Of a DNA stretch of 64,000 nucleotides, positions 1 to 64,000 are shown in pieces. Position 1 is the stretch's first letter; every line of letters begins with the position of its first letter. The translations under genes and the position numbers were made by a program. Source of the stretch: Mesobacillus jeotgali (GTDB lineage Bacteria; Bacillota; Bacilli; Bacillales; Cytobacillaceae); contig NZ_FVZC01000009.1 in the NCBI RefSeq assembly GCF_900166585.1, forward strand, positions 1,375,444-1,439,443. Reading direction: 5' to 3'. Under the pieces are notes generated by a model, which was given only the letters and a program-made list of their open reading frames with translations, had not been told where the DNA came from and searched no databases.

Positions 1-78
1 AGCTTTCAGAATTTCATTTTTCCCCATGCTAAAATGCTTTTTTAAATCTCTGACACTTAATAAAACTTCATTTTTCAT
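1..78 (-). CDS. ykfD: Oligopeptide ABC transporter ATP-binding protein, N-terminal fragment (YkfD-like)
   Basis: Only the first 26 codons are inside the window; the frame is open to position 1. The peptide begins MKNEVLLSVRDLKKHF, the usual opening of DppF/OppF-type ATPases, before the Walker A motif. A GGGGGA ribosome binding site lies 6 bases upstream and the start is 2 bases after the ykfC stop, so it is the last visible gene of the ykf unit. In B. subtilis ykfD occupies the same place after ykfC. It would energise import of murein-derived peptides, probably as the partner ATPase of DppD. The assignment to YkfD rests mostly on position. Confidence 0.8.
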   Translation of the reverse strand, partial: MKNEVLLSVRDLKKHFSMGKNEILKA

Positions 79-80
79 AT

Positions 81-1010
81 TTATTCCCCCGTATTCATCC
101 AGTAGCGTCTAGCTGCACAGAGTTCTTTTTCGTAGATTGTATCAGCGAGTGGGATAATTTCTATATTTTTGCCGGTATTGGGAGAATGAAGAAGCTTGCC
201 ATCTCCATAATATATGCCAACATGATGAATGCGCCCTTTGCCTTCTTCATAAGCGAAGAAAAGCAAGTCGCCTGGTAAAATGTCATTTAATTCGATATTC
301 TCACCTGCAGCTGCTTGTTCATGAGCATCCCTTGGAATGATGTAACCATTTGCACGGCACATATTATAGCTGAATCCTGAACAATCATAGCCGTAACTAC
401 TCATGCCTCCCCACAGATATGGCAGGCCAATGAATTGTTCACCAGATGCAACAATGGCTGCGCCATTATTTTTGGGGATCTCCTTTTCTGCTTGATAGAC
501 TGCGGCATCTTCTGCTCTTATAATCCCTATCCCTGTTGGTGTCTTCACACGGATTCTATCGACTATATCTTCCACGGCCGGCAGCATGGTCTGATAACTT
601 AATTCCATCAGTCTTTCATTACGCTCAGAATACAGCAAGGCTTTCTTGGATGTAATAACAGCCACAGGCCCCTGCTTGATATACCAATCGGACTGTTGAA
701 TCAGCTGATCCTTCGGTATCCACCCAGGGTAACCTCGGCTATCTTTGCCTGAAGGCTGGTCGGGGATGACAACATGTGCCCAATCTCCCTTTTCATCAAT
801 GATCATAACCTCCTGCCCAAATAAAACCTGTGACTGGACAAGGTTGTCATCACATAATTGGAGCCTTGGTTCATATGTAAGCTTTTCAAGCCACTCTTCC
901 AATCTAACAGTCCCAGCTATTGCGTCCCTGTCGATTTCCCTTGCAGATTCATACGAAGTCCACAGAGTGGCTACCGGGACATTGACGAGCCAAATATTAT
1001 TGCTTTCCAT
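81..1010 (-). CDS. ykfC: Gamma-D-glutamyl-L-diamino acid endopeptidase, NlpC/P60 family
   Basis: 309 aa with no signal peptide, so it is expected in the cytoplasm. The N-terminal two thirds look like SH3b-type domains (for example the VIIDEKGDWAHV-like segment near residue 70 and GYPGWIPKDQL near 93). An NlpC/P60 domain follows, with catalytic Cys210 in YDCSGFSYN, His263 in HHVGIYYG and a polar His275. B. subtilis YkfC cuts the gamma-D-Glu-L-diamino-acid bond of murein peptides that carry a free N-terminal L-Ala. The start has a GGAGG site 8 bases away and overlaps the end of ykfB by 14 bases, indicating coupling. The product, L-Ala-D-Glu, is the substrate of the ykfB epimerase next door. Confidence 0.93.
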   Translation of the reverse strand: MESNNIWLVNVPVATLWTSYESAREIDRDAIAGTVRLEEWLEKLTYEPRLQLCDDNLVQSQVLFGQEVMIIDEKGDWAHVVIPDQPSGKDSRGYPGWIPKDQLIQQSDWYIKQGPVAVITSKKALLYSERNERLMELSYQTMLPAVEDIVDRIRVKTPTGIGIIRAEDAAVYQAEKEIPKNNGAAIVASGEQFIGLPYLWGGMSSYGYDCSGFSYNMCRANGYIIPRDAHEQAAAGENIELNDILPGDLLFFAYEEGKGRIHHVGIYYGDGKLLHSPNTGKNIEIIPLADTIYEKELCAARRYWMNTGE

Positions 1011-2103
1011 TGATTCTTCCTCCTTCTAAAAGGATTTTTTCTATCCCAAGACCAGTTCCTTCAGGAAATGTAATTTTTCTGCCGTTATACTTTATTCCGC
1101 CTGCAATCACTTCCTTTGCATGCATTAATGGTGCATCGAAATCATACCGGGTGATGTTTTTTTTACTCGCTGCAAAATGGGCGGCAGCAGTGATTCCAAG
1201 ACCGGTTTCTATCATGCTTCCAACCATGCATTCCATCCCCACTGTCTCAGCCATTTGATTAATCATTTGCGCCTGATATATCCCGCCTGACTTCATTAAT
1301 TTAATATTAATCAAATCCGCGCTTCTCCTTCTGATCACTTCAAATGCCTGTTTAGGTGAAAATACACTTTCATCAGCCATGATTAATGTATCTACAGAAT
1401 CAGTGACCTGCTTGAGGCCATCCAGGTCTTCAGCTTTGACAGGCTGTTCCACTAATTCGATTTCCAGTCCTTCATCCTCCATGCTCCTGATTGCCCTTAC
1501 AGCATCTTTTGGTTTCCAGCCCTGATTGGCATCAAGCCTTATTTTAATCTGATTGCCAACTCTTTTGCGAATCTCCCTGATTCTCGCAATGTCGTTTGCG
1601 ATGTCACCTATGCCAACCTTTACCTTAAGTACATTAAACCCTTTGTTAACATAATCAACTGCGTCCTCACCCATCTCTTCGGGGCTGTTAACACTGACAG
1701 TAAAGTCGGTCTCAATTTCATTCCTGAAGCCGCCCAGGAATTGATAGAGCGGAAGACCGCAGTTCTGAGAGATACAGTCGTATAAAGCCATATCAACCGC
1801 TGCTTTAGCACTTGTATTATTGACAAGGAGTGTTTTTAAACCTTGAAATACAGATTCAAAGCTAAGTAGGCTTTTTTTCATTAAGAAGGGGCTTATTACT
1901 TCATTTATGGCCGCCTCTATGCCCGCAAGGCTGTCCCCAGTAATCACGAGTGTCGGCGGTGCTTCTCCCCAGCCTGTGATCCCATTATCACAAGTGACTT
2001 TAACAAAGATTGCTTCTGCTACAGTAACTGTACGAAGAGCGGTTTTGAAAGGCTTGTTGAGAGGGACAGCTGTGCGGAATGTTTCAATTTTATCAATAAT
2101 CAT
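997..2103 (-). CDS. ykfB: L-Ala-D/L-Glu epimerase (enolase superfamily)
   Basis: Start placed at the ATG giving MIIDKIETFRTAVPL, 9 bases after AAAGGAG; a longer in-frame start 33 bases upstream lacks a good site. 368 aa, normal for the family. The enolase-superfamily barrel shows the KVKVG general-base motif, the metal ligands in RLDANQGW, ELVEQPV and MADESVF, and the second lysine in NIKLMKSGG. It epimerises L-Ala-D-Glu to L-Ala-L-Glu so that ordinary dipeptidases can finish degradation. It lies between ykfA (19-base gap) and ykfC (overlap), as in B. subtilis. Confidence 0.94.
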   Translation of the reverse strand: MIIDKIETFRTAVPLNKPFKTALRTVTVAEAIFVKVTCDNGITGWGEAPPTLVITGDSLAGIEAAINEVISPFLMKKSLLSFESVFQGLKTLLVNNTSAKAAVDMALYDCISQNCGLPLYQFLGGFRNEIETDFTVSVNSPEEMGEDAVDYVNKGFNVLKVKVGIGDIANDIARIREIRKRVGNQIKIRLDANQGWKPKDAVRAIRSMEDEGLEIELVEQPVKAEDLDGLKQVTDSVDTLIMADESVFSPKQAFEVIRRRSADLINIKLMKSGGIYQAQMINQMAETVGMECMVGSMIETGLGITAAAHFAASKKNITRYDFDAPLMHAKEVIAGGIKYNGRKITFPEGTGLGIEKILLEGGRINGKQ

Positions 2104-2122
2104 TTCCTGGTCTCCTTTGAAA

Positions 2123-3043
2123 CTATTTAATGCCACTCTCGACGAATAATTTTTTGGATTCTGTCTCCATTCTGGCAGTCGTTCCGAAAGGGACTCCGAT
2201 ATGCGGGGAGCAATGTCCCATTTTGAATCCCTTTAGCGCTGGCCTTCTGGCGAGTTTAATATAATGGTCAATGACTTCTTCCAAACTTAAAGACAAATCC
2301 CTTTCCGGCACGCAATTATTAAAGTCTCCTAAAAGGATTCCTGCTGTGTCTTGAAGTTTACCTGCCATATATAGTTGATTAAGCATCCGGTCAACTGCGC
2401 GTGGTTCTTCATTTATGTCTTCAATCAACAGAATTTTGCCTTTTGTTTCAATTTCAAATGGTGTTCCCATTGAACTGGAAAGAAGAGAAAGATTGCCCCC
2501 AACTAATTCGCCTTCAGCATAACCCGGCACCAGCTCTTCGATTTGCGAAAGCTCTGTATCATATTGCAAGTCAGTCGGTGTGAACAATTGCCAAAATGTT
2601 TCTTTAGAAATTGGATGGGCCCCTTCTTTTCCAATATCCGAAGCAAGCATTGGACCATGGAAGGTTACAAGTCCAGTCTGTTGCCTGATGGCTGTGTGTA
2701 AAAAAGTGATATCACTGTAACCCCAAAAAATCTTAGGATTTTTTTTAATTGTTTCATAGTCTATGGATGAAGCTATTCGCGCCGTTCCATATCCTCCCCC
2801 TGCACAGATAATACCTTTAACCTCATCATCCCTGAACATCTCATGAAAATCTGCCAATCTTTCATAATCCTCACCCGCAAGATAACCATATTCAGTGTAT
2901 ACGGATTTCCCCAGTTTGTAATTCAGACCTAATTCTGTTAGAAAAGAAAGGGCCCGGTTTAAATTTTCTTTGTTAGGCGGACTTGCTGGCGCAATAACGG
3001 CAACTGTATCACCTTTTTTTAATCGTTCAGGTTTAATGGCCAT
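2123..3043 (-). CDS. ykfA: LD-carboxypeptidase, peptidase family S66
   Basis: Start chosen at the ATG of MAIKPERLKKGDTVAV, 9 bases after GAAGGGAG; upstream TTG and ATG codons at 3052 and 3049 lie too close to that site. About 306 aa. The S66 nucleophile is the serine of FWGYSDITFLH; the later acidic residue (LLIEDINEEP) and the histidine of CSPHIGVPFG complete the triad. It removes the terminal D-amino acid after an L-centre in tetrapeptides, the cytosolic step of murein recycling. It is the first gene after the dppE terminator, with a candidate promoter just upstream. Confidence 0.92.
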   Translation of the reverse strand: MAIKPERLKKGDTVAVIAPASPPNKENLNRALSFLTELGLNYKLGKSVYTEYGYLAGEDYERLADFHEMFRDDEVKGIICAGGGYGTARIASSIDYETIKKNPKIFWGYSDITFLHTAIRQQTGLVTFHGPMLASDIGKEGAHPISKETFWQLFTPTDLQYDTELSQIEELVPGYAEGELVGGNLSLLSSSMGTPFEIETKGKILLIEDINEEPRAVDRMLNQLYMAGKLQDTAGILLGDFNNCVPERDLSLSLEEVIDHYIKLARRPALKGFKMGHCSPHIGVPFGTTARMETESKKLFVESGIK

Positions 3044-3074
3044 ATTCATCAACTCCCTTCAATTTTTGATCATT

Positions 3075-3103
3075 TATTTAGCCTTCCATTGCTCGCAAGT
3101 CAA
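3075..3103 (-). promoter_or_regulatory. Candidate sigma-A promoter for ykfA
   Basis: On the minus strand TTGACT (3103-3098) and TAAATA (3080-3075) are 17 bases apart, about 30 bases before the ykfA start and after the dppE terminator. The -35 is good and the -10 is weak. The remaining 3104-3377 holds no convincing gene; it is A/T-rich spacer. Confidence 0.4.
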
Positions 3104-3377
3104 AACTTTCCCAGAGATTTATTTTGTAAATAGCAGCAGTTCGTTTTTCCCTCTCCCGGTATTTTGGTAAATGCAGCAGCCCTGCTTTTCTCGACATTTT
3201 GTTTCAGCGCCTTTTTCAGTAAGCAGTCACAAAGCTTTGCTAAATATGCAATAAAATATAATAAAAGAGTATGTACTAGTAAGGTAAAATTTGATCCTTC
3301 AGATATACTTTTGGCAATCATAGTTCAAATAGTCTAACCTTGTGAAGTTACTATATACGGGAACATTCATTAGTCAA

Positions 3378-3407
3378 AAAGAGGTGTTCCAAGATGAACA
3401 CCTCTTT
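3378..3407 (-). terminator. Intrinsic terminator after dppE
   Basis: A perfect 12-bp stem (AAAGAGGTGTTC and its complement) with a 6-base loop, followed on the minus strand by a T run. It lies 10 bases after the dppE stop and inside what is otherwise a dpp-ykf operon. Confidence 0.88.
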
Positions 3408-3417
3408 CTTAGAATCA

Positions 3418-5046
3418 TTACTTCTTGTCTGCCCACTTTAATTCCATATATCCTACTGGATGACGGAGGACATCTGAAACTGCTTCATTTTGAAGATATA
3501 CCTGATTGTAAAAATGCACTGTGAAGATTGGTGCTTCTTCGAACAGGATTTTTTCTGCTTCGTACATTAAGTCAAAACGTTTTGTCTCATCAGATTCATT
3601 CTTTGCTTTTTGGATTAACTCATCATACTTCGGATTTCCCCAGCCAGTACGGTTCATGGAGTGTCCGGTCTGGAAGTTTTCAAGGAAGTTGATTGGATCT
3701 GCGTAATCAGCCAGGAATGAACTTCGTGAAAGCTGGTGTTTTAAAGCTTTCTGTTCTTCTGCGAATACGTTCCATTCCATGTTCGCAAGTTTAACTTCTA
3801 CATCCAGGTTTTCTTTAAACATTTGCTGTAATGCCTCAGCGATTTTTTTATGCGTATCATCTGTGCTATAGGTTAGGGTAACATCTGGAAGTTTTGTATA
3901 ACCTTCCTCTTCCATACCCTTCTTCAATAAGGCTTTTGCCTCTTCAATGTCTGTTTTGTTGAAATCACCGTTTACTTCTCGGAAATCCTTTCCTGAAGGA
4001 TCTTTAAACCCAGGAGATACAAAACCATATGCTGCTTCTTCTTTGTTTTTGGTAACAAAGTCGACAATCTTTTGCTGATCTACAGCAAGAGCAAAAGCTT
4101 TTCGGATATTGAGGTTCTGGAACGGCTCTTTCGTGACATTGAATCGATAGAAGTAATCTCCTGCCTGGTCATCAACCTTCACTTTCCCGTCTTTGAACAG
4201 CTTATCGCTCAATTCTGCAGGAACGTCGGATACATCCAGGTCTCCAGCCTGGTACATTTGGTACTCTGTATTTGTATCATCAACAATAGCCCACTCTACA
4301 CGGTCAAGTTTTACATTTTTTGCATCCCAGTACTTGTCATTCTTTTTCATGACGAATTTTGTGTCATGTTCCCAGCTTGCCAGATTGAATGGTCCATTTC
4401 CTACGAACGATTTGGCTTCTGAGAACCATTTTGGATTTTCTTTGGCAACTTTTTCATTGATCGGGAAGAATGCAGGATTGGCAATTACACTGAGAAAATA
4501 AGCCTGAGGGCTAATGAGTGTAACTTCAAATGTCTTATCGTCTACAGCTTTTACTTTGACATTATCTGCAGAACCCTTTCCGCTGTTAAAATCCTCGCCG
4601 CCTTCAATGAAATAGCCAAGGAATGCTGCAGCTGAACCAGTTGCAGGATCCAGCAGGCGTTTCCATGCGAACACGAAATCATTGGCAGTTACATCATCGC
4701 CATTAGACCATTTTGCATCTTCACGAATATGGAAGGTGTATGTTTTTCCATCTTCAGATACATCCCACTTTTCTGCTGTTGCAGCTTCAGGCTGATGGTC
4801 TTTTCCAAGTCTTGTGAGCCCCTCCATCAGGTTGTTCAAAGCATTCCATGATGCTGAATCAAATCCAATTGGCGGGTCAAAAGAAGTTGGCTCTTGTCCG
4901 TTGTTAAGGTAAAGGACTTTTTCCCCTCCCTTTTCCCCATTATCCTTCCCTTCTGTCGACTCTTTGCCGGCATTTTCCTTGGCAGTACATGCCGCCATAG
5001 TGAACACAAGTATTACCGCCATTAGCATGGTCAAAAACTTCTTCAC
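3418..5046 (-). CDS. dppE: Dipeptide/oligopeptide ABC transporter substrate-binding lipoprotein
   Basis: 542 aa. The lipoprotein signal peptide has lipobox TMAAC; Cys20 would be diacylated and anchor the protein on the outer face of the membrane. The rest is a family 5 solute-binding protein (SBP_bac_5), with typical features such as WKRLLDPATGSAAA, WDAKNVKLDRVEWAIVDD and YPVGYMELKW-like terminal strands. The start is GTG with GGGGGA 6 bases upstream. It follows dppD by 59 bases. It captures peptides for DppBC and supplies both D-peptide use (dppA) and murein peptide recycling (ykf). The name dppE is from B. subtilis gene order; the ligand cannot be read from sequence. Confidence 0.92.
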   Translation of the reverse strand: MKKFLTMLMAVILVFTMAACTAKENAGKESTEGKDNGEKGGEKVLYLNNGQEPTSFDPPIGFDSASWNALNNLMEGLTRLGKDHQPEAATAEKWDVSEDGKTYTFHIREDAKWSNGDDVTANDFVFAWKRLLDPATGSAAAFLGYFIEGGEDFNSGKGSADNVKVKAVDDKTFEVTLISPQAYFLSVIANPAFFPINEKVAKENPKWFSEAKSFVGNGPFNLASWEHDTKFVMKKNDKYWDAKNVKLDRVEWAIVDDTNTEYQMYQAGDLDVSDVPAELSDKLFKDGKVKVDDQAGDYFYRFNVTKEPFQNLNIRKAFALAVDQQKIVDFVTKNKEEAAYGFVSPGFKDPSGKDFREVNGDFNKTDIEEAKALLKKGMEEEGYTKLPDVTLTYSTDDTHKKIAEALQQMFKENLDVEVKLANMEWNVFAEEQKALKHQLSRSSFLADYADPINFLENFQTGHSMNRTGWGNPKYDELIQKAKNESDETKRFDLMYEAEKILFEEAPIFTVHFYNQVYLQNEAVSDVLRHPVGYMELKWADKK

Positions 5047-5105
5047 TCTGCTTCCCCCTTAAGTTGAATTGATTTTATATCAAAAGGCCAAAGCCTGTTT
5101 GACCG

Positions 5106-6101
5106 TTACCTGGTTGCCAGCAGCTTTTGGGCCCGTTCATCCTGAAGCCAGCAGTCTATCTCGTGGCTAGCTGAAAGGCTGGTCTTATCCGGATAAACTT
5201 TGTCACATACCGCCATTGCATATGGACACCTTGCTGTGAATGGACAACCGACCGGCGGTGAGAATAAATCAGGCGGGGTCCCTCCAATCGGAATCAAATC
5301 CGCGCCTTCAGCATCCAACCGTGGGACAGAATTCAATAACCCCTTCGTATATGGGTGCTGCGGGTTGTAAAAGATTTCTCTTCTGGTCCCTGTCTCGACA
5401 ATTTTGCCGGCATACATCACTGCGACGCGATCAGCTACCTGCGCAACTACACCTAGATCATGTGTTATCAAAATAATCGATACACCAGTTTTTTTCTGAA
5501 TGTCACGGAACAATTCCAGGATTTGTGCCTGGATTGTCACATCAAGGGCGGTTGTAGGCTCGTCAGCTATTAGTACCTCTGGCTGGCATACTAGTGCCAT
5601 CGCGATCACGATCCTTTGGCGCATGCCCCCGCTGAATTGATGAGGATATTGTTTCAATCGAATATTAGGGCTCGGGATTCCAACCAGAGAAAGCATTTCA
5701 ATCGCTACCTTTTTCGCCTGCTCTTTTGTCAGCTTCATGTGCTGAAGGATACCTTCTGTTAGCTGGTCACCAATGGTCAATGTGGGATTCAAAGCGGTCA
5801 TTGGATCCTGAAAGATCATAGAAATATCGGATCCGCGGATTTTCCGCATTTCAGGGTCCTTTAATTTCGTCAGGTCTTTTCCTTTAAAAAAGATTGATCC
5901 GCCATCAAACTTCCCCGGCGGTTCCGGTATAAGCCTCATGATGCTTTGGGATGTCACGCTTTTTCCGCAGCCGGACTCTCCTACAATTGCCAGGGTCTCT
6001 CCTTTTTGTAAATCAAAAGTGACACCGCGGACAGCTTTCACTTCACCGCCATATGTCTTGAATGAAACGTGAAGGTCTTTTACTTCCAGTACTTTTTCCA
6101 T
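5106..6101 (-). CDS. dppD: Dipeptide ABC transporter ATP-binding protein
   Basis: 331 aa. Walker A GESGCGKS at residues 41-48, the ABC signature SGGMRQR near residue 156, Walker [14 protein letters not shown] and the H-loop ITHDLG are all intact. The C-terminus carries the oligopeptide-transporter extension with clustered cysteines ([14 protein letters not shown]), typical of DppD/OppD. It lies 5 bases after dppC in the same operon. Together with the ykfD ATPase at the window edge it would form the heterodimeric motor for DppBC. Confidence 0.94.
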
Positions 6102-6106
6102 GGTGT

Positions 6107-7060
6107 TTACCTCCTTAGCTTCGGGTCAAGCGCATCCTGAAGCCCGTCGCCTAACACATTAAATGAGAACATCGTTAAAGAAATGAAGAAAGCCGGAAAA
6201 AACAATCTCCACCAATCACCTGATAATATGACTGGTAAAGCATCACTTGCCATTGAACCCCAGCTTGCAAGAGGTGCCTGGATCCCCAAACCCAGGAAGC
6301 TGAGGAAGGCCTCTGCAAAAATGGCTGATGGAACAGAGAGAGTAATCTGAACGATGATCGGTCCCATAGTATTTGGCAGAAGATTTTTACGGATGATCCG
6401 CCCCGCTTTTGTGCCAAATGTCTTAGATGCTAACACATATTCATAGTTCTTGATTTGCAGGACCTGGCCGCGGACTATCCTTGCCATCCCTATCCATCCG
6501 GTAATCGTCAAGGCAAAGATGATCGTGGCAAGGCTTGGACCCATAACGACGCTGATCAAAATTACTACCAGTAAATACGGAAGACCATAAAGGACCTCTA
6601 CGACCCTCATCATGTAATGGTCTGTCCTGCCGCCTTTATAGCCAGCAATACCGCCATAGATGACGCCGATGATAAAATCAATTAATGCAGCAGCAATTCC
6701 AACGAACAAAGAAATCCGGGCTCCGAACCATGTACGCGTGAAAACATCCCGGCCAAGCTCATCCGTACCGAACCAGTGATCACTCGAAGGCGGGAGGTTC
6801 TGGTTTACAAGGTCCTGATGGTCAACTGTATGTGGCGAGATAAGCGGTCCGAAAATAGCCATGAATGTCAATACTGATAAGAAGAATAACCCCAACATGG
6901 CCAATTTGTTTTTCAGGAGGCGTCTCCATGCATCCTGCCAATAAGAGAGGCTCGGCCGGACAACAGCTTCTGCTTCTGAGGTACTTTTATCTATAGGAAC
7001 AAACCATTCATCTGGAATTGACGAATTCGCTCGTTGTTCCTGGTGTTTACGCAGAGCCAT
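6107..7060 (-). CDS. dppC: Dipeptide ABC transporter permease
   Basis: 317 aa with an N-terminal cytoplasmic extension, one early membrane helix (LAMLGLFFLSVLTFMAIFGP) and the five-helix BPD_transp_1 core. The EAA loop is LRRxxxP-like around RIIRKNLLPNTMGPI, where it contacts the ATPase. The motif HWFGTDELGRDVFTR is characteristic of DppC/OppC. Its ATG overlaps the dppB stop codon in TAATG, which couples their translation. Confidence 0.94.
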   Translation of the reverse strand: MALRKHQEQRANSSIPDEWFVPIDKSTSEAEAVVRPSLSYWQDAWRRLLKNKLAMLGLFFLSVLTFMAIFGPLISPHTVDHQDLVNQNLPPSSDHWFGTDELGRDVFTRTWFGARISLFVGIAAALIDFIIGVIYGGIAGYKGGRTDHYMMRVVEVLYGLPYLLVVILISVVMGPSLATIIFALTITGWIGMARIVRGQVLQIKNYEYVLASKTFGTKAGRIIRKNLLPNTMGPIIVQITLSVPSAIFAEAFLSFLGLGIQAPLASWGSMASDALPVILSGDWWRLFFPAFFISLTMFSFNVLGDGLQDALDPKLRR

Positions 7061-7992
7061 TATTTCCCCTCCTTTTTGTGAAGTTTAATTCTCGGATCAA
7101 GGATTCCGTATGCAAGGTCAACCAGGAAAAGCATCACGACCAGCACTGTACTGTAAAAAATCGTCGTTCCCATAATGACTGGATAGTCACGCTGGTTGAT
7201 GCTTTCAACAAAGTACTTTCCCATCCCAGGTATTGCAAAGATTTTTTCAATTACGAAGGTTCCTGTCAAAATGCTTGCCGCGAGGGAGCCCAGAATCGTA
7301 ACTACTGGGAGCAATGCATTTTTTAATGCATGTTTGAAGACAATCTTTGCAGGTGAAAGACCTTTTGCTTTGGCAGTTCTGATATAGTCCTGGGTCAAAA
7401 CCTCCAGCATGCTCGCTCTTGTCAGGCGGGCGATGATTGCCATTGGCCCAGTCGCAAGAGCAAGTGTAGGAAGGATCATATGCTTGGGACTAGTCCAGGT
7501 GGCAACAGGTAAAATCTGCCAGGTTACAGCAAGCTGCTGTATCAATAATGTCGCCATGACAAAGTTTGGGACAGATATGCCAATTACCGCCACTGTCATC
7601 GCAAGATAATCGATAACGCCATTGTGTCGAAGAGCAGCAATGATTCCCAGCAAAATACCCGAAAAGATAGCAACAATGAGTGTGACCATTCCAAGTTCAA
7701 ACGAGACAGGGAAACCTCTTCCCAGCATCTCATTAACGGTTTGCGAAGACTTTTTGATTGATGGGCCAAAATCGAAAGTCGCAACTGATTTTAAATATAA
7801 AAAATATTGGACATATAGTGGTTCATCCAAGTGATAAAAACTCTCGAGGTTCTTCTGTACCGCCTCACTTGTTGCGCGCTCCTCGTTAAAAGGTGAACCG
7901 GGTATGGAGTGCATTAAGAAAAATGTCAATGTGATGATGACCAATAAAGTCAACGCCATAGAGCCCAGCCGTTTCATTATGTATTGGAGCAT
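7060..7992 (-). CDS. dppB: Dipeptide ABC transporter permease
   Basis: 310 aa. Starts MLQYIMKRLGSM with a first helix, then a periplasm-equivalent loop and the BPD_transp_1 core with RLTRASMLEVLTQDYIRTAK, the classic DppB/OppB signature, and KNALLPVVT as the ATPase-contact loop. It pairs with DppC as the membrane channel. It is 91 bases downstream of dppA and ends in a TAATG overlap with dppC. Confidence 0.94.
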   Translation of the reverse strand: MLQYIMKRLGSMALTLLVIITLTFFLMHSIPGSPFNEERATSEAVQKNLESFYHLDEPLYVQYFLYLKSVATFDFGPSIKKSSQTVNEMLGRGFPVSFELGMVTLIVAIFSGILLGIIAALRHNGVIDYLAMTVAVIGISVPNFVMATLLIQQLAVTWQILPVATWTSPKHMILPTLALATGPMAIIARLTRASMLEVLTQDYIRTAKAKGLSPAKIVFKHALKNALLPVVTILGSLAASILTGTFVIEKIFAIPGMGKYFVESINQRDYPVIMGTTIFYSTVLVVMLFLVDLAYGILDPRIKLHKKEGK

Positions 7993-8083
7993 TAACTCAC
8001 TTCCTTATCATGTCTTTAGTCTGATGTCGTTGCGGTAATTTTCATATGTATGCTCAGTCCATTCAAAAGTGAAAAGAACACCT

Positions 8084-8908
8084 TTATGCAAAGGTAGTCC
8101 TCATGGCTAATTCTGTCATCACAAGCATAGCTTGATAGGCTTCTAGAATATTTTTTGCCTTGTAGCTTACAATGGTTGTCCCCTCTTCTATTTCTGTTCC
8201 AGGCATTAGATTTGCCCATTCTGCCTGGCCGTAATTGGCAAATTCGATTTTCAGAACCGGGTTGTCAGGGGGTGTAAGCGGTTTCACTTTTTCCAAATTT
8301 TTAATAGCATGTTCAGTTTTTTCAGCAAGCAGTTCTCCAGCTTTGGCTGGTGTTAAAGATATTGCTGCAGATCTGGATATCGATTCCTTTACCACTGCGG
8401 TGGTAATATTCGGAATTAACGCTTCAGCTTCGCTGGCTGCTCCATCATCGCCTGCTACCATAATGACTGGGACACCATAATAACCAGCGACGTAGGCATT
8501 GAATCCTAATTCACCAATTTGAACATCGTTGATCCACATGTGGCGGACACCGAAAATCATCGAGTGTGACATTACTCCACTCATTGACGCTCGTGCATGA
8601 TAGCCGACAAATACGGCACCTTTGAAACTATCATCTAACCCCTGTACCATTGAAAACGGTTTAACGTCTCCGGTAATCAACTGAGTTTCAGGATGGAGAT
8701 CCTCTATCAGCAGGTTATTCATTTTTGAATGACTGTCATTCACGATAACTTCCTTGAAGCCAGTTTCAAATGCTTTGGTAATCACATAATTCGCTTCCTG
8801 TGTCATAATTTTTCGGCCGCGATCATAATTGAGTTTTGATGAATCAACATGGGTATGGTCAACCAAACCGGTAATCCCTTCCATGTCGACTGATATGTAC
8901 AATTTCAT
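8084..8908 (-). CDS. dppA: D-aminopeptidase, peptidase family M55
   Basis: 274 aa, the same length as B. subtilis DppA. Zinc ligands Asp8 and Glu10 are in MKLYISVDMEG; the histidines of VNDSHSKM and VGYHARASM match His60 and His104 of the characterised enzyme. The enzyme is a self-compartmentalising decamer that removes N-terminal D-amino acids, preferring D-Ala peptides. First gene of the operon; a CodY-like box overlaps its promoter. The ribosome binding site (GAAAGTTGG) is weaker than those of its neighbours. Confidence 0.94.
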   Translation of the reverse strand: MKLYISVDMEGITGLVDHTHVDSSKLNYDRGRKIMTQEANYVITKAFETGFKEVIVNDSHSKMNNLLIEDLHPETQLITGDVKPFSMVQGLDDSFKGAVFVGYHARASMSGVMSHSMIFGVRHMWINDVQIGELGFNAYVAGYYGVPVIMVAGDDGAASEAEALIPNITTAVVKESISRSAAISLTPAKAGELLAEKTEHAIKNLEKVKPLTPPDNPVLKIEFANYGQAEWANLMPGTEIEEGTTIVSYKAKNILEAYQAMLVMTELAMRTTFA

Positions 8909-8930
8909 TTTTAACCAACTTTCTATGAAT

Positions 8931-8971
8931 AATTATCTTAAAATTATAAATAATAAATCTACCAATCGCAA
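8931..8971 (-). promoter_or_regulatory. dpp operon promoter with overlapping CodY-like box
   Basis: On the minus strand TTGCGA (8971-8966) and TATAAT (8948-8943) are 17 bases apart. The 15-base palindromic sequence at 8931-8945 matches the CodY consensus (AATTTTCWGAAAATT) with two mismatches and overlaps the -10. The B. subtilis dpp operon is CodY-repressed, so repression by occlusion during amino-acid sufficiency is a reasonable inference. Confidence 0.7.
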
Positions 8972-9170
8972 CCTTTTCTCCTATATATTTCTGTCTTTGC
9001 AAATAAATAGGAGTTTTGTCACTAACCATTAAAGAAGGAAAATATTTTGATGAAATAATAGTTATAGAGATTTTTTTAATCTGAAATAGATAAAAGCTGA
9101 ATCTGGATTAGTTTTCAAGGAAGACCGGATCAGGCGAAAAACTTTTTCAAAATAATGGTAATAGGAACGA

Positions 9171-9199
9171 AAAAAGGAGGCGCCAGGATAGGCCCTCCT
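9171..9199 (-). terminator. Terminator of the Nudix gene
   Basis: AGGAGG/CCTCCT stem extended by GCC/GGC with one bulged base, then TTTTTT on the minus strand. It overlaps the last bases of the gene. Confidence 0.75.
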
Positions 9200-9827
9200 A
9201 CTCTTGACTATTCTGTTGTTCCATAAGTTCAAGGAAATGAGTCAGCACCCGTGCGGTAAGACCCCAGATCACCTTTCCGTTCTCCCGATAAAAGTATTCA
9301 TCCATTGACCTCGTCTGCCAGTTATAATTTTCACCGCCTATAATCAGATCGAAAGGAAAGCCATCTTCAGGCTCAACCTGGAAATTAATCTTATACGTAT
9401 CCGGCTGATTTTTATTAAAGAAGGATAATGGAACAGTGAATACCTCCCCTACTTCGGCTTCATTGGGTTTAATGAGACCAGGGTTTGTGATGGTTCCAAC
9501 AAATGGGTATATAATTGTCCCAAAGGCAGAAACCATAAAATCCAATGGAATCACATTTACAATATCGCTTTCCTTAATACCAAGCTCCTCGGAAGTTTCC
9601 CTTACAGCAGCTTTTCTCGGCTCCTCTCCCTTTTCAATTTTCCCGCCAGGAAAGCAAATCTCACCTGGCTGCCTCCTAAGTGTGAGCGCCCGTACTTCAA
9701 ACAGAATATGAACCTCATTGTCAACCTCCACAAGAGGCAGCAAGACGGCGAATTTGATTAATTGCTTATGCCCCATAATTGAGGGTGTACGCCCCAATAA
9801 AGCTTTTGATATATCATTTATTTTCAT
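9198..9827 (-). CDS. Nudix hydrolase, CoA pyrophosphatase (NudL-like)
   Basis: 209 aa. The UPF0035 hallmark RRQPGEICFPGGK precedes an intact Nudix box (GKIEKGE then RETSEELGI), giving all the metal-binding glutamates. This motif pair marks the subfamily that splits coenzyme A to 3',5'-ADP and 4'-phosphopantetheine. A monocistronic gene, with its own terminator and opposite the HAD gene. The ribosome binding site is poor; ATG at 9827 is the first in-frame ATG. Substrate assignment is by family and not certain. Confidence 0.85.
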   Translation of the reverse strand: MKINDISKALLGRTPSIMGHKQLIKFAVLLPLVEVDNEVHILFEVRALTLRRQPGEICFPGGKIEKGEEPRKAAVRETSEELGIKESDIVNVIPLDFMVSAFGTIIYPFVGTITNPGLIKPNEAEVGEVFTVPLSFFNKNQPDTYKINFQVEPEDGFPFDLIIGGENYNWQTRSMDEYFYRENGKVIWGLTARVLTHFLELMEQQNSQE

Positions 9828-10029
9828 TATTGGACATCCACTCTCCCCAAAAAAGTATGTATATTCATTGTATTATGAAAAACAGCTGAAAATAAAGAAA
9901 ACGGCTCTAAATAATAAAATTTGCCTTTTTAAGTAGCTGCTTCTCTTCTCTGTACTGGTTAAACTGTTTTACAGCACGAAAAGCAGTTTTAAGTGACTTT
10001 AACGAAACAATCCGGACATCCCTTCATGC

Positions 10030-10058
10030 AAAAATAAAGACACCGGCGATTAGCGCCG
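10030..10058 (-). terminator. Probable terminator of the small membrane protein gene
   Basis: CGGCG/CGCCG stem with a 5-base loop, 17 bases after the stop on the minus strand, followed by a T-rich tail interrupted by GTGTC. Short stem, so moderate confidence. Confidence 0.5.
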
Positions 10059-10074
10059 CTGCCTTAAAATTTTA

Positions 10075-10221
10075 TCAGCCTGTAGCCCGTCCCTTAATTG
10101 CCTTGTATGCAATCAAGATAATGCCGATTACGAGGAGGATGTGGATGAGTCCGCCGGCTACCTCGAAAACCATTCCTAAGATCCATAGCACCAGCAATAT
10201 TCCTGCTATTGTCCATAACAT
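10075..10221 (-). CDS. Small lmo0937-family membrane protein (48 aa)
   Basis: A 48-codon gene beginning MLWTIAGILLVLWILG, with AAAGGAGA 8 bases before the ATG. Two hydrophobic stretches (residues 2-18 and 25-40) around EVAGGLIH make a small two-pass protein, ending in a basic tail. The pattern matches the lmo0937 family of small Firmicutes membrane proteins, whose function is unknown. It is easily missed because longer shadow frames overlap it on both strands. Confidence 0.82.
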   Translation of the reverse strand: MLWTIAGILLVLWILGMVFEVAGGLIHILLVIGIILIAYKAIKGRATG

Positions 10222-10379
10222 TAGCAACATCTCCTTTTCTTCTGCTTTCTTGGTTAAAGTTTACCCAAATGGTATTTTTGTTAAACAAGCTTATCCAACA
10301 GATCCCTTTATAAATATTTGATAACTGTGCTGCAGTTGTGTAACACTTAAAATATCCAATTAAGACAGGAGAAATTCAC

Positions 10380-11165
10380 ATGGGCAACTACAGGATTTTA
10401 TTTCTCGATATTGACGGAACCATTCTTAGACCAGATGATTCAATAGAAGATTCTACAAGGACTGCCATCAATGAAATGAAGAAACAACATATTGAAGTTG
10501 TGTTGGCTACAGGACGTCCGCTACATGAGATATCGGATCTTGCGGAAGAGCTAAAAATTTCTTCTTTTATCGGTTATAACGGTGCGCTGGGAATATATGA
10601 AAAGGAAACTATTTTTGCAGAACCAATGAAGCCAGAGGATGTAAGCTATATACTGAACGTTGCCAGTGCAAATGGACATGAAGTTGTGTGTTATACGAAT
10701 TCAAAAAATTACTTAACCAACCTTGAATCTCAATCGGTGAAAACATTTCTTAAACAATTCCATTTACGACAGAATGCTTTATTTACCGAGGATGTGATTG
10801 GAAACATTCTAGGCATGACAATCATTACTTCAGGGAATAAAGGTGATTTACTCTATCAGTTCAAAAACGGAATTCACCTGTCACAAGTAAATATTGAAGG
10901 AATGCGGCATTGTTTTGATGTGATTCGTAACCATGTAAACAAAGGTATCGGTGTCGAATTTCTTTTGAAGAAACTTGGTATTGCTCGTGAAGAATCAATA
11001 GCCTTTGGAGACGGAATGAATGATAAAGAAATGCTGGCCTTTGCTGGTGAAGGTTTTGCAATGGGAAATGCCCATCCTGACCTTTTCCAACATGCAAAGC
11101 ATAAGACAACAACAGTTACAAATTCAGGAATTTACAATGGGTTAAAGTCTCTTGGATTAATATAA
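10380..11165 (+). CDS. HAD-superfamily Cof-type phosphatase
   Basis: 261 aa. Motif I is FLDIDGTIL with Asp10 as nucleophile and Asp12 as general acid; motif II ATGR follows near residue 42, and motif IV is FGDGMNDKEML. The C2-type cap between them makes it a Cof/HAD-IIB enzyme, similar to B. subtilis YkrA. Such enzymes dephosphorylate sugar phosphates, FMN or pyridoxal phosphate; the substrate cannot be predicted. ACAGGAGA lies 7 bases before the ATG. It converges on the formate/nitrite transporter gene across a shared terminator. Confidence 0.88.
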   Translation: MGNYRILFLDIDGTILRPDDSIEDSTRTAINEMKKQHIEVVLATGRPLHEISDLAEELKISSFIGYNGALGIYEKETIFAEPMKPEDVSYILNVASANGHEVVCYTNSKNYLTNLESQSVKTFLKQFHLRQNALFTEDVIGNILGMTIITSGNKGDLLYQFKNGIHLSQVNIEGMRHCFDVIRNHVNKGIGVEFLLKKLGIAREESIAFGDGMNDKEMLAFAGEGFAMGNAHPDLFQHAKHKTTTVTNSGIYNGLKSLGLI

Positions 11166-11180
11166 GTATACTTAGAAACA

Positions 11181-11212
11181 AAAGTGGAACCTCAGACATG
11201 AGGTTCCACTTT
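11181..11212. terminator. Bidirectional terminator
   Basis: A perfect 14-bp stem (AAAGTGGAACCTCA) with a 4-base loop, with T runs usable on both strands; it ends the HAD phosphatase gene and the converging FNT transporter gene. Confidence 0.9.
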
Positions 11213-11215
11213 TAT

Positions 11216-12052
11216 TTACCTTACAGCCCGTTTTTTCGCGTTTGCCTTTGAAACCTGATTCTCTGATAGAGCTGCTTGCTTTTTGAGGCTATCCTTATAG
11301 CTCATCCAATAAATCAAAGCAACAAACACGCCTCCGCCTACTGCATTCCCTAAATATACCGGAACAAAGTTGGCGAAGTACTCACCCCAACTATAATACC
11401 CTGCAAAAATTGCTGCTGGGATAACGAACATATTGGCGACGACGTGCTGAAATCCTATAGCGACGAAACCCATGATTGGGAACCAAATTCCTATAACCTT
11501 TCCCGTCATGTCGGAAGCTCCATATGACAGCCATACTGCTAAACCAACGAGCCAGTTACAGCCGATCCCCGAAAAAAAAGCTGCCCAGAAGCCGGCGTCC
11601 AGTTTTGCCCCTGCAACCGCCACTGTTTTGTCAAGATAAGGACCAGTTTCGGTTAAGCCGACAATATGTCCAAAAAAATAGGCTACGAACAATGCACCTA
11701 CAAAATTGCTTAAAGTAATCCAAAACCAATTTTTCAATAGATTCTTTACTGTTACTTTCTTAGCTAGACTTGCCATTGAGATCGCTGTCATATTTCCTGT
11801 CAGCAGTTCTCCTCCGGCAAGAAGAATCAAGATCAGGCCAAGCGGAAAAACCGAGGCGCCGAGAAATGTTCCAAAGGTCCCCCATTCGTGTGGCAGATTT
11901 GCGATAACCCTTATATCCAAAAGATATCCGATTGCGATAAAAGCTCCACCCAGAAACCCTAGTGCCAGCATGTTTTTAATAGGCATTGCTGCCTTGTATG
12001 TGCCAGAATCAATGGTCACTTGTGCGATTTCCAAGGGTTTGCGAAATGCCAA
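11216..12052 (-). CDS. Formate/nitrite transporter (FNT) family channel
   Basis: 278 aa with six membrane helices and a short N-terminal helix, the FNT fold. Helix 2b and surrounding residues show the family signatures LLAGGELLTGNM and VANMFVIPAAIF; the conserved N-x-V-G-A pattern is SNFVGALFVAYFFG. FNT pentamers pass formate, nitrite or hydrosulfide; substrate cannot be told from sequence alone. ATAGGAGG precedes the ATG. Related B. subtilis genes are yrhG and ywcJ. It stands alone, divergent from padR. Confidence 0.9.
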   Translation of the reverse strand: MAFRKPLEIAQVTIDSGTYKAAMPIKNMLALGFLGGAFIAIGYLLDIRVIANLPHEWGTFGTFLGASVFPLGLILILLAGGELLTGNMTAISMASLAKKVTVKNLLKNWFWITLSNFVGALFVAYFFGHIVGLTETGPYLDKTVAVAGAKLDAGFWAAFFSGIGCNWLVGLAVWLSYGASDMTGKVIGIWFPIMGFVAIGFQHVVANMFVIPAAIFAGYYSWGEYFANFVPVYLGNAVGGGVFVALIYWMSYKDSLKKQAALSENQVSKANAKKRAVR

Positions 12053-12159
12053 TTTTATTCCTCCTATTCTTTAGGTGCGTCATATCATATGGCAACTGAA
12101 CATTTCTTTATTGGCTTATTTCCCCTTTGGCCAGCAAAAAAACAGAGTTTTATTCATTT

Positions 12160-12210
12160 TTGACATTTTTTTTAAATATATATATCATATTGATATATCA
12201 TAATGATATA
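12160..12210 (+). promoter_or_regulatory. padR promoter embedded in overlapping palindromic operators
   Basis: TTGACA (12160-12165) and TATCAT (12183-12188) are 17 bases apart. The 30 bases at 12181-12210 are two overlapping 17-base palindromes, TATATCA-N3-TGATATA, that share the central palindrome TGATATATCA. The -10 box lies inside the left palindrome, so a bound repressor would block RNA polymerase. The likely ligand is the PadR protein encoded 29 bases downstream. Confidence 0.75.
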
Positions 12211-12238
12211 TACTTAATATAGATAAGGAGAATGGCAG

Positions 12239-12850
12239 ATGTCAATCGAGCATTCCATACTTGCAGTGATTAGTTTCAGGCCCAGTACCGGCTATGATAT
12301 CAAAGCGGAATTCGAGCATAAAGCAGCAGGCTTATTTTGGGGCATGAGTTACGGCAGTCTTTATCCCAAACTTAAGAAGCTAGAAGAACAAGGTTTTATA
12401 ATAACGGTTGAATCCGAAGCGGATGGTCGGAGGAAAAAGCTTTATGAACTGACCGGCAAAGGCTGGACTGAATTAGAAAGCTGGCTTGCCATCAAGCCTG
12501 AACCTCCTTCCATAAAGGATGAGTTATTCATTAAAATGGCCGCCTGGCATAAGGAGATGGATTTGACAATCTTAGCCGGCCATTTAAAGGCAAGAGCCAT
12601 TGAGTCACAGGAAGTTCTAAACTTCATCATAAAATGGAAGCAAAATAATACATCTTATATAAACAGTGTTGGAATGCTCGCGATGAGATACGCAGAGTTG
12701 AAACTCGAGGCTGAGCTTCAATGGATAAAGGAGGCACTTACATCCATTGAGAATGACGGCCTTCCTAAGGGGCAAGATCCGAAAAAGCTTGGAGAGCAAC
12801 AAATGAAAAGAAGAAAGACAGCACTGGAATCGGATATTTGGGGGCTGTAA
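12239..12850 (+). CDS. PadR-family transcriptional repressor
   Basis: 203 aa. The N-terminal winged helix (about residues 5-80) has the PadR pattern HSILAVISFRPSTGYDIKAE, then GSLYPKLKKLEEQGFI, and the wing DGRRKKLYELTGKGW. The C-terminal half is the Vir/coiled-coil dimerisation domain (subfamily S1 length). AAGGAG is 5 bases from the ATG. It is separated from the MFS transporter by a single base, so it very likely controls that exporter and itself through the palindromes upstream. The inducer is unknown. Confidence 0.9.
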   Translation: MSIEHSILAVISFRPSTGYDIKAEFEHKAAGLFWGMSYGSLYPKLKKLEEQGFIITVESEADGRRKKLYELTGKGWTELESWLAIKPEPPSIKDELFIKMAAWHKEMDLTILAGHLKARAIESQEVLNFIIKWKQNNTSYINSVGMLAMRYAELKLEAELQWIKEALTSIENDGLPKGQDPKKLGEQQMKRRKTALESDIWGL

Positions 12851-12851
12851 A

Positions 12852-14093
12852 ATGAAAGCAGGTATTTTTAAACCGTTAAAGAACAAGGCTTATCGTTCTC
12901 TATTTGGTGCACAAGTGTTTTCCGATCTGGGAAATTGGCTGGACTTTTTAGCTATACAGGTGATTGTCGCCTACCATTGGGGGCTTGGCGAAGGAGCGAT
13001 CGCTTCAGTCATCATCGTCATGGGATTACCCTGGGTGATCATTGGTCCGTTTGCCAGTGTGTATGTTGACAGACTGCCGCAAAAAATGATGATGATATCA
13101 TGTCTATGGTTAAGAATCTTATTTGTAGCTGGCTTGTTTTTTGCGCCAAATCTTTATGTCCTGCTGCTATTTGTTTTTCTTAAAGCTACTGTGGCCGCAT
13201 TATACGACCCAGCCAGGCAAAGCGCCATCAGGCATATCGTTGATGAGGAGGAACTTCCAGAAGCTGTCACCTTAAGCCAATTGTCCGTCAACACAATGAA
13301 AATTATCGGCCCGGCTCTAGGTGGTGGATTCATTGCCATTTACGGAGTAAAGAGCCCTTTTATATTTGAGGGTGTGGGATTCTTAATCGCGATTGCGTTT
13401 TTGCTGACATTGCCAAAAATCAAAAATGAAGAGATTGAACAAAAACAACAAAAGAATTCATATTTGGAAGATCTTACAGAAGGAATCCGGCATATTCTCT
13501 CAGCCAGGATTTTAAAAGCTGCGATCCTTCTCTCATCCATTGCCTTTTTTATTATCTTTCTATATGATGGCTTGTTTGTCTTTGTTGCGCAACTTCTCGG
13601 ATTTGCCAGTGAAGAATTCGGTTTACTGGTCAGTTCTGTCGGATTTGGCAGCGTCATCGGCGCCATTATCCTCGGCAAATTTACAGGCTGGAAAAATAAG
13701 CCGATTCATCTTATGGCCACTGCTTCTGTCATGAGCGGTATGCTGATCCTAACTATAGGAATAGGTGTCATGGGTATATTTGAACTCCCTAAAACTTTAT
13801 GGATGGCCGCTGCCTTCCTGCTTGGGATTCTTGCTTCTGCTGAAGGAGTTCCATACGGGTATGTCCTCCAATCAGAAACGCCTAAGAACATAATGGGCAG
13901 GGTTTCTTCGACCGCCGCCTCACTGCAGACATTTTCGATGCTTGCAGCCCCGGCTGCAGGCGCATTGCTGGCAAAGTGGATCGGTGTACCTGGTGTCCTG
14001 GCAAGTGCAGGGATTGCTACCTTTTTACTCGGAACCTTAACCCTAACTCTCCATTTAAGAAAAAACATAGAGGTAAGAAGCTTTGAGGCATAA
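12852..14093 (+). CDS. MFS efflux-type transporter
   Basis: 413 aa, about 12 hydrophobic helices, with a middle cytoplasmic loop (KIKNEEIEQKQQKN) and the MFS motif-A-like segment VYVDRLPQKMMMISCLW after helix 2. It belongs to the MFS_3/enterobactin-exporter-like group that includes many Bacillus drug pumps. It starts one base after padR, so the two are cotranscribed and likely form a drug- or metabolite-induced efflux unit. The substrate cannot be named. Confidence 0.88.
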   Translation: MKAGIFKPLKNKAYRSLFGAQVFSDLGNWLDFLAIQVIVAYHWGLGEGAIASVIIVMGLPWVIIGPFASVYVDRLPQKMMMISCLWLRILFVAGLFFAPNLYVLLLFVFLKATVAALYDPARQSAIRHIVDEEELPEAVTLSQLSVNTMKIIGPALGGGFIAIYGVKSPFIFEGVGFLIAIAFLLTLPKIKNEEIEQKQQKNSYLEDLTEGIRHILSARILKAAILLSSIAFFIIFLYDGLFVFVAQLLGFASEEFGLLVSSVGFGSVIGAIILGKFTGWKNKPIHLMATASVMSGMLILTIGIGVMGIFELPKTLWMAAAFLLGILASAEGVPYGYVLQSETPKNIMGRVSSTAASLQTFSMLAAPAAGALLAKWIGVPGVLASAGIATFLLGTLTLTLHLRKNIEVRSFEA

Positions 14094-14350
14094 TAATAAA
14101 AAGCCGTTGTCTTGACCGTAAACCGTTCCGTTTTGAGGTGTTTTTTTTAAAATATATGCCGAAATGACAGTTGTATTGGCATCATTATTGGTAAATAAAA
14201 AAGTAAAACTCGCGGTAGTAAAATTGGCGAGTACCTTTATTAGGCATACCAAAACCTTATTTAAGTAAAACCTCATTAGTTGTGATACGGTTCATCGTAA
14301 CCTTTTAAATAAGATGACTTGTCCTTTATCGAAAAACCAGCAAAAGTAAA

Positions 14351-14538
14351 ATAAGCGGAGATTTTCCGGTTAAATTCAGAATGGAGCATGTTTCGGGGTA
14401 AATAAGGGAAGGTTTTCCGCTTATGCACAGCAAAATCACCCATATTCGAATTTTTCGAGTCAATAGGCGGAATCTCTCCGTCTATTTCAGCCTTTTTTAA
14501 TATTAATTACTAATTAAGCGGAATTATTCCGTCTATTT
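14351..14538. repeat. Cluster of GCGGA...TCCGC palindromes
   Basis: Four related imperfect palindromes: TAAGCGGAGATTTTCCGGTTA at about 14352, GTTTTCCGCTTA at about 14412, TAGGCGGAATCTCTCCGTCTA at about 14465, TTAAGCGGAATTATTCCGTC at about 14514. They resemble short intergenic palindromes dispersed in Bacillaceae genomes. No coding potential is seen. Confidence 0.6.
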
Positions 14539-14680
14539 TCCAGCTCTGGCCTTAACCTGATCTCCCACCCGATAAGTGCGGACCCTCTTAATCCTAGATG
14601 CGGATCCTTATTGTCCATCATAATAATGATGTCAATTGACATGTCAAAGTTAATGGAATTTCGTAGAAACCTTGATAAAT

Positions 14681-14711
14681 AAAGAAAAAGACGTATGCCA
14701 ATTCATACGTC
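14681..14711 (-). terminator. Probable terminator for aspartase gene
   Basis: GACGTATG/CATACGTC stem with a 6-base loop, followed by CTTTTTCTTT on the minus strand, 75 bases after the aspA stop. Confidence 0.65.
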
Positions 14712-14785
14712 AATTCCTGTGTCTATTAATAATAAAGCACCCGAAAACGGAACCCTTTATCCTTAACGACAACGGCTTTTTGTAA

Positions 14786-16210
14786 TCAATCTTTATTCAG
14801 CAACTCTTCTCCTGCTATTCCAGGGTTGGTCATTTCATAAGGATTTAGGATTAAGTCAAGCTCTTCCTCGGTTAATACATCATAAGCCAGGCATAGTTCC
14901 CTTACAGATTTCCCAGTAAGGATCGCTTCCCTGGCAATTCTCGATACAGCTTCGTACCCTAAATGGGGATTGACTGCGGTGATGATACCGACACTTCGTT
15001 CAACATCTTTTTCAAGCTTCTCTTTATTTGCTTCAATGCCAACAAGACAATGATCAGTAAACACCTTGAAACCGTTGTTCATGATACTAATTGATTGGAT
15101 TAGATTGAAAACAAGAACCGGCTCCATTACGTTCAGCTCAAGCTGACCTGCTTCAGAAGCAAGGCAGATCGTATGGTCATTCCCTATGACCTGGAAAGCG
15201 ACCTGGTTAATGACCTCAGGCATGACAGGGTTTACCTTCCCTGGCATGATCGACGAACCAGGCTGCCTTGATGGCAAGAAAATCTCATTGAAGCCCACCC
15301 TTGGCCCTGATGCCATCAATCTTAGATCATTAGCGATTTTGGACATATTCATCATACAAACCTTCAGTGCAGCAGATACAGTTGTATAGGCATCGGTATT
15401 CTGTGTCGCATCAACTAAGTGATCAGCATTTTTCAAAGGATAACCGCTTATTTCAGAAAGATGGCGGACTACATTTTTAATATATTTAGGATTGGCATTA
15501 AGACCTGTCCCTACAGCTGTCGCCCCCATATTTACCTCAAAAAGGTGTCCTCGTGTATGCTTTATTCTTTCAATATCACGTTCGACCACTCGTGTGTATG
15601 CTTCGAATTCCTGGCCAAGCCGGATGGGCACAGCATCCTGGAGATGAGTTCTTCCCATTTTGATGATCGGATCAAATTCCCTTGCTTTCTGGGAAAAAAC
15701 ATCACGCATGATCTCCATAGTATCTAAAAGCTTGTCCAGCAGTGATAATACAGATAAGTGGATGGCAGTAGGAAAAGCATCATTTGTCGACTGTGCCATG
15801 TTTACATGGGAGTTAGGGCTAAGAGTAAAATAGTCACCCTTTTGCTCTCCCAGCAACTCCAGCGCACGATTCGCAATGACCTCATTAGTATTCATGTTGA
15901 TCGAGGTCCCTGCTCCTCCCTGGATCGGATCCACAATAAACTGGTCATGCCATTGCCCCTGGATGATTTCATCAGCAGCCTTTACAATCACTTCACCCAG
16001 TCCCCCGTATAGTCTGCCTGTTTCCATATTCGCTAGTGCAGCTGCTTTTTTAACCATGGCCATAGCCTTAATTAATTCACTATGTATTCTGTATCCGGTA
16101 ATCGGGAAATTTTCAACCGCCCTTAATGTCTGGATTCCGTAATACGCATCCGCCAGTACTTCCTTGGTACCCAGGAAATCCTTTTCTATCCGGACTTTTA
16201 CCTCAGTCAT
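14786..16210 (-). CDS. aspA: Aspartate ammonia-lyase (aspartase)
   Basis: 474 aa, one residue off the B. subtilis enzyme (AnsB). It converts L-aspartate to fumarate and ammonia. The fumarase/aspartase signature GSSIMPGKVNP with the catalytic serine is intact, as are the substrate loop SPNSHVNMAQSTND and GRTHLQDAVPIRLG. MTEVKVRIEKDFLG with TKEVLADAYYG is an aspartase-type start, distinguishing it from fumarase C. A GGAGGGG site lies 6 bases before the ATG. No asparaginase gene adjoins it, unlike the B. subtilis ansAB operon. Confidence 0.93.
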   Translation of the reverse strand: MTEVKVRIEKDFLGTKEVLADAYYGIQTLRAVENFPITGYRIHSELIKAMAMVKKAAALANMETGRLYGGLGEVIVKAADEIIQGQWHDQFIVDPIQGGAGTSINMNTNEVIANRALELLGEQKGDYFTLSPNSHVNMAQSTNDAFPTAIHLSVLSLLDKLLDTMEIMRDVFSQKAREFDPIIKMGRTHLQDAVPIRLGQEFEAYTRVVERDIERIKHTRGHLFEVNMGATAVGTGLNANPKYIKNVVRHLSEISGYPLKNADHLVDATQNTDAYTTVSAALKVCMMNMSKIANDLRLMASGPRVGFNEIFLPSRQPGSSIMPGKVNPVMPEVINQVAFQVIGNDHTICLASEAGQLELNVMEPVLVFNLIQSISIMNNGFKVFTDHCLVGIEANKEKLEKDVERSVGIITAVNPHLGYEAVSRIAREAILTGKSVRELCLAYDVLTEEELDLILNPYEMTNPGIAGEELLNKD

Positions 16211-16527
16211 TTCTTACCCCTCCAAAAAGCTTCAGATTTAGATATTATGTTGAGGGCAACCAACTTCCGACAATATTTTTATTGTTATATCCCTCTCAGC
16301 CTAATTATAGGCTTACATGACTATTGTAAATCAAATTTTTGATATCATCACGATAAAACAAACTTTTTCCTTGAAAATAAAATGCGAACTCTGTATCTTT
16401 TCAGGTTGTTATGCTGAAATCCCACTACTTTTGAGAGCTTTTGTCAACATGCAGGAAAACAGTAATGTTCTTGCTGAATTGTTATAGGACATCGTTTTCC
16501 ATAAACCAATTACAGAAAGGAATGTGC
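16211..16527. other. Divergent intergenic region, no gene seen
   Basis: Separates aspartase from the MerR-like gene. It holds an ACAATA/TATTGT mini-hairpin near 16280 but no convincing gene, riboswitch or strong promoter. Confidence 0.4.
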
Positions 16528-17832
16528 ATGATGACTGACACTCAATTCTTGAAGGCATATACAATTAAAGAGGTGTCCAAGAAAATTAATGTACCGTCTG
16601 GAACCATCAGACAATGGGAAAAAGATCTTGCCGGCTTATTGATTGTTCCCAGGACGAAACAGGGAGCCAGGTTTTACACGGATATGGAAATTGAACAATT
16701 GATGAAAATAAAACAAATGCGGGATAAGAATTTAAGTAAAGAAATGATCAGGGAGCTTTTACAGCGGCATGTTGACACAAACCAGGTTCCTGTACAGGAA
16801 TCACAGGATAATACCCTTGCTGTTAGTACGGCGATGCCTGCACTGTCCGAATCAAACAGTACCAGCGATTATGGTGCTTTCATGAAGGCAATGGAGCTAT
16901 ATAAGGATTCGCTGATTGAAGAAGTTAAGTCTGAAATCAGAAATGGCATTCGAAAAGAAGTGCTTGAAGAAGTAAAAAAAGAAATCTCTAAAGGAACTTT
17001 TACAACTGTTAAAACACTGTCTGATTCCATTTATAAAACAGGCCAACGAACCAACGAGCATATCATGGAATTATCAGAAACGGTGACAAAAAATTCGGAA
17101 GATAGTTCCGAACGGCTCGGAACGATTTCATCAGAGCTTACGAATGTTTCGAAAGGCACTTCCGAAATCCATGCGAATCTAGCGAAGGTTTCCAGGGGAA
17201 CAACCGAAATGTTCAGTAAGCTCTCTGATCGTGTGAGTATGGCTTCCCAGGGAACTTCTGAAAAAATAGCCCAGTTAACTGAGAGTATCCATAAGAGCTC
17301 AAAAGGAACAACTGATAAAATCACAAAGCTGACTGAAAGTGTTGCGAAGGTTTCGAAAGGTACTTCTGAAAAAATAAACTCCCTTTCAGGCAGTATCTCG
17401 AATGTTTCAAAAGGAACTTCTGAACGAATCGCAACCTTGACATCGAGTTTAACTAAGTCATCAAAAGGAACGACAGATAAAATAACCAAATTGGAAACTA
17501 CTGTGAATAAACTTTCTACTGGAACTTCAAAAGAATTATCACTCTTGGCCAAACGACTGAATGAGACGACTGAAACGGTATCAGAGGAATTCAAAATTCT
17601 TGCGGACTATGTTTCGGACAGCAGAGAGACAACAAACCAGGAATTAGCAAATCTCAATCAAGTGATAAGTCAAGAACGTGATTATTTCATCAAAACCCTG
17701 CAAAGTGAAAGGGATGAGTTAAGGCAGGAAATCAGGCAGAGGGATGAAATGTTCAAGGATATGGTCGACAATTTCAGGGAAACCGCAGCCTCCAAACAAT
17801 CCAAAAGAAATTGGTGGAAGGTCTGGCAGTAA
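16528..17832 (+). CDS. MerR-type HTH protein with long 18-residue-repeat helical domain
   Basis: Start set at MMTDTQFLKAY, 7 bases after AGAAAGG; the frame is open further upstream without a site. 434 aa. Residues 10-85 are a MerR-like winged helix (YTIKEVSKKINVPSGTIRQW and a wing with ARFYTDMEIEQLMKIKQ). After a linker comes a helical region from about residue 155 to 390 made of about 12 tandem 18-residue units of the form KGTSEKIxxLTxSIxKVS, with one 14-residue unit. A charged coiled coil and basic tail KQSKRNWWKVWQ end it. RacA-type chromosome anchors have the same HTH-plus-coil plan, but homology to RacA is not claimed. Function unknown. Confidence 0.8.
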   Translation: MMTDTQFLKAYTIKEVSKKINVPSGTIRQWEKDLAGLLIVPRTKQGARFYTDMEIEQLMKIKQMRDKNLSKEMIRELLQRHVDTNQVPVQESQDNTLAVSTAMPALSESNSTSDYGAFMKAMELYKDSLIEEVKSEIRNGIRKEVLEEVKKEISKGTFTTVKTLSDSIYKTGQRTNEHIMELSETVTKNSEDSSERLGTISSELTNVSKGTSEIHANLAKVSRGTTEMFSKLSDRVSMASQGTSEKIAQLTESIHKSSKGTTDKITKLTESVAKVSKGTSEKINSLSGSISNVSKGTSERIATLTSSLTKSSKGTTDKITKLETTVNKLSTGTSKELSLLAKRLNETTETVSEEFKILADYVSDSRETTNQELANLNQVISQERDYFIKTLQSERDELRQEIRQRDEMFKDMVDNFRETAASKQSKRNWWKVWQ

Positions 17833-17934
17833 TTTCAGCATATTCCCTTCACAGATGTAAATAATATTCACACAGGAACAGGCCTTCAAGCTAATGAAGT
17901 CCTTACAACCTATGTCAATTCTGGGGGGGAAACT

Positions 17935-18813
17935 ATGGGCCGAATATATCGCTGGTTGGCAATTGCATCTTTGGTCATTTTCACACCGTTGGGCTTATCA
18001 ACACTAGCGGCCAGTCCATCGATAACAGTGCAGACTAAGGTTATGAACATTTCACACCGTGGAGCCTCTGGTCATGCCCCTGAACATACTTTCCCTTCTT
18101 ACGAGATCGGGAACTTGATGAATGGCGATTACATTGAAGTCGATCTGCAAATGACCAAGGATGGAGAACTGATTGCTCTTCATGATGAAACAATGGATAG
18201 GACAACAGGAAAAAAAGGATATGCAAAGGATTTTACTCTGGAAGAAATTAAACGGCTTGATGCAGGCAGCTGGTTTAATGAGGCATTCCCAGAAAAAGCG
18301 AATCCAGCATATAAAGGACTTCAAGTACCTACACTCCGCGAAATTCTCGATAGGTTCGGTCCTGATTCAAATTTCTTTATTGAAACAAAATCTCCGGATG
18401 TCTATCCAGGTATGGAAGAAAAGCTTCTCTCAACCCTGAAAGAATATGAACTTGAAGGAAATATCATCATCCAATCATTCAGTGTGGAAAGCTTGCGCAA
18501 GATTCATGACCTGGATCAATCGATTCCTTTGATACAATTACTATCCTACTATGCTCCAGCAAGTATTTCGGATAGTGAAGTTCATAAAATCAGGGAGTAT
18601 GCTATTGGGGTGGGGCTGCATTTCACAGCGGTCAATCCTGCCTATATTAAAAAAATTACTGACTCCGGCTTATTAATTGTTCCGTATACAGTAAACGAAA
18701 AGGAAGATATGGAGATGCTAATCGATTGGGGTGTAAACGGCATGTTCACCAATTATCCTGATCGACTTAACGAAGTAATTAGAGCGAGAGTCGAAAAAAG
18801 AAAGAATCCATAG
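17935..18813 (+). CDS. Secreted glycerophosphodiester phosphodiesterase
   Basis: 292 aa. An N-terminal signal peptide (RWLAIASLVIFTPLGL, cleavage probably near LAASPS) sends it outside. The GDPD TIM barrel shows the catalytic HRGASGHAPEHT, the metal ligands EVDLQMTKDGELIALHD and the second histidine in that stretch, and FIETKSP. It releases sn-glycerol 3-phosphate from glycerophosphodiesters or teichoic acid, as B. subtilis GlpQ does. GGGGGGAA lies 3-4 bases from the ATG. It has a palindromic terminator and stands alone. Confidence 0.92.
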   Translation: MGRIYRWLAIASLVIFTPLGLSTLAASPSITVQTKVMNISHRGASGHAPEHTFPSYEIGNLMNGDYIEVDLQMTKDGELIALHDETMDRTTGKKGYAKDFTLEEIKRLDAGSWFNEAFPEKANPAYKGLQVPTLREILDRFGPDSNFFIETKSPDVYPGMEEKLLSTLKEYELEGNIIIQSFSVESLRKIHDLDQSIPLIQLLSYYAPASISDSEVHKIREYAIGVGLHFTAVNPAYIKKITDSGLLIVPYTVNEKEDMEMLIDWGVNGMFTNYPDRLNEVIRARVEKRKNP

Positions 18814-18821
18814 AAATTGCA

Positions 18822-18843
18822 AAAGCTGCCAATTGGCAGCTTT
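18822..18843. terminator. Bidirectional terminator
   Basis: A 22-base perfect palindrome, AAAGCTGCC-AATT-GGCAGCTTT, with T-rich flanks on both strands, between the GDPD gene and the converging flavin oxidase-like gene. Confidence 0.85.
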
Positions 18844-18876
18844 AATTTTTTTAAAGGCGGACTAAATAAATCATTA

Positions 18877-19497
18877 TTAAAACAATCTATTTTTATATCC
18901 ATCTGCTAACCTATTTTCTATATCTTCTGCAGTAGTGCCGGGCAATTTTGAATGTGCCGCCAATATTTCAGCACCAGAAGGCAGTGAATCTGGATCTGCC
19001 CAGCTTTCGGGGATCCATAACTCTGAACGTTTTAATGCCTTTCCGCACTGTATGAAGCATTCCTCTACTTCTATTACGATTCCCAGTAATGGATTTTTGC
19101 CTCCAGCTGACATCCTGGCAAGTATGTCAGGGTCCAGTGTCAGGCTCGCCTTTCCATTCACTCTCAAAGTTTCTAACATACCAGGTATAAGAAATAACAA
19201 ACCTACATGTGGATTTGATAATAAATTTTTAAGGGAATCCATTCTCTTGTTACCTGGACGGTCTGGAATAACGATCCTTTTTTCATCAAGTACCAATACG
19301 AATCCCGGAGAATCACCCCTGGGGGAAGAGTCACAGCTGCCGGCATTGTCAGAGGTAGATAAAATTAAAAATGGCGATTGTGCTATGTAGTTTTGGCAAT
19401 GCTGGTCTATGTAAGAAATTACTTTTCGTTTGGCGAGTTCACTTGGCTCACCGAATAGCCTTCTTAATTCTTCAAAGCTTTTTATTCTATAGTCCAA
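18877..19497 (-). CDS. Pyridoxamine 5'-phosphate oxidase-like FMN-binding protein (MSMEG_1061-type)
   Basis: A TTG start at 19497 is preferred because AAAGGGAG lies 9 bases upstream; the earlier ATG at 19533 has no site. 206 aa. The split-barrel flavin domain shows SSPRGDSPGFV, VIPDRPGNKRMDSLKNLL and VGLLFLIPG followed by LRVNGKA, the pattern of the MSMEG_1061 group of PPOX proteins. CxQC-like residues (FIQCGKALKRSELW) near the C-terminus are also typical. Substrate unknown; FMN or F420 binding is inferred by family. Confidence 0.82.
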   Translation of the reverse strand: MDYRIKSFEELRRLFGEPSELAKRKVISYIDQHCQNYIAQSPFLILSTSDNAGSCDSSPRGDSPGFVLVLDEKRIVIPDRPGNKRMDSLKNLLSNPHVGLLFLIPGMLETLRVNGKASLTLDPDILARMSAGGKNPLLGIVIEVEECFIQCGKALKRSELWIPESWADPDSLPSGAEILAAHSKLPGTTAEDIENRLADGYKNRLF

Positions 19498-19739
19498 TAC
19501 TCTAGTCTCCCTTTTATGATTTCTGCATTTCATTTTAACTATTTTATTTTTATAGACGATTTCTACTTAACTATAGTAACAGATTTCCATCAGGATTAAG
19601 TCCAGCAAGCAGATTAAAGGATAGTAACTCATCATTCCCGTGTTTTTCAATCAACATTTGAGGTAGTAAATTAAATGGATTCTATTTCTAAGAGAGGGGT
19701 ATATTAATTAACATCTTCTAAATAATTGGAGGGATGAAA

Positions 19740-20105
19740 ATGAATAAATCAGTTAATAATTTTCTTGAAAAAGCAAAAAGCACCTTGAACCAGGCTTATA
19801 GTCACGCAAAAGAGACTATCTATTCCATCACATCAACCCCATCGGCATCGGTACAGCAAATTTCCGATTATGTCATTAGCCATCCTGACAGTAAAATCGT
19901 AAAAAAACACTATCTGGGCTTGACATTGTCATTCTATGAACTTGAACAGGGACAAATGCATTATTATTTAGAAACAAACGGCCATAAAATTCTGCAGCTT
20001 GATGTTCATTCCAAAGATCACAGTGTCGTCTCATACCGCTCTTACCGGGATCAATTATCGTTAAATACACCTGTTAAATTCCCGGATCTGCACGGATCAA
20101 AATAA
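19740..20105 (+). CDS. Hypothetical protein, 121 aa
   Basis: Start placed at the second ATG (MNKSVNNFLEKAK), 6 bases after GGAGGG; the first ATG at 19734 touches that site. The first 35 residues look like an amphipathic helix, followed by a small alpha/beta part with HYLGLTLSFYELEQGQMHYY. No family recognised, no signal peptide or membrane segment. It is monocistronic and ends before a long hairpin. Codon usage and a strong ribosome binding site argue that it is real. Confidence 0.7.
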   Translation: MNKSVNNFLEKAKSTLNQAYSHAKETIYSITSTPSASVQQISDYVISHPDSKIVKKHYLGLTLSFYELEQGQMHYYLETNGHKILQLDVHSKDHSVVSYRSYRDQLSLNTPVKFPDLHGSK

Positions 20106-20113
20106 TTGTATAC

Positions 20114-20199
20114 AAAAAAAGGCTCCTGGGTGCACTGAATCCTAAATGTTAAAATTCATTCTAACTTTAGGGTGCAGTACATTGGCTGGAGCCTTTTCT
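20114..20199. terminator. Long bidirectional terminator hairpin
   Basis: Outer stem AAAAGGCTCC/GGAGCCTTTT encloses a second imperfect stem (CCTAAATGTTA with TAACTTTAGG), 86 bases in all. T runs follow on both strands. It separates the 121-aa gene from the converging DUF3231 gene. Confidence 0.75.
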
Positions 20200-20212
20200 T
20201 ATGCTGCTCAGC

Positions 20213-21220
20213 TTATTTCTGTCCCGAAAGCTGGTCTCTGTCATCTGCCATCGGCGGCTCTTCCAGCCATGAATGGTTAATCATGATATTCGCCCCATCC
20301 TCCGCATATAATGCGATTTCCGGAATCAATGATGCATACTTGATACCTATATCCTTTCGGGGACTCGCCGCCATGGCAGCACCATAGTTCCCTAAACCAG
20401 CAGCAATCATGGCCGTCACATGGAACATGATCAGCTTATCTGAAAAGATTTGTGTTGTCGTATCTGTAACAGCAGAATCCCAGAACATCGGAGCCGGAAT
20501 ATCATTATCCTTTAAAATTTCACTGAATAAATCCACATGCTTTTGGGCTATTTTCTTCCCACGCTGTAAATATCCTTTAACCTCTTTATTCTGGGCAATC
20601 TGTATAAACCCCATAATCAACGCCTTGCCAATTTGATTGGTCTGTACATTCATGAAAAGATGAGTAATTTCTACAGATGTTAAAGCTCTTCTTCTATTTT
20701 TTATTCCTGATAGGAACTTTTGCTTTTCCACGAAATCTGCTTTATCGGGAATCGAGATAAATGGAGGCCTTATGTAAGTACCTTGTTCAAGCATTAATTC
20801 CCTGGTCAAATCCTGGAGTAGGATAGCGGATTTTAACACACTCTTGTGCAGAGCAATCACATCCGGCCGCGTTCCCAGGCCGATTGCGGCACTATTAGCT
20901 GCCATCGCCAAAATGGACATATGCCTTAGGTACATCAAAACGAAGGTATCTGAAAAAAGTCTTGGAGCATGTACATTTACATCTTTTTTGGTAAAGCCGA
21001 TTGGATATGGAAATCCTTCTGCATCGAAAATCTCTTTAGATAGGGATATGTTTTTTTGTGAAGCACTGAGGGCAAATTGGACTGTTTCTTTCACACTCTT
21101 ATCATCAATATTATTCAAGAAATAGTTTAATACACAAATTGAAACAGTATCATTTAAATATTGCGTCCACATGATGGACATCTCTGCAGCTGTTAAACTG
21201 ATTTTCGTCTTATCTTCCAT
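20213..21220 (-). CDS. DUF3231 family protein (paralog 1)
   Basis: 335 aa, two repeated helical halves of about 165 residues each, each beginning with a LTAAEMS or LTSVEITH-like segment and containing an AEDGANIMI-like end. This is the DUF3231 layout of Bacillus proteins with ferritin-like four-helix folds; the function is unknown. A spore or stress role has been suspected by genomic context in the family but not shown here. A paralog of identical length lies at 53511-54518; both end with a WLEEPP/WLEQPP motif. Confidence 0.83.
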   Translation of the reverse strand: MEDKTKISLTAAEMSIMWTQYLNDTVSICVLNYFLNNIDDKSVKETVQFALSASQKNISLSKEIFDAEGFPYPIGFTKKDVNVHAPRLFSDTFVLMYLRHMSILAMAANSAAIGLGTRPDVIALHKSVLKSAILLQDLTRELMLEQGTYIRPPFISIPDKADFVEKQKFLSGIKNRRRALTSVEITHLFMNVQTNQIGKALIMGFIQIAQNKEVKGYLQRGKKIAQKHVDLFSEILKDNDIPAPMFWDSAVTDTTTQIFSDKLIMFHVTAMIAAGLGNYGAAMAASPRKDIGIKYASLIPEIALYAEDGANIMINHSWLEEPPMADDRDQLSGQK

Positions 21221-21378
21221 CTTCTCACTCCAAAGCTTCGATGATATAATTATTATTTCTGATTCAGTTGATTTTATTAGTTATGTTAATAAATTTGCCT
21301 TAAAGCGTTTTTTTTATTAAAACACCCTGCTGTATAAAGAAAAAAATAGTAAAATAGACTTACGATACACCAATAGGA

Positions 21379-22920
21379 GTGAGCAAGCTGAGTGTAATTA
21401 TTCCATTAATTTTAATTTCCTGTGGCTTATCTGTGTTTTCAAATCTCATAAGATTCTATGTAAGCGCTTCTTTAAACCGGCTTATACTGTCTTTCGCCAC
21501 TTTAGTGCTGGTTGAAGTTTCGGCAATTTTTTTTGGAACAGATGAATTAGTATGGCTTACTCTTTTTTTTATTGGCTTCACTGGTTACTCATTTCAAATA
21601 TTGGGCGGGGTTACTGCAGCCCTGCTGAGCACTGCTCTTGTTTTCTGGCAAGCCGACATTTCTCCAATCCTGGCTTCCCCTGTTTACCTTGCACTGGGTG
21701 TTGGAGCCGGTTATGTTTCACGCTTCATCATAAATAATAAGAGAAATCATCACCTATGGATGAATATGCTTATGAACCAATCGAAGCATTTACAAGTGTT
21801 CCGTGAAGTAAGCACAATCATGCAGCGCACTCTCCAGCAGGATATGCTATTAAAAGTGATCCTGACTTCTGTTACTGCTGGACATGGTCTTGGTTTTAAC
21901 AGGGCAATGATTTTCCTGTCCTCCAATGAATCTCAATCCTTAAAAGGAATAGTAGGTGTTGGCCCAATTGATGTTAAAAGAGGCTACGAAGTCTGGGAGA
22001 AAATTTCAGAAGATAAATTAAAGCTGCGTGATTTGATTGAACATAATTTTGACAGCAATTTTACAGATCCTGAATTGAATGGAATACTCCGATCATTGGA
22101 CATTCCGCTTGATGGCCATAATGTCTTTAGCTTAGCTTTATCGAATCAACAGCCGGTGATAATAAAGGAGATTGATGAATCGGATTCCTCTCAGGTACTT
22201 ATTAATAGGCTATTTCAAACCGAGGAATTTGCTGTCATACCCCTGATCAATCAAGGGAAGAACATTGGAATCCTCCTTATAGACAATATTGTCAACAAAA
22301 GGCCTATTACGTTAATGGATACAGAGAATATCCTGCCGCTTGCAAACCAGGCGGCCATAGCGCTTGATCATGCTAACCTGTATCAGCAGATAGAGGAAAT
22401 GGCCTTAAGAGATGGATTGACAGGACTTTTAAATCAGCGGGCATTTCAAACAATACTCGATGACCATTTCCCATTTAATTTTGGAAATCAAGGTCCGCTG
22501 TCCCTTATCATTTTAGATATAGATTATTTTAAAATCTTTAATGATAAAAACGGACACCTGCTGGGAAATGAGGTATTGATAAAGTTCGCTGGAGTAATTG
22601 ACCATTCTTTAAGACCAGGTGATTTCTCTTTCAGGTTTGGCGGTGAAGAGTTTGTAGTGCTTTTACCTGATTCTTCCCTTCAACATGCAGAAATCCTGGC
22701 AGAGGCAATCAGGAAAAATGTTGAACAAGCCAGTTTTCCCGGAGAGGAAACGCAACCTGACGGAACTTTGACAGTAAGCATCGGGACTGCATGCACTGAT
22801 CACCCTTCTATCAACAGTAAAAATGAACTTATTGAGGCTGCAGATCAGGCCCTTTATAAAGCTAAAAACTCAGGGAAAAATACAGTAGTTTCTTTTAAGG
22901 AGTTTGTAAGAATTGATTGA
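21379..22920 (+). CDS. Membrane-bound GAF-GGDEF diguanylate cyclase
   Basis: Up to 513 aa. Residues 1-120 form four or five membrane helices; a GAF domain follows (about 140-330), then a GGDEF domain. The active site is GGEEF at residues 421-425. An RxxD inhibitory site (RPGD, 412-415) sits exactly five residues before it, so product inhibition is expected. It makes cyclic di-GMP. The start is uncertain: GTG at 21379 overlaps the AGGAG site, and a CTG three codons later is better spaced. The last 8 bases overlap the next gene. Confidence 0.9.
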   Translation: MSKLSVIIPLILISCGLSVFSNLIRFYVSASLNRLILSFATLVLVEVSAIFFGTDELVWLTLFFIGFTGYSFQILGGVTAALLSTALVFWQADISPILASPVYLALGVGAGYVSRFIINNKRNHHLWMNMLMNQSKHLQVFREVSTIMQRTLQQDMLLKVILTSVTAGHGLGFNRAMIFLSSNESQSLKGIVGVGPIDVKRGYEVWEKISEDKLKLRDLIEHNFDSNFTDPELNGILRSLDIPLDGHNVFSLALSNQQPVIIKEIDESDSSQVLINRLFQTEEFAVIPLINQGKNIGILLIDNIVNKRPITLMDTENILPLANQAAIALDHANLYQQIEEMALRDGLTGLLNQRAFQTILDDHFPFNFGNQGPLSLIILDIDYFKIFNDKNGHLLGNEVLIKFAGVIDHSLRPGDFSFRFGGEEFVVLLPDSSLQHAEILAEAIRKNVEQASFPGEETQPDGTLTVSIGTACTDHPSINSKNELIEAADQALYKAKNSGKNTVVSFKEFVRID

Positions 22921-23401
22921 AATGACTTTTATTTTCGCATCGTTGGCCTTTGTCATGATGACTGCGTTAACAAGCAGGCCGTTATATAATCTTTCGATGA
23001 AAAATTATTGTAAGCGGGTTACGAATCAATATGGTTTCAATGTTTCCGATTTACACTATTCATATGACCAGATGATCTACTTCATCTCACTGCCTACCAC
23101 GCTTCCTTATATAAAAGCGGCAGTGAAAGAAGATTTGATAATTGAACAGGATTATACCTCCTATTTTTATCCTGTACTTAAAGGAGTAAAAATTTCATTG
23201 GAGCATAACGGAGACAAACTGTATTTAGCCTATTTGCCAATCGGTAATTTCCGCCTTCCGCATTTAGATAAACTTCAGCAGGAAGGAAGTATTGATGAAC
23301 AGGCATATTTAAAAATCAGTACAACTAAGCTGCTCCAACCTGACACACTTCAGGAAGTCCGGGATGAAGTATTCAAGCAGCTGCAGGTAGGCCGCTATTA
23401 A
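22913..23401 (+). CDS. Hypothetical protein coupled to diguanylate cyclase
   Basis: 162 aa. TTG start at 22913, 10 bases after AAGGAG and inside the end of the cyclase gene. The N-terminus is one hydrophobic helix (MTFIFASLAFVMMTAL), then a soluble domain (residues 40-160) with no recognised family. The overlap implies translational coupling, so it may modify or localise the cyclase. No PilZ or EAL motif is visible. Confidence 0.72.
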   Translation: MIEMTFIFASLAFVMMTALTSRPLYNLSMKNYCKRVTNQYGFNVSDLHYSYDQMIYFISLPTTLPYIKAAVKEDLIIEQDYTSYFYPVLKGVKISLEHNGDKLYLAYLPIGNFRLPHLDKLQQEGSIDEQAYLKISTTKLLQPDTLQEVRDEVFKQLQVGRY

Positions 23402-23467
23402 AGTTGAGGGTATATACCCTGAACAGATTTATTGTAAAGGCGTTAGTTAAAGATCATGATAAGGATC

Positions 23468-23491
23468 GAGCCGGCAATTAATTGCCGGCTC
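23468..23491. terminator. Bidirectional terminator
   Basis: A 24-base perfect palindrome, GAGCCGGCAATT and its complement, overlapping the last codons of the converging membrane protein gene. Typical GC-rich stem, short T tract. Confidence 0.75.
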
Positions 23492-24356
23492 TATTCATAT
23501 CATCAAAGTTATCAATGTCTGGTCTTCCAAGATCGCGATAAATCCATTTCTTCAATAGTGCAGCCCAGGAAATCATCAACAGATGGATCGAATTATTGAT
23601 TAATACATATGAGAAATTCTTTTTTGCAATGCCAGTATTCAACACTAGCATATCAATCAATTTTGAAAAAGCGGCAGTAACTAAAATTCCCTTCCTGCCT
23701 GAATCGTTTTTAATAAATACTGCAGTGGCTAACGATAAGAGGAAATAGTAAAGCGGTGCTACTTTGAAATGTTCCTTCCAGCTATGCCACCTGCCCCGGC
23801 CAAATCTGAACTTGCTGAAAAATGACACAGAGTACATTAAATTGAACCCACTGACAAGAATGGATAGAAATAAAGAGCCAAATAGGAACAAAGGATTCTT
23901 CTTTTTTAGCTGAGAGTACCAAAAATCATTTATATAAAAAAATACCGGGATCAAGGTAATCGTATATTTTGTTTTCCACCAATTGTTTTGATGTATAGCC
24001 AATTTCAAAAATAATCTTTCAATTCCAGCGAAGTATATGGCGAATAAGGCTTTCCCTTTCCAGCCAACCTTAAATACTGTAATGAACACAGCTGTGAAAG
24101 GAACAAATATAGCTTGTGAAAGAATTGCACCAAAAAAGTTGTCCAGGTCCTTATTAAGGAACATTTTTGGTTTGTATCGATAAGCTTTGAAAATGCTCAA
24201 TACGAAGTACTCAAAGACAAAACAAAGTCCTATTCCGGACAGAAGCAAGATGAATAGCCTCTTTCTGTCCTTCTTTTTATAGATAGTAAACACTAGCAAG
24301 CAAGAATGAAAGATGAAAAGAATGACAAATGGTATATAGTTTTTATTCCTTTTCAT
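23478..24356 (-). CDS. Hypothetical multi-pass membrane protein
   Basis: 292 aa with about eight hydrophobic helices and short basic loops (KKKDRKRL, KLKKKNP, FRFGRGRWHSWKEH). I recognise no family; the general look resembles Firmicutes membrane proteins annotated as hypothetical. The ATG at 24356 has only a weak site (GAGAGCAGTGAT). It does not appear to be in an operon. The C-terminus RDLGRPDIDNFDDMNR is cytoplasmic and acidic. Confidence 0.65.
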   Translation of the reverse strand: MKRNKNYIPFVILFIFHSCLLVFTIYKKKDRKRLFILLLSGIGLCFVFEYFVLSIFKAYRYKPKMFLNKDLDNFFGAILSQAIFVPFTAVFITVFKVGWKGKALFAIYFAGIERLFLKLAIHQNNWWKTKYTITLIPVFFYINDFWYSQLKKKNPLFLFGSLFLSILVSGFNLMYSVSFFSKFRFGRGRWHSWKEHFKVAPLYYFLLSLATAVFIKNDSGRKGILVTAAFSKLIDMLVLNTGIAKKNFSYVLINNSIHLLMISWAALLKKWIYRDLGRPDIDNFDDMNRAGN

Positions 24357-24443
24357 ATCACTGCTCTCACCTACGCTAACTTCATTGTTTATTCATCTTA
24401 AGATTGACATTCAAGAAGAGTAATATACCAGGCGGATTTAAAA

Positions 24444-24470
24444 AAAGCCCACGCTGATTTGGGCTTCTTT
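24444..24470 (-). terminator. Terminator of the HTH/F1-beta gene
   Basis: GAAGCCC/GGGCTTT stem with a 10-base loop, followed by TTTTTTT on the minus strand, 11 bases after the stop codon. Confidence 0.8.
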
Positions 24471-24481
24471 TGCAGTAGTTA

Positions 24482-25531
24482 TCATAAATCAATCTTGCCA
24501 ATAAAATTCAGGTCTTCCGCATTATAAATACTTGAAGGTTCCTCAAGTATTTTTTTTACATCACTTAAAGTATCTTTTAAACTTACACTCACACCTTTTT
24601 TCCCTGTATAAGGCTCAGCTACGTAAAAAGGCTGAGTCAAATACGCCTCAAGCTTCTCTCCCTGCTCGTAAACCTGCAGTTCGGAGGCCGGGAGCCGGCC
24701 GAGACCGTGCACTGTTACAATCGAACGTAATTCCCGGTAGCGGCGAAGGAGCTTTTGTGCTTTTTGCTGTATACTGTGGTGTACAGGGTCTAAATATGAT
24801 CCTTCCAGGATGGAAGATGTTGAGTAGATTGGGTTAACCGCAGGATATTTGTGTCTGGCCGCCAGGTCGGCATCAAATTGCCATAATGTATCAAGTGGAC
24901 CATATGGAAGGTTATCATCAACCGCCTCTCCTTTAAGATCAAGCAGGAATGTCGTTATTTCTGTCATTCCCTTTCCATCCAGCATTTCAAGAAGCGTGAA
25001 CATTTCTCCTGTTAAAACATAGGAACGATCCGCTGTAAGTACGAAATGTTTGGCCTTGCCAGCAGATTCCATCATTTTATAGACTTCATCTATATTCTCC
25101 GCAACAAAATCTACGTTATCAAGAATATCGTCAATTTCAGGATGATTACCTTTTGGTTTTATAAGGATATTTATATAGCCATCATTTTTCAACCTGTGCA
25201 GCATCTCAGCTAATACCACTAATTGGCCCATGCCTGGACGCGCTACCAAACCCACTGTCCCTCCTTTAGCGATTGGAGCAAATAAATCTAACGTTTTGAT
25301 ACCAGTCTCAATCATCTCCACACTCTCCCCTCTTAAAATCAATTCATCAAGACTGCAGCCTGCAAGTTCAGCGAGTGCCACTATCGTCCGTACCTCTGCT
25401 CTGCCAACGGGAATTTTTCCCGTAGTAAGATTTGAAACAGTAGCGGGTCGGAGGCCAACAGATTTTGCTGCAGTCGTAAGGTTTGGAACACGCTTTCTCA
25501 ATAAACCGACATTCAATCTGATTTTTTCCAA
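24482..25531 (-). CDS. HTH regulator fused to degenerate F1-ATPase beta-subunit-like domain
   Basis: TTG start at 25531, 8 bases after AAGGAGG. 349 aa. Residues 3-68 are an XRE-like helix-turn-helix (LTTAAKSVGLRPATVSNL). From residue 75 to the end it parallels the F1 beta subunit: ETGIKTLDLFAPIAKGG, KYPAVNPIYSTS, LLRRYRELRSIV, QPFYVAEPYTG, LKDTL, and a last FIGKIDL like the beta FRLVGRIEE. The N-terminal beta barrel is replaced by the HTH, the P-loop reads RPGMGQL (no Lys-Thr), the GER and AGSEVSALL catalytic segments are missing and DELSEED is lost. It therefore probably senses rather than hydrolyses. Monocistronic. Function unknown. Confidence 0.85.
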   Translation of the reverse strand: MEKIRLNVGLLRKRVPNLTTAAKSVGLRPATVSNLTTGKIPVGRAEVRTIVALAELAGCSLDELILRGESVEMIETGIKTLDLFAPIAKGGTVGLVARPGMGQLVVLAEMLHRLKNDGYINILIKPKGNHPEIDDILDNVDFVAENIDEVYKMMESAGKAKHFVLTADRSYVLTGEMFTLLEMLDGKGMTEITTFLLDLKGEAVDDNLPYGPLDTLWQFDADLAARHKYPAVNPIYSTSSILEGSYLDPVHHSIQQKAQKLLRRYRELRSIVTVHGLGRLPASELQVYEQGEKLEAYLTQPFYVAEPYTGKKGVSVSLKDTLSDVKKILEEPSSIYNAEDLNFIGKIDL

Positions 25532-25556
25532 CACTTCCACCTCCTTACTTTATAGA

Positions 25557-25570
25557 GTAAATTTATTTAC
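25557..25570. promoter_or_regulatory. Candidate operator upstream of the HTH/F1-beta gene
   Basis: GTAAAT-TT-ATTTAC palindrome 26-39 bases before the start codon, with further TTTAC-rich sequence at 25590-25615. Its place suggests autoregulation, but no binding data support this. Confidence 0.35.
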
Positions 25571-25773
25571 CTTAAAAAGCAACAACAATTTACGGTTAAA
25601 CGTATTTTATTTACTTCATATTGAATTTTTAATATTAATAACATAAAATCGACAAAAATAATTATAAAATACAGAGTTATTTTTGAGGTTTAGAAAAATG
25701 AGAATCTTAAACAGCTTTAGAAGTAGATAATTAAGGGGTTCTCCCGCAAAGGACACATGAGAACGAAAGAAAA

Positions 25774-25798
25774 GTTTGTCTTCATTTCATTCGGGTAT
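25774..25798 (+). promoter_or_regulatory. Sigma-B promoter of csbD-like gene
   Basis: GTTTGT and GGGTAT are separated by 13 bases, close to the sigma-B consensus (GTTTAA, 12-15, GGGTAT), 36 bases upstream of the start. CsbD in B. subtilis is a sigma-B regulon member. Confidence 0.75.
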
Positions 25799-25833
25799 AA
25801 TTCAATATACTCAATCAAAGGAGGCCAACGACC

Positions 25834-26028
25834 ATGAATGACGAACAAACAAAAGGTGCATTTGATCAGGTTAAAGGTGAAACAAAAAAGCAATTTGGAA
25901 AATTGACAGACAACGAATCTATGGAAGCGGAAGGTCGTCTAGATAAAGGGAAAGGCAAACTTAAAGAAACTGCCGGAGACCTTAAAGAAGATGTATCACG
26001 TGCCTTTAACAATTCTGCACGAGATTAA
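25834..26028 (+). CDS. csbD: CsbD-family general stress protein
   Basis: 64 aa, charged and low in hydrophobics, beginning MNDEQTKGAFDQVKGETKK and containing the family repeats GKLTDNESMEAEG and KGKLKETAGDLKED. AAAGGAGG precedes the ATG. The family is strongly stress-induced, but the biochemical role is unknown. A sigma-B type promoter is visible upstream, in agreement. Confidence 0.92.
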   Translation: MNDEQTKGAFDQVKGETKKQFGKLTDNESMEAEGRLDKGKGKLKETAGDLKEDVSRAFNNSARD

Positions 26029-26043
26029 TTTCACTGCAAATCA

Positions 26044-26076
26044 AAAGCCTTTGCTAAGACAGCAAAGGCTTTTTTT
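26044..26076. terminator. Terminator of csbD-like gene, shared with pssA
   Basis: AAAGCCTTTGCT/AGCAAAGGCTTT stem, 5-base loop, then seven T on the plus strand; A-rich flank makes it usable on the minus strand for pssA. Confidence 0.88.
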
Positions 26077-26079
26077 GTG

Positions 26080-26775
26080 CTATTCAATATGGTTCTTATT
26101 TTTTCCCTTCACAAACCGATAGGCAAGATAGGCTATATATAACGGTGTTGCGATGTATATCAGATATGGAAATTGTCCATATGTCCCCTTCCAGATTACA
26201 AACAGCAAAGAACCAAGGAAAACGGTCACTATTGTTCCGTACTTTGGAAGTGGAACTTCTTTAAAGCTTGGTATTCTGACCCTGCTAACCATCAGGAAAC
26301 TCAGGGCTGTAAAGACCACTGTTGTTACGATATTTGGAATCAAGTCCCCGAATAACGTAAGGATTGCCATAATTCCGCCCGCGGCAGTAATCGGGACCCC
26401 AATAAAGTAATTTAGTGAGGATTTATCCGTACTTATATTGAACCTGGCGAGTCGATAAGCACCGAACAACGGAAACAGTCCGGCTACCATCAATCCCCAT
26501 AAGCCAAACTGATAAAAATATGTATAATATACGAGGAACGAAGGTGCAACACCAAAAGTGACTATATCTGCCAGTGAATCTAACTCCTTGCCCAGCTGAC
26601 TGTCCGCCTTAAGCATTCTCGCCAATCTTCCGTCCATACTGTCGAGCATCATGCCAATCAAAATTAAAATCGCTGCATTGTTGAATTGACCAGTAGCCGC
26701 AAATCCAATTGAAAGAAAACCGCAATATAGATTCCCAAGCGTGAACATATTAGGAATCATCTTAGTAAACCGCAT
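26080..26775 (-). CDS. pssA: CDP-diacylglycerol-serine O-phosphatidyltransferase
   Basis: 231 aa, integral membrane, about eight helices. The CDP-alcohol phosphotransferase motif is complete: DSMDGRLAR, then Gly and two aspartates in GKELDSLAD. The sequence IPNMFTLGNLYCGFLSIG is typical of type II bacterial PssA. It makes phosphatidylserine, the precursor of phosphatidylethanolamine. No psd (decarboxylase) gene lies beside it, unlike B. subtilis. A GGAGAG site is about 13 bases from the ATG. Confidence 0.93.
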   Translation of the reverse strand: MRFTKMIPNMFTLGNLYCGFLSIGFAATGQFNNAAILILIGMMLDSMDGRLARMLKADSQLGKELDSLADIVTFGVAPSFLVYYTYFYQFGLWGLMVAGLFPLFGAYRLARFNISTDKSSLNYFIGVPITAAGGIMAILTLFGDLIPNIVTTVVFTALSFLMVSRVRIPSFKEVPLPKYGTIVTVFLGSLLFVIWKGTYGQFPYLIYIATPLYIAYLAYRFVKGKNKNHIE

Positions 26776-27025
26776 CAGTTGTCATCACTCTCCGAAACAT
26801 TATCTAGTTCTGTATATGCCTATTTTTACCCATGCAACATGAAAAACATGTTTAATATTTAAAAGATTCGCCGAAAATATATTTTAACTATATCATTAAT
26901 TCACATCCTGAATAGTAGTTAATCATAAAATTTATAAAAGACTGCTATAGAGACCTAAATGAATTTATTAAAAGGGCTGTTAAAATATTTCATCTAATTG
27001 TATACTGATTTGGGGTTGATGAATT

Positions 27026-27496
27026 ATGATCAGCAAATATTTGCGAAGACTAAAATTCCTTCTTATAAAATTATTCAGGATTAAAGAGAACGCACATCAT
27101 GTTTCTCTTGGATTCACGCTGGGTTTTTTAGTACACTTTATTCCATCTTTCGGTATGGGGCCCATCATTTCGACTATAAGCGCAAAGGTTCTCAAAGGGA
27201 ATCCCTTGGCTGGTTTCATCAGCGGTGTAGCCCTTATATGGCTATTCCCATTTTTATTCTATCTGAATGTTCTAGTCGGAGAGACTCTCTTTCCGTACGG
27301 TATCTTTCCCTCTGCTTCAGGAATGCCTTCACACGGGATGGATGCTGGAATTCATTTAGGCGCCGTTTTCTTTATTGGCATGATTATTAATATCCTTTTG
27401 TTCGGGTTGATCGTTTACTACCTAGTTTATACTATCATGAAAAAATACCGGCTAAGCTTTCTAAATATAGTAAAGAAATGGGATATAAAAAAATAA
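27026..27496 (+). CDS. DUF2062 family membrane protein
   Basis: 156 aa. After a short basic N-terminus come three hydrophobic helices with the DUF2062 signature SLGFTLGFLVHFIPSFGMGPI, KGNPLAGFISG, WLFPFLFYLNVLVGE. Function unknown in the family; some members are linked to polysaccharide or glycosyltransferase genes, but not here. The ribosome binding site is weak (TGGGG). It has its own strong terminator. Confidence 0.8.
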   Translation: MISKYLRRLKFLLIKLFRIKENAHHVSLGFTLGFLVHFIPSFGMGPIISTISAKVLKGNPLAGFISGVALIWLFPFLFYLNVLVGETLFPYGIFPSASGMPSHGMDAGIHLGAVFFIGMIINILLFGLIVYYLVYTIMKKYRLSFLNIVKKWDIKK

Positions 27497-27529
27497 AGGA
27501 ACGGAAAACGCCCATGTTTTCCGTTCCTT
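27496..27529. terminator. Bidirectional terminator
   Basis: 14-bp stem AAGGAACGGAAAAC with a 6-base loop, T tracts on both sides; ends the DUF2062 gene and the converging VOC gene. Confidence 0.88.
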
Positions 27530-27533
27530 ATTT

Positions 27534-27887
27534 TTATCCTTGGATCTCTAGAAACTCTATTAATTCATTGTCAAGGCCCTCATAAAATACAATTTTCTTG
27601 CTATCCAGAAAATAAGGACCCTCGACAGGAAACATGTTATGTTCTTTCATTTCCTTGATTTTTTTATCTAGATTATTAACCCTGAAACAAAAATGGATCC
27701 TTTCCCTACTGGCTGAGTCTGATTTTTGTTGAAATAGTTCTATTTTGAAACCGCCTTTTTCCAAAAAGATAATATCTTCTTTGCCAAAACGAATGGTTTC
27801 ACTGTATTGAAAGCCCAGGATATTTTTATAAAAAACTTGCGAAGCCTGCAAATTACCCACTTCGATTCCAATGTGATGGAATTCCAT
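27534..27887 (-). CDS. VOC (glyoxalase/bleomycin resistance) family protein
   Basis: 117 aa, a single VOC module pair. Candidate metal ligands are His in MEFHHIGIEV, Glu in GGFKIELFQ, His in RIHFCFRV and Glu in NELIEFLE, as in lactoylglutathione-lyase-like proteins. AAAGGGGGAG precedes the ATG. The substrate is unknown; it could be a dioxygenase, isomerase or binding protein. Confidence 0.82.
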   Translation of the reverse strand: MEFHHIGIEVGNLQASQVFYKNILGFQYSETIRFGKEDIIFLEKGGFKIELFQQKSDSASRERIHFCFRVNNLDKKIKEMKEHNMFPVEGPYFLDSKKIVFYEGLDNELIEFLEIQG

Positions 27888-27979
27888 TTCATACTCCCCC
27901 TTTTAAAATAAATAGAATCCCAATTAGAATGTTAGTCCAAACTCAATATAGATTTTCACCTTGATCTTCTTTTAAATGA

Positions 27980-29011
27980 TCAAATTAATATCACCGAATT
28001 CATGCCAAAGATATTTTTTTCAATTGCCGCAGTATAGGCTTCAAACAGTTCTTTTTCATTTACGAAGGCTGTCAGCATATCCAAATGGCTGGCTTCAGGT
28101 TCATGAAATCCTGTAATGATTCCATCCACCAGCTGCAACTGATAATCAGGGGTGATGTATAAATTTGTCCATCCATTAAGAGTTGACTTTGCAGCTGCAG
28201 TTTCAAGTGCCCTTACAACTGTCGTGCCTCCTGCTATAATCTTATGTCCTGCAGCCTTTGCCTTAACTATTAGATTCATATCTTCCTGCCGTATACAGTA
28301 TTCTTCAAAAAGGTCTTCTGGTGAATGAGGATATTCGTCATCAAGCAAATAGCTAAGCCCGGTATGAAGCTGTATATAAATTATTTTGACCCCTTTCTCC
28401 TCTAGTTTCCATAACAACTCCCAGCTGAAAGCCCGGCCTGCAGATGGCATTTCTATGGATCCAGGCTGACTAGCAAAAACAGTCTGGTAATAATCCAGAT
28501 GCCAGGGGTCCTGAATGTATTCATATCTTATTGGTTGGCCGATTGAATAGATAGCTTCCTTTAAGTCAATGCCGTTTAGTGAGAATTGCATAATTTTTAA
28601 CGGTGATTTAAATACTTCTCCAATCACCTTAGCCTGTAAAGTTTCTGAAAATCTGAAAAGGTCCCCGGTTTTTACATTGGGAAGTGTTGCCAATGCTTCC
28701 CATATGGAATCGGTCTTTTTTCTGGCCAGCCTTATTTCTACCTCAGTAGAAATGGTTACTCCGTCCCGAAGCCAGGCAGCCTTCAGGGCAGCGGGAATTG
28801 TCCTGCTATTATTCAGTACAAGAACATCGCCTCTGGTTATATAGTTTTCCAGATTAAAAAAGCGGTCGTGACTTACCTTTCCAGTTTCTTTGTGTAATAC
28901 CATCATTTTCACCTGGTCGCGTCGTAGCCCTCGTCTTTCAGGTGGATGGGAAGCATTAAGATTATTTGGCAGGAAGAATTCATAGGGATTGGCATTTGAT
29001 TTCGTCTGCAT
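27980..29011 (-). CDS. QueA-like protein (divergent paralog of S-adenosylmethionine:tRNA ribosyltransferase-isomerase)
   Basis: 343 aa from the ATG that overlaps the SDR stop (TAATG); GGGGGAG is 6 bases upstream. It aligns along its length with QueA: VLVLNNSRTIPAAL, YYQTVFASQPGS, AGGTTVVRALE, GWTNLYITPDYQLQ, VDGIITGFH. However, the QueA active-site motif PTAGLHF reads PSAGRAF, HVGxGTF reads HTGLSYL, and NFHLPKST reads GFHEPEAS. It is therefore likely a sister family acting on another acceptor or reaction. Not next to tgt or ruvB. Many genomes annotate such genes simply as queA. Confidence 0.8.
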   Translation of the reverse strand: MQTKSNANPYEFFLPNNLNASHPPERRGLRRDQVKMMVLHKETGKVSHDRFFNLENYITRGDVLVLNNSRTIPAALKAAWLRDGVTISTEVEIRLARKKTDSIWEALATLPNVKTGDLFRFSETLQAKVIGEVFKSPLKIMQFSLNGIDLKEAIYSIGQPIRYEYIQDPWHLDYYQTVFASQPGSIEMPSAGRAFSWELLWKLEEKGVKIIYIQLHTGLSYLLDDEYPHSPEDLFEEYCIRQEDMNLIVKAKAAGHKIIAGGTTVVRALETAAAKSTLNGWTNLYITPDYQLQLVDGIITGFHEPEASHLDMLTAFVNEKELFEAYTAAIEKNIFGMNSVILI

Positions 29012-29736
29012 TAAAATCTCCCCCATTCAAATGTTTGTGCTTCAAACCGCTGGCCATGGACCCCTTTGGAGACATCTGAGGCAAGATAAAGAAAAACATC
29101 GACCACCTCATTCGGATCAGCTAACTTGTAATTACAGTCCGGAACTGCCAGTGCATGCATTTCTGTATCCATCTCTCCAGGATCGACCATATTTATTCTA
29201 ATATTTGTTGATTTCAGTTCATCAGCCCATGTTTGGGTCAATCCTTCGACCGCAAACTTCGAAATCCCATATGCTCCCCAGCCAGCGTATCCAACATGGC
29301 CAGCTTCTGATGTTACATTTATGATCGCTCCTTCGTTCTGCACAAGCATGGCAGGCAGCACCCTCCTTGTTACCAGAAAGGCGCTAACGCTGTTAACCTT
29401 TACGACCTCTGTGAAATCTTCCTCTGGATAATCGAGCAAAAGGGGCATTGGACTAGGACCAAGAATGGATGCATTATTGATTAACACATCAACCCTTCCA
29501 AAGGTTTCGAGTGCAAGAGCAACGAATCTTTCAACCTCTCTTGGAATCGAGACATCAGCTGTTACAGCCAGCACCTCGACCCCATACGATAGCGCTTCCT
29601 CCCTGACTTTATTAAGTTCAATTGTCCTTCGTGCGCAGATTGCAAGTTTCGCCCCTTCCTTTGCGAATTTTAAGGTCAATGCTTTACCCAGTCCCTGCGT
29701 GACACCTGTAATCATAACTACTTTGTTTTTAACCAT
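29011..29736 (-). CDS. Short-chain dehydrogenase/reductase coupled to the QueA-like gene
   Basis: Start at the ATG 9 bases after GGAGG (MVKNKVVMITG); 241 aa. Classical SDR: TGVTQGLG for cofactor binding, NNAS, catalytic Ser in INVTSEAG, and YGISK. The SDR ends in TAATG, giving the ATG of the QueA-like protein, so the two are translated together. ARR after the second strand (LAICARR) favours NADP(H). The substrate is unknown; the pairing suggests a common pathway. Confidence 0.88.
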   Translation of the reverse strand: MVKNKVVMITGVTQGLGKALTLKFAKEGAKLAICARRTIELNKVREEALSYGVEVLAVTADVSIPREVERFVALALETFGRVDVLINNASILGPSPMPLLLDYPEEDFTEVVKVNSVSAFLVTRRVLPAMLVQNEGAIINVTSEAGHVGYAGWGAYGISKFAVEGLTQTWADELKSTNIRINMVDPGEMDTEMHALAVPDCNYKLADPNEVVDVFLYLASDVSKGVHGQRFEAQTFEWGRF

Positions 29737-29879
29737 CTTCAAGTTCCTCCTTGTTTTTTCTTCTTGTCTTTATGATAAGATTTAGAAGAAATTGAATCCT
29801 CGTAGAGAAGCTTGAACTTTACTACGACTTTAGTCTAAGTTTTTTGTATTGATGACTTTCAAAACCCTTATTAAAAGCC

Positions 29880-29907
29880 AAAAAGGCTGCACATTGGCAG
29901 CCTTTTT
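29880..29907 (-). terminator. Terminator of malL
   Basis: AAAAAGGCTGC/GCAGCCTTTTT with a 6-base loop, 11 bases after the malL stop codon. Confidence 0.88.
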
Positions 29908-29917
29908 AAAATTCATG

Positions 29918-31600
29918 TTAAATATCAAGGAGGTATACAATCGCTTCATATGGCCTCAAAGGAATGGAGGATCCATATTCCGGCGGAGATTCATAATTTG
30001 CAATCAAGACATGATTTGTCTTATTTTGCAGGTTTGCTGGAAGTGTGAAGCTCTGCTCCTCACCAGTAAAGTTCAAAAGGACAAGTAATTTTTTCGAATC
30101 CAATGTTCTTGTATAAACATAAATTCTCTCATCTTCCGGAAGCAGAATGTCATATCTGCCATGGACAATGACTGGGTGCTCTTTCCGTAGTTGGATGAGC
30201 TTCCTGTAATAGTGGTAGATAGAATCTTCGTCTTTTACAGCCTGCTTGGCGTTGATTTCTTTATAATTTGGATTGACTTTTATCCAGGGAGTACCTTCCG
30301 TGAATCCACCGTGCTTACTATCGTCCCACTGGAATGGAGTTCGGGCATTGTCTCTTCCTTTAACATAAATGGATTCCATAACTTTTGCAGGATCTTCCCC
30401 ATTTTGATTCACTTTTTCATTATACATATTGAGTGTTTCGATATCCTTGTAGTCATCGATTGAATCAAAGCGAATATTGGTCATTCCGATTTCTTCGCCC
30501 TGATAAATGTAAGGAGTTCCCTTTAACATATGCAGGAAAGTAGCCAGCATCTTGGCCGATTCCACACGGTATTGTCCGTCATTTCCAAATCTCGAAACCA
30601 TTCGCGGCTGGTCATGATTGTTCAGATACAGGCTGTTCCAACCAATATCCTCAAGGCCTGTTTGCCATTTGGTAAAGTTTGTCTTTAAATCAGTAAGCTT
30701 GAGAGGCTTAAGATCCCATTTTCCTCCTGGCCCTGAATCAAGGTCAACATGCTCAAATTGGAATACCATATTTACTTCATTTCTGGATTCATCAGTGTAA
30801 AGCTTGGCTTGCTCAACATTTACACCCGGCATTTCACCTACTGTCATTACATCATAACCGGCAAGTGCTTCCCTGTTCATTTCCTGCAGGTAATCGTGTA
30901 TTTTCGGCCCATTCATAAAATACCTGCTGCCTGATACATAGGGTTTCCCTTCAGTATTAGGTGCGTCAGGAAGGCCATCTACTTTCGAAATGAAATTGAT
31001 AACATCCATCCTGAATCCATCAACGCCCTTGTCCAGCCAGAATTTCATCATGTCATATACTTCTTGGCGAAGTTTAGGGTTCTCCCAGTTCAAATCCGGC
31101 TGTTTTTTACTGAATATATGCAAAAAATATTCATCAGTGTTTTCATCATACTGCCATGCTGAACCACTGAATGTTGATTGCCAATTGTTAGGTTCCTTGC
31201 CATCTTTACCTGGCTTCCAAATATAATAATCCCGATATGGGTTATCCGTTGATTTCTTAGATTCTACAAACCAATGATGTTCATCCGAACTATGGTTTAC
31301 GACCAGGTCCATGATCAGCTTCATTCCTCTGTCATGCATTTCTTTTAAAAGAAGCTCCCAATCTGCCATCGTGCCGAAATCATCCATGATGTCCCGATAA
31401 TCACTGATATCGTATCCATTATCGTCATTAGGTGATTTATAGACAGGTGAAAGCCAGATTACGTCAACACCCAGCGTCTTTAAATAGTCCAGCTTGGATA
31501 TGATTCCGGGAATATCACCAATTCCATCCCCGTTGGTATCCATAAAGCTGCGAGGGTATATTTGATATATGACAGATTCTTTCCACCAATGCTTTTTCAA
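29918..31600 (-). CDS. malL: Alpha-glucosidase / oligo-1,6-glucosidase, GH13
   Basis: The TTG at 31600 is the better start (MKKHWWKESVIYQIYP), 8 bases after AGGAG; a GTG nine bases upstream overlaps that site. 560 aa. GH13 regions are complete: GVDVIWLSPVYKSP, DLVVNHSSDEH, the nucleophile in GFRMDVINF, the acid Glu in VGEMPG and NNHDQPRMV. It hydrolyses isomaltose, maltose and short alpha-glucosides in the cytoplasm. It follows the LacI-type gene by 80 bases, with an operator between. No PTS or ABC sugar importer is beside it. Confidence 0.9.
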   Translation of the reverse strand: MKKHWWKESVIYQIYPRSFMDTNGDGIGDIPGIISKLDYLKTLGVDVIWLSPVYKSPNDDNGYDISDYRDIMDDFGTMADWELLLKEMHDRGMKLIMDLVVNHSSDEHHWFVESKKSTDNPYRDYYIWKPGKDGKEPNNWQSTFSGSAWQYDENTDEYFLHIFSKKQPDLNWENPKLRQEVYDMMKFWLDKGVDGFRMDVINFISKVDGLPDAPNTEGKPYVSGSRYFMNGPKIHDYLQEMNREALAGYDVMTVGEMPGVNVEQAKLYTDESRNEVNMVFQFEHVDLDSGPGGKWDLKPLKLTDLKTNFTKWQTGLEDIGWNSLYLNNHDQPRMVSRFGNDGQYRVESAKMLATFLHMLKGTPYIYQGEEIGMTNIRFDSIDDYKDIETLNMYNEKVNQNGEDPAKVMESIYVKGRDNARTPFQWDDSKHGGFTEGTPWIKVNPNYKEINAKQAVKDEDSIYHYYRKLIQLRKEHPVIVHGRYDILLPEDERIYVYTRTLDSKKLLVLLNFTGEEQSFTLPANLQNKTNHVLIANYESPPEYGSSIPLRPYEAIVYLLDI

Positions 31601-31627
31601 AAAAATCACTCCTAGTAAATTCCTTAA

Positions 31628-31639
31628 GTAAACGTTTAC
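31628..31639. promoter_or_regulatory. LacI-type operator between regulator and malL
   Basis: GTAAACGTTTAC palindrome 28 bases upstream of the malL start, the same core as the operator before the regulator gene. A central CG and A/T-rich arms are typical of LacI/CcpA-type sites, so CcpA binding is possible too. Confidence 0.75.
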
Positions 31640-31679
31640 GTCCTTTTTTCGGGGTCATCAAAGCAGGATCTATTTAACT

Positions 31680-32684
31680 CTATATCCTTTTCACACTTTC
31701 GCGCTCTACCACTGAATGAGGCATGATTCGGCTTTCCACTATTATCCCCTTTGACATCATCGTGAAAAGCATTTCTGCCGCAACCTTTCCCATTTGTTCC
31801 AATGGCTGGGCTACAGTTGTCAGAGGTGGTATGGCCATTTCTGCAATAGGGAGGTTATCGTACCCAATGATAGACAGTTGGTCTGGTATTTTTATTCCGA
31901 GCCTGTACGCGGAAGATACCGCACCCAAAGCGAGGGAATCGCTTGCTGCAAATACAGCGGTTAAATCTGGCGCACTTTTTATGAGATCCGGAAAACTATT
32001 AAAGCCATCTTTAAAAGAAAAACCTTTCGAGTGTTTAATATTCTCTTCCTTTATTGACAATTCATGATTAGCAAGGGCTTGTTTATATCCCTCAACCCTT
32101 GGCTGACCAGCTATAACATCTTCTATATTTCCGCCAATCATCCCAATCTTCCTGTGCCCCATTTTAACCAAATAATCTGTAGCCGTGAATGCGGCATGCT
32201 TGTCATCCACTTTAACGAATGGCAATGGGTACTGATAGGATTCAGTCGAAACAAGAACAACGGGTACTTTCATGGACTTTAGCTGCTTGTAATATTCCTC
32301 AGTGATCTTTTCACTGACAAACAGGATTCCGTCCACCCTCTTCTCTGATAGGAGCTCTAAATACTTCATGGTACGCTGTCCTTGAGAGGCTGTATTACAA
32401 ACAATTACGCTTGAGCCAAGTTCATGAGCCGCCTCTTCAACACCACGCAGAATCTTAGAGGAAAACTGACTGGATACCTCTGGGAAAAGTATACCCAATG
32501 TATTTGACTTATTACTGACCAATCCACGGGCAAAAGCATTCGGCATATAGCCAAGCTCTTTAATGGCACGCAAGACCTTTTCTTCTGTTTCCTTAGAGTA
32601 ACCACTGAGTCCGTTTAGAACACGCGAGACGGTGGCAGTTGAGACATTCGCTTGTTTTGCCACATCTTTTATCGTATAACTCAT
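31680..32684 (-). CDS. LacI-family transcriptional regulator of alpha-glucoside use
   Basis: 334 aa. The N-terminal HTH plus hinge is YTIKDVAKQANVSTATVSRVLNG with LGYMPNAFARGL; the rest is a periplasmic-binding-protein fold (ILFPEVSSQFSSKIL, MGHRKIGMIGG, YDNLPIAEMAIPPLTTV). It precedes malL in the same direction. Two matching palindromes (upstream of itself and of malL) suggest it represses both. The name MalR is plausible but not assigned. Confidence 0.9.
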   Translation of the reverse strand: MSYTIKDVAKQANVSTATVSRVLNGLSGYSKETEEKVLRAIKELGYMPNAFARGLVSNKSNTLGILFPEVSSQFSSKILRGVEEAAHELGSSVIVCNTASQGQRTMKYLELLSEKRVDGILFVSEKITEEYYKQLKSMKVPVVLVSTESYQYPLPFVKVDDKHAAFTATDYLVKMGHRKIGMIGGNIEDVIAGQPRVEGYKQALANHELSIKEENIKHSKGFSFKDGFNSFPDLIKSAPDLTAVFAASDSLALGAVSSAYRLGIKIPDQLSIIGYDNLPIAEMAIPPLTTVAQPLEQMGKVAAEMLFTMMSKGIIVESRIMPHSVVERESVKRI

Positions 32685-32701
32685 TAACCATCAAACCCTT
32701 T

Positions 32702-32755
32702 ACGTAAACGTTTACGTTACTCTTTTATCATAGTATGGTTTCAGCTAGATATCAA
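32702..32755 (-). promoter_or_regulatory. Promoter and autoregulatory operator of the lacI-type gene
   Basis: TTGATA (32755-32750) and TATGAT (32732-32727) with 17 bases between, then a perfect 16-base palindrome ACGTAAACGTTTACGT at 32702-32717 just after the expected start point. Repression by blocking elongation or open complex is expected. Confidence 0.75.
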
Positions 32756-32830
32756 CTCATTTATATCTGGTAATGGCTTAACTGGTGAATTTAATAGTGG
32801 ATTCTTTAGGGCATTGGTCTCTGCTATCTT

Positions 32831-32964
32831 ACCTGTCTGAACAAAAAGATTCTTGACAGCTACGCCCAACCTTCTCTGAAACCTGTCTTAACATAGAGAT
32901 ATTCTTGACAGATTAGGTCTTTCTTCTCTCAAACCTGTCTTAATCTACAGAGATTTTTGACAGC
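32831..32964. repeat. Three tandem imperfect repeats of about 50 bp (CTGTC...GACAG)
   Basis: Copies begin at 32831, 32881 and 32933, each with ACCTGTCT, an A-rich core with AGAT, then TTCTTGACAG or TTTTTGACAG. The CTGTC and GACAG ends are complementary, so each copy can fold as a hairpin. They lie in the 440-base gap between lacI and the 57-aa gene, where nothing else is recognised. Confidence 0.7.
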
Positions 32965-33106
32965 TTTGCAACCTCTGAGTTTGAAGCAGTCTAAAAATAT
33001 AATGATTTTACACTTATGATTTAAATTGTATGATCAGCTTGGGTTCTCCTTAAAAAAACCCGTGATCCTTTAATAATAGTGAATTAATGGGAAACGTATA
33101 CTTGGA

Positions 33107-33134
33107 AAACTTGAGGGTCTTTCCCCTCAAGTTT
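33107..33134. terminator. Terminator of the 57-aa gene
   Basis: AAACTTGAGGG/CCCTCAAGTTT stem with a 6-base loop, overlapping the last codons of the small minus-strand gene. Confidence 0.7.
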
Positions 33135-33300
33135 CTTTTTGCTCTCTATTTTTGCTGTTTTCACTAATTTTTGAAGGCATAGCTCTTACATCTTCAGTAA
33201 TACCGGTAAGGATTTCACGGTTATATTTACTGCGGTCTTCTCCCATCCCTGGCAAAGTATTCGCCATCGGCAGCTGCTCTAACTCTTTTCCTCTTGGCAA
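33127..33300 (-). CDS. Small hypothetical protein, 57 aa
   Basis: TTG start 8 bases after a perfect AGGAGG; begins MPRGKELEQLPMANTLPGMG and runs 57 hydrophilic residues rich in E, K and R. No membrane segment or cysteine. The strong ribosome binding site and adjoining terminator support a real gene, but I do not recognise its family. The composition resembles small soluble or spore-associated proteins; that is only a guess. Confidence 0.65.
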   Translation of the reverse strand: MPRGKELEQLPMANTLPGMGEDRSKYNREILTGITEDVRAMPSKISENSKNREQKET

Positions 33301-33420
33301 TTAAGACACCTCCTGCTTTTAAAATTCCTCATTTCCTTCAAACTAACACATACATTTATTAAAGGTATTATTGTGTCATTTGTAGAACTACATATTATTA
33401 AAAGTGATTAGGTGGTAATT

Positions 33421-33957
33421 ATGAAAATTGGCTTATTGCGTCATTTTAAAGTTTCCCTAGGGTATCCAGGAAGATTTGTAACCTCAAAGGAGCTTCTGAC
33501 CTGGCAGCAGGATTATAATGAATCAAGCGTGGAGGAAGTGGAAATTGACCATCAGGGGCATCAATGGAGTAAATGTTACTCCAGCGATTTAGAAAGAGCG
33601 AAACGAACCGCATCCCGGGCTTATAATGGTAATATAATCTTTTTGGAAGATCTCAGGGAAATGTCACTTTATCCGGTCATTCACACTGATTTACGGCTTC
33701 CTCTTTGGCTTCATATAACTTTAATCCGATTGGCATGGTTTTTGGGACATAAATCCCAAAAGGAGAGCAAAAGTGAAGTTTTAGCAAGAATTAACAGGGT
33801 GTTAGACCAGGCCATTGAACATGGTGAAGATATTTTAATCGTTGGTCACGGCGGAATCATGATGTTTATGAGAAAAGAATTGATAAAAAGAGGATTCGCA
33901 GGCCCGAAATTTAACAGGCCTGCGAATGCCCAGGTATATATTTTTAATAAGAAATAA
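33421..33957 (+). CDS. Histidine phosphatase (phosphoglycerate mutase-like) family protein
   Basis: 178 aa from ATG at 33421, 5 bases after AGGTGG. Shows the catalytic LRHFKV near residue 7 (RHF replaces the usual RHG), then CYSSDLERAKRTA for the second arginine, and VGHGGIMM for the second histidine. The RHF variant is seen in family members from Bacillus. Substrate unknown. Upstream sequence has no clear operon partner. Confidence 0.85.
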   Translation: MKIGLLRHFKVSLGYPGRFVTSKELLTWQQDYNESSVEEVEIDHQGHQWSKCYSSDLERAKRTASRAYNGNIIFLEDLREMSLYPVIHTDLRLPLWLHITLIRLAWFLGHKSQKESKSEVLARINRVLDQAIEHGEDILIVGHGGIMMFMRKELIKRGFAGPKFNRPANAQVYIFNKK

Positions 33958-34183
33958 CTCAAAGCGCAATAAGAGTTTCTTTGAATGTTGGCATACTTTT
34001 CATATCATCAATCCTAATTCTGTTGCCCCCATTTAAGTTTCGGTTTGAGGCAAAATACAAAGATAGCTCACCAGCCATAATGGAAATCCATCATTTCACG
34101 CAAGTATTCCCGCCCTTCCGTGAATGAACCTGAGCTCAAATGGAAAAATTAACGACGAGCCAGAATTTACAGGAGGTACATGA

Positions 34184-34303
34184 ATGGAGAACACACACGA
34201 ATATGTGCAAAAACTGCACGATAAGCAGCGAAAAGATGAGCAAAATAGAAAGCGGCAGGGTAAAGAGAATCCCAGTGACAAGCTTCCTAACAAGCAACAT
34301 TAA
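34184..34303 (+). CDS. Small DUF4023-like protein, 39 aa
   Basis: AGGAGG lies 7 bases before the ATG; begins MENTHEYVQKLHDKQ and ends NPSDKLPNKQH. Very hydrophilic and basic. The PSxKLPNKQ ending matches the small DUF4023 proteins of Bacillus as I recall them; function unknown. It is followed by a strong terminator. Too short for typical ORF cut-offs. Confidence 0.72.
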   Translation: MENTHEYVQKLHDKQRKDEQNRKRQGKENPSDKLPNKQH

Positions 34304-34330
34304 GAGCGTTTAAAGGAACCTCTTTTATAA

Positions 34331-34362
34331 AAAATAGACCGCGGCTAAGCGGTCTATTTTTT
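34331..34362. terminator. Bidirectional terminator
   Basis: AAATAGACCGC/GCGGTCTATTT stem with a 6-base loop and T runs; ends the 39-aa gene and the converging helicase gene. Confidence 0.88.
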
Positions 34363-34363
34363 G

Positions 34364-35944
34364 CTATCTGCTTCGGCGGTTTCTTGAAGTACTTCTATTT
34401 TCCATGCGGCGCCCTGATGAACTGGAATTCTGCCCGCGTCCTGGTGAACTGGCATTTTGTCCTTTCGCGCCATATCGTTTCGGTTTTTCACCTGTATTAT
34501 TCTTCGGTCCGTCATTACGTGTAGTCGTTGCAGGTCTTTCCTTTCTTATTCCGTCCATGCGAGAGGACCTCGGCCTTTCCGCTTCTTGGTCGCTTCTTCG
34601 CTCACGTCTTGAAGGTTGGTGTTCCCTTTCTCTCCGTTCTTCGCCTGCTAACCCTGATGGACGTCTTCCTTCGCGGGAGGTGGGTTTTCTGGCTGTTTTT
34701 TCACCTCTGTGATCTCTTTCAGGCTTGCCGTCATTTCTTCTTCTCGACCTTGTACGTTGTCCTTTTAAGTCTCCGGCCTTTTGACCCTCTGCTGATCTTT
34801 GACCTCCAGGTTTGGCTTCTCCTTTTTTGGCGTTCCCCATATTGTTCTTTTCGATTTTAATGTTTAGCTCTGATTCAATTTGTTCTAATAAAGCTCTATC
34901 TTTGGCTGTATAAAAGGTTAACGCGAGTCCTTCACTTCCAGCCCTGCCTGTTCGCCCAATTCTGTGTATATAACTTTCTGTGTCAAGCGGAATGTCATAA
35001 TTAAATACGTGTGTGACTCCTTCGACGTCAAGCCCCCGCGCCGCAACATCAGTTGCTATAAGGTACTGAATTTTGGCTTCGCGGAATTTCTTCATTACCT
35101 GCTCCCTTTTCGCCTGTGAAAGGTCACCGTGCAGCTCATCACAATTGAAATGATTTGCTTTTAATACGTCGTTCAGTTTGCTTACCCTTCTCTTGGTCCT
35201 GCAAAAAATCACGGCGAGAAATGGCTGATAGGTTCTGAGGGAATCAATCAAATCACCTTGCTTGGACCTATCTGTTGAACTGATGGCAATCTGTTTGATG
35301 TTTTCTAACGGAGCTTGCGTTTTCTCAACCTGGATGTATTCTGGTTTGTACATATGTTGTTTAGCCAGCCTTTTGATTTCTTCCGGCATTGTGGCAGAGA
35401 AGAGCAATGTTTGCCTTGTTTTTGGTGTTTGCTTGATTATTTCTTCAACTTCGTTCAGGAAACCAATATGAAGCATTTGGTCTGCTTCATCCAGGACTAG
35501 AAACGCTGCTTTGGAAAAATCGACCGTCTCCCTGCGGATATGGTCAAGCAATCTTCCAGGGGTGCCAATCACTATATGGATATTTTTCTTGAGTTTTTTT
35601 AGCTGTGCTTCGACATCCTGTCCGCCATATACTGCCAGAACGTTCATTTCTTCAATATTTTCGGTCAGCTTTTTGATTTCTTGGGTAATCTGTAATGCGA
35701 GTTCTCTTGTGGGTGTTACAATCAATGCCTGTATATTTGGATTATGAGTATCGATTTTTTCGATTATTGGCAGCACAAAAGCGAATGTCTTCCCAGTACC
35801 TGTCTGTGACTGGGCAATCACATCCTTGCCATCAAGCAATAACGGAATCGCTTTTTCCTGAATGGAAGTAGGCTTGGACATCCCATGTTGGTTTAATGTT
35901 TCTGCAAGTAATTCTGATATACCTAAAAATCTAAATTGATTCAA
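34364..35944 (-). CDS. DEAD-box RNA helicase with basic disordered tail
   Basis: The TTG at 35944 ([13 protein letters not shown]) is favoured because an AGGGA site precedes it; the frame is open 13 codons further. About 526 aa. All helicase motifs are present: Q motif [58 protein letters not shown]. From about residue 370 the tail is rich in Arg, Gly, Ser and Glu, as in CshA-type helicases that bind RNA or the degradosome. It probably remodels structured RNA in the cold. A long leader lies upstream. Confidence 0.9.
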
Positions 35945-36329
35945 GTTAATCCCTGCTTTCTTTAATAGGCTGGGTTTTACCAACCATCCTTCTCATTATT
36001 GCTTTTTGAGCAGAAAAATATCAAGTTTTGGCTTACTGTGCTTGAGGTTTCTTTTATGTGTGTAAAAAGTCCTGCAAAAAAAGCCTTTTGGTAATAAACC
36101 AAATTCAGGAAGGAAGAACTGTACTTTTAAGAGAAACCACATCTTTCGTCACACGAAACAAATTCCTGCCACCCGCCTATATGTTCAATTTTCAGAATAA
36201 AACTACTTTTTGATTAACTTTAATGCTTTTATCTATTAAACTATCAATGACCCCTCCAAAACATATAGAATGCTAATCATACTATTTTGGACACGGCAGG
36301 GAATAATATAGAATTTGGAGTGTTGAAAA
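35945..36329. other. Divergent intergenic region, no gene seen
   Basis: Contains the 5' leaders of the helicase (minus) and the M4 protease (plus). A TTTGGT/AACCAAA-type mini-hairpin near 36088 is present. No riboswitch class, small gene or strong promoter could be identified. Confidence 0.4.
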
Positions 36330-38006
36330 ATGGAAAAGAAAAAACTTGTAATCCCTATGCTTTTATCCACGGCGTTAATGGTTAGCCCACTAGTTGGCTC
36401 TCCGGCAAACGCTGTACAACCTGATCAAGTTTCAAGCACTCTTTCATTAAAAGTTGTCTCCCCTATACAGCAGAATCCTTCTGTTTTCATGAAAGCAGAA
36501 AGGGCTGCAAAAACAGGAGCAGTAGAATTTTTAGAAGAAAATAAAGATCAACTTAAACTAAATAACCCTGGTAAAAGCTTGAAGGTTAAAAGCGAGGAAA
36601 CGGACAAACTTGGAATGAAGCACGTGAGACTGCAGCAAACCATAAATGGAGTACCTGTTGAAGGCGCAGAGCTGGTTGTCCACTATAACAAGGATGGTAC
36701 AGTCAAATCCGTAAATGGCCAATATAATAATGATATTGCAGGAAAAGATCTCAGTGTCCAAACTAATATTTCAGCTGAGCAGGCACTTGAAATTGCCAAA
36801 GGTTCAGTATCAGCACCTGACGAGCTTGAAACAAAACCTAAAACAGAATTAGTAGTATATCCATTTAATGATTCTGAATACTTAGCCTATAAAGTAAATG
36901 TAAATTTCCTTGGAGAGCATCCTGGAAACTGGTTTGTGTATATAGATGCTAAAACTGGAAACGTAGTGGACCAGTATAACGGATTAATGCATGCAGGTGA
37001 ATATACCGCTTCAAAAGGGTCAGGACTGGGAGTAAAAGGTGATCATCGTGTTCTGAATATATCCCATCAAAATGAGGCGCGCTCACAAGAAGGTTCCACC
37101 TTCTATCTTTACGACAATACTTTGGAAAATGCAGAAGGCATTTTCACTTACGATTTTAAGAATCAATGGCGGTCAAGCACAACAAGGCTTCCTGGTGATC
37201 TGTTTGCTTCCAAAGATGCAGCCTGGACAAGTGATTACGAACGTGCAGGTGTAGACGCCCATTATAATTCAGAAAAGGTATACCACTACTTCCTAAATGA
37301 ACATGATCGCAATTCAATTGATGGAAAAGGAATGGCTATCATATCATCCGTCCATTATGGAGACAAATACAATAACGCATTTTGGAATGGATCACAGATG
37401 ACGTATGGCGACGGAGATGGTGACTTCATGATATCCCTTTCAGCGGGTCTGGACGTTGCTGCACATGAAATGACGCATGGTGTCACGAATACATCCGCTA
37501 ATCTAAAATACCGTTTCCAATCTGGTGCACTTAATGAGGCTTTTTCTGATATCTTCGGTGCTCTGATAGATGAAGATGACTGGGAGCTGGGTGAAGATAT
37601 CATGGGAAAAACAGCTGTCGATAGCGGCCGGGACGCCCTAAGAAGCTTGAGCAACCCTAACAGATTCCCAGTAGGCAGCGCATATTTCGCGTATGGAAAT
37701 GGCGAAGGAAAATACCCGAAGCATATGGATGAGTATTATAATCTTCCGCTGAATCTCGATAATGGCGGCGTGCACATTAACTCTTCCATCATTAATCATG
37801 CAGCCTACTTAACAGGCGAACAAATTGGCAAACAGAAGCTTGGACAAATTTATTACCGGGCTCTGACGGTTTATTTGACTCCAGACTCTAACTTCAGCGA
37901 TGCCAGGAAAGCACTTCTCCAGTCTGCTGATGACCTATTTGGGGCTGGCAGCGAGGAGTATAAGGCAACTCAGGCTGGCCTGGATGGTGTTGGAATAACT
38001 GAATAA
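36330..38006 (+). CDS. Secreted neutral metalloprotease, family M4 (bacillolysin-like)
   Basis: 558 aa prepro-protein. Signal peptide with cleavage near SPANA; FTP and PepSY propeptide domains to about residue 220; thermolysin-type domain after that. Zinc ligands His379 and His383 in HEMTH, with Glu380 as base, Glu in NEAFSD about 20 residues later, and His482 in GGVHINSS. It is exported and self-processed, and degrades external protein. GGAGTG is 7 bases from the ATG. Related to B. subtilis NprE; the exact symbol is not assigned. Confidence 0.93.
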   Translation: MEKKKLVIPMLLSTALMVSPLVGSPANAVQPDQVSSTLSLKVVSPIQQNPSVFMKAERAAKTGAVEFLEENKDQLKLNNPGKSLKVKSEETDKLGMKHVRLQQTINGVPVEGAELVVHYNKDGTVKSVNGQYNNDIAGKDLSVQTNISAEQALEIAKGSVSAPDELETKPKTELVVYPFNDSEYLAYKVNVNFLGEHPGNWFVYIDAKTGNVVDQYNGLMHAGEYTASKGSGLGVKGDHRVLNISHQNEARSQEGSTFYLYDNTLENAEGIFTYDFKNQWRSSTTRLPGDLFASKDAAWTSDYERAGVDAHYNSEKVYHYFLNEHDRNSIDGKGMAIISSVHYGDKYNNAFWNGSQMTYGDGDGDFMISLSAGLDVAAHEMTHGVTNTSANLKYRFQSGALNEAFSDIFGALIDEDDWELGEDIMGKTAVDSGRDALRSLSNPNRFPVGSAYFAYGNGEGKYPKHMDEYYNLPLNLDNGGVHINSSIINHAAYLTGEQIGKQKLGQIYYRALTVYLTPDSNFSDARKALLQSADDLFGAGSEEYKATQAGLDGVGITE

Positions 38007-38026
38007 CAAACACAACATGTAATTGG

Positions 38027-38077
38027 AGTCTGTCCCTCTGCGGTATTTTATGCCGCTTAAGTGGGTCAGGCTCTTTT
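38027..38077 (+). terminator. Probable terminator of the M4 protease gene
   Basis: Two-part stem: AGTCTGTCCC with GGGTCAGGCT outside and GCGG/CCGC inside, then CTTTT. The T tract is short. Confidence 0.5.
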
Positions 38078-38160
38078 CGATTGGGTAAAATAATATTATG
38101 TGGCTTTTCATTTATTGCTGTGGTACGATTTACTAATTGAAGAATAGGAAGTGATTATAA

Positions 38161-38535
38161 GTGATTAAAATTGAATTGCCAGCACCAGACGTTGTCATTA
38201 CACGAAGCAAGCAATTAGGAGAAAAGGTTGAAGCCGTCATCAGCAGCGAATATGGTTTTACCGATTACCACCGGATTCCGAGGGATAAAGGCGGAATCAT
38301 AATGTTCTTCGACGCTGACGATGAATTGATGTTCGTAGGGAAAGCGCGTAAGCTAAGACCTCGCGTAAAAAAACATTTCGAGGATAATGTTTCCCCTATT
38401 AAAAACCATCGTCATGAAGTCAACAAGATTGCTGTAATTACAGTGGTAGATCCAATAGACAGAGAAATATACGAAACTTATGCAATAAACGTACTTAAAG
38501 CGAAGTATAATATTGATAAGGTATTTTACAAATAA
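38161..38535 (+). CDS. GIY-YIG-like nuclease-fold protein, 124 aa
   Basis: GTG start with AGGAAG upstream. Shows a GIY-YIG-like core, GIIMFF then LMFVGKARKLRPRVKKHF, and a later Glu in REIYETYAI that could be the metal ligand. The classical GIY tyrosines are replaced (GII, FVG), so activity may be altered or lost. Short stand-alone relatives exist in Bacillus, annotated as nucleotide excision repair endonucleases. Converges on desR over a shared terminator. Confidence 0.7.
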   Translation: MIKIELPAPDVVITRSKQLGEKVEAVISSEYGFTDYHRIPRDKGGIIMFFDADDELMFVGKARKLRPRVKKHFEDNVSPIKNHRHEVNKIAVITVVDPIDREIYETYAINVLKAKYNIDKVFYK

Positions 38536-38558
38536 AAAAGAGCCTGCAGGCTCTTTTT
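38535..38558. terminator. Bidirectional terminator
   Basis: AAAAAGAGCC-TGCA-GGCTCTTTTT, a perfect palindrome, ends the GIY-YIG-like gene and desR. Confidence 0.88.
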
Positions 38559-38559
38559 A

Positions 38560-39159
38560 TTATTTAAACCATCCTTTTTCCTTCGAGTGTGTAATGGCTT
38601 CTATTCTGTTGGAAACCTGGAGCTTATCCAGGATAGTGGAAATATAATTTCGGACAGTACCAGTAGTAATGCTAAGCTGGCCGGCGATTTCCTTTGTATT
38701 CTTGCCGTCTGCAACAAGCTCGAGGACCTCCATCTCCCGTTCCGTCAGAGGATTTTCCTCGCTGTAAACATCATCCATGAGTTCAGGGGCAAACACTCGT
38801 CTCCCTCCCATCACACTTCTGATAGTGCTGGCGAGTTCCTCTGAGGGACTATCTTTAAGCAGATACCCGCTCACGCCTGCTTTAAGCGCTCGCTGGAAAT
38901 ATCCTGAACGGGCAAATGTCGTTAATATGATGACCTTGCAGCCTGTGGCTTTCAATTCTTCCGCAGCTTCCAACCCGGTTTTCCCAGGCATCTCAATATC
39001 CATCACGCAGACATCCGGCTTGAGTTCCTTTGCCAGGGAAACTGCTTCCTCACCATTGCTCGCTTTACCAACAACTTCCATATCATCTTCAAGACTAAGA
39101 AGGGAACCCAATGCTCCTAAAAGCATTCGCTGGTCCTCCGCAATAACAATACGAATCAT
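38560..39159 (-). CDS. desR: Response regulator of membrane fluidity, NarL family
   Basis: 199 aa. Receiver domain with acidic pocket AEDQ and phospho-acceptor Asp54 in VMDIEMPGKTGLEA; C-terminal LuxR-type HTH NPLTEREMEVLELVADGKNTKEI. The sequence is very close to B. subtilis DesR along its length, including the end SKEKGWFK. It activates des when phosphorylated in the cold. Its start overlaps desK by 4 bases (ATGA). Confidence 0.95.
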   Translation of the reverse strand: MIRIVIAEDQRMLLGALGSLLSLEDDMEVVGKASNGEEAVSLAKELKPDVCVMDIEMPGKTGLEAAEELKATGCKVIILTTFARSGYFQRALKAGVSGYLLKDSPSEELASTIRSVMGGRRVFAPELMDDVYSEENPLTEREMEVLELVADGKNTKEIAGQLSITTGTVRNYISTILDKLQVSNRIEAITHSKEKGWFK

Positions 39160-40295
39160 CCCTGTTCCTCCCTGTCGGTTTGTTTTAAAACTTTTGGAAT
39201 CTTAATTACAAGGGTTGTACCGTTTAAAGAAAAAATATCAAGTGTCCCGTTCACAAACTCCAGCCGTTCTCTCATGCCTTGAAGCCCGCTGCCTCTATAC
39301 AAATCTTCTTCGGTTATATTTCCGACTCCGTTATCCCTTACCTCAGCTATCAGTTCCTTTTCTGTTTGTTGTATGGAAATGAGGCACTCAGTTGCTGAAC
39401 TATGTTTAACGACATTCGTAACTGCTTCCTTCAGGCACATGCTGAGAATATTTTCCGAGAACAACGATACGTTGTTAATGTTAAAGTCATCTTCTTCACC
39501 GACAAACTTGATTTCAGCTGCTTTTAATATCTGCTTAACATGGATCAGCTCATCCCTGACGCGAATTCCTCTCATTTCTGCAACCATTTTTCTTACTTCA
39601 TTCAAAGCTGTCCTGGCTGTTTGCTGTACATCTTTTAATTCTTCTTTTGCCAGTTCAGGATCTTTATTGATTAACTTACGGGCCAAGTCGCTTTTTAGAC
39701 CGATAAGCGACAATTTTTGGCCGAGAGTGTCATGTAAATCCCGGGCGATCCTTTGCCGCTCTTCAATTTTTACTAGCTCTGAAATTCGTTTATTCGCATC
39801 TTCAAGCTTCTCCTCCAGCTCGCCTCGCTCATTTCTGTTATGGATACTGAACGGCAGTAATATGACACTGATCCACACGATCACGATAATCGGGAGCTGC
39901 TTAATGAAAAAATCCTCTTGAAGAACAATCTCGAAGTTTATGATAATGGAAGTGCCTACTAAATGAATGAAATATAAGACAAGGAACGGTATACGGTCTT
40001 TGATATTGCCAATAAAATAAGCAATGAAAAAAGCAAAGTATACGTAACTGAAAAGACTGGCCGAAGCTATGGAAATACCGATTAGAATACAAGTCCATAT
40101 GTAAACTGTCCAACCCCTCGACACAAAAGCCACCCAGTATACGAGAAAAAACATGAGTGTCAGGATGACACCTGCCGCTTTCCCGGTCATCGAAGGCATC
40201 TGCCAGATAAAGTAGAATGGAAGAATGCCCAAAATGGTCCAGATGTAGGGTGAAATCCCAGTACTTCTAAGTGAATTGAAAAACCTCTTAAACAT
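39156..40295 (-). CDS. desK: Membrane thermosensor histidine kinase
   Basis: 379 aa. Five hydrophobic helices occupy residues 15-150, then a signalling helix and the DHp domain with His188 in ARDLHDTLGQ, the same residue number as in B. subtilis DesK; an HPK7-type HATPase follows (AVTNVVKHS, DNGVG, GLQGMRERLE). It senses membrane thickness and switches between kinase and phosphatase toward DesR. It is coupled to desR and preceded by des with a 122-base gap. Confidence 0.95.
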   Translation of the reverse strand: MFKRFFNSLRSTGISPYIWTILGILPFYFIWQMPSMTGKAAGVILTLMFFLVYWVAFVSRGWTVYIWTCILIGISIASASLFSYVYFAFFIAYFIGNIKDRIPFLVLYFIHLVGTSIIINFEIVLQEDFFIKQLPIIVIVWISVILLPFSIHNRNERGELEEKLEDANKRISELVKIEERQRIARDLHDTLGQKLSLIGLKSDLARKLINKDPELAKEELKDVQQTARTALNEVRKMVAEMRGIRVRDELIHVKQILKAAEIKFVGEEDDFNINNVSLFSENILSMCLKEAVTNVVKHSSATECLISIQQTEKELIAEVRDNGVGNITEEDLYRGSGLQGMRERLEFVNGTLDIFSLNGTTLVIKIPKVLKQTDREEQG

Positions 40296-40417
40296 ATCAA
40301 AACCTCTGCTTCATGAATGCTGATTTTATTTTAACATAATATAAATGGATATAATTACAAAAAATTACTCCCCATACCCCAGACGCAAGAATACATCCAG
40401 AATAAGAGGAGCAAATA

Positions 40418-41452
40418 TTATAGTTCCGGCTTCGTCCGAGCCGTCAGATTAGGTTTTTGCTGTAAAGCTTTCATTTCCTTGAAGCTAATGAACTGCTTCT
40501 TCTGTTCATCCCAAAGACGGAACCGTAAGGAAGTCAGACTTGTTGAAAGAGTGATTGTCGGTACATTCTGCAAAGGCTTAGTATTATTATGAACCTCTTC
40601 CAGCTTATAATTCGGTACTCTTGGGCTTAAGTGATGAACGTGGTGATAACCAATGTTTCCTGTAATCCACTGAAGTACTTTTGGCAGTTTGTAGTATGAG
40701 CTTCCCTCAACAGCTGCTTTTACATACTCCCAATTTTTATCTTCTTCAAAATAAGAATCTTCGAATGTATGCTGGACATAGAACAGCCAGATGCCAAACA
40801 TTCCTGCGATGAAGAAAACAGGTCCTTCAACCATTATGAACGCTTTCCAGCCTATTGCCCAAATCAGCATACCGGATATCCCAAAAATCAAAGCATTTGT
40901 CAAATAGGTGTTCAAACGTTCCTTCATTCTTGCACCTTTTCGATTGAAGCGATTCATGATCAATACCAGATAAATAGGTCCCAATACAAACATGACAAAA
41001 GGATTTCGGTACAGTCTGTATGCTAGCTTCTGCCACGTTGGAGCAGCCAAATACTCATCCACTGTCAGAACCCAGATATCCCCTGTCCCACGCTTGTCCA
41101 AATTACTGCTTGTTGCGTGGTGGACAGAATGTTCATGCCCCCACTGGCTATAAGGGAACAAGGTTAAAACTCCCGTAAGTGTTCCAACCACTTTGTTTGC
41201 TGTGCGATTTTTGAAAAAAGAATGATGTGTGCAATCATGGAAGATGATGAAGATTCTGACCATGAAACCTGCTGCAATAGCAGCGAACACAATTGTCAAT
41301 CCATAAGATATAGACAAACTTTGATAGGCAAGATACCATAATGCGATAAATGGTATAACCGTGTTGATTATTTGAATGATACTCGCTTTAGTGTTTGAGC
41401 TTTCATAAGGGGCGACCTGTTTTCTGAGTTCTTTTACGTTGTGAGTTGCCAT
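40418..41452 (-). CDS. des: Acyl-lipid delta-5 desaturase
   Basis: 344 aa integral membrane di-iron desaturase. Histidine boxes HDCTHHSF, HSVHHATSS and HHVHHLSP are complete; four to six helices surround them. It inserts a cis double bond into membrane phospholipid acyl chains after cold shock. First gene of des-desK-desR, as in B. subtilis. AGGGGA is 13 bases from the ATG, rather long. Confidence 0.94.
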   Translation of the reverse strand: MATHNVKELRKQVAPYESSNTKASIIQIINTVIPFIALWYLAYQSLSISYGLTIVFAAIAAGFMVRIFIIFHDCTHHSFFKNRTANKVVGTLTGVLTLFPYSQWGHEHSVHHATSSNLDKRGTGDIWVLTVDEYLAAPTWQKLAYRLYRNPFVMFVLGPIYLVLIMNRFNRKGARMKERLNTYLTNALIFGISGMLIWAIGWKAFIMVEGPVFFIAGMFGIWLFYVQHTFEDSYFEEDKNWEYVKAAVEGSSYYKLPKVLQWITGNIGYHHVHHLSPRVPNYKLEEVHNNTKPLQNVPTITLSTSLTSLRFRLWDEQKKQFISFKEMKALQQKPNLTARTKPEL

Positions 41453-41493
41453 CTTGTTAAATAATTCCCCTTTCAGATTTATTAGGTACTTAA

Positions 41494-41560
41494 ATTATAA
41501 ATAAGGGAATCGATTCTGTGCAGTAGCAGGTGTCATATGGAACACATGACAAATGTCATG
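41494..41560 (-). promoter_or_regulatory. des promoter with DesR-type operator
   Basis: -10 TATAAT (41499-41494) with only a weak -35 (TGCACA, 17 bases up). A CATGACA-AA-TGTCATG palindrome at 41545-41560 is centred near -66, and a second TGTCATATGG element lies at 41531-41540. The layout agrees with activation by DesR at B. subtilis Pdes, which binds about -28 to -77. Confidence 0.7.
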
Positions 41561-41669
41561 TTTCGATATTTTTTTCTGCAAAATGCTGATATTTCAAGGA
41601 TTAAACTTTATTATCAGGTACTATTACTTAATATTATTTTTTTGCTGACATTCCTGTAAACCATAAATT

Positions 41670-41936
41670 TTATTTTCCTGGCTTTTGGTCCCTTATCGAG
41701 TATTCTTCCAGCCATCCAAAATAGATGTCTTTATTTACAGTACCATTCAGGATTTCGGCCATCATTGGGGGATATGGTTCTTTCCTTATATGCTTAATTA
41801 AATTCTCATATAGAAATGTGTATTCAAGCGAAGCGCAACAGGATATCCACATTAAAACAGTTTCGCTTTTTACTGACACCCCAGGATAGATATGTTCTAT
41901 TATGGCCAGACATTTTAATGCTTCATTTTTAGTCAT
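41670..41936 (-). CDS. Small protein similar to phage helicase-loader (G39P) N-terminal domain
   Basis: Start set at MTKNEALKCLAII, 7 bases after GGGGAG (ATG at 41939 also possible). 88 aa, all helical in appearance. The pattern LKCLAIIEHIYPGVSV, then LIKHIRKEPYPPMMAEIL, resembles the N-terminal domain of phage helicase loaders/inhibitors such as SPP1 G39P. Stand-alone, not in a visible prophage. It could be a phage remnant or a domesticated regulator of DNA replication; similarity is by eye only. Confidence 0.5.
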   Translation of the reverse strand: MTKNEALKCLAIIEHIYPGVSVKSETVLMWISCCASLEYTFLYENLIKHIRKEPYPPMMAEILNGTVNKDIYFGWLEEYSIRDQKPGK

Positions 41937-42060
41937 CATTTCTCTCCCCATCCATGAGTTCCACAGTAATACATTTTTGCCAGGCTGGCTGTAAAGATAC
42001 ATAGCAACTTCTAATTTTTAAAGGTAAAATGATTTATAAATTATATTAGTGGGTGGAGAA

Positions 42061-42888
42061 ATGAAGCATGCAATCATAACAGGTACCTCCAGTGGCTTCG
42101 GCAAATTGACCGCTATTGAATTGGCCAAAAGCGGCTATCATGTGATTGCCACAATGAGGAATCTTCAAAAGCAAAATGAACTGATGGAATTGGCAGTGCA
42201 AGAAAACCTGACCGAAAAGATTGTCGTTATTCAGTTGGATGTAACGCAGAAGGAATCTATCAAGGAATTTAAAGAATTCGTGCAATCAATAGGATCGGTA
42301 GATTTGCTTGTCAATAATGCGGGGTATGCACAAGGAGGTTTTTCTGAGGAATTAACCTTGGATGATTACCGAAATCAATTTGAAACGAATTTATTCGGGG
42401 TTATTGCAGTAACCCAGGCAATCCTGCCATCCATGCGAAAGCAAAGGTCTGGGAAAATCATTAATATGAGCAGCATAAGCGGCAGGTTCGGCTTTCCAGG
42501 TTTGTCTGCCTATGTAGCATCCAAGCATGCACTTGAAGGATACAGTGAAAGCTTAAGGCTAGAGCTAAGACCTTTTGGAATTGATGTCTTCCTTATTGAG
42601 CCAGGCTCCTATAAAACAAATATATGGAAAAGCATTGAGCAAGTTACGATGGCAGGCGGGTCAGCATATGAGTCTGCAAAGAAAGCAATCATGAACGAAT
42701 TAATGAACGGTCAGGCCAAGTACGGGAACCCCCAGGATGTTGCCCGGCTTATAGCGAGGATTGCCTCCGAAAAAGAATCGCAGTTTAGGTTTCCTATCGG
42801 GAAAGGTGTCAGTCAGTTGATTCTCTTCAAAAAAATGCTGCCGTGGACAACCATTGAAAAAATCGTTTTGAAAAAATTAAAAATGTGA
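42061..42888 (+). CDS. Short-chain dehydrogenase/reductase
   Basis: 275 aa from ATG at 42061, near GGTGGAG. SDR motifs: TGTSSGFG, NNAGYAQGG, catalytic Ser in INMSSISG and YVASK. ATMRN after the second strand suggests NADP(H). Similar to B. subtilis YusZ-type dehydrogenases. No cotranscribed gene; substrate unknown. Confidence 0.87.
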   Translation: MKHAIITGTSSGFGKLTAIELAKSGYHVIATMRNLQKQNELMELAVQENLTEKIVVIQLDVTQKESIKEFKEFVQSIGSVDLLVNNAGYAQGGFSEELTLDDYRNQFETNLFGVIAVTQAILPSMRKQRSGKIINMSSISGRFGFPGLSAYVASKHALEGYSESLRLELRPFGIDVFLIEPGSYKTNIWKSIEQVTMAGGSAYESAKKAIMNELMNGQAKYGNPQDVARLIARIASEKESQFRFPIGKGVSQLILFKKMLPWTTIEKIVLKKLKM

Positions 42889-43027
42889 ATGGAAATGCTT
42901 TTTATTTTTTATAAGAAATTCATTAGAAACATATCTTTCCACCTGAAACAATTTTGAACTGTTATTGGTCCAGCAAGTTTCGCAACGATATGCTGACATT
43001 CCTGCTGCAAATTCATCCCAGTCAAAC

Positions 43028-43059
43028 AAAAAGTGCTCGATCAAAAGATCGGGCACCTT
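43028..43059 (-). terminator. Terminator of the queuosine gene operon
   Basis: GTGCCCGATC/GATCGAGCAC stem (one mismatch) with a TTTT loop, then TTTTT on the minus strand, after the transporter gene. Confidence 0.85.
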
Positions 43060-43064
43060 TAGTA

Positions 43065-43604
43065 TTAGTTAGACATCGCTTTATTTTTGAATATATTATT
43101 AATAGGGTTAAGCAGCATGGCTCCAATCCCCTGAATGATGGTCTTTACAATTACCTGGCCTAAAATTGCCGCTGGAACGGCTTCCCATGGCAGGAAGTTT
43201 GCTCCCATAGGACTTAATCCAATCACTACGAATATCATGGAATCCAGCAAACCGCCGACTAATCCGCTATAGAATACTCTCCAGCTCATTGGGAGATTAA
43301 GCCTCGTGTAAATTTCCGTGTCAGTCGTTTCAGCGATGGCAAAACTGAGTGCCGAAGCAAAAACAATATACAATGTATCTCCTAGGATAGAAGAAACAAT
43401 AGCTGACAATATCAGTGCCAGGCCAATAAACATATATGTTTTTCCACGGCCGTACTTATTCTGGACAAGATCACGGAAAATGAAGGTTGCCCCAATCAAT
43501 AACGTCCCCATCGGTACAATGAACATGCCAAACTGAAGTGGTGCAAGCGCGGCTGTAATGACATTGGCAGTTATAATTGAAATTAAGTATAAAAAGATTC
43601 TCAT
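43065..43604 (-). CDS. VUT-family queuosine precursor transporter (YhhQ-like)
   Basis: 179 aa, five to six helices. Hallmarks of the VUT/DUF165 family: ITANVITAAL near the N-terminus, FIFRDLVQNKYGR, SFAIAETTDTEIYTRL and GLLDSMIFVVIG. YhhQ of E. coli imports queuosine precursors such as preQ0/preQ1. AGGAGG is 6 bases from the ATG. It directly follows queE in the riboswitch-controlled unit, in place of queF of B. subtilis, so it may salvage preQ0 or preQ1. Confidence 0.85.
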   Translation of the reverse strand: MRIFLYLISIITANVITAALAPLQFGMFIVPMGTLLIGATFIFRDLVQNKYGRGKTYMFIGLALILSAIVSSILGDTLYIVFASALSFAIAETTDTEIYTRLNLPMSWRVFYSGLVGGLLDSMIFVVIGLSPMGANFLPWEAVPAAILGQVIVKTIIQGIGAMLLNPINNIFKNKAMSN

Positions 43605-43619
43605 TATTAACCTCCTGTT

Positions 43620-44348
43620 TTAAACCCCTCTTTTATTTCCCCAAATATACACATGAAGCTGCGGCAGTACCCTGACATTCTTCATCTCCATGTCTCCCAT
43701 CACCTTGTTGATTAACCATTCATATTTTCCGACTAATGAACTCGTTAGCTTATCACCATCTTGAGTACCGATATCGCCGTTCCCTACCTGTAAGAAGAAA
43801 GGCAATTCGGGATATCGCTTATGAATGATTTTGGCGTATTCATAATCATGGTCATCAAAAACAACAATTTTCAGGCTTGCATTTTGATTGGAACTCTTTT
43901 CAGTCAATCGATCCACAATATCGTCGAGGACATCAAAATCTGTTATCATTCCAGAACTAGGCGGTTTGGGCGACAGGGTGAGTACGTTAATGTCCAAAAA
44001 CCAATCCTGCCACTTGCTTCCCTGCGTTTCCAGGCATATGTTTATTTTGTTTTCCATTAACAACTCAACAAAACAGGATAGGTTTTTCAGTAAAGCAGGG
44101 TTTCCTCCTGAGATCGTTACATACGAAAAACCCACTCCACCCAACGCTAATAGTTCATTCCAAATTTCTTCTGCATCCATTTGCCTGATTAAGTCTTTTC
44201 CAGAACCATCCCAAGTAAATGCCGAATCACACCATGCGCAGGAATAGTCACAACCAGCAGTTCTCACAAACATCGTTTTCTGGCCAACAACCATTCCCTC
44301 TCCCTGGATCGTCGGCCCAAAAATTTCCATAACAGGAATCTTACTCAC
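43620..44348 (-). CDS. queE: 7-carboxy-7-deazaguanine synthase (radical SAM)
   Basis: Start placed at GTG 44348 ([18 protein letters not shown]), 242 aa, matching B. subtilis QueE in length; the frame is open upstream inside queD. The 4Fe-4S motif is CDYSCAWC (CxxxCxxC), followed by SGGNPALL. It rearranges 6-carboxytetrahydropterin to CDG. The end, VRVLPQLHVYIWGNKRGV, is that of Bacillus QueE. Overlaps queD by 8 bases. Confidence 0.93.
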   Translation of the reverse strand: MSKIPVMEIFGPTIQGEGMVVGQKTMFVRTAGCDYSCAWCDSAFTWDGSGKDLIRQMDAEEIWNELLALGGVGFSYVTISGGNPALLKNLSCFVELLMENKINICLETQGSKWQDWFLDINVLTLSPKPPSSGMITDFDVLDDIVDRLTEKSSNQNASLKIVVFDDHDYEYAKIIHKRYPELPFFLQVGNGDIGTQDGDKLTSSLVGKYEWLINKVMGDMEMKNVRVLPQLHVYIWGNKRGV

Positions 44349-44820
44349 TCTCGATCCACTCCCGTCTTGCTTCGGCATAGCTTGTAGGAGTTTCATAGAG
44401 TCGGACGAATTCAACTCTTGCTCCGTCATATAAATGCTTTCTGTTTGCCAGAGCTTCAGCTATTTGTTCATAAATCCAAACCACCATGTTTTCAGCTGTT
44501 GTATTCATTGGCGGCAAGGTTTCATTCAAATATCTGTGATCGAGATACTTCTCGATTTCTGATTTCCAAATATCCTTGATGTCACCAAAATCAATCATCA
44601 GTCCGCGCCCATCAACAAAACCGCTCAGTCCAAAGATGACCCTATACGTATGTCCATGAAGGTTTTTGCATTTGCCTTCATATGCATGCAGGTGATGTGC
44701 CGCATCAAACGTGAATTCCTTGCTGACAAGGATACGTTTTGAGTGATATTTCAATTGTTCTCTCTTGATATCTTCATCTATTTTTTGAAGTTGGTCGACT
44801 ATACGGAAATCGTACATCAT
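44341..44820 (-). CDS. queD: 6-carboxy-5,6,7,8-tetrahydropterin synthase
   Basis: 159 aa. Zinc histidines are in [10 protein letters not shown] and NLHGHTY, the catalytic Cys is in GKCKNLHG and Glu in YETPTS. It converts 7,8-dihydroneopterin triphosphate to CPH4 for QueE. It overlaps queC by 4 bases (ATGA) and queE by 8, so the three are translated together. Confidence 0.93.
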
Positions 44821-45473
44821 GCCTCAGCACCTTCAAGGAACTCATCCATTCCTTTTTTCCGAAGCTTGCATGCAGGGCATTCACCGCATCCATCAGCTCT
44901 AATCCCGTTATAGCACGTCAAAGTCCTTGACCGTACAAAATCAAATGCACCGAGATCATCAGCCAGCTTCCATGTTTCCGTTTTCGTCAGCCACATTAAC
45001 GGCGTATGGATCACAAAATTTTCATCCATGGAGAGATTGAGGCTTACATTCAATGACTTTATGAATATATCACGGCAATCCGGATAGCCGCTGAAGTCGG
45101 TTTCACATACACCGGTAACCAAGTGCTTAGCGTTCACCTGACTGGCCAGCACACCAGCAAAGGATAGAAACAATAGATTTCTCCCAGGTACAAAGGTGGA
45201 AGGCAGTTCCCCTTCTTCTCCGTCTTTCACTTCAATATCATTTCGGGTAAGTGCATTAGGAGCCAGTTGACTAAGCAGGCTCATATCGAGAATATGATGC
45301 TTGACACCAAGCTCGCTTGTGATTTCCTTTGCACATTCAATTTCAGTCCTGTGCCGCTGATTATAATCGAAAGTAACAGCTTCAACGTCACTGAACTCCC
45401 TCAGTGCCCAAAACAGGCAGGTAGTGCTATCCTGTCCGCCACTGAAAACGACAACAGCTTTTTGATTTCTCAT
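44817..45473 (-). CDS. queC: 7-cyano-7-deazaguanine synthase
   Basis: 218 aa. The PP-loop ATPase motif is FSGGQDSTT at residues 9-17; zinc-binding cysteines lie in TCYNG and [10 protein letters not shown] near the C-terminus. It turns CDG and ammonia into preQ0. First gene of the operon, behind a preQ1-I riboswitch that would shut it off when preQ1 is plentiful. Confidence 0.95.
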
Positions 45474-45493
45474 GAATAAATTCTCCTTTACAA

Positions 45494-45565
45494 CAAAAAA
45501 ACAGTACCACTAAGACAGCAGTACTGTTTTCCCTTAGTTTTTTTGAGAGGGTAGCTAGAACCTCT
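45494..45565 (-). promoter_or_regulatory. preQ1-I riboswitch with attenuator terminator
   Basis: The aptamer at 45565-45531 (minus strand) has AGAGGTTCTAGCTACCCTCT, an A-rich strand and the terminal ACTAAGGG, the consensus of the class I preQ1 aptamer. A terminator follows at 45530-45494: AAACAGTAC/GTACTGTTT with a T tract. Ligand binding would favour the terminator and stop queCDE transcription. Confidence 0.95.
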
Positions 45566-45644
45566 TCCGTATAAACGGAATATGTAATTTTGACTTATTT
45601 ATTTTATCATACATTTTATAAAAGGAAAGCTATATTTCTTTCCA

Positions 45645-46013
45645 TCACTTTTTTAATTTTACGAGGTGCTCCTGCCTGAAGCGGAGTGCTGACCACTTTT
45701 CATCTATAGATACATTACTGACCGCTCTATAGTCTGATTCCTCCCTCACCAGTGTAAAAAGTGAGTCTCGGTTGATATCAGTCTGCACCTTGGAACTTTT
45801 CTTAGGAAAGGCAATCCAGAAGACTGCATCTTCCTTCAAATGATCCAGAGCATTCGGCAGCCATTCTCTCACTTCTTGACTATTGTTAACGAATAAAAGT
45901 AAAAAATCGTTCATGCCATCGAGTTGGTCAATAGCGAATTGGAATTTATCCGGTGCATTCATTATCGCAGCATTTCCTGGTTTGTAGCGAAGCTTTTTAA
46001 GAATTTCATCCAA
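45645..46013 (-). CDS. Hypothetical protein, DUF3052-like
   Basis: 122 aa, soluble. The opening LRYKPGNAAIMNAPDKF and the stretch DAVFWIAFPKKSSKVQTDINRD, with a late VSIDEKWSALRFR, follow the pattern of small methyltransferase-associated DUF3052-type proteins as I recall them. No catalytic motif is evident. The gene stands alone upstream of nothing obvious. Family placement is tentative. Confidence 0.6.
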   Translation of the reverse strand: MDEILKKLRYKPGNAAIMNAPDKFQFAIDQLDGMNDFLLLFVNNSQEVREWLPNALDHLKEDAVFWIAFPKKSSKVQTDINRDSLFTLVREESDYRAVSNVSIDEKWSALRFRQEHLVKLKK

Positions 46014-46370
46014 ATGGCAACACCCTTTCTTTATTCACGCGAAAAAAATAATTTGTTTTTAAAAGGCTGTTTTCGTAAAGATTGTTGTTAACGTGATAAA
46101 AGCCATTTTGCAGGTCGGTACTAAGTTGGCAAGCTCTTTTCTCTTATTAAGCGTTAATTTGTGAAGAAACTTAGGTATTCCATCCTATTTTGTCATCAAT
46201 AGCAACAAAGTTTGAGAAAATAGCCTTTTTAAAATGTCAAAACACCATGTTCTTCAGTATATTATAATCTCTTTCAGGTGAATCAAGGACATAATTTTTA
46301 AAAATATAAGCGTGAGATCAAACACTTCTCTTTTGTTGCATGAATAAAGTGAATGTGGAGGTGATGAATC
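46014..46370. other. Divergent intergenic region, no gene seen
   Basis: A/T-rich gap between two divergent genes. No small gene, hairpin with a T run or riboswitch was recognised; a ribosome binding site for the plus-strand gene is at its right end. Confidence 0.4.
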
Positions 46371-46784
46371 TTGCCGGAATGGATCGTGATTTTTTACCCA
46401 ATCAATTTTTTATCTGCTTATGTTTTATATATCTATCTGTACCAGCGAAGGAAGCATATCGGCCTTCACCTGGGAATGAAAATAACCATGATGGCCGGTG
46501 GCGGATTGGCACTGGGTACGGGGATTATTTTTATTAACTTATATCCTTCTTACTTTATTGAAGCCACTTTGTTCTCGGTCATCATCGGAGTAATATCAGG
46601 TATCCTGTTTGGCAATCTCTTTGACTATAAATCTTTATTGAATGGGTATATAACTGGTCTGATAATGGGGATCCTGGCACCTATTGCAGGAGCTTGGGCA
46701 TCAGGAGTCCTAGAGTTACTCATGATAGAGCTGTTCATCATCGGCTGTTTTTGTATTGCGGCCTTCCTTACCTACAAAGCTTAA
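46371..46784 (+). CDS. Hypothetical four-helix membrane protein, 137 aa
   Basis: TTG start 9 bases after GGAGGTG. Four hydrophobic helices with small glycine-rich turns (GGGLALGTG, GVISGILFGN, GYITGLIMGIL). No family recognised. It shares the general look of small Bacillus integral membrane proteins. Not in an operon. Confidence 0.65.
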   Translation: MPEWIVIFYPINFLSAYVLYIYLYQRRKHIGLHLGMKITMMAGGGLALGTGIIFINLYPSYFIEATLFSVIIGVISGILFGNLFDYKSLLNGYITGLIMGILAPIAGAWASGVLELLMIELFIIGCFCIAAFLTYKA

Positions 46785-46976
46785 TTGATAATCTGGATGC
46801 GGTATAAAGTATAGATGCTATTTAGTTTTTTTCTAAACACAAAGAACTTGAATACCGTTATTTACCTTAAGGAACCTTCTTACAAAAAGGAATATAAAAT
46901 CACCATTAACATATTCTAATTGGTTCAAAAAGTCGTAACCACAAAAATGAAAAGCAGCCTAGACTGGCTGCTATTA

Positions 46977-47609
46977 TTATTTAATAGAAAAGCCATCAAA
47001 CAATCTGCCTCCAGATTCCTCTAGAATTCGTTCGGCCAATTGTACAACCAGTTCTTTATCACCGGTTCTGTAAAAAATTTCGAATGAGCTTGTAAATTGT
47101 TCTGTAAAAACAGGATCAAATCTCCTTAATTCCCTGACTGCCCACTTTGACTTGCCGATCCACCTTTTGTTAACCCTAAGCACAAATTCATGAAGTTGGC
47201 CGGCCAATTCGTTCGCGATAAAGATTTCCTCAGCCTTGTTATTCGATCCAATCAAATCATCGAGGGTGTCTGTAATAAAATATCTTTTGATTTCTATCTC
47301 TTCTTTTGTCCATTCATCAGGCCCTTTTTGGAGGATACTTTTTGCTTCATCAATTATACCGGCCAGGAACTCTCCATCCCTAATAATCTGGCCTTCTGCC
47401 ACCATTCTCGGCAAACTGGGCCTCGCCCTTCTGACATCATTTTGAAAGAATTCTCTACAGGTATGTATATTGTGGACAAATACCTCGATCGGCCATCCGT
47501 AATCGATCAATGATTCCCTGTATGCAGTGGGGATTTCCTTTATAAAAACAATAATATCCAAATCGGAAGTAACTGTTGCTTCCCCCCGGGTTACACTCCC
47601 CGCCAGCAT
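46977..47609 (-). CDS. Nucleotidyltransferase-fold protein, 5' end apparently frameshifted
   Basis: 210 aa of intact frame. The Pol-beta-type core is GSVTRGE, then the DxD of SDLDIIVF, with a helical C-terminal domain. The first ATG lies right at the beginning of the core strand, so the usual N-terminal helix is missing. That helix is found upstream (IEAAKKFIDDRFPDC) in frame but without a normal start. A good start with GGGGGA at 47691 (MKLKREISP) is in another frame, so one extra base near 47661 appears to break the gene. It resembles minor nucleotidyltransferases of the aminoglycoside/HEPN type. Confidence 0.7.
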   Translation of the reverse strand: MLAGSVTRGEATVTSDLDIIVFIKEIPTAYRESLIDYGWPIEVFVHNIHTCREFFQNDVRRARPSLPRMVAEGQIIRDGEFLAGIIDEAKSILQKGPDEWTKEEIEIKRYFITDTLDDLIGSNNKAEEIFIANELAGQLHEFVLRVNKRWIGKSKWAVRELRRFDPVFTEQFTSSFEIFYRTGDKELVVQLAERILEESGGRLFDGFSIK

Positions 47610-47830
47610 TGCTCCATCACAATCAGGAAATCGGTCATCTATAAACTTCTTTGCGGCCTCAATTCGGTGAAATCTCCCTTTTTAACTTCATAATAATCCC
47701 CCAGAAAATAATATATAACGGTATTATTATATAAAATCAAAAGTTTGTCGACGGGATGATGAATGTTTTAACAAGTAATCCGGGTGGTATCCTACAAAAT
47801 AAAAGCAGTTTAATCAGGAGGACTTCAATT

Positions 47831-48340
47831 ATGGCCGTTTCTTTAAAAAAATGGGTTATTCCTGCTGGAATGGCAGTTATGTTGATCTCTGGATGCAATA
47901 GTGATGAGGCTAAACATGGAGCCAAACAGCTAGAGGAAGAAACAAAAAATGCAACAGAGGCAACCGAGGAAAAATCTAAAGAAGTTGTAGATAAAGTCAA
48001 GAAAGAGACTCCAGGAATCATCCAGAACATGAAGGATTCCTACAAAGAAAGTGAACAGCAAGTAAAAGAGAACACACTGCAAAATGGGGATAGTGCCACT
48101 ATCCAAAAAGATGCCTATCTTGCACTTTCCCAAGAAGCGTACGATGAACTCTATGAATTAATTGAATTGAATGATATAGAAGGAGTGGACAAGATTGTAA
48201 AAAATCAAGATGTAAAGGAAATCAAACAGGGCAGCGAAGCCGAAATCCTGGAAAGAGACATCAGACGTACCAAAGTGAAAATGAAGGATTCCGGTGAAGA
48301 AGGATACCTTCCGACGAACTTGCTTGAACCTGTTAAGTAA
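47831..48340 (+). CDS. Hypothetical lipoprotein, 169 aa
   Basis: AGGAGG upstream of ATG at 47831. Lipoprotein signal peptide with lipobox LISGC (Cys about 22). Then a charged helical stretch (KQLEEETKNATEATEEKSK) and a small domain ending in EEGYLPTNLLEPV, reminiscent of SH3-like domains. Outer-face membrane anchoring expected; function unknown. Confidence 0.78.
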   Translation: MAVSLKKWVIPAGMAVMLISGCNSDEAKHGAKQLEEETKNATEATEEKSKEVVDKVKKETPGIIQNMKDSYKESEQQVKENTLQNGDSATIQKDAYLALSQEAYDELYELIELNDIEGVDKIVKNQDVKEIKQGSEAEILERDIRRTKVKMKDSGEEGYLPTNLLEPVK

Positions 48341-48343
48341 CTC

Positions 48344-48381
48344 ACTGAAGACCCTGAGGGATTTCAGGGTCTTCAGTTTTT
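48344..48381. terminator. Terminator of the lipoprotein gene
   Basis: ACTGAAGACCCTGA/TCAGGGTCTTCAGT stem with a 6-base loop and TTTTTG; shared with the converging thioesterase gene. Confidence 0.88.
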
Positions 48382-48387
48382 GTCATT

Positions 48388-48870
48388 CTATTTTTCTAAA
48401 AAAGTATCTGGCATGACAACAGCTATTACTTCTCCCCTTGCACATAAGGCCTCACCTGAAAATACTTCTGTTTCTACACGATACTTTTTAGGATGGATCT
48501 CATGAACAATTCCAATCGCTTTCAATTCAGTACCATGAGGAGTTGGCTTCAGGAAATCGACATGCAGCGAAGCTGTTACAAACCTTGGCGGCTCTGCCCC
48601 CTCACCTGGTTCTTTTCCATTTTTGCGATGGAGATATAAGGCAGCTGAACCTGTGCCGTGGCAATCAACAAGAGAACCAATGACCCCCCCGTACACGAAA
48701 CCCGGCAATGCCATATGCTCCTTTTCAGGTTTATAAATAGTGATTGTTTTCTCTCCGTCCCATCCTGTGCGAAAGTGATGACCATGTTCATTCATCCTTC
48801 CGCAACCATAACACCAGGCAAAGTCCTCTGGATACTCATCCTGGATTGCGTTCAACACTTTCTCTTCCAA
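48388..48870 (-). CDS. PaaI-type hotdog thioesterase
   Basis: 160 aa, TTG start 8 bases after AGGAGG. Hotdog fold: CYGCGRMNEHGHHF opening, YGGVIGSLVDCHGTGS central helix with the catalytic acidic residue in place, then HVDFLKPTP. Belongs to the 4HBT/PaaI-like acyl-CoA thioesterases. Likely hydrolyses an acyl- or aryl-CoA; substrate unknown. Confidence 0.82.
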   Translation of the reverse strand: MEEKVLNAIQDEYPEDFAWCYGCGRMNEHGHHFRTGWDGEKTITIYKPEKEHMALPGFVYGGVIGSLVDCHGTGSAALYLHRKNGKEPGEGAEPPRFVTASLHVDFLKPTPHGTELKAIGIVHEIHPKKYRVETEVFSGEALCARGEVIAVVMPDTFLEK

Positions 48871-48975
48871 TACGGTTCCTCCTAATCATTCCATAGTCAG
48901 TAATACTTTCTCTATTAATTATGAAATTCCTTTAAGATTTCAGGAATATATACTAAGTCATCCTATAGAAAAAAT

Positions 48976-49581
48976 TTAATTTAAGTTTTTCATTCTATAC
49001 ACTAAAAATCTTTCATTTGGATTAGGCTCTGGCAATTTCAATTCGTATTCCAGCTCAAATGGTGTTTGCGTCTCCAAATAAAAGATATAGTCTTCCGAGG
49101 GAAAATAAAGAATCAAATCAATTTCCCTTGGGTCTTTTTCAAATGAAGTCATGATATTATTGACAACTTTCATCATGATTTGTACCGTAAATGGATTGAA
49201 GAAATAGAATTTATTTTCAAGATGTGAGATTTCATAATCCTCTGCCAAAGTACAATAAAAGTGAATAGATTCTGTTCTGTTCCGATGGTTTTTTAAATAA
49301 CATTGTTTATTTTGAAGCGCTTCAAAATAGAAAGTTTCATTCATCTCAATACCAGTGACATTTATATTGAAATGATAATTAAGATAAAAATTTAAACGCC
49401 CTTTTCCAGATCCGAAATCTACAATTTGGTCATGGCGGTTTAACTTATACTCACGGAAAAACAACTCTAGTGCACTATATGGAGTAGGTTCGTACCGATG
49501 ATAATGCAAAGATGGCATAAACCCTTTCTGTGTGCCGGCAGTTTTTATATTCAGCATTTTATCAAACTGTTGTTCATTCAT
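48976..49581 (-). CDS. Class I SAM-dependent methyltransferase
   Basis: Start at MNEQQFDKML with GGAGTC upstream (longer frame possible to 49602). 201 aa. SAM-binding motif I VDFGSGKGRL, motif II acidic IEMNE, and FNPF where the catalytic motif normally lies. Substrate unknown; a similar sequence pattern occurs in Bacillus small-molecule or rRNA-type methylases. Neighbour MazG-like gene is upstream in the same direction. Confidence 0.82.
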   Translation of the reverse strand: MNEQQFDKMLNIKTAGTQKGFMPSLHYHRYEPTPYSALELFFREYKLNRHDQIVDFGSGKGRLNFYLNYHFNINVTGIEMNETFYFEALQNKQCYLKNHRNRTESIHFYCTLAEDYEISHLENKFYFFNPFTVQIMMKVVNNIMTSFEKDPREIDLILYFPSEDYIFYLETQTPFELEYELKLPEPNPNERFLVYRMKNLN

Positions 49582-49624
49582 TAAATTGACTCCACTCCTC
49601 AAGAATCTTCTATTAACTAATTAT

Positions 49625-49993
49625 TCAAAGATCCTTGTTTTTACGCACCCGAACTTCCTCCATTTTTGCATAAAAACTATCTTCCAGGTCTATATCAAAA
49701 TAATTATAAAACTTTAGTAAATAGGCTAGACAATCGGAGAGTTCCTTGCCAATATCCTGTTTGATGCTTTCCCTTGCCATCGAAAAAGCCGCCTCCTCAT
49801 TGAGCCCTTCCTGAACAAGCCCTTGTGTAAGGTTAAAAGCCTTTATAAGTTCTTCGGCTACTTCTGCTACTTCTGTGGTTAATAGTAAGTAGTTGTTCAA
49901 AAGGGAAGCTCTGCTCTTGCTATAATCCTCAGAACTTATTTCCCAGCCCATATCTTTTTGATATTCCTTCGCATATATTTGTAACTCTTTCAT
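49625..49993 (-). CDS. MazG-like nucleotide pyrophosphohydrolase
   Basis: 122 aa. MazG signature ExxE...ExxD is seen in TTEVAEVAEELIKAF and DIGKELSDCLAYLLK, which bind Mg2+. Most such proteins hydrolyse (d)NTPs to house-clean aberrant nucleotides. Cotranscription with the methyltransferase downstream (43-base gap) is likely. Final part KMEEVRVRKNKDL is basic. Confidence 0.82.
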   Translation of the reverse strand: MKELQIYAKEYQKDMGWEISSEDYSKSRASLLNNYLLLTTEVAEVAEELIKAFNLTQGLVQEGLNEEAAFSMARESIKQDIGKELSDCLAYLLKFYNYFDIDLEDSFYAKMEEVRVRKNKDL

Positions 49994-50114
49994 TTTTCCA
50001 CCTCTTTACGTAAAATTAACCAGATATGCATTTATATTCAGATATATACAGTTTAACTTACAGGACATAATTCAACATCCTATTAATACATAGAAAATTG
50101 GGGAAAATGGATGC

Positions 50115-50279
50115 ATAAAAAAAGCAGCCAAAAATAGAGTGGTAGTTGCAGGTAGTGGAATTGCAAGCGTATTGCCGGGGTTTTTAAAAGGAGTCATTGT
50201 AATAGAAAAAGACCCAGAAAACAAGAAGGCCTCAACTAGAAAAGGCGTCCCAAAAGGAGCACACAGGTTGTTCCCATGA
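50115..50279 (+). pseudogene. Remnant of an FAD-dependent oxidoreductase gene
   Basis: The frame reads RVVVAGSGIASVLPGFLKG, then VIVIEKDPENKKASTRKGVP, the start of a Rossmann-type flavoprotein with GxGxxS-type fold and the TRKGVPQG-like segment, but there is no start codon and it stops after 54 codons; the rest of the typically 400-aa enzyme is absent. A shortened helix in the FAD-binding region adds to the impression of decay. A terminator-like hairpin follows at 50344. Confidence 0.6.
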
Positions 50280-50343
50280 CGAAAAGGTTTACAGTCAGTT
50301 CATCAATGTATTGCATCTACCATCTCCTCCTTTCAGTCTCGCC

Positions 50344-50372
50344 AATCCTTTTTTTGTCGCAAGGATTTTTCG
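50344..50372 (+). terminator. Hairpin with T run, perhaps the old terminator of the decayed gene
   Basis: AATCCTT/AAGGATT stem with an 11-base loop and TTTT. Short and A/T-rich, so weak. Confidence 0.4.
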
Positions 50373-50601
50373 TCGTTTAAAACAAAACCTTGACAATAAG
50401 CGTACGAGATTTTGTTTAATTTTACCGCCATATTCTAATCAAACACTAAATACAATTAAAGTGAACAGCAAATATTGAATAATTTCCCAAGATTAATATG
50501 TCCCATTATGTCACAATATGTGTTAGGGTTTAGATTAAGGAAGAAAAATATGGGTTATTCGACTTTTCTTAGTCACCCCCTTTACGGAAGGAGTGCTAGA
50601 A

Positions 50602-50934
50602 ATGGAGAAAATAAGTGTTTTCCTTGATGATTATCGTAAAGCACCGGAGGGCTATGTCTTGGCGGAAACGATTGATGAATGCATATACCTTCTCAGAAAT
50701 TATGATATCGACCATCTTTCACTTGACCATGACCTTACAAGCAAAATAAGAAATGGCACTATGCTCGTAGAAATAATGATTCAAAAACAGCTGTATGCAA
50801 ACCGGATTACAATCCATTCCGCTAACTCGTATTGTGGAAAGGCCATGTATAAAAGTTTGAAGCAAGCCCAACTAGACTGCCTTATGCCCCATACAATAAA
50901 TATTTATTTACGCCCCATGCCCCTGCATTATTAA
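50602..50934 (+). CDS. Cyclic-phosphate-processing receiver-like (cREC) protein
   Basis: 110 aa from ATG at 50602, 8 bases after AAGGAG. The receiver-like fold shows VFLDDYRKAP, then LSLDHDLTSKI and a distal RITIHSANS, with the acidic metal pocket of the cREC family (found with RtcB/RNA-repair and nucleotide-processing systems). Here it is an orphan with no ligase or RNA gene beside it. Function not known. Confidence 0.7.
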   Translation: MEKISVFLDDYRKAPEGYVLAETIDECIYLLRNYDIDHLSLDHDLTSKIRNGTMLVEIMIQKQLYANRITIHSANSYCGKAMYKSLKQAQLDCLMPHTINIYLRPMPLHY

Positions 50935-51207
50935 TGAAGCATCCTATGACCCTTACAATTTCCTTTTTCTTTCTCATATTGAAAATTCCTTCTGTTTATA
51001 CTTGTAGGAATGTTTTAGACTCAAAAAGCAAACAGAGAGTTTCTCTTTACAGATGATAAATAATTATCTATAAAAACTTACTGTAAGGAGAAGTGCCTTC
51101 TCTTTGTTATAAGAAACCATACGAATATCTGTTAATCATGCTGATTTTAAACAGTCTTTCAGTTTTAGTTTATGAAGCTGCTGCATTATAGATCCTTTCC
51201 CAGCTGG

Positions 51208-51576
51208 TTAAACCGTATCGAAGGAAAGAATATACGCACTTACCGTCATTGCTATAATAATGAGAACAGCTGCCAGCCAAAAATCGATATCAAATAATAA
51301 TATGGTCCCAGATATTGATAACCACATAAGAGAGATGCTCAAAATTTTATTTTTCGATGTGATTCCGTTTTTCTCTCGGAAATCTTTTATATATCCTCCT
51401 AACCATTTATTCCTGATTAATTTCAGGTAAAGTTTCTCGGAAGCTTTGACATAACAGGCCGCACCCAGCAGAATCAAAGGGGTGGTTGGCAATAGAGGAA
51501 CCAAGATTCCGATGACTCCCAGGATAATTGAAAGTGTCCCAATAAAGATTAAGGTGGCTTTTACTGCGATGCTCAT
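51208..51576 (-). CDS. YbaN-family (DUF454) membrane protein
   Basis: 122 aa with three to four hydrophobic helices and the DUF454 signature GVIGILVPLLPTTPLILLGA, then ASEKLYLKLIRNKWLG. The role of YbaN-type proteins is unknown. GGGGG is near the ATG. It follows the 131-aa gene by 23 bases, so they may be cotranscribed. Confidence 0.85.
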   Translation of the reverse strand: MSIAVKATLIFIGTLSIILGVIGILVPLLPTTPLILLGAACYVKASEKLYLKLIRNKWLGGYIKDFREKNGITSKNKILSISLMWLSISGTILLFDIDFWLAAVLIIIAMTVSAYILSFDTV

Positions 51577-51599
51577 CGTTCATCCCCCCAGTTGTTATA

Positions 51600-51995
51600 T
51601 TAATCAAACTGCCCGACAGGTATCCCTGCTTCTATGTAACTCCTAATCAGCTTCCAGCCGAAATCGTAGGAGAATGTTTGAAAAAATAGATTGTAAGTTT
51701 CCATGCTTTTTCCATCAACAATCAGTTTTGCAATAATCACTGCCATTATTTCATGATCCCGGAGCTGGATCCTCTTTATCTCTTTCAAATCCCAGGTGGC
51801 CCCGTTACCTTTAACAAAATTAAATCCATGCTCCCATCCCTGAATTGACTCTTCATACCCAAAGTCTGAAATTTTGTCTGCAGTTATTTCCCTTGCCTGG
51901 TATTCTAGTGAAATCATTGATTTTAATCCGGTTAAAGAAGAAGTTCGCCATGCTTCCAAATACTTTTCAAAAAAGTGATTAAAGGATTCTTCCAT
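51600..51995 (-). CDS. Small NTF2/SnoaL-like protein, 131 aa
   Basis: The sequence opens with a helix (FNHFFEKYLEAWRTS), then alternates strands with GHKWEL-like segments (FVKGNGATWDLKEI, HEIMAVIIAKLIV, YNLFFQTFSYDFGWKLIRS), an NTF2-like cone fold as in DUF4440/SnoaL proteins. No catalytic signature is clear. Tentative; it could be a flavoprotein-associated or stress protein. Confidence 0.6.
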   Translation of the reverse strand: MEESFNHFFEKYLEAWRTSSLTGLKSMISLEYQAREITADKISDFGYEESIQGWEHGFNFVKGNGATWDLKEIKRIQLRDHEIMAVIIAKLIVDGKSMETYNLFFQTFSYDFGWKLIRSYIEAGIPVGQFD

Positions 51996-52076
51996 TTCGC
52001 CACCTCTAATAAAACAACATTGAGAAAATTATCCTATATCCTTATATTGTTTTCAATACATTTGAAAGCAATTCAT

Positions 52077-52106
52077 AAAGAAAAGCTGCTCCAATTGGAA
52101 CAGCTT
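52077..52106 (-). terminator. Terminator of the 90-aa gene
   Basis: AAGCTG..CC/GG..CAGCTT stem with an AATT loop (one G-U pair) and TTTTCTTT on the minus strand, 3 bases after the stop. Confidence 0.75.
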
Positions 52107-52109
52107 GAA

Positions 52110-52382
52110 TTATTTAAGAGTAATAGAATGTCTAGTATAATAATGGCTGTATCGATAGAAAAATTCAACATTTGCCTCTTTGCCTTCTACAGTAAAGGTG
52201 TATATACTCCTGGTTGGCTCTACCTTTTTTTCGTATGCAATATCCTGCTCGGCAGCATATTCTTCTAAATAGGATTCCAACTCTTTTTTCTTTATTGTAT
52301 TTGGTGTTCCAGAGAGAGTCATCTTCTTCTCTGAAATAAATGTTTCTATACATGTAAGTAGTTCTCTTTTGCTTATATTCAT
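52110..52382 (-). CDS. Hypothetical protein, 90 aa
   Basis: Soluble, helical N-terminus (MNISKRELLTCIETFI) with a beta-rich C-terminal part (SIYTFTVEGKEANVEFFYRYS). No recognised domain. The only Shine-Dalgarno-like AAGGA is 18 bases from the ATG, so the start may be elsewhere. It has a terminator and is monocistronic. Confidence 0.55.
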   Translation of the reverse strand: MNISKRELLTCIETFISEKKMTLSGTPNTIKKKELESYLEEYAAEQDIAYEKKVEPTRSIYTFTVEGKEANVEFFYRYSHYYTRHSITLK

Positions 52383-52445
52383 TATGGGGTACCATCAGTC
52401 CTTTTCAATTTAATTTATATATTTCCTAATAAATTCCAATAAAAA

Positions 52446-52487
52446 AAGTCAGAAAAGGAGTAATTTGCATTAGTCCTTTTCTGACTT
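52446..52487 (-). terminator. Terminator of the DUF2294 gene
   Basis: 14-bp stem AAGTCAGAAAAGGA and its complement with a 14-base loop, followed by TTTTTTTA on the minus strand, 160 bases after the stop. Confidence 0.75.
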
Positions 52488-52647
52488 ATGATCTGGTTCT
52501 ATGCCCACTCATTGCTATCAGAAATAGTAATTTAATTGTATCAGTAAGTAAAGCAAAAATTTATTAAATAAGTATGATTAAGAGTTTTAATCATTACCCT
52601 AATAAGTATGGTAACATCTTATTTGCCATAAAGCAAGGAAGTTTTAT

Positions 52648-53331
52648 TTATGGCCGCAGTACAAATAAAGTGTAGCTCTTATCCTGATCAAAGTTCCAGT
52701 CCACAAAGTAATCACTGATATCTGCGTTTAAATATATTTCATAGGCATTTCTATGGTCATTGATTACCTTCTTTTCAAGATTCCGTTTGGCGATTTTCAA
52801 AGTTTCCTGAAATCCCAATTGAATGAATTCTTTTTCCAGGCTTATTAAAATGCCATGCCTCACAATAACCAGAGTACGTTCATTTAATAATTTGCAGTAT
52901 GTTTCTTCTGGCGCCTTCTGTATTTCCATGCTGAGCTCGACGGTTTCTCTTTCTATAAGCTCTTTATTATTAAAGTCTTTGAAATTATATGGCCGGTCAT
53001 TTTTAAAAACAAACAAAAACATGCCTGATTTGGCTTCCAGGTTCCAATCGTAATAAAACTCCTTAATCTCATCTTTCGTATTTATCTGGATAAATGATTT
53101 GATTTGTTCCTCAAGTGTTTCCATCATTAGGTCTCTTGTCTTTTGGACATAGACACTTTGTTTATTTGAAATTAGGGTGTTCTCCATTGGGGATAAAAAA
53201 TTGGTGATATAGATGGATACAAACGGACGGGAAATGGTGCAAAAGACATTACCGGGACCACGCCCGAAATTTTCTCTTAATATTCGTCCAATATAACCAC
53301 TGATTTCTTTTTCTAATTCTGTAATATCCAT
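52648..53331 (-). CDS. DUF2294 (MpsC-like) double-domain protein
   Basis: 227 aa made of two related halves, each ending FxxDWNxxxxxxxFxFV/FVL. The first carries the family signature GRGPGNVFCTIS and MMETLEEQI; the second is more divergent with RTLVIVRHGILI. DUF2294 is the MpsC family, linked in S. aureus to a Na+-coupled membrane potential system, but no mpsA or mpsB lies here. Stand-alone; function not proven. Confidence 0.78.
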   Translation of the reverse strand: MDITELEKEISGYIGRILRENFGRGPGNVFCTISRPFVSIYITNFLSPMENTLISNKQSVYVQKTRDLMMETLEEQIKSFIQINTKDEIKEFYYDWNLEAKSGMFLFVFKNDRPYNFKDFNNKELIERETVELSMEIQKAPEETYCKLLNERTLVIVRHGILISLEKEFIQLGFQETLKIAKRNLEKKVINDHRNAYEIYLNADISDYFVDWNFDQDKSYTLFVLRP

Positions 53332-53510
53332 AATCTACCTCGCTATGCAATTTACTCCTCTTTGTTTTTTCCCTAATCATGAAGGAACAAAACCATCAGA
53401 AGAATCGTACTTAAATTTAGAAATAATCCACTGAATTATGTATTAATTAATCATTATATTTACGATAGATAATGGGAATATTACTTCATGAATCAAGGGG
53501 GGACTAATGC

Positions 53511-54518
53511 TTGGAATTCACTCATAATACAATAAAAATGACAGCAGCGGAACTATCTTATTTATGGGCAACATATTTAAGCGATACGATGTCAGTTTGT
53601 GTATTAAAGTATTTTTTGCAAAACATTGAGGATCCCGATATAAAATTAGTGGCGGAGTTTGCACAAGACCTCTCACAACAGCATGTAGATAAAATAAAAT
53701 TCATGTTTGTCAGAGAGGGCGTATCAGTTCCACATGGATTTACAGATCAGGATGTCAATTTAAAAGTACAAAGATTGTTTTCTGATATTTTTTATCTTAA
53801 GTACATAAAGAATATGGCCGGTGGAGGAATTGGCGGATATAGCCGGATGCTTCCAAATATTTATCGAGATGAAGTGAAATCCTTTTATTCGAAAGCACTG
53901 ATGTCATCAATGGAGCTTGAAAAGAAAGCCTCACTGGTTGCACTGGAAAAAGGATTGGCAACACGGCCGCCATGTATTCCTTATCCAGAGAAGGTGGAAT
54001 TCATCCAAAAGCAATCTTTCTTTCTTGAGGGTCTTGGCCGCAGGGGGTCACTTTCTGGAACAGAAATAACCCATCTTCATTTCAATATTGAAACCAACCA
54101 ATTGGGTGCAGCACTGTCAACCGGATTTAGCCAGGCTGCAAAAACGAAAAAAGTTAAAAACTATTTCCTCAGAGGAAAGGAAATTGCCATAAAGCACCAG
54201 GGAGTCTTCCAAGATTATTTAGAAAAAAACTCGCTCCCCGTTCCTCCTGGATTCGAACAAGAAGTCACACAATCAACGGAGTCCCCTTTTTCAGAAAAGC
54301 TGATGATGTTCCATTTTAGCCTTATGATTTATGCGGGTATTGGTAACTATGGAATGGCTATCTCTGAGAGCCAAAGAAGCGACCTCGTAATCGACTACTC
54401 TCGATTAAATGCAGAGGTACTAAAATATTCCGAAGATGGAGTTAATATCATGATTGCAAATGAATGGTTAGAGCAGCCCCCGCTTTCAGTAGATCGACAA
54501 TATCTTACGAAGAGCTAA
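53511..54518 (+). CDS. DUF3231 family protein (paralog 2)
   Basis: 335 aa, TTG start 8 bases after GGGGGG. Two ferritin-like halves; clear homolog of the protein at 20213-21220 with conserved LTAAEL-like start, LFSDIF, ITHLHFNIETNQLG and NIMIANEWLEQPP. Divergence is high outside those motifs, so the duplication is old or one copy was acquired. Function unknown. Confidence 0.83.
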   Translation: MEFTHNTIKMTAAELSYLWATYLSDTMSVCVLKYFLQNIEDPDIKLVAEFAQDLSQQHVDKIKFMFVREGVSVPHGFTDQDVNLKVQRLFSDIFYLKYIKNMAGGGIGGYSRMLPNIYRDEVKSFYSKALMSSMELEKKASLVALEKGLATRPPCIPYPEKVEFIQKQSFFLEGLGRRGSLSGTEITHLHFNIETNQLGAALSTGFSQAAKTKKVKNYFLRGKEIAIKHQGVFQDYLEKNSLPVPPGFEQEVTQSTESPFSEKLMMFHFSLMIYAGIGNYGMAISESQRSDLVIDYSRLNAEVLKYSEDGVNIMIANEWLEQPPLSVDRQYLTKS

Positions 54519-54528
54519 TTCGAGGAAC

Positions 54529-54552
54529 CACCCAAAATGGGTGTTTTTTTTT
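54529..54552 (+). terminator. Terminator of the DUF3231 paralog 2 gene
   Basis: CACCC/GGGTG stem with an AAAAT loop followed by nine T. Confidence 0.88.
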
Positions 54553-54620
54553 ATTCAACCGCCAATAACCTGCAGGTTGAATAACCGAGTTTGATCTATC
54601 TGCAACGGTAGAGGCAAAAA

Positions 54621-54944
54621 TTATTGAATATATTCCCACTCACTATCCCATAGATAGAGTCGGAGTGAAACTGACTTATTTGATATGAATTCAATACCCT
54701 CAGATTCAAGCATGGACTTCTGCGTAAGGAACATTTCTTCATTCCTAAAAGCAATTTCCCCTTTGGCATTTATCACTCTATGCCAGGGAAGATTATATTT
54801 TTCTGCCATGGAATGGAGTATTCGGACAACCTGGCGAGCTGCTCCAGGACTTCCAGCGGCTTTTGCGATTTGACCATATGTCATTACTTTCCCATAAGGA
54901 ATTTTTTTGATGATTGTAATTACCTTCTTTGTAAAATCTGTCAT
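54621..54944 (-). CDS. Alkyltransferase-like protein (ATL)
   Basis: 107 aa. It resembles the DNA-binding half of O6-methylguanine-DNA methyltransferase: VMTYGQIAKAAG with the intercalating Arg in AARQVVRIL. The active-site PCHRV is PWHRV, so the acceptor Cys is replaced by Trp. ATL proteins bind O6-alkylguanine without transfer and hand it to nucleotide excision repair. AGGTGG lies upstream. Confidence 0.9.
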   Translation of the reverse strand: MTDFTKKVITIIKKIPYGKVMTYGQIAKAAGSPGAARQVVRILHSMAEKYNLPWHRVINAKGEIAFRNEEMFLTQKSMLESEGIEFISNKSVSLRLYLWDSEWEYIQ

Positions 54945-55003
54945 AGGGCCACCTCCTTCTGTAATAATATATCATTAAAAATCCCTGGCCTGAGAGCCAG
55001 AGA

Positions 55004-55615
55004 TTACGACTTAGCCGAATAGGATTTGAATTTATTAATGATTCCCCAACACATCAATCCGACTAACCAGTATATCGGGAAGGAATAAATGTGTTTCCAT
55101 ATGATTTCTTTATATATCCCTAGATACACCATAAACGGCTCCGCAACAAAAGCCAGAAACAGGGATAACAAACCCGTAGCAATGAAAAACTTTTTAAAAG
55201 ACTTACTGAATCTTTCATATAACATCATGAAAGGGATGATGACGACTCCAACGTCATAGGGATATAGCTGAGGATTCAAATATGGTGTCAGCCTTACTGG
55301 ATAGGTCCAAACCATGGCATTGCTGCCGATTGAATCTAAAAAAATAGCTGTAACACCATAAAACAAACCAAATGCTGTATTTTCGATCAGTTTTGTTTTA
55401 TCGACCTTAATCCACCAGATAATAGCCGGAATAATGGAAAGAATCACAAGGAACCACCATTTATATGTAAGGTAATTATTCTGCTGCCAATATTGCTTTA
55501 ATACCCTATGATATTCTGCTTCAGCCTCCAATAATTCCTGCAATGAAATCGAACCTGCAACCATAAAATATTCATTCAGTTGGTGTCCTAAAGCACCAGC
55601 AATGGAAGTAAACAT
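55004..55615 (-). CDS. CBO0543-family membrane protein
   Basis: 203 aa with about five hydrophobic helices. The region KWWFLVILSIIPAIIWWIKVDK followed by LIENTAFGLF and LTPYLNPQLYPYDVGVV is the CBO0543 signature common in spore-forming Firmicutes. Function unknown. AAGGGTG is near the ATG. Confidence 0.78.
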   Translation of the reverse strand: MFTSIAGALGHQLNEYFMVAGSISLQELLEAEAEYHRVLKQYWQQNNYLTYKWWFLVILSIIPAIIWWIKVDKTKLIENTAFGLFYGVTAIFLDSIGSNAMVWTYPVRLTPYLNPQLYPYDVGVVIIPFMMLYERFSKSFKKFFIATGLLSLFLAFVAEPFMVYLGIYKEIIWKHIYSFPIYWLVGLMCWGIINKFKSYSAKS

Positions 55616-55669
55616 ATAATCACACCCTTTGCAAATAGAGTGCGATTTTATGCTGCTTATTATGTAATT

Positions 55670-55957
55670 TCACCGTTTACTTTGCTGTTTTATTTCTTGA
55701 TAGACCTTGATCAGCCGGTCCGGCGTTGCATTAGTAAAAAACGAATACACTCCTCGTGTTGTATGGAGGTAAAGGAACCCGTTCCTTCCGGACATGTTTT
55801 TAAATGAGATATCCAGAATGTCATGAAGGTAAAAAATCTCTGAAGCTGTGGTGATCCTGTCGTGATACATTCGAATGAACTGCTCATTTTCTTCATATAT
55901 TTGCTCATTATCCTGAATTCTTCGCGTGACTTTCAAATAACTATGTGAACAAAGCAC
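55670..55957 (-). CDS. Small hypothetical protein, 95 aa, PH-like
   Basis: GTG start 7 bases after AGGAGG; begins MLCSHSYLKVTRRIQ. Strand-rich with FLYLHTTRGVYSFFTNATP and a final helix LIKVYQEIKQQ, recalling a single PH-like module of Bacillus proteins. No further clue. Start could also be ATG at 55975. Confidence 0.6.
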   Translation of the reverse strand: MLCSHSYLKVTRRIQDNEQIYEENEQFIRMYHDRITTASEIFYLHDILDISFKNMSGRNGFLYLHTTRGVYSFFTNATPDRLIKVYQEIKQQSKR

Positions 55958-56073
55958 TAAGCACCCTCCTTCCAATTTTTGTATTCCCGGCCCTCATTAT
56001 TTTACTCATGTTGTTTAGCAATGACTAATATATTTAACAATATTAGAGAGGCTTCTAGAAGAGGGGGATATTA

Positions 56074-56535
56074 TTGAAGTGCATCGGTGAACTTTTGAAT
56101 CAGGAGAAGTATCGTGCATATGGGAGAATTGCGATTATCGAGAATAAAGAGGCAATCTTAAAGGTATTTGGATTTCGAAGTCAAAAGTGGCTTGATGTAT
56201 GGGATATTGATTCACGTATCCTAACCCTATTTTACAAATCCTATGAAACAGAGTTTGATTGGTTCATCGTTGTATATGATTATCCCTCTTTCTGTGCTGA
56301 TCATGATATTAAGGAAGCAATTATTTGGCATGAACTCGGTCATATCGAATATCCTGTTTACGAACAAAAGGTTAATGTTGATAGTGAAATTCAGTGTGAC
56401 AGCCTTGCTATTATTAATGGGCACAAAGAAGGCATCCGCAAAATCCTGAACCTTACCCTTAAGATGGCTAAAACACTTAACCATGAAATTTTAACCCAAA
56501 TGACTCTGGAAAGACAAATGAAATTGTCGGGTTAA
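56074..56535 (+). CDS. Hypothetical small HExxH protein, 153 aa
   Basis: TTG start 8 bases after GAGGGGG. The sequence WHELGHIEYPV is an HExxH zinc-protease motif; a downstream acidic stretch CDSLAI may hold the third ligand. The size and motif resemble the ImmA/IrrE zinc peptidases, but no HTH or repressor lies beside it. No signal peptide, so cytoplasmic. Function unknown. Confidence 0.65.
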   Translation: MKCIGELLNQEKYRAYGRIAIIENKEAILKVFGFRSQKWLDVWDIDSRILTLFYKSYETEFDWFIVVYDYPSFCADHDIKEAIIWHELGHIEYPVYEQKVNVDSEIQCDSLAIINGHKEGIRKILNLTLKMAKTLNHEILTQMTLERQMKLSG

Positions 56536-56560
56536 ATTTTGCATTGCCCATAAACTTAAA

Positions 56561-56590
56561 AAGAGAGACCCGCCATCAGCGGGTCTTCTT
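56561..56590. terminator. Bidirectional terminator
   Basis: GACCCGC/GCGGGTC stem with a CATCA loop and T-rich flanks, shared by the HExxH gene and ppc. Confidence 0.85.
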
Positions 56591-56591
56591 G

Positions 56592-59354
56592 TCAACCAGT
56601 ATTCCTTAAACCAGCAGCAACACCGCTGATTGTCAATAATACCTGGGTCAATAATTCATCCTCAGGGTCTTCATCCTTCCGAAGTTCCTTAATTAATTCC
56701 ACTTGAATGAAGTTTAGCGGATCGACATATGGATTTCGCCTATGAACTGAGTCCTTGATATTCGGTGTATGATCAAGCAGCTCATCATCCTCTGTTATTA
56801 GGAGCAGGATGTTCTTGGTGCGTTCGTACTCCTCAAGAATGTTACCGAAAATCCGGTCAGCAATAAGTTTATCCTCCACCAATGTTGTATATTCCTGAGC
56901 GGTGGTTATATCGGCTTTCATCAACGCCATTTGTAGATTATCAACTGTACTGCGGAAGAAAGGCCATTCTGCGTACATTTCCTGCAATAACTTCAGGTTC
57001 TCTGGACTTTCCTGCGCAAAGGTTTGCAAGCCAGAACCAGCTGCATACCAAGCAGGAAATAGCTGCCTGCTCTGTGTCCACGCGAATACCCATGGAATAG
57101 CACGCAAGTTTTCAAATTTGCTGCTGTTTTTACGACTCATCGGCCTTGATCCAATATTGAGTTCTGCGAGCTCTTTAAGCGGGGTAGCCTGATTGAAATA
57201 AACCAGGAAATCAGGATCTTCAAAAACTAATGATTGATATTTCTTTAACGAAACAGAAGAGATTTGTTCAATCGCCTCTACCCATCTTTTATCTCGAAGG
57301 TGGCCTTGTTCCGATTCCTTCAAAACATTAGCTGCCGCCTTCATCATAGTTGATGTGGCCTGCTCCAGACTTCTGTATGCAATGTCTTTCAACAGGTAAC
57401 GGGAAGAAAGAACTTCCCCTTGTTCCGTGATTTTTACCCCCTGGCCAAGGGTCTCTACTGGCTGTGAAAGAAGGCTCCTGTTCAGCGGTCCGCCTCCCCG
57501 TCCTAATGATCCGCCTCGTCCATGGAAGAACTTCAGCGCGATTTGATATTTCTCTGCCATCTCATTAATTTCAAGCTGAGCTTTGTATAGCTTCCAGTTT
57601 GCTGTCAATGTACCGCCATCTTTGCTTCCATCCGAATATCCAAGCATGATCTCCTGCTGATCTTCCATCTTCTTCAAGTGATTGCGGTATAATGGCAAAT
57701 TAAATAATGTTTCCATAATCTTGGGACCTGCAGTTAAATCATCGATTGTTTCGAGAAGAGGAGCGACATTAAGATCTGTTTCCAGCGTACCGTCAGCATG
57801 GAGTCTATAGATTCCAGCTTCTTTTGCGAGTACAAGCACCTCTAGTAAATCGCTCGCAGATTGCGTCATACTTACTAAGTAAACCGAAATCGAGCGTTTT
57901 CCGAATTCTCTGTGCGCACGTTTGATCATCTGGAATACCTCGAGCATTTCCTGCGTCTCTTTAGAGTAATCCTCATGAAGCAGAAGCAATGACCGTGGAT
58001 CCTCGAGAATCTTGACAAGCAATTCCTGCTTCTCCTCTTCTGATAGGGATGGATAATCCTGGGCGACTCCTACCTTTTTTAAAATTTCTGATATTGCTGC
58101 TTCGTGTTCCCCGCTGTGGTTTCGGATATCAAGTGTGGCAAGATGGAATCCGAACAGCTGAACTTGTCTGATCAATTTTTGTAAAGTTTTAAGTTCATGA
58201 TTTACCGGATGATGCTTATAAACACTTCTTTTAATGACAAGAAGGTCATCGAGCATTTCTTCTGATGCTTTGTAGCCGATGTCTGATTTACCCGCTTCTT
58301 TAAGCCTTTGAATGATGACAGCGAATTTTCGTCGATACACCTCGCCTTCAACATTCCACTTTTGATCCTCCGTTAGATATTTCTCCTCATCCCTTATAAC
58401 AGAATGAAGTAATTCTTCACTTACAGCTGCACGTGTATTTGAATGGCTGAATCGCTTCATCAAATCAACTAAGACAGCTTTATATTTTTTAAGTACCAGG
58501 CGTCTTTGTCTTTGCAATGTTTCCCATGTTATTTCCGGGGTTACATTTGGATTTCCATCCCTGTCCCCGCCAATCCATGATCCAAAACGTAGGAAATGCG
58601 GGACTTTCCATTCATGTTCCGGATAATGCTCCTTCAGGCTTGTTTCTACCTCTTGATGGATTTCAGGCAAGACATCGAACAATGTCTGGTCAAAATAATA
58701 TAGACCATTCCTGACTTCATCGATGACCGTCGGTTTGCGGTCCCTTAGTTCATCTGTCTGCCAAAGGACAGAAACTTCATTAAATAAGCTTTCCTCGATG
58801 CCTTCTCGCTCTTTTTTGGACAGGAGCGGATTATCTAGGCTTTTAAGAATATCAGCAATCCTTTTTTGGATTTCAAGGATTGAACGCTTGGTAGCTTCTG
58901 TAGGATGTGCTGTGATGATCAATTCCAGGGAAATGGTATTGATAACATTTTGAATAATATCTGAGGATATATAATTCTCTTTTAATGAAAGGATTGCTGC
59001 TTCAATAGAGCCTGGCTGTGCGCTGATTTCAGACTTAAGCAGATAGTCGCGGCGTCTGCGGATCCGGTGATTTTGTTCCGCTGCATTGATTAAATGGAAA
59101 TATACAGAAAATGCGCGGATAATGTTTTTTCTCATTGGAACAGATAAATTCTGGATTTCTGCTTTCAATGCAGAATAAGTGTCAGGGTCATTTTCATTTC
59201 TGAGTGTTTTACACATCGCCCTGATTTTTTCTACTTTTTCGAACAATTCTACCCCGCCATGATAGACAAGTATGTCCCCAAGGATGTTTCCAAGCATTTT
59301 TACATCCCTGCGCAAAGGCAAACTGCTGTCGTTTACTTCAATTCCTGATGTCAT
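56592..59354 (-). CDS. ppc: Phosphoenolpyruvate carboxylase
   Basis: 920 aa. Catalytic regions: TAHPTEATKRS, GYSDGSKDGG, HGRGGSLGRGGGP, and the C-terminus NTG, all hallmarks of bacterial-type PEPC. It fixes bicarbonate onto PEP to form oxaloacetate. GAAGGTGA is 5 bases from the ATG. PEPC is not found in B. subtilis, which uses pyruvate carboxylase, but occurs in other Bacillaceae. Monocistronic. Confidence 0.95.
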   Translation of the reverse strand: MTSGIEVNDSSLPLRRDVKMLGNILGDILVYHGGVELFEKVEKIRAMCKTLRNENDPDTYSALKAEIQNLSVPMRKNIIRAFSVYFHLINAAEQNHRIRRRRDYLLKSEISAQPGSIEAAILSLKENYISSDIIQNVINTISLELIITAHPTEATKRSILEIQKRIADILKSLDNPLLSKKEREGIEESLFNEVSVLWQTDELRDRKPTVIDEVRNGLYYFDQTLFDVLPEIHQEVETSLKEHYPEHEWKVPHFLRFGSWIGGDRDGNPNVTPEITWETLQRQRRLVLKKYKAVLVDLMKRFSHSNTRAAVSEELLHSVIRDEEKYLTEDQKWNVEGEVYRRKFAVIIQRLKEAGKSDIGYKASEEMLDDLLVIKRSVYKHHPVNHELKTLQKLIRQVQLFGFHLATLDIRNHSGEHEAAISEILKKVGVAQDYPSLSEEEKQELLVKILEDPRSLLLLHEDYSKETQEMLEVFQMIKRAHREFGKRSISVYLVSMTQSASDLLEVLVLAKEAGIYRLHADGTLETDLNVAPLLETIDDLTAGPKIMETLFNLPLYRNHLKKMEDQQEIMLGYSDGSKDGGTLTANWKLYKAQLEINEMAEKYQIALKFFHGRGGSLGRGGGPLNRSLLSQPVETLGQGVKITEQGEVLSSRYLLKDIAYRSLEQATSTMMKAAANVLKESEQGHLRDKRWVEAIEQISSVSLKKYQSLVFEDPDFLVYFNQATPLKELAELNIGSRPMSRKNSSKFENLRAIPWVFAWTQSRQLFPAWYAAGSGLQTFAQESPENLKLLQEMYAEWPFFRSTVDNLQMALMKADITTAQEYTTLVEDKLIADRIFGNILEEYERTKNILLLITEDDELLDHTPNIKDSVHRRNPYVDPLNFIQVELIKELRKDEDPEDELLTQVLLTISGVAAGLRNTG

Positions 59355-59682
59355 TTTTTCACCTTCCTAAAACTTGTGAGAATATTTTAAATATTAATAT
59401 ATCACAAAAGCAGCTATTATGTGAAATAATAAGCATATCGACTAGCATAAACTCTGATCTAACGTTGCTATATCGAAATACTTTGACAGTTTAAATACTA
59501 CTATAACATTTTTCCGCCAAAATGCCCTCCTACTAAGAAAGTTGCAATTTCATTGAAGCTCTTTGTGGTTATACGTATATTTAAGAGAAGGGTTTTGCAA
59601 GGGAGACTGATATCCACTTATACGTAAACGCTCTTGGTTTTATTGACACCCTTATGACCATGTAGTGTTCTGTTGATGATCG

Positions 59683-60530
59683 GCACCTTATCAAGTGACA
59701 AACAAGGTCATAAGGATGCGTTTTCGGTTGATCGAGACCCTTATATGGTGACCAACACGGGTATAAGGGCGCGTTTTCGGTTGATCGGCACCCTTATGTG
59801 CTGACCAACACGGTTATAAGGGTGCATTTACAGTGGATCAGCACCCTTATGCGATGACCAACGCGGTTATAAGGGTGCATTTACAGACGATCGGCACCCT
59901 TATGTGATGACCAACACGGTTATAAGGGTGCGTTTAGGGACTATCGGCACCCTTATGTGATGACCAACACGGTTATAAGGGTGTGTTTACAGTGGATCGG
60001 CACCCTTATGTGATGACCAACACGGTTATAAGGGTGCGTTTAGGGACTATCGGCACCCTTATGCGATGACCAACACGGTTATAAGGGTGCATTTACAGAC
60101 GATCGGCACCCTTATGTGCTGACCAACACGGGTATAAGGGTGCGTTTACAGTGGATCGGCACCCTTATGTGCTGACCAACACGGTTATAAGGGTGCATTT
60201 AGGGACGATCGGCACCCTTATGTGCTGACCAACACGGTTATAAGGGTGCGTTTAGGGACGATCGGCACCCTTATGTGATGACCAACGCGGTTATAAGGGC
60301 GCGTTTAGAGGCGATTGGCACCCTTATGTGATGACCAACACGGTTATAAGGGTGCGTTTAGGGACGATCGGCACCCTTATGCGGTGACCAACACGGTTAT
60401 AAGGGTGCGTTTAGGAAGATCGGTACCCTTATGTGGTGACCAACACGGTTATAAGGGTGCGTTTAGGGACGATCGACACCTTTATGCGCAAGCCAACACG
60501 GGTGTGTTTGGTGTTGATGGACATCTTTAT
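59683..60530. repeat. Tandem array of about 16 palindromic 53-bp repeats
   Basis: Unit starts (the GCACCC) lie at 59683, 59735, 59788, 59841, 59894, 59947, 60000, 60053, 60106, 60159, 60212, 60265, 60318, 60371, 60423 and 60475, with a decayed copy after 60528. Each unit has GCACCCTTAT, then GTG, ATGACCAA, CAC, then ATAAGGGTGC, so it can form a 10-bp hairpin with an inner GTG/CAC pair. The 15-base linkers come in a few types (GTTTAGGGACGATCG, ATTTACAGTGGATCG). Period 53 is not a multiple of three, so it is not coding. Not CRISPR: spacers are too short and near-identical. Confidence 0.92.
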
Positions 60531-60610
60531 GTGTTGGCCTACTGCCTTATATGCGCCAGGTATCTTCAGCCCGATTGTCTTCATCAAACACCCCGCGGGA
60601 CCCAATAAAG

Positions 60611-60662
60611 AAAAAAAGAGGCGACTCACAGGTCCAAATGATTCAACCTTTGAGTCAGCCTC
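60611..60662 (-). terminator. Terminator of the large surface protein gene
   Basis: On the minus strand GAGGC-T-GACTCA pairs with TGAGTC-GCCTC (one bulged base), followed by TTTTTTTC. Confidence 0.8.
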
Positions 60663-60695
60663 GATAAAATCAGTGAAGGCATTAAATTAATTGGG

Positions 60696-63600
60696 TCAGC
60701 TTGCTTTGTCTTTTGTCTGTGGTTTTCCTGTTACAATTAATTTCATTGGCTTTAATGCTTTTGTTTTTCCAGCGAAGTTCTCAGCGACCGCAATCAGGGT
60801 ATGCGTCCCATTATCCAATTTCAGTTCAGTCCTGAAGGTGCCTTCCCGTCCAGTTTTAACCGCGTTAATCAGTGTAACTTGGTTTCCGCGCTGTTCGTAA
60901 ATATTGACGGTGGTTCCTGCAGCTGCTGTCCCTGCTATTAATGCCGGCTCACCTTTAACTATCATTTCTTCTAGCTCCCAAATTGGTGCTTCAGGTATAT
61001 CCTGCTCTGCATCTTTAGACCACCGCAGCGCATTTACGAATATTCGTCTGCCATCCTCTGTCCAGCCATATGCCGGTCCTGACATATTGGTAACAGCAAA
61101 GGATGACATAAGCAGGTGCATATGCTGTTTGCTCCTGAAATCAAACTCGATTGAATCTCCTTTTTTCTCATTGTCGACAAATAAGCTTGATACAGGAATA
61201 CCTGTATAATTTTTAAACGTCGAATATGGACTCTTAGCGGTATGAACTTTGACCATGCCATTTTCGCCAAACTTGATGCCGGCGAATATTGGATGGTTTT
61301 CCGCTCCGTCGATATAAACCGCACCTTCATTATATCCCTGCTGGTTCCTTTCAGGACTTCCCAGCACATCCCCTAGCACTGAAATAGAACCATCAGCAAT
61401 GCCCCACGTCCCAGTGAAAACCAAGCTAGTTTTATGCTCATCGCTTTCCTTGATCAACTGTTCAAACTGCTCCCTGGTTCCTTTGTTCGTATTAACTAGA
61501 ATGTCATCGTATTTTCCGACATGGCCGAGGATGTCCCAGCCTTTTTCTTCTGTAAAGAGCTTTTGAGCGTTTAACAACTCTGTCAACGAACCATTAACAT
61601 CGCCAAGGACAGCCGCTTCAAATGCATTGATTTCCGGGTTCAATTCCAAATCTTCATTTCCAATTTCTATTTCTATTTTTTCTTTAAGATAACCCTCTGC
61701 AATAACCTCAAGTGTATAGCCACCTGGCAATAGGTCTTCAAAGAGATACTCACCTTTATCATTACTGGAGCTTTCCAATCTGAATTCCGGCTCGTCCTTT
61801 GGAACCAAAATTAATTTTGCACCAGCTACTGTACCTTTACCTTTCTTGTCGGTGATGATTCCTCTTAGATTCGATCCCTCAATCGCTTCTAGTGTAAAAC
61901 TGACTTCGACACTGTTTCCAAGTTCCTGGATTCGTGCTGGCTTTGTTTGTTCTATAAATCCTCTTGCCAGTACCTTCAAGTTATACTCACCTACGCCAAT
62001 CCCAAACTTATACTGTCCAGCGGGATTGGTTGTTGTTTTATAGCTTGTTCCCTCAATGGAAACGAAAGCACCTGCAATCGGCTTGCCTTGACTGTCTCTG
62101 ACTTCTCCCTTGATTTCCCCTTGACTTGCGGTCAATGCATAATCAATCGAATTCAAGTACACTTTTTTTGCACTATCCGTCCAACGATCATTTGGATTTC
62201 CATAAGAACCGATATGGAGGGCGGACAGAAGGATGTGGACACTATTCGAAGAACTGAACCTATAACCAATAGTGCTTCCCAGTTCTCCTTTTTCAGGATT
62301 TGTCAATGATGCCAGCGTGGTTCCGCTATAATTTTTATAGACTGAATACTGTACAGCCCCTTTTGAATTCAAGAGGAATGGAACTTCTTCTCCTTTGTTG
62401 AATCCTTTCAAGATCGGGTGGTTTTCGTTTACTTTTAAATTGATTTGTTTATCCGCATAACTTTTCACAAGGGCTTCCGGATCACCATAGGCTTCACTCA
62501 AATCTTCTATTGTCCCCCCGTAATTTGCCGTAAAAATCATGCTGACTTCATTTTCATTTGCTTTTTCAACCATTGCCTTAAAGGTATCTTCTTTCATGGA
62601 ATAAGAAGTGTCATTCACAATGACTAGTTTGTAATTTTGCAGCTGTTCTATCAGACTTTCATATTCCGCATATGGATAGAAATCAAAATCATATCCATTA
62701 GCCTCAAGGAATGGCAAAATCCTATCCTTCTGATAAGGGTTGGCAAGAACCGCTATTTTTTCAGAAACAACCATTGGGATATTAAGATATGACTTCTGCC
62801 CCGCAGTAATTTCGACTGACTGGTATATTGGCTTGTAGCCTGAAGCTATGACTCTTATTTCATAGCTTCCTTGAGGAAGTGTCGCCTTGAAACTTCCTTC
62901 CTCATTTGACTTCACTGTTACAGGAGTGCCAACTACTTCAACACTTGCCCCTTCAATCGTATCTTTCGTTGAAGAATCGATAACTTTCCCAGCAAGTATA
63001 CCTGAGTCGACTGATTTGACAGTAAATTCTTCTGCCAGCGCTTTGCCTTTATTTATCGTGACTTTAAAATCTTCTGCTTCGTGCCCATAGGCTTGAACTG
63101 TAAGGGTATAAGTTCCTTCGTCAAGAGCGGCAAAGAATTTTCCCTTGTCATCGGTTTGATAGGTTTTGCCTGTTTCTTTCACCTTGACCGCAGCTATAAT
63201 AGGTCCGTTTTCATTACTGACAGATCCATGGAGTTCGCCTACAAGAGCCTCTTTTTCATCCAATGCCCAATTCAGTGCATTATCCAATAGCTGCTCCCTG
63301 GCACGATCAAAAGAATCATTAGGCTTGAAAACATGGCTGATTGTCATATTTGCGAGCAGGATTTCGACTGAATCGGTTGTTCTGCCCTTGTACGCGACCA
63401 TACTGCCTTTCTCACCTGTTACATTATGTGAGAAATCCACAACAGTCTTTCCTGAATAGCCATCAAATCCATAGTAGTAGCCTGACTTGCCAGGAATTTC
63501 AATTGTATCTCCAGGTTTGAATCCTTTTGTCAAAGGATGTTCACCGAGAATCTTTCCTTGTGCTCCCGCTTTGTTATTATGTTCAAAAATCGTTTTAGGA

Positions 63601-64000
63601 TCTTGATTGAACTCGTTCAAATAACGAATTGAACCACGACCGCCTGCCTGCCCGGTCCAGATCACTGATATTCGTTTTTCATCCAAAGCTTTTTGGAATG
63701 CCAGAAAATCTTCCTGGGAAGGTACAAGGCTTGGTGCATAATCTGAGTTGGCAAAAATAACATCGAGTTTATCCAACTTGTCTATATCTTGATAATTAAG
63801 GTATAAAACCTTGTAGCCTCTTTCCTCAAGATATTGTTTATATGTTGTTCCTGAGGCGGTAAGATCTCCGATTACTCCAACTGTGGGCGATGGTCGTAAT
63901 TTTACATTCAAGGAGACTTTTTGATTATTTGAAACTTTCACGGTGACATCCTGACGTACATACCCTTCCTTTTCAATCCTTGCTGTATATTCACCCGGCT
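60696..64000 (-). CDS. C-terminal part of a large multidomain extracellular-type protein (partial)
   Basis: The frame stays open to the window edge, so at least 1101 residues are shown and the N-terminus is missing. Three class I GATase/DUF4350-like modules alternate with carboxypeptidase-regulatory (PEGA-like) beta domains, for example GTVAGAKLILV and PGEYTARIEKEG at the edge. The end is a filament or Big-like domain (VNIYEQRGNQVTLINAVKTG). Similar tails are known in large S8 peptidases and surface proteins of Bacillus. No LPXTG anchor is visible; the last residues are basic. The catalytic part, if any, lies outside. Confidence 0.8.
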   Translation of the reverse strand, partial: PGEYTARIEKEGYVRQDVTVKVSNNQKVSLNVKLRPSPTVGVIGDLTASGTTYKQYLEERGYKVLYLNYQDIDKLDKLDVIFANSDYAPSLVPSQEDFLAFQKALDEKRISVIWTGQAGGRGSIRYLNEFNQDPKTIFEHNNKAGAQGKILGEHPLTKGFKPGDTIEIPGKSGYYYGFDGYSGKTVVDFSHNVTGEKGSMVAYKGRTTDSVEILLANMTISHVFKPNDSFDRAREQLLDNALNWALDEKEALVGELHGSVSNENGPIIAAVKVKETGKTYQTDDKGKFFAALDEGTYTLTVQAYGHEAEDFKVTINKGKALAEEFTVKSVDSGILAGKVIDSSTKDTIEGASVEVVGTPVTVKSNEEGSFKATLPQGSYEIRVIASGYKPIYQSVEITAGQKSYLNIPMVVSEKIAVLANPYQKDRILPFLEANGYDFDFYPYAEYESLIEQLQNYKLVIVNDTSYSMKEDTFKAMVEKANENEVSMIFTANYGGTIEDLSEAYGDPEALVKSYADKQINLKVNENHPILKGFNKGEEVPFLLNSKGAVQYSVYKNYSGTTLASLTNPEKGELGSTIGYRFSSSNSVHILLSALHIGSYGNPNDRWTDSAKKVYLNSIDYALTASQGEIKGEVRDSQGKPIAGAFVSIEGTSYKTTTNPAGQYKFGIGVGEYNLKVLARGFIEQTKPARIQELGNSVEVSFTLEAIEGSNLRGIITDKKGKGTVAGAKLILVPKDEPEFRLESSSNDKGEYLFEDLLPGGYTLEVIAEGYLKEKIEIEIGNEDLELNPEINAFEAAVLGDVNGSLTELLNAQKLFTEEKGWDILGHVGKYDDILVNTNKGTREQFEQLIKESDEHKTSLVFTGTWGIADGSISVLGDVLGSPERNQQGYNEGAVYIDGAENHPIFAGIKFGENGMVKVHTAKSPYSTFKNYTGIPVSSLFVDNEKKGDSIEFDFRSKQHMHLLMSSFAVTNMSGPAYGWTEDGRRIFVNALRWSKDAEQDIPEAPIWELEEMIVKGEPALIAGTAAAGTTVNIYEQRGNQVTLINAVKTGREGTFRTELKLDNGTHTLIAVAENFAGKTKALKPMKLIVTGKPQTKDKAS

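Follow-up and report, generated by a model that had tools for sequence, protein, structure and literature searches.

An XRE-type helix-turn-helix protein with an F1-ATPase beta-type domain of degenerate catalytic motifs, and a conserved operator-like array at its likely promoter

Background

The Rho termination factor is a RecA/F1-type protein that acts on gene expression as an active RNA-binding hexameric helicase without a helix-turn-helix (HTH), and few proteins of any organism are as conserved as the F1 beta subunit itself. We describe here a gene from a 64,000-nucleotide stretch of Mesobacillus jeotgali DNA (the window), whose predicted product, named HTH-AtpD here, combines a Cro/C1 (XRE)-type HTH with a domain descended from F1 beta. 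Its carriers are a group of spore formers and other soil bacteria. Rho profiles match this protein weakly (E 0.12–0.13), and Rho differs from it both in the missing HTH and in being an active RNA-binding hexameric helicase.

A comparable design is that of BzdR from Azoarcus, which its abstract presents as an HTH joined to an inactive shikimate-kinase domain that became the effector domain (PMC3602430). As far as that abstract goes, the two proteins are alike in having an N-terminal DNA-binding domain and an enzyme domain which lost its activity and now acts, or in HTH-AtpD would act, as an effector; however, the donor was shikimate kinase in one and F1 beta in the other, BzdR controls benzoate degradation, and a half-site array of the HTH-AtpD kind goes unmentioned in the abstract (PMC3602430). 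No shikimate-kinase profile was found among the Pfam and NCBIfam matches of HTH-AtpD. The NrdR report describes a Zn-ribbon plus ATP-cone repressor, whose oligomeric state is under nucleotide control and which prefers binding sites in phase with the helix (PMC12051234), and by analogy we propose similar behaviour for HTH-AtpD. The domains of the two are nevertheless unrelated, and the NrdR box pair, set at ribonucleotide reductase genes (PMC12051234), differs from an array of about seven half-sites; Zn-ribbon and ATP-cone profiles were absent from the matches of HTH-AtpD and of 62 aligned members of its family.

AtpD proper (TIGR01039) has homologous nucleotide-binding and C-terminal domains, colinear with those of HTH-AtpD from the ETGIK motif to the C-terminus. 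In contrast to AtpD, HTH-AtpD carries an HTH, is devoid of the crown barrel, the Walker-A Lys/Thr, a conserved catalytic Glu and the STSR Arg, and is about 50 residues shorter between the P-loop and the adenine Tyr. The Mycoplasma F1-like ATPases MSC_0618 and MMOB1670, as reported in PMC3369863, are likewise F1 beta offshoots outside ATP synthase, but they belong to seven-gene F1-like clusters, unlike HTH-AtpD. Against their models HTH-AtpD scores 98.6 and 104.8 bits, with cut-offs of 570 and 850, respectively.

HTH-AtpD belongs neither to BzdR or NrdR nor to AtpD, and the titles and abstract openings found by searches of an open-access library for such a family yield no apparent description of it, in line with the first-pass annotation of this DNA, whose author knew of no described family with this design. 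The conversion of an enzyme into a regulator is already known from the BzdR abstract; an F1 beta donor is unprecedented in the open-access literature surveyed, and the operator is unusual. What is new in this analysis is the half-site array at the likely HTH-AtpD promoter, which tracks the gene. F1 beta turned transcription factor would make a clean case of a motor subunit becoming a sensor. The in-phase array is conserved over Bacillaceae and Paenibacillaceae, and the mechanism can be tested with one protein and 86 bp of DNA. Should the ligand be an adenine nucleotide, HTH-AtpD would let energy charge act on gene control in Bacillota by a route of which no description was found in the open-access literature searched. 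Many homologs carry the database names F-type ATPase subunit beta or ATP synthase subunit B, misleading labels that the finding corrects.

Results and discussion

The gene and its flanking signals

The reading frame of HTH-AtpD is intact. Its longest reading (352 aa) opens at a GTG at 25540, but this codon falls within the AAGGAGG ribosome-binding site, and the TTG at 25529–25531, 8 nt past that site, is therefore the likely start; the database entry for the window's own protein (P0001) also has 349 aa. The following features were read from the sequence:

24482..25531, minus strand: coding sequence of HTH-AtpD, 349 aa, TTG start, XRE-type HTH plus F1-beta-derived domain
25540..25546, minus strand: ribosome-binding site AAGGAGG, 8 nt before the TTG start
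25577..25582, minus strand: likely -35 element TTGCTT, overlapping half-site 4 of the array described below
25554..25559, minus strand: possible -10 element TACTCT, a weak match to consensus (3/6), 17 bp from the -35 and overlapping half-site 6
24440..24466, minus strand: possible intrinsic terminator AAGCCCA-N8-TGGGCTT plus T-run after the gene, read by eye

Neither the candidate -35 and -10 elements nor the candidate terminator were listed by the consensus scans for such signals. Neighbouring genes in the window include pssA and a GGDEF protein gene, with no atp operon around HTH-AtpD; the genome's own AtpD is encoded on another contig (C8). The GGDEF gene (21379–22920, plus strand) encodes a diguanylate cyclase whose N-terminal part is membrane-like. 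Elsewhere in the same genome, tandem repeats with blastn offsets in multiples of about 52 bp lie upstream of a PAP2-like gene (L057:194-1221, G000 C7).

Domain architecture and descent from F1 beta

The protein can be divided into two parts:

25328..25531, minus strand: Cro/C1 (XRE)-type HTH, residues 1–68 (HTH_26 in relatives; HTH_3 E=0.01 here)
24485..25315, minus strand: F1-beta-derived domain, about residues 73–349 (Pfam, NCBIfam, PDB, HHalign)

In Pfam the latter part matches ATP-synt_ab with 33.7 bits (cut-off 29.5) and ATP-synt_VA_C with 24.7 bits (cut-off 24.7), and both models are matched at E≤0.01 by all 62 members of alignment A1, composed of 46 of the 120 listed homologous proteins and 16 of the 48 loci found in a genome-collection search. 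The top NCBIfam model is atpD at 118 bits (E=4e-34, far below its cut-off of 463 bits), followed by three other F1-beta-type models (99–110 bits) and then by FliI (42) and V-ATPase A (41). The parallel with F1 beta drawn by the first-pass annotation is borne out by a PDB search with phmmer, in which the best solved structures, at E=1.8e-29, were chains of F1 beta, matched colinearly over 72–120 and 212–337 of the 352-aa reading, and by HHalign of A1 against AtpD (probability 99.9, E=7e-36, the AtpD side consisting of 16 of 30 fetched proteins, single strand read). In a check set beforehand, the profile searches thus placed residues 73–349 inside the F1 beta type. The HTH is weak when the window's protein is taken alone (profile E=0.01–0.1, all under cut-offs); 38 of the 62 members match HTH_26 at E≤0.01, which agrees with the XRE-like HTH reported earlier.

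A tree of 55 sequences (23 of the 62 A1 rows, 30 AtpD proteins and the AtpA and FliI of the source genome) recovered HTH-AtpD as monophyletic (UFBoot 100) and joined it to AtpD (92) rather than to AtpA or FliI. The HTH-AtpD branch is long, and the AtpD clade itself reaches a UFBoot of only 55. These results support the assignment of the domain to the AtpD lineage and its fusion to an XRE-type HTH.

Active site and adenine pocket

The positions that matter for nucleotide binding and catalysis are as follows:

25220..25243, minus strand: degenerate P-loop ARPGMGQL, residues 97–104, Walker-A Lys replaced by Gln103 (Q in 62/62)
25025..25030, minus strand: D168-R169, both invariant (62/62), D168 aligning with the Walker-B Asp of F1 beta
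24845..24847, minus strand: Y229, adenine-cage position (Y 34, F 27, W 1 of 62)
24608..24628, minus strand: residues 302–308 (F-Y-V-A-E-P-Y), holding three adenine-cage positions, conserved over the 62 members

Where F1 beta has GGAGVGKT, HTH-AtpD reads ARPGMGQL; the column following the Walker-A Lys, Thr in F1 beta, is Leu in 59 members, the column of the catalytic Glu (GER) is not conserved, and the Arg of STSR is never Arg in the 62 members. Catalysis should therefore be lost, as the description of a dead ATPase had held. The accompanying statement that the other hallmark motifs are missing stands for the catalytic Glu and fails for the Walker-B Asp (D168) and for the adenine cage. The cage positions are presumably those of bovine Y345 (here Y229), F418, A421 and F424 (within residues 302–308), and the Y-to-F spacing of 73 was checked in the source genome's own AtpD. 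Position 302 is F in 59 of 62 members and L in three, A305 is present in all 62, and position 308 is F or Y in 61. The interior is shortened: 65 residues separate the P-loop from Walker B and 61 separate Walker B from the adenine Tyr, whereas the AtpD of the source genome has 88 and 89, respectively. In or near the former phosphate site lie R98, kept in 61/62 members, and the fully conserved Q103 and R169.

An adenine-shaped pocket with new conserved residues at the former phosphate site should thus remain. Conservation of the cage strengthens the earlier idea that the protein links gene control to nucleotide state, although it could merely mirror the fact that the C-terminal part is better conserved as a whole. 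None of the results points to the proton-motive force as a sensed signal, which had been proposed alongside it. We suggest that an adenine-bearing ligand, such as an adenine nucleotide or another compound with an ADP moiety, e.g. a CoA ester, may bind in the cage and alter the oligomeric state of the protein, thereby setting the level of repression.

A half-site array over the likely promoter

Alternating AGTAA/TTACT half-sites, one per helical turn and typically seven in number, form an array at the likely HTH-AtpD promoter. In the window it is composed as follows:

25545..25616, minus strand: operator-like array of seven alternating half-sites at 10–12 bp (match of profile R1, 25541–25626)
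25611..25616, minus strand: half-site 1, AAGTAA
25602..25606, minus strand: half-site 2, AATAC
25590..25595, minus strand: half-site 3, CCGTAA
25578..25582, minus strand: half-site 4, TTGCT
25567..25572, minus strand: half-site 5, AGGTAA
25556..25560, minus strand: half-site 6, TTACT
25545..25550, minus strand: half-site 7, AAGTAA

The half-site word was chosen from the upstream DNA of the 48 loci, and the array tests were run on the same data: the 130-bp regions preceding 49 genes hold 181 half-sites, while 100 dinucleotide shuffles averaged 51 and never exceeded 68. Pair spacings peaked at 11 bp for inverted (46), 10–11 bp for everted (32) and 21–22 bp for direct pairs (44), and one ungapped 90-bp profile fitted 43/49 upstream regions, these being the sequences it was derived from. 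With a chain defined as alternating half-sites at 10–12 bp, one mismatch allowed and TTGC accepted, the longest chain comprised seven half-sites in 20/49 upstream regions. Chains of at least five occurred in 35/49 regions versus 8/980 shuffled sequences, and chains of at least seven in 23/49 versus 3/980.

At 16 bp, each TTACT-N6-AGTAA unit is an ordinary palindrome for a dimeric HTH protein, and an inverted-repeat operator near the promoter, as expected of XRE/Cro-C1 regulators, is by sequence present. The GTAAAT palindrome noted by the first-pass annotation at 25557–25570 proved real, being the everted pair of half-sites 5 and 6 within this longer conserved array; a single match of its kind is unremarkable and occurs in 36 of 100 shuffles. 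The fourth half-site is invariantly TTGC in 31 aligned arrays, whereas the sixth, in the same orientation, is mostly TTAC; this invariance fits a -35 element, with a -10 of the form TACTNT coming after 17 bp. In the main form of the array, half-sites overlap the likely -35 and -10 elements and end next to the ribosome-binding site, while Gottfriedia and near kin (L017, L019, L023–L026) have theirs of best quality upstream of the promoter. A role as an RNA leader was considered and rejected, as half-sites reach upstream of the -35 and Rfam gave no credible match (one miRNA family, E=0.08, 22 of 80 bits).

One half-site per turn places the sites on one face of the DNA, which calls for a multimer, and the overlap with the likely -35 and -10 elements, together with the end at the ribosome-binding site, makes repression of the gene's own promoter the most likely outcome. 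Starting from what was computed directly (the architecture, the loss of catalytic residues, the conserved pocket, and a conserved array that occurs together with the gene), we consider it fairly probable that HTH-AtpD is a cooperative autoregulator, probably a repressor, tuned by an adenine-bearing ligand, with the F1 part as its oligomerising body. Loss of the beta-barrel crown and of catalysis, combined with the Cro/C1 HTH, would have made a stand-alone transcription regulator, of which several protomers would sit side by side on the seven or so inverted half-sites over their own promoter; their F1 parts would hold them together and bind the ligand, and occupancy of the array would turn the promoter off.

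An activator or dual regulator, which as an oligomer bound to the array would bring RNA polymerase to its own promoter and to linked amidase/hydrolase operons, seems doubtful. The Gottfriedia-type loci, where the half-sites of best quality precede the -35, and a promoter in the window far from consensus, as activated promoters often are, speak for it, but the overlap of half-sites with both promoter elements and their end beside the ribosome-binding site in the main form do not. We also think it rather unlikely that the F1-derived body closes into a ring as in F1, be it a hexamer or a trimer of dimers, with HTH heads in place of the crown barrel and DNA along or round it, opened and closed by adenine-nucleotide occupancy as a DNA clamp that reads the energy state. 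Half-sites that alternate agree better with two-fold dimers than with the head-to-tail arrangement of an F1 ring, a point against the multimer proposed above.

Co-occurrence of array and gene

Profile R1, which describes the array by sequence only and was built from 31 of the 49 upstream regions, was used at E≤0.001 on 101 genomes from the GTDB family of the window and found the array in 33; some of these genomes may be the same strains as those used for the profile. It was present in 31/33 carriers of HTH-AtpD versus 2/68 non-carriers, and both matches in non-carriers are weak (G416, 8e-4, inside an ORF; G474, 7e-5, counted as gene-less from its absence among the matches listed). Of 44 further carriers, 39 have the array at E≤0.001. 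The seven carriers without it at this threshold include five whole genes of a divergent group (G602, G615 and G637 from the 44, G488 and G492 from the 33), in which a shorter variant of the array is visible by eye; the other two, G313 and G339 from the 44, have partial genes. When HTH-AtpD is the last gene of an operon (L016, L018, L028, L048), the array stands before the first gene, about 0.8–2 kb upstream, and it is likewise found at the operon head in L241 (weak, E=6e-4) and L142 (3e-4). The firmest link between array and protein is this tracking of the gene, with the shift to the operon head.

In the source genome the only strong array, with both strands searched and 150 of 3480 first-look candidates scored, is the one at the HTH-AtpD promoter, and the next match (E=0.02) is inside a gene. 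A triple-half-site pattern gave 18 matches, the single perfect one being at the gene's own promoter; the other 17 have one mismatch, and one of these also belongs to the own array. A backwards-pattern control, which differs in word composition, gave 77. In six genus relatives (of 14 other carriers in the genus), matches outside the own promoter had an E of 0.019 or worse. A regulator with a single strong array in its genome needs a further reason to exist, and this counts against an autoregulator. The same single array would suit an F1 part that serves as a ligand-free oligomerisation scaffold, the array giving a self-limiting set-point of expression, and so would seven in-phase sites, which imply assembly of a multimer; we nevertheless regard such a scaffold as improbable, as the pocket has several residues with no or almost no variation, beyond the apparent needs of a pure scaffold.

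Comparison of 28 secondary loci showed that ribF-rpsO (names by eye) and the pair L270/L281 recur over most of the locus; the former was rejected as a target, its match being ascribed to a strong promoter of the ordinary kind. G411 has a strong second array (L137, G411 C6:80480-80592) immediately ahead of a gene for an M3-family oligoendopeptidase (TIGR02289, 534 bits), with no HTH-AtpD gene within the 8-kb stretch, and this peptidase gene is a possible extra target. G485 has an extra intergenic array at E≤0.001 away from its HTH-AtpD gene, and G280 a second array beside a gene fragment. A weak three-half-site array lies between purD and an adenine-deaminase-like gene (names by eye) in L140/L141 (G456, G474), G474 having this site apparently without an HTH-AtpD gene.

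Neighbouring genes

Once HTH-AtpD and the ORFs antisense to it are set aside, no ORF cluster occurs in more than 15 of the 49 loci, and the largest neighbour clusters look like multigene families, e.g. kinases and response regulators. With no constant neighbour, function cannot be read from the neighbourhood. A gene of the formamidase/acetamidase family is adjoining or one gene off in 7/49 loci (L016, L018, L028, L040, L042, L046 and L048), and also in L241; the contig of L251 is the one already counted as L040. The four such amidases scanned (L016, L241, L046, L042) are all PF03069 proteins of 314–320 aa, and the three scanned with NCBIfam reach 51–61 of 500 bits against the FmdA equivalog. 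An alpha/beta hydrolase joins or replaces the amidase in L016, L241, L142 and L138 (Pfam) and, by eye, in L028 (frame split) and L243–L247. In these lineages the same operator would govern an operon with the formamidase-like amidase and/or the hydrolase.

Both links are lineage-specific. The source genome has FmdA-type genes at three places and its only strong array at the HTH-AtpD promoter. Since amidase links are few and this genome has a single strong array, the solitary, self-controlled copy is the common form. It is possible, if less probable than an adenine-bearing ligand, that the pocket was rebuilt around R98, Q103 and D168-R169 for another metabolite, for instance an amide or ester substrate of the linked hydrolases, by analogy with the reading of benzoyl-CoA by BzdR. 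The near-complete conservation of R98, Q103 and R169 and the occurrence of amidase/hydrolase operons in several genera would fit such a change; however, all four adenine-cage positions are kept and most copies have no adjoining amidase. We therefore continue to favour an adenine-bearing ligand.

Distribution, selection and broken copies

A protein search returned 857 proteins at E≤1e-3, a count that beyond the best 120 may include true AtpD; these 120 match 98–100% of the query. The 48 loci from the genome collection belong by their titles mostly to Bacillaceae, Paenibacillaceae and their kin, with one labelled Clostridium and one Chryseobacterium. The latter (L002, Chryseobacterium sp. ISL-80) has an 85%-identical HTH-AtpD amid Bacillus-type sequence; a wrong label or a mixed assembly is the probable explanation. 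HTH-AtpD was found in 19 of 398 sampled Bacilli genomes (15/145 genera), two of the 19 being partial genes (G313, G339), and in 62/193 genomes of the window's GTDB family, G442, G554 and G586 among them. Homologs are thus not restricted to one strain with frameshifts, a result that would have spoken against the first reading of this gene.

For the HTH part, dN was 0.04–0.05 and dS 0.75–0.95 in comparison with L001 and L002, and for the F1 part 0.10–0.11 and 1.55–1.71, respectively; dS was mostly saturated in six more distant pairs. Both domains are under purifying selection. A functionless remnant, either a fusion in decay or a piece of AtpD with the wrong annotation, could be invoked for the patchy distribution and the broken or split copies in G442, G554, G586 and L048, yet purifying selection, invariant residues foreign to F1 and the conserved operator array make it very improbable.

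Two further readings were set aside. As to phage cargo, all 19 matches in phage records are below 60% identity and none begins before query residue 57, the four annotated ones being named ATP synthase beta and taken as host DNA; a defence system was dropped with no PADLOC match for HTH-AtpD. Among 72,556 plasmid records one carries a copy, an 897-kb Paenibacillus cellulositrophicus megaplasmid (L284), whose homolog (55% identity) is annotated as a hypothetical protein. Broken copies were seen in G554 (C1:1136287-1136772) and G442 (C1:161943-162842), the latter with a whole copy elsewhere and an array beside each, and a split copy in G586 (C1:2655246-2656285). In L048 (2644-3524), a draft contig, the frame is divided over two ORFs, either by a real break or by a sequencing error.
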